A DNA stretch of 5,384 nucleotides, from assembly GCA_023432655.1 (NCBI GenBank), contig JAEYUK010000110.1, positions 1 to 5,384 on the forward strand. The letters run 5' to 3'. The stretch's first letter is position 1, and each line of letters begins with the position of its first letter. Of this stretch, positions 1-5,384 are shown one piece after another. The DNA is from Pseudomonadota bacterium (GTDB lineage Bacteria > Bdellovibrionota > Bacteriovoracia > Bacteriovoracales > Bacteriovoracaceae). The position numbers were made by a program, and so were the translations under genes. Below the pieces are notes generated by a model. It was not told the origin of the DNA. It was given only the letters and a program-made list of their open reading frames with translations, and did not search any database.

Positions 1-344
1 GTCAGATACAACGGCAAATGGCCCAAAAACGAATGCTCAACGATGTAAAATCGGCCGACGTAATTGTTACAAATCCGACACATATTAGTGTAGCATTGAA
101 GTATGATGGACAAACGATGGTGGCACCGGCGGTAATGGCAAAAGGTGCCGATCATTTGGCGCTTCGAATCCGTGAGATTGCGAAGGAGAATGATATACCC
201 ATTGTGGAAAACATTATGCTCGCCCGGACCTTATATAAGACAGTCAAAGTGGGGCATGGAGTTCCACGAACGTTGTATAAAGCGGTGGCAGAGATACTAA
301 GCTTTGTTTACAAATTGAAGCGTAAACAAAAAGCTTTAAAATAG
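1..344 (+). CDS. flhB: Flagellar export switch protein FlhB, C-terminal part (5' truncated)
   Basis: FlhB is a membrane protein of the flagellar type III export apparatus whose cytoplasmic domain switches secretion from rod/hook to filament substrates. Only the cytoplasmic C-terminal domain is visible. The frame is open from base 3, with 113 codons up to the TAG at 342-344, so the true start lies upstream; the ATG at 18 is an internal Met in the conserved RQIQRQMAQKRM helix. The diagnostic autocleavage motif NPTH is encoded at 72-83, where the family cleaves between Asn and Pro, preceded by ADVIVT and followed by HISVALKYD as in typical FlhB/YscU proteins. The later block around IPIVENIMLARTLYK is also conserved. 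The tail ends in a basic stretch (KLKRKQKALK) without a long extension. flhA follows 40 nt downstream, probably in the same transcript. The NPTH motif and the neighbour flhA make a non-flagellar YscU homologue unlikely. Confidence 0.96.
   Translation, partial: QIQRQMAQKRMLNDVKSADVIVTNPTHISVALKYDGQTMVAPAVMAKGADHLALRIREIAKENDIPIVENIMLARTLYKTVKVGHGVPRTLYKAVAEILSFVYKLKRKQKALK
299..336 (+). repeat. Inverted repeat at the 3' end of flhB
   Basis: A perfect 9-bp inverted repeat, TTTGTTTAC (303-311) and GTAAACAAA (322-330), encloses a 10-nt loop. AAGC (299-302) and GCTT (333-336) can extend the stem beyond a 2-nt bulge. It lies inside the last codons of flhB. The stem is AT-rich and only a short TTTT (345-348) follows after the stop codon, so it is a weak candidate for an attenuator or RNA-stability element rather than a convincing terminator. 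Confidence 0.4.
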
Positions 345-351
345 TTTTACA

Positions 352-364
352 GCTCAGGATGAGC
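352..364 (+). promoter_or_regulatory. Small GGA-tipped hairpin in the flhA leader (possible CsrA-type site)
   Basis: GCTCA (352-356) and TGAGC (360-364) form a perfect 5-bp stem with GGA at the tip. The exposed core is CAGGATG. A second GGA lies in the flhA Shine-Dalgarno (376-378), 19 nt downstream. A GGA in a hairpin apex plus a GGA in the SD is the usual arrangement for CsrA/RsmA repression. The stem is short and could be chance on its own; the similar hairpin before flhG raises the probability. Function is inferred. Confidence 0.35.
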
Positions 365-373
365 GGCTCTTTT

Positions 374-380
374 GAGGAGA
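374..380 (+). promoter_or_regulatory. Ribosome binding site of flhA
   Basis: GAGGAG (374-379) lies 5 nt before the ATG at 385. It supports that start codon, and its GGA could be masked by an RNA-binding protein acting on the upstream hairpin. Confidence 0.8.
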
Positions 381-384
381 TACC

Positions 385-2460
385 ATGGACAGGTTTTTTG
401 AAAAGCTAAAAGTCTTTTCTCAAAATTCAGAACTAGCACTGGCCTTCGGATTAATTATCATCTTAGGTGTGATGGTTGTTCCGTTGCCTCCAGTTATCCT
501 GGATTTGTTTCTTGCCTTCTCGATAGCCATTTCCATTGGCATTCTTTTAATGTCCATTTACGCCAGAAAGCCTCTGGATTTTTCTACTTTCCCTTCTGTC
601 CTTTTGATCACGACTCTCTTGAGATTATCTTTGAACGTGGCTTCTACTCGTAACATTCTTCTTAATGGAGCGACCGAGGGAACGAAGGCTGCTGGTCATA
701 TTATTGAAGCCTTTGGGGAGTTCGTCGTTGGCGGTAACTTCGCAGTCGGTATCATCATTTTCATGATCCTGGTGGTGATTAACTTTATCGTTATCACTAA
801 AGGTGCTGGACGAGTTGCTGAAGTAAGTGCTCGCTTCACCTTGGATGCAATGCCTGGTAAGCAGATGGCGATTGATGCTGATTTAAATGCTGGACTGATT
901 GATGACAAAGAGGCCAAACGCCGTCGTGCTGAGGTCGCTCAAGAAGCAGATTTCTATGGATCGATGGATGGTGCTTCGAAGTTCGTTCGCGGAGACGCCA
1001 TTGCGGGGATTTTAATTACCGTTATCAATATTATTGGTGGAATCATCATTGGAGTTGCTCAGCAAGATATGTCTTTTGGAGATGCTTCCCGAACTTTCAC
1101 CTTATTAACTGTGGGTGATGGTCTTATCGCCCAGATTCCTGCCCTGATTATCTCAACTGCGGCCGGTATTATTACTACCCGTAATACGAGTTCAGATGCT
1201 CTGGGTGAACAGGTTAATAAAGAGTTTGGTGCTCATCCTAAAGCTTTTTATATTACGGCGGGCGCCATTGCTGTTTTCGGTTTGATCCCAGGATTTCCTG
1301 GCCTTCCTTTTATGATGATCGGCGGTTTGATTGCCTTTACCGGTTTTAAAATCGAGAAGAATAAAGAGCACGCCAAGGCCCAGGAAGTTTCGAATGCTGT
1401 TAATGAAACTAAAGCGAAAGTGGAAACGCTGGAGTCTCTGCTCCCCGTGGAGCTGGTGCAGTTAGAAGTTGGTTATGGAATTGTCAGTATTGTCGATGCT
1501 GAACAGAATGGAGACCTTCTGGAGCGCATCTCTCATATCCGTAAACAGTTCGCCTTGGATTGGGGGATCATCCTGCCTTCGGTCCGTATTAAAGATAACC
1601 TTGAACTTAAGCCAGGTGGATATTCCATCAAGCTTAAAGGTCTGGAGATCGCTAAGGGCGAACTTATGCCAGATCATATGATGGCGATGGACCCAGGAAC
1701 CGTGATTGAGCAGATGGAAGGGATTGAAACTAAAGAGCCAGTCTTTGGACTTCCGGCCATCTGGATCACTGATGATCGTAAAGATGAAGCCCAATACAAT
1801 GGTTATACCGTCGTTGACCTGTCAACGATTGTGGCCACTCATTTAACGGAAGTACTTAAGGCCCATCTCTCTGAACTCTTTGGTCGTCAGGAACTGGTCA
1901 ATGTTCTGGAGAATTTTAAAGAGAATAATCCAAAGATTGTTTCCGATCTGGTGCCAGACATTATGCCGCTTGGTACTGTGCTTAAGGTTCTTCAGAGTCT
2001 CCTGCGTGAAGGAGTTTCTGTCAGAGATTTACGTACAATTCTTGAAACTCTTGCCGAATTTGGACCTTCTTCAAAAGATCCGGAAGCGCTTACTGAATAT
2101 GTTCGTCAGGCCCTCTATAGGACCATTACTGAGAAGATCAAAGGCTCTCAGGGTGATGTCCCTCTCTTTACTCTTGACCGCAGTCTTGAGGAAGCAGTGG
2201 CCCGCTCCATTATTCACACTGACCATGGTTCACAATTAAATCTAGATCCGAAAGTAACTCAGACTATCCTGGCCTCTCTCAATGAGAAGATTGAAGAAGC
2301 AACTTCCCAAGGGGAGAAGATGGTTGTTCTTTGTTCACCGGTGATCCGCCGTCATTTCAAGAGGTTGACTGAAAAATTCATTCCCAACATGATAGTGGTA
2401 AGCCATAATGAACTAAGTCCAGAAGTTAACATCAGATCTCTCGGTACCGTGAGGTTATAA
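385..2460 (+). CDS. flhA: Flagellar export gate protein FlhA
   Basis: FlhA forms the nonameric export gate of the flagellar type III secretion system. Its membrane part takes part in proton-driven export and its cytoplasmic ring docks chaperone-substrate complexes. The 691-residue length is normal for the family. About eight hydrophobic segments fall near residues 16-34, 37-59, 69-88, 113-137, 204-224, 240-263, 287-303 and 305-322. Between the fourth and fifth lies the highly conserved FHIPEP cytoplasmic loop (about 138-203), with ARFTLDAMPGKQMAIDADL and KRRRAEV. RLSLNVASTR (80-89) matches the family signature region. Asp204 in FVRGDAIAGI corresponds to the functionally important Asp208 of Salmonella FlhA. 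A linker (about 323-355) leads to the cytoplasmic domain (about 356-691). The start is supported by GAGGAG 5 nt upstream. flhF begins 3 nt after the stop, implying one transcript and probably coupled translation. The flhF/flhG/fliA context makes it flagellar rather than an injectisome homologue. Confidence 0.98.
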   Translation: MDRFFEKLKVFSQNSELALAFGLIIILGVMVVPLPPVILDLFLAFSIAISIGILLMSIYARKPLDFSTFPSVLLITTLLRLSLNVASTRNILLNGATEGTKAAGHIIEAFGEFVVGGNFAVGIIIFMILVVINFIVITKGAGRVAEVSARFTLDAMPGKQMAIDADLNAGLIDDKEAKRRRAEVAQEADFYGSMDGASKFVRGDAIAGILITVINIIGGIIIGVAQQDMSFGDASRTFTLLTVGDGLIAQIPALIISTAAGIITTRNTSSDALGEQVNKEFGAHPKAFYITAGAIAVFGLIPGFPGLPFMMIGGLIAFTGFKIEKNKEHAKAQEVSNAVNETKAKVETLESLLPVELVQLEVGYGIVSIVDAEQNGDLLERISHIRKQFALDWGIILPSVRIKDNLELKPGGYSIKLKGLEIAKGELMPDHMMAMDPGTVIEQMEGIETKEPVFGLPAIWITDDRKDEAQYNGYTVVDLSTIVATHLTEVLKAHLSELFGRQELVNVLENFKENNPKIVSDLVPDIMPLGTVLKVLQSLLREGVSVRDLRTILETLAEFGPSSKDPEALTEYVRQALYRTITEKIKGSQGDVPLFTLDRSLEEAVARSIIHTDHGSQLNLDPKVTQTILASLNEKIEEATSQGEKMVVLCSPVIRRHFKRLTEKFIPNMIVVSHNELSPEVNIRSLGTVRL
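2451..2454 (+). promoter_or_regulatory. Ribosome binding site of flhF inside the flhA 3' end
   Basis: GAGG lies within the last codons of flhA, 9 nt before the flhF ATG at 2464. The site is short and lies in translated sequence, so flhF translation probably depends on ribosomes finishing flhA. Confidence 0.55.
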
Positions 2461-2463
2461 AGA

Positions 2464-4008
2464 ATGTTCGTCAAGAAGTTCGAAGCTGATACATTGGAAG
2501 AAGCGCTTAAAGCAGTAAAACTTGAGCTGGGCCCTGATGCGATTATTTTAAAAACAATTACCAATAATGGTCTTAAAGGTGCGTTTAAGAAAAAGCGCAT
2601 CGAGATCACAGCGGCCATCTCAGAGAGAAGCTTTGAGAAGAAGGCAAAGGTGGATAAAGTTTTGAACAGCGAACAAAAAGAAGCTTTTTACCAAAAGCCT
2701 GCTTCTACCATCAAAGAGTCCATCCAGAAATACAATAGTCATGATACCTCGTCGGGAGGAGGCTACGGCAGCATGGGACTCAACCGTGTGGTTAATACCA
2801 TTGCCAAAGGGTCTGCGGGACTCGCTGATATGACGACGAAGACTTCATCGCTCATTAAAAATACACTCGATGATTTTTTAACAGAAGAAGACGAAGGATT
2901 TGATATCGATTCAGCGGATGAAACACCGGCCCCTGCTCCTCGCAATACGAATCGCGGGAAGTATGCTGAACCACCTCATGAAGAAGTTCGTGAGATGAGA
3001 GAACCACGTCGTCCCAGAACGGTTGTAGAAGACTCGGTTGATGTTGGTAGAAATCAAACTCGAGAGACTACACCAGCTGCAGGTCCTGCTTCGGCCATGG
3101 GAATGGTGAGCCGTGAAGCTTACAACGAACTTAAGCAGGAACTCAGAACAACTCAAAATAAAATGGAGCTTTTGGAACAAAAGATCCTGGAACTTTCTCA
3201 GAACTACCAGTTTAATCAAAAACATTTGAATGAGGCGAAAGGCATTTTTCAGCTTCGTACGACACTGAAAACTTTAGATGTAGATGAGTCTCACATTCTG
3301 GAACTGATAAAAAAAGCTAACTATGAACTTTCTAAAGATGATTTAGAAAATCCAGACATCGTTTTTGAGTTTGCTCTTCAAGAGATGGCAAGTTCCATTA
3401 ATACCGGTATCCCTTTGTTCGCTAAAATTGAAAATGGCGATCCGGTGATCACTGTTTTGGTTTCTGAAGCGGCTTCTGGACAAAGTACAATGGGTACAAA
3501 GATTGCAGTATTAAAAAAAGATGTCGTCTTAGTTCAGTACTCGCAAGATGCTCAAAATAACGCCTCCACAGATTTTGCTGCCCAGGTGTTTGGAATCAAG
3601 GTTGAAAAGGTTCAAAACTTTTCCGAAGTCATAGGCATTTGTCGTAAAGCTACGGAAGCGGGAAAATCTGTCCTGGTAGATATCCGGCTAGGGAACAGGT
3701 TTTCTGATGAAACAAAAAAATTCATTGAGACGCTCAAACGTGGTTTCCATCATGTAGAGGTTTTATGCACGCTTTCAGCGATTCACTCTGAAATTTATAA
3801 TCGAAAAATAATTGCCCGATACAAGGACATTGTAGATGGTGTTATCATTTCACATGTGGATCTTTGTATGAACTTTGGAGCACTCTTCAATGTTCACAAG
3901 GCCCACAACAAGCTTCCTCTCAAATTTTTCGGAACAGGACCAGTGGTGCCGGATGATATTGAAGGAGCAACAGCTGAAAGATTGATGTCAGGTCTATTTC
4001 AGTTTTAA
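2464..4008 (+). CDS. flhF: FlhF-family flagellar placement protein with degenerate GTPase motifs
   Basis: FlhF is an SRP-type GTPase that recruits early flagellar parts to the cell pole. Three things support the family: the N-terminus (MFVKKFEADTLEEALKAVK, then LGPDAIIL), the C-terminus (VDGVII, FGALFN, VPDDIEGATAERL), and the position between flhA and flhG. Residues about 55-215 form a low-complexity linker with a Gly-rich patch (97-103), acidic stretch (141-149), Ala-Pro run (155-159) and Arg-rich segment (175-185). About 216-260 looks like a coiled coil. The NG-like region spans about 260-514. Its nucleotide-binding motifs are lost. At the P-loop, S334-EAASGQST replaces GPTGVGKTT, with Gln340 in place of the Lys. 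DTYR is replaced around residues 360-363, DTAG reads DIRL (406-409) and TKLD reads SHVD (463-466). The frame is uninterrupted, with hydrophobic strands preserved, so this looks like a selected pseudo-GTPase rather than a decaying gene. At 514 residues it is longer than many FlhF proteins. Family assignment is strong; loss of GTP binding is inferred from motifs. Confidence 0.9.
   Translation: MFVKKFEADTLEEALKAVKLELGPDAIILKTITNNGLKGAFKKKRIEITAAISERSFEKKAKVDKVLNSEQKEAFYQKPASTIKESIQKYNSHDTSSGGGYGSMGLNRVVNTIAKGSAGLADMTTKTSSLIKNTLDDFLTEEDEGFDIDSADETPAPAPRNTNRGKYAEPPHEEVREMREPRRPRTVVEDSVDVGRNQTRETTPAAGPASAMGMVSREAYNELKQELRTTQNKMELLEQKILELSQNYQFNQKHLNEAKGIFQLRTTLKTLDVDESHILELIKKANYELSKDDLENPDIVFEFALQEMASSINTGIPLFAKIENGDPVITVLVSEAASGQSTMGTKIAVLKKDVVLVQYSQDAQNNASTDFAAQVFGIKVEKVQNFSEVIGICRKATEAGKSVLVDIRLGNRFSDETKKFIETLKRGFHHVEVLCTLSAIHSEIYNRKIIARYKDIVDGVIISHVDLCMNFGALFNVHKAHNKLPLKFFGTGPVVPDDIEGATAERLMSGLFQF
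3463..3489 (+). other. Degenerate P-loop (G1) of FlhF
   Basis: Codons 334-342 read S-E-A-A-S-G-Q-S-T where FlhF and other SRP GTPases have G-P-T-G-V-G-K-T-T. The flanks align on both sides: VLV before it, and MGTKIA after it against TIAKLA. The catalytic Lys is replaced by Gln (CAA at 3481-3483) and the first and fourth positions have lost Gly. The rest of the nucleotide pocket is also altered, so this is not a single sequencing error. Confidence 0.75.
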
Positions 4009-4033
4009 ATTTTTTTAAGCTCTAGTTCTCAAA

Positions 4034-4056
4034 CTACCAGACAGGATGTCAGGTAG
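4034..4056 (+). promoter_or_regulatory. Hairpin with GGA apex in the flhG leader (possible CsrA-type site)
   Basis: CTACC (4034-4038) pairs with GGTAG (4052-4056) and GACA (4040-4043) with TGTC (4047-4050). One A-A mismatch (4039/4051) separates the two helices, and the loop is GGA (4044-4046). The apex ACAGGATGT resembles the CsrA/RsmA binding consensus, in which GGA is presented in a loop. The flhG Shine-Dalgarno begins 8 nt after the stem and contains further GGA triplets (4066-4068, 4070-4072), about 22-26 nt from the loop GGA. No T-run follows, so it is not an intrinsic terminator. The hairpin is clear; the binding protein is inferred. Confidence 0.5.
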
Positions 4057-4064
4057 AGCGATCC

Positions 4065-4071
4065 AGGAGGG
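4065..4071 (+). promoter_or_regulatory. Strong ribosome binding site of flhG
   Basis: AGGAGGG is a near-perfect Shine-Dalgarno, but it is only 3 nt from the ATG at 4074 (counted from AGGAGG), which is tight. No in-frame alternative start was found close downstream, so this start is kept. The overlapping GGA triplets make it a plausible second contact for a CsrA-like repressor. Confidence 0.8.
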
Positions 4072-4073
4072 AT

Positions 4074-4952
4074 ATGCACAAGACCAGCGAGTGGTTACAG
4101 TCGTTCAGCACTCACAGCAAATCTTTGAAGAATTCAGATTTACGACGGGCCAGTGATTTTGCTTGCACCAAGGTATCTATCACTGGTGGGAAGGGTGGAG
4201 TAGGAAAGACCTCTATCGCTCTTAAAATGGCCCAGGAACTCGCCATTACCGGTCACCGTACACTCTTAATCGATTGCGATTCAAATCTTTCAAATACGGC
4301 GATTAAACTCGGCCTGCCTCTGGATAATAAATTTGAAAAAGTTCTTTCAGGTGAAGCTTCTTTGCAGGAATGTATTATCCAGCGAGGAAACTTTCATCTA
4401 CTTCCCGCCTGCAATGGCTCGGTAGAAGTTTTCGAGTCAAAACTTAACTTTGATGAAATCATCATCGATATCATCACTTCTCATGAACATGAGTACGATT
4501 ACATTATTCTGGACTGCCCGGCCGGAGCAGGACGAGAAATTCTCACTCTAAATGCTTATTGTGATCACCGCTGGATCGTGGTGACGCCGGATAAATCTTC
4601 CATCACTGACTCCTACTCAATGGTTAAACTCCTTTCCCAGCGGTTTGGAATCAAAGATAACCATTTATTGGTCAACATGTACCAGTCAGAAAAACAGTTC
4701 CAGAAAGTGGTGCTTACCCTGAGTGAAACGATCGAGAATTTCCTCGGTGCCCGCACCAATATCCTGGGCGGAATCCCTAAACTCGATGTTTCCTCCGAAG
4801 GATTTGATACTTTTTTCCTATCTGAAAACAAAAATGAGTTTCATCGCAACTTCGTTAAACTTTTATATGGATTCACCGAAAAAGTGGGTGGACCACTGAA
4901 TGTTCCCCAACAGGGCACACAACAGTTGGCCTATGAACACGATGTTCACTAA
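4074..4952 (+). CDS. flhG: Flagellar number regulator FlhG (FleN/YlxH), MinD/ParA-type ATPase
   Basis: FlhG is a MinD-like ATPase that limits flagellar number, acting on FlhF and on assembly of the basal-body C-ring. The ATPase motifs are intact. The deviant Walker A is KGGVGKTS (residues 40-47, with signature Lys40 and Lys45). The Walker A' Asp pair is in LLIDCDSNLSN (Asp67, Asp69), and Walker B is in DYIILDCPAG (Asp147). VVTPDKSSITDSYSMVK (169-185) is the characteristic FleN/FlhG block. GGIPKLDVSSEGF (232-244) and the following segment (about 254-270, EFHRNFVKLLYGFTEK) may form the C-terminal membrane-targeting helix seen in this family. The 292-residue length is normal. Two departures stand out: the Walker A' reads DCDSNLSN rather than the usual DADLGLAN, and the N-terminal extension (1-33) lacks the DQAxxLR FlhF-activating motif. 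It sits 65 nt after flhF and 24 nt before fliA. Identity is secure over ParA or MinD because of the neighbours. Confidence 0.94.
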   Translation: MHKTSEWLQSFSTHSKSLKNSDLRRASDFACTKVSITGGKGGVGKTSIALKMAQELAITGHRTLLIDCDSNLSNTAIKLGLPLDNKFEKVLSGEASLQECIIQRGNFHLLPACNGSVEVFESKLNFDEIIIDIITSHEHEYDYIILDCPAGAGREILTLNAYCDHRWIVVTPDKSSITDSYSMVKLLSQRFGIKDNHLLVNMYQSEKQFQKVVLTLSETIENFLGARTNILGGIPKLDVSSEGFDTFFLSENKNEFHRNFVKLLYGFTEKVGGPLNVPQQGTQQLAYEHDVH

Positions 4953-4962
4953 ACGGAAAGCT

Positions 4963-4968
4963 AAGGAG
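4963..4968 (+). promoter_or_regulatory. Ribosome binding site of fliA
   Basis: AAGGAG lies 8 nt before the ATG at 4977 and fixes the fliA start. An additional ACGGA lies just upstream (4953-4957), without a clear hairpin. Confidence 0.8.
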
Positions 4969-4976
4969 AGCCCTCA

Positions 4977-5384
4977 ATGTCATCACTCACGGCCAAACTA
5001 AAAAATTTAAAAGATTATCGCTCTACGGTTGATCCGAAAGTAAAAGATGAAATCATTCTGGAGTACGCTCCGCTCGTGCGCTATATCGCTCAGAAGATTG
5101 CTTCGCGTCTGCCGCCGAATATTGAACTCGATGACATGATTTCATGCGGAGTCATTGGACTCATGGACGCTATCGAAAAGTTCGATCCATCTCGCGATAA
5201 TAAATTTAAAACATATGCTGAATTCCGTATTCGTGGGGCGATCCTCGATGAACTTCGCTCTCAAGACTGGGTTCCTCGCTCTGTTCGTGAAAAAGCCAAA
5301 ATTGTAGAGAAGGCCTACGCCAAGCTTGAAAAAGATTTCGGCCGTCCGGCAACTGATGAAGAGATGTGTGAGCATCTTCAATGT
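4977..5384 (+). CDS. fliA: Flagellar sigma factor FliA (sigma-28), N-terminal part (3' truncated)
   Basis: FliA is the alternative sigma factor of the FliA/WhiG group that directs RNA polymerase to late flagellar promoters. The first 136 codons are visible and remain open to the window edge. Residues 27-46 (ILEYAPLVRYIAQKIASRLP) correspond to region 2.1. Residues 51-105 (LDDMISCGVIGLMDAIEKFD, then KFKTYAEFRIRGAILDELRSQDWVPRSVRE) are the core-binding and -10 recognition regions 2.2-2.4, with the RIRGAILDELR...DWVPR block diagnostic of this group. Residues 110-134 (YAKLEKDFGRPATDEEM) begin region 3. Region 4, for -35 recognition, lies beyond the window. The start is supported by AAGGAG 8 nt upstream and by the alignment of region 2. 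The gene follows flhG by 24 nt, a spacing typical of co-transcription. An anti-sigma partner (FlgM) is not visible here. Confidence 0.96.
   Translation, partial: MSSLTAKLKNLKDYRSTVDPKVKDEIILEYAPLVRYIAQKIASRLPPNIELDDMISCGVIGLMDAIEKFDPSRDNKFKTYAEFRIRGAILDELRSQDWVPRSVREKAKIVEKAYAKLEKDFGRPATDEEMCEHLQC

Follow-up and report, generated by a model that had tools for sequence, protein, structure and literature searches.

An FlhF-derived predicted pseudo-GTPase of the Bacteriovoracia as a candidate constitutive tether between FliG and the cell pole

The window, by which we mean the whole stretch of 5,384 nt analysed here, comes from a Bacteriovoracaceae bacterium. It carries flagellar genes in the order flhB-flhA-flhF-flhG-fliA, all of them on the plus strand:

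3–344, plus strand: 3' part of flhB (FlhB/YscU family; Pfam PF01312, E = 7.7e-48), the 5' end of which lies beyond the window
385–2460, plus strand: flhA, flagellar export gate (TIGR01398, 910 bits against a cut-off of 772)
2464–4008, plus strand: flhF-derived gene for a predicted pseudo-GTPase of 514 aa (intact frame; SRP54, E = 9e-07; predicted fold)
4074–4952, plus strand: flhG, encoding a MinD-type ATPase of 292 aa (AAA_31, E = 4.2e-19; MinD models score below their cut-offs)
4977–5384, plus strand: 5' part of fliA (sigma-28 type; Sigma70_r2, E = 4.1e-17, and FliA/WhiG models), which leaves the window

An intact flhF frame had been claimed from the sequence alone, and a single plus-strand frame of 514 codons at 2464–4008 bears this out. 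The gene occupies the place of FlhF, within flhA-flhF-flhG-fliA, and the nearest named relative of its product (L001, also from a Bacteriovoracaceae bacterium) is 95% identical across residues 1–514. Pfam SRP54 matches residues 376–512 (E = 9e-07, 29.2 bits against a cut-off of 22.7), and the NCBIfam FlhF model TIGR03499 matches residues 1–292 with 54.1 bits, below its equivalog cut-off of 174.15. A sequence search of the PDB with the window FlhF returned nothing useful (best E = 0.51). The protein is FlhF by descent, place and predicted fold; on the curated model and the motifs, it falls outside the defined FlhF GTPase family.

FlhF frames were obtained from 212 of 213 loci (L032 yielded none) and from the window, and 180 distinct sequences were aligned. 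These were split into 100 lineage FlhFs, which resemble that of the window, and 80 from the rest of the Bdellovibrionota. The split rests on similarity with the window FlhF and on the originating search, with the P-loop of L001–L042 already known beforehand; FlhA trees, built without FlhF, return the same division.

The domain architecture was read from two structural models and from sequence patterns. The input of model 1 included eight Bdellovibrio-type FlhFs that carry the P-loop lysine, and the second model was folded without them. The C-terminal part of the window FlhF is modelled as an SRP-type NG fold, in which residues 337–340 and 490–514 have a pLDDT below 50 in the second model. Upstream of the G domain, the following elements are predicted:

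2464–2619, plus strand: N-terminal beta-alpha-beta-beta unit, residues 1–52, like the FliG interaction domain (FID) of Shewanella putrefaciens FlhF (both models)
2761–2880, plus strand: lineage-specific linker element GYGxxGLNK ... LDDFL, residues 100–139 (sequence patterns)
3112–3210, plus strand: long helix preceding the N domain, residues 217–249, a possible coiled coil (helix in both models)
3226–3423, plus strand: N domain, residues 255–320 (alignable with SRP NG structures from about residue 254)

In both models the N-terminal unit comprises strands near residues 2–8, 27–34 and 45–52 and a helix near 11–21. This arrangement resembles the FID described for S. putrefaciens FlhF (PMC11236974) and suggests that the unit may bind FliG. 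The linker element sets the lineage apart: patterns of the GYG..LN[KR] type occur in 86 and of the LDDFL type in 95 of the 100 lineage sequences, and in none of the 80 other FlhFs, 55 of which instead bear a YIDI-type element. The long helix is also found in other FlhFs, and its hydrophobic positions 227, 234, 237, 241 and 244 are mostly kept.

Canonical FlhF carries the nucleotide motifs G1–G4 in the forms GxxGxGKT, DTYR/EQL, DTAG and TKxD, forms that are also present in other Bdellovibrionota FlhFs. In the window FlhF all four are absent as motifs, and only single residues remain:

3463–3489, plus strand: former G1 or P-loop, residues 334–342, SEAASGQST (Q340 in 99/99 lineage FlhFs; Lys in 80/80 others)
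3541–3585, plus strand: former G2 or switch segment, residues 360–374, free to vary (2.99 bits; domain mean 1.84)
3679–3690, plus strand: former G3, residues 406–409, DIRL, with the Asp kept (D406 in 99/100)
3850–3861, plus strand: former G4, residues 463–466, SHVD, with the Asp kept (D466 in 99/99)
3925–3978, plus strand: former G5 loop and start of the C-terminal tail, residues 488–505, FFGTGPVVPDDIEGATAE (G492 and D498 invariant in 50 representatives)

The motif readings of the original prediction, including an unrecognisable DTYR/EQL segment at about 360–374, proved exact. Its statement that all motifs are lost stands for the P-loop lysine, replaced by Gln in every lineage sequence readable at that position (99/99), and for G3, of which no complete copy occurs in the 100 lineage FlhFs. 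It goes too far for G339 (98/99), Ser or Thr at 341 (96/100), D406, D466 and G492 (98/98), all of which are kept; moreover, two of the 100 sequences (L102, L197) retain the G4 lysine and three (L100, L186, L205) match a loose G2 pattern. The GTP site of the lineage FlhF is altered rather than erased.

The 99 glutamine-bearing sequences comprise that of the window, those standing for 97 genomes and, for one of these genomes (G009), an additional copy; in the 80 other FlhFs of the phylum the position is always Lys. Close relatives with intact motifs were sought and none was found. A database search returned 857 relatives, and the best 120 of these all show the SE...GQ form (120/120), with no canonical Walker A among them. 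An assembly error was ruled out by the recurrence of the same Gln in the 99 sequences and in these best 120 of 857 proteins. The Halobacteriovoraceae genome G009 carries flhF twice (L028, L073), on separate contigs, and each copy has the Gln P-loop. Three short FlhFs (L108, L109 and L111; frames of 351–384 aa) keep the Gln P-loop and are missing the lineage-specific linker element.

Two FlhA trees place this change on the phylogeny. A first sample, comprising 37 of the 94 lineage entries with a usable FlhA and 50 of the 77 others, gathers the lineage on one branch with an SH-aLRT of 100; a larger sample (30 of 94 and 77 of 77) again returns a single lineage branch with an SH-aLRT of 100. On the simplest reading, the P-loop change arose once, no later than the base of the class Bacteriovoracia. 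The coordinated loss proposed at the outset is thereby upheld, being fixed throughout the lineage and requiring one change on the independent FlhA tree. We infer that the lineage block as a whole belongs to the Bacteriovoracia from its FlhFs, the order of the genome handles and the named members.

A search for a second, canonical flhF had been set beforehand as one of the checks. When six candidates per genome, drawn from first-pass matches, were scored with the FlhF model TIGR03499, none of the 129 lineage-block genomes (G001–G009, G014–G133) held a protein above the cut-off, which is reached in 130 of all 368 genomes of the phylum. Therefore, no canonical second copy was found in these relatives, a set to which the window's own genome does not belong. 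In nine lineage genomes, PF00448 finds two strong SRP GTPases each, taken for Ffh and FtsY, and matches the lineage FlhF weakly at most; in G008, one of the two strong GTPases is split across contigs. The lineage FlhF itself is matched in 119 of the 129 genomes, with the P-loop read in 97 of these 119. Of the ten genomes without it, also by profile search, nine lack a detected FlhA, and in the tenth (G021) a contig ends inside flhA. The nine with neither gene found (G040, G066, G076, G078, G082, G083, G117, G125 and G127) are probably without flagella or incomplete. Thus, flhF is present in every searched lineage genome with a flagellar export gate, the one exception being cut by a contig end. 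Not every lineage flhF frame is clean: the matches in G092 (L010/L058) and G118 (L098) hold one in-frame stop each, a TGA and a TAG, and the L010 frame also enters masked bases.

The G domain is under purifying selection, with a dN/dS of 0.010–0.083 in 14 of 14 pairs. Together with the modelled NG fold, these ratios agree with the original proposal of a preserved fold under selection. Conservation was measured in 50 representatives sharing less than 70% NG identity. Q340, K346, D466, G492 and D498 are invariant, and G339, D406 and S334 nearly so, in a domain whose mean is 1.84 bits. The seven remaining pocket positions average 0.40 bits, a value as low as this being reached in 1 of 20000 random draws, and 17 former motif positions, taken as a broader set, average 1.02 bits (4 of 20000 draws), both sets having been chosen after the alignment had been inspected. 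Given these near-invariant positions and the free variation of G2, the switch and catalytic side has disappeared, whereas strong constraint persists on the G4 Asp, the G5 loop and the remodelled P-loop. The term 'nucleotide-independent' scaffold, as originally worded, is not supported: the pocket is not relaxed, and the positions left in it rank with the best conserved of the domain. Loss of GTP hydrolysis in the lineage FlhF is very likely. With a predicted GTPase fold that has lost its conserved motifs and is kept under selection, the protein would qualify as a pseudoGTPase. Labels like 'flagellar biosynthesis GTPase FlhF' in databases probably misstate the function of the lineage proteins.

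The partner FlhG is altered as well, at its N-terminus:

4074–4106, plus strand: FlhG N-terminus MHKTSEWLQSF, at the position of the DQAxxLR enhancer helix ([DEHNQS]WL motif)
4185–4211, plus strand: deviant Walker A of FlhG, GGKGGVGKT, intact (KGGVGK[ST] in 94/95 lineage FlhGs)

FlhG is reported to stimulate FlhF through the Gln of its N-terminal DQAxxLR helix (PMC12826062). This motif is absent from the window FlhG and from all 95 lineage FlhGs (the N-terminus of L187 is masked), 89 of which carry the [DEHNQS]WL motif, against 0 of 59 others. Neither of the two protein sequences would predict a GTP-dependent homodimer or FlhG-stimulated hydrolysis, the FlhG lacking DQAxxLR. The sole exception to KGGVGK[ST], the flhG of L021 (7537–8439), has an altered Walker A (AGSPGSGKT) and no EWL motif, with an ordinary lineage FlhF alongside.

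Among the other Bdellovibrionota, DQAxxLR occurs in 9 of 11 Walker A-bearing FlhGs next to an FlhF with all four motifs (10 of 12 counting L119), in 3 of 15 next to an FlhF with eroded G3 and kept G4 Lys, and in 0 of 30 next to an FlhF with both G3 and G4 eroded. Fourteen fully canonical FlhFs have an FlhG; three of these FlhGs lack Walker A by pattern, namely L121 and L127, which appear to be in wrong frames, and L119, which has DQAxxLR. No FlhG was read alongside FlhF in 21 of the 80 other and 5 of the 100 lineage entries. The association between the FlhG motif and FlhF erosion is clear in these raw counts, and in an independent-pairs test it yields 1 to 3 supported pairs, a number that cannot reach significance. 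In the first FlhA tree, L113 and L116, which have a canonical FlhF and no DQAxxLR, are sister to the lineage with an SH-aLRT of 88. This placement is lost in the larger tree, and we therefore make no claim that the FlhG motif was lost first.

Compared with FlhF as an SRP-type GTPase (Bacillus subtilis, 2px0 and 2px3; S. putrefaciens, 8r9r), the lineage protein is without the lysines of the P-loop and of G4, without G2 and without most of G3; it has a new linker element, is paired with an FlhG without DQAxxLR and scores 54 bits against a cut-off of 174. Two other FlhF types of the same phylum are partly alike. In the Bdellovibrio type (L033–L042), G3 is eroded to a mostly DSPA-like form, the C-terminal tail is changed and the protein is short; in a 32-member type (lying between L125 and L178), G3 is eroded and G4 is TxLD-like. 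The FlhGs next to both (10 and 30 sequences, respectively) are also without DQAxxLR. Unlike the lineage, both types keep the P-loop Lys, the 32-member type keeps the G2 Gln, and the two sit on separate branches of the FlhA tree. A third branch (L177, L179–L182) shows no G2, G3 or G4 by the patterns used and has no FlhG alongside. Erosion of FlhF catalysis thus seems to recur in the Bdellovibrionota.

Outside the FlhF family, pseudoGTPases are described from eukaryotes, among them septins, CENP-M and domains of p190RhoGAP (PMC10731463, PMC10211241). As in the lineage FlhF, a GTPase fold remains under selection there after loss of catalytic motifs, being used as a protein-binding scaffold; unlike the lineage FlhF, itself a predicted pseudo-GTPase, the examples named there come from eukaryotes and lie outside the SRP class. 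In the open literature, searched mostly through listings, we found no pseudo-GTPase of the SRP class. Nor did the open literature, outside which most subscription papers fall, yield anything on FlhF together with Bacteriovorax or any report of GTPase-site loss in the lineage FlhF; for Bdellovibrio and FlhF, the accessible text of PMC7188933 gives a gene list only.

How might such a protein act? We consider it probable, if by no means assured, that the FlhF-derived pseudo-GTPase serves as a constitutive tether from FliG to the cell pole that works without a GTP cycle. The N-terminal FID-like unit would bind FliG, and the NG domain would dock on a polar landmark, the role that HubP plays for S. 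putrefaciens FlhF. The former pocket, with its new residues Q340 and S334 and its old D406, K346, D466 and G5 loop, would be maintained as an unchanging structural site and keep the NG domain locked in one state. Release and flagellar numbering would rest on the FlhG ATPase together with the new N-terminal EWL motif. S. putrefaciens FlhF is reported to bind FliG through its N-terminal domain and the pole protein HubP through its NG domain, the latter whether GTP, GDP or neither is present (PMC11236974); since a tether of this kind can do without a GTP cycle, we propose the lineage FlhF as a constitutive one. Hydrolysis-impaired FlhF mutants of Vibrio alginolyticus, V. cholerae and Pseudomonas aeruginosa indicate that placement can proceed without hydrolysis (PMC6092412, PMC12713375). 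GTP binding is reported to be still needed in these laboratory mutants, whereas the lineage has fixed its change in nature, and that change extends to the binding site.

Several observations count against the tether. GTP binding is held to be necessary for polar placement in Vibrio (PMC6092412), a GTP analogue favours FliG binding in P. aeruginosa (PMC12713375), and the conservation of the pocket (0.40 against 1.84 bits) would also fit a bound ligand. A polar landmark with the FimV core TIGR03505 was found in none of nine lineage genomes, but in none of 14 controls either, so that this search says nothing for or against the tether. As for FliG, genomes G001–G009 each encode one full FliG as well as stand-alone FliG_C frames of 143–160 aa, two in eight genomes and three in G009.

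The main rival holds that the pseudo-GTPase retains a guanine nucleotide or another small ligand unhydrolysed, as a permanent structural cofactor or a slow sensor, and would thus dispense with hydrolysis but still depend on its ligand. We regard this as rather unlikely. It would account for the retention of D466, Ser/Thr341, D406 and the G5 loop, and for pocket positions being among the most conserved, and it draws on mutants of V. alginolyticus FlhF, the positions of which we mapped onto the window FlhF by motif. There, T306A and D439A abolish flagella, G299A, G304A, K305A, D377A and K437A reduce them, and G380A hardly lowers flagellar number and lowers motility; T436M and E440K also abolish flagella (PMC6092412). 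Of the eight positions changed to alanine, the essential T306 and D439 map to the kept S341 and D466; of the other six, G299, K305, G380 and K437 are lost in the lineage. With the pocket conserved too, a non-hydrolysing, ligand-bound state is thus conceivable. The comparison is small, however: the tolerated G304 and D377 are also kept, and while the position of T436 is Ser or Thr in 88 of 100 lineage FlhFs, just 2 of 100 have Glu at that of E440, which counts against a simple match. We therefore take the Vibrio correspondence as suggestive, not significant. The P-loop itself speaks against a bound nucleotide, having lost its Lys and two of its three Gly, as do the disappearance of the whole G2 switch, now unconstrained, and of the G4 Lys motif in 98 of 100 sequences.

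It is improbable that the NG domain was instead re-tasked, for example to hold back C-ring assembly at FliG or to set flagellar number, with placement left to other proteins. Such rewiring could be read from the conserved linker element that is new in the lineage (86 and 95 of 100) and from the new FlhG N-terminus, and S. putrefaciens FlhF is reported to keep FliG off FliM/FliN (PMC11236974), but the co-occurrence with the export gate, the place in the operon and the FID-like N-terminus fit the old task at least equally well. That the gene is a decaying copy on its way to a pseudogene, or is backed by a second, canonical FlhF elsewhere, is very improbable: loss of catalytic motifs in a single protein resembles decay at first sight, and two relatives (G092, G118) have stops within the match, but low dN/dS in all 14 pairs and the Gln fixed in 99/99 sequences rule out decay despite those stops, and a canonical second copy is contradicted for the relatives searched.

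The constitutive tether concerns FlhF itself; a broader reading, which we put forward tentatively, extends to the whole class. Here the FlhF/FlhG switch would have had its GTPase half turned off throughout the Bacteriovoracia: the GTP site would have turned, in a single event, into a near-invariant site without catalysis (S334, Q340, D406, K346, D466 and the G5 loop), the GTPase-activating helix of FlhG would have given way to the EWL motif and the new linker would have taken over, leaving the FlhG ATPase alone to drive placement and release. If so, this arose in a phylum in which FlhF catalysis eroded in several branches, and to our knowledge it would be the first natural pseudo-GTPase known in the SRP class.

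The Bacteriovoracia include known predators, and cultured members of the lineage carry a single polar flagellum. The need of FlhF for GTP in polar placement is unsettled, the reported requirement varying by species (PMC6092412, PMC12826062, PMC12713375). A lineage that has retained flhF without the catalytic residues and without the activator motif provides a natural experiment on this need, and S334, Q340, D406 and D466 form a short list of residues whose role is directly testable.
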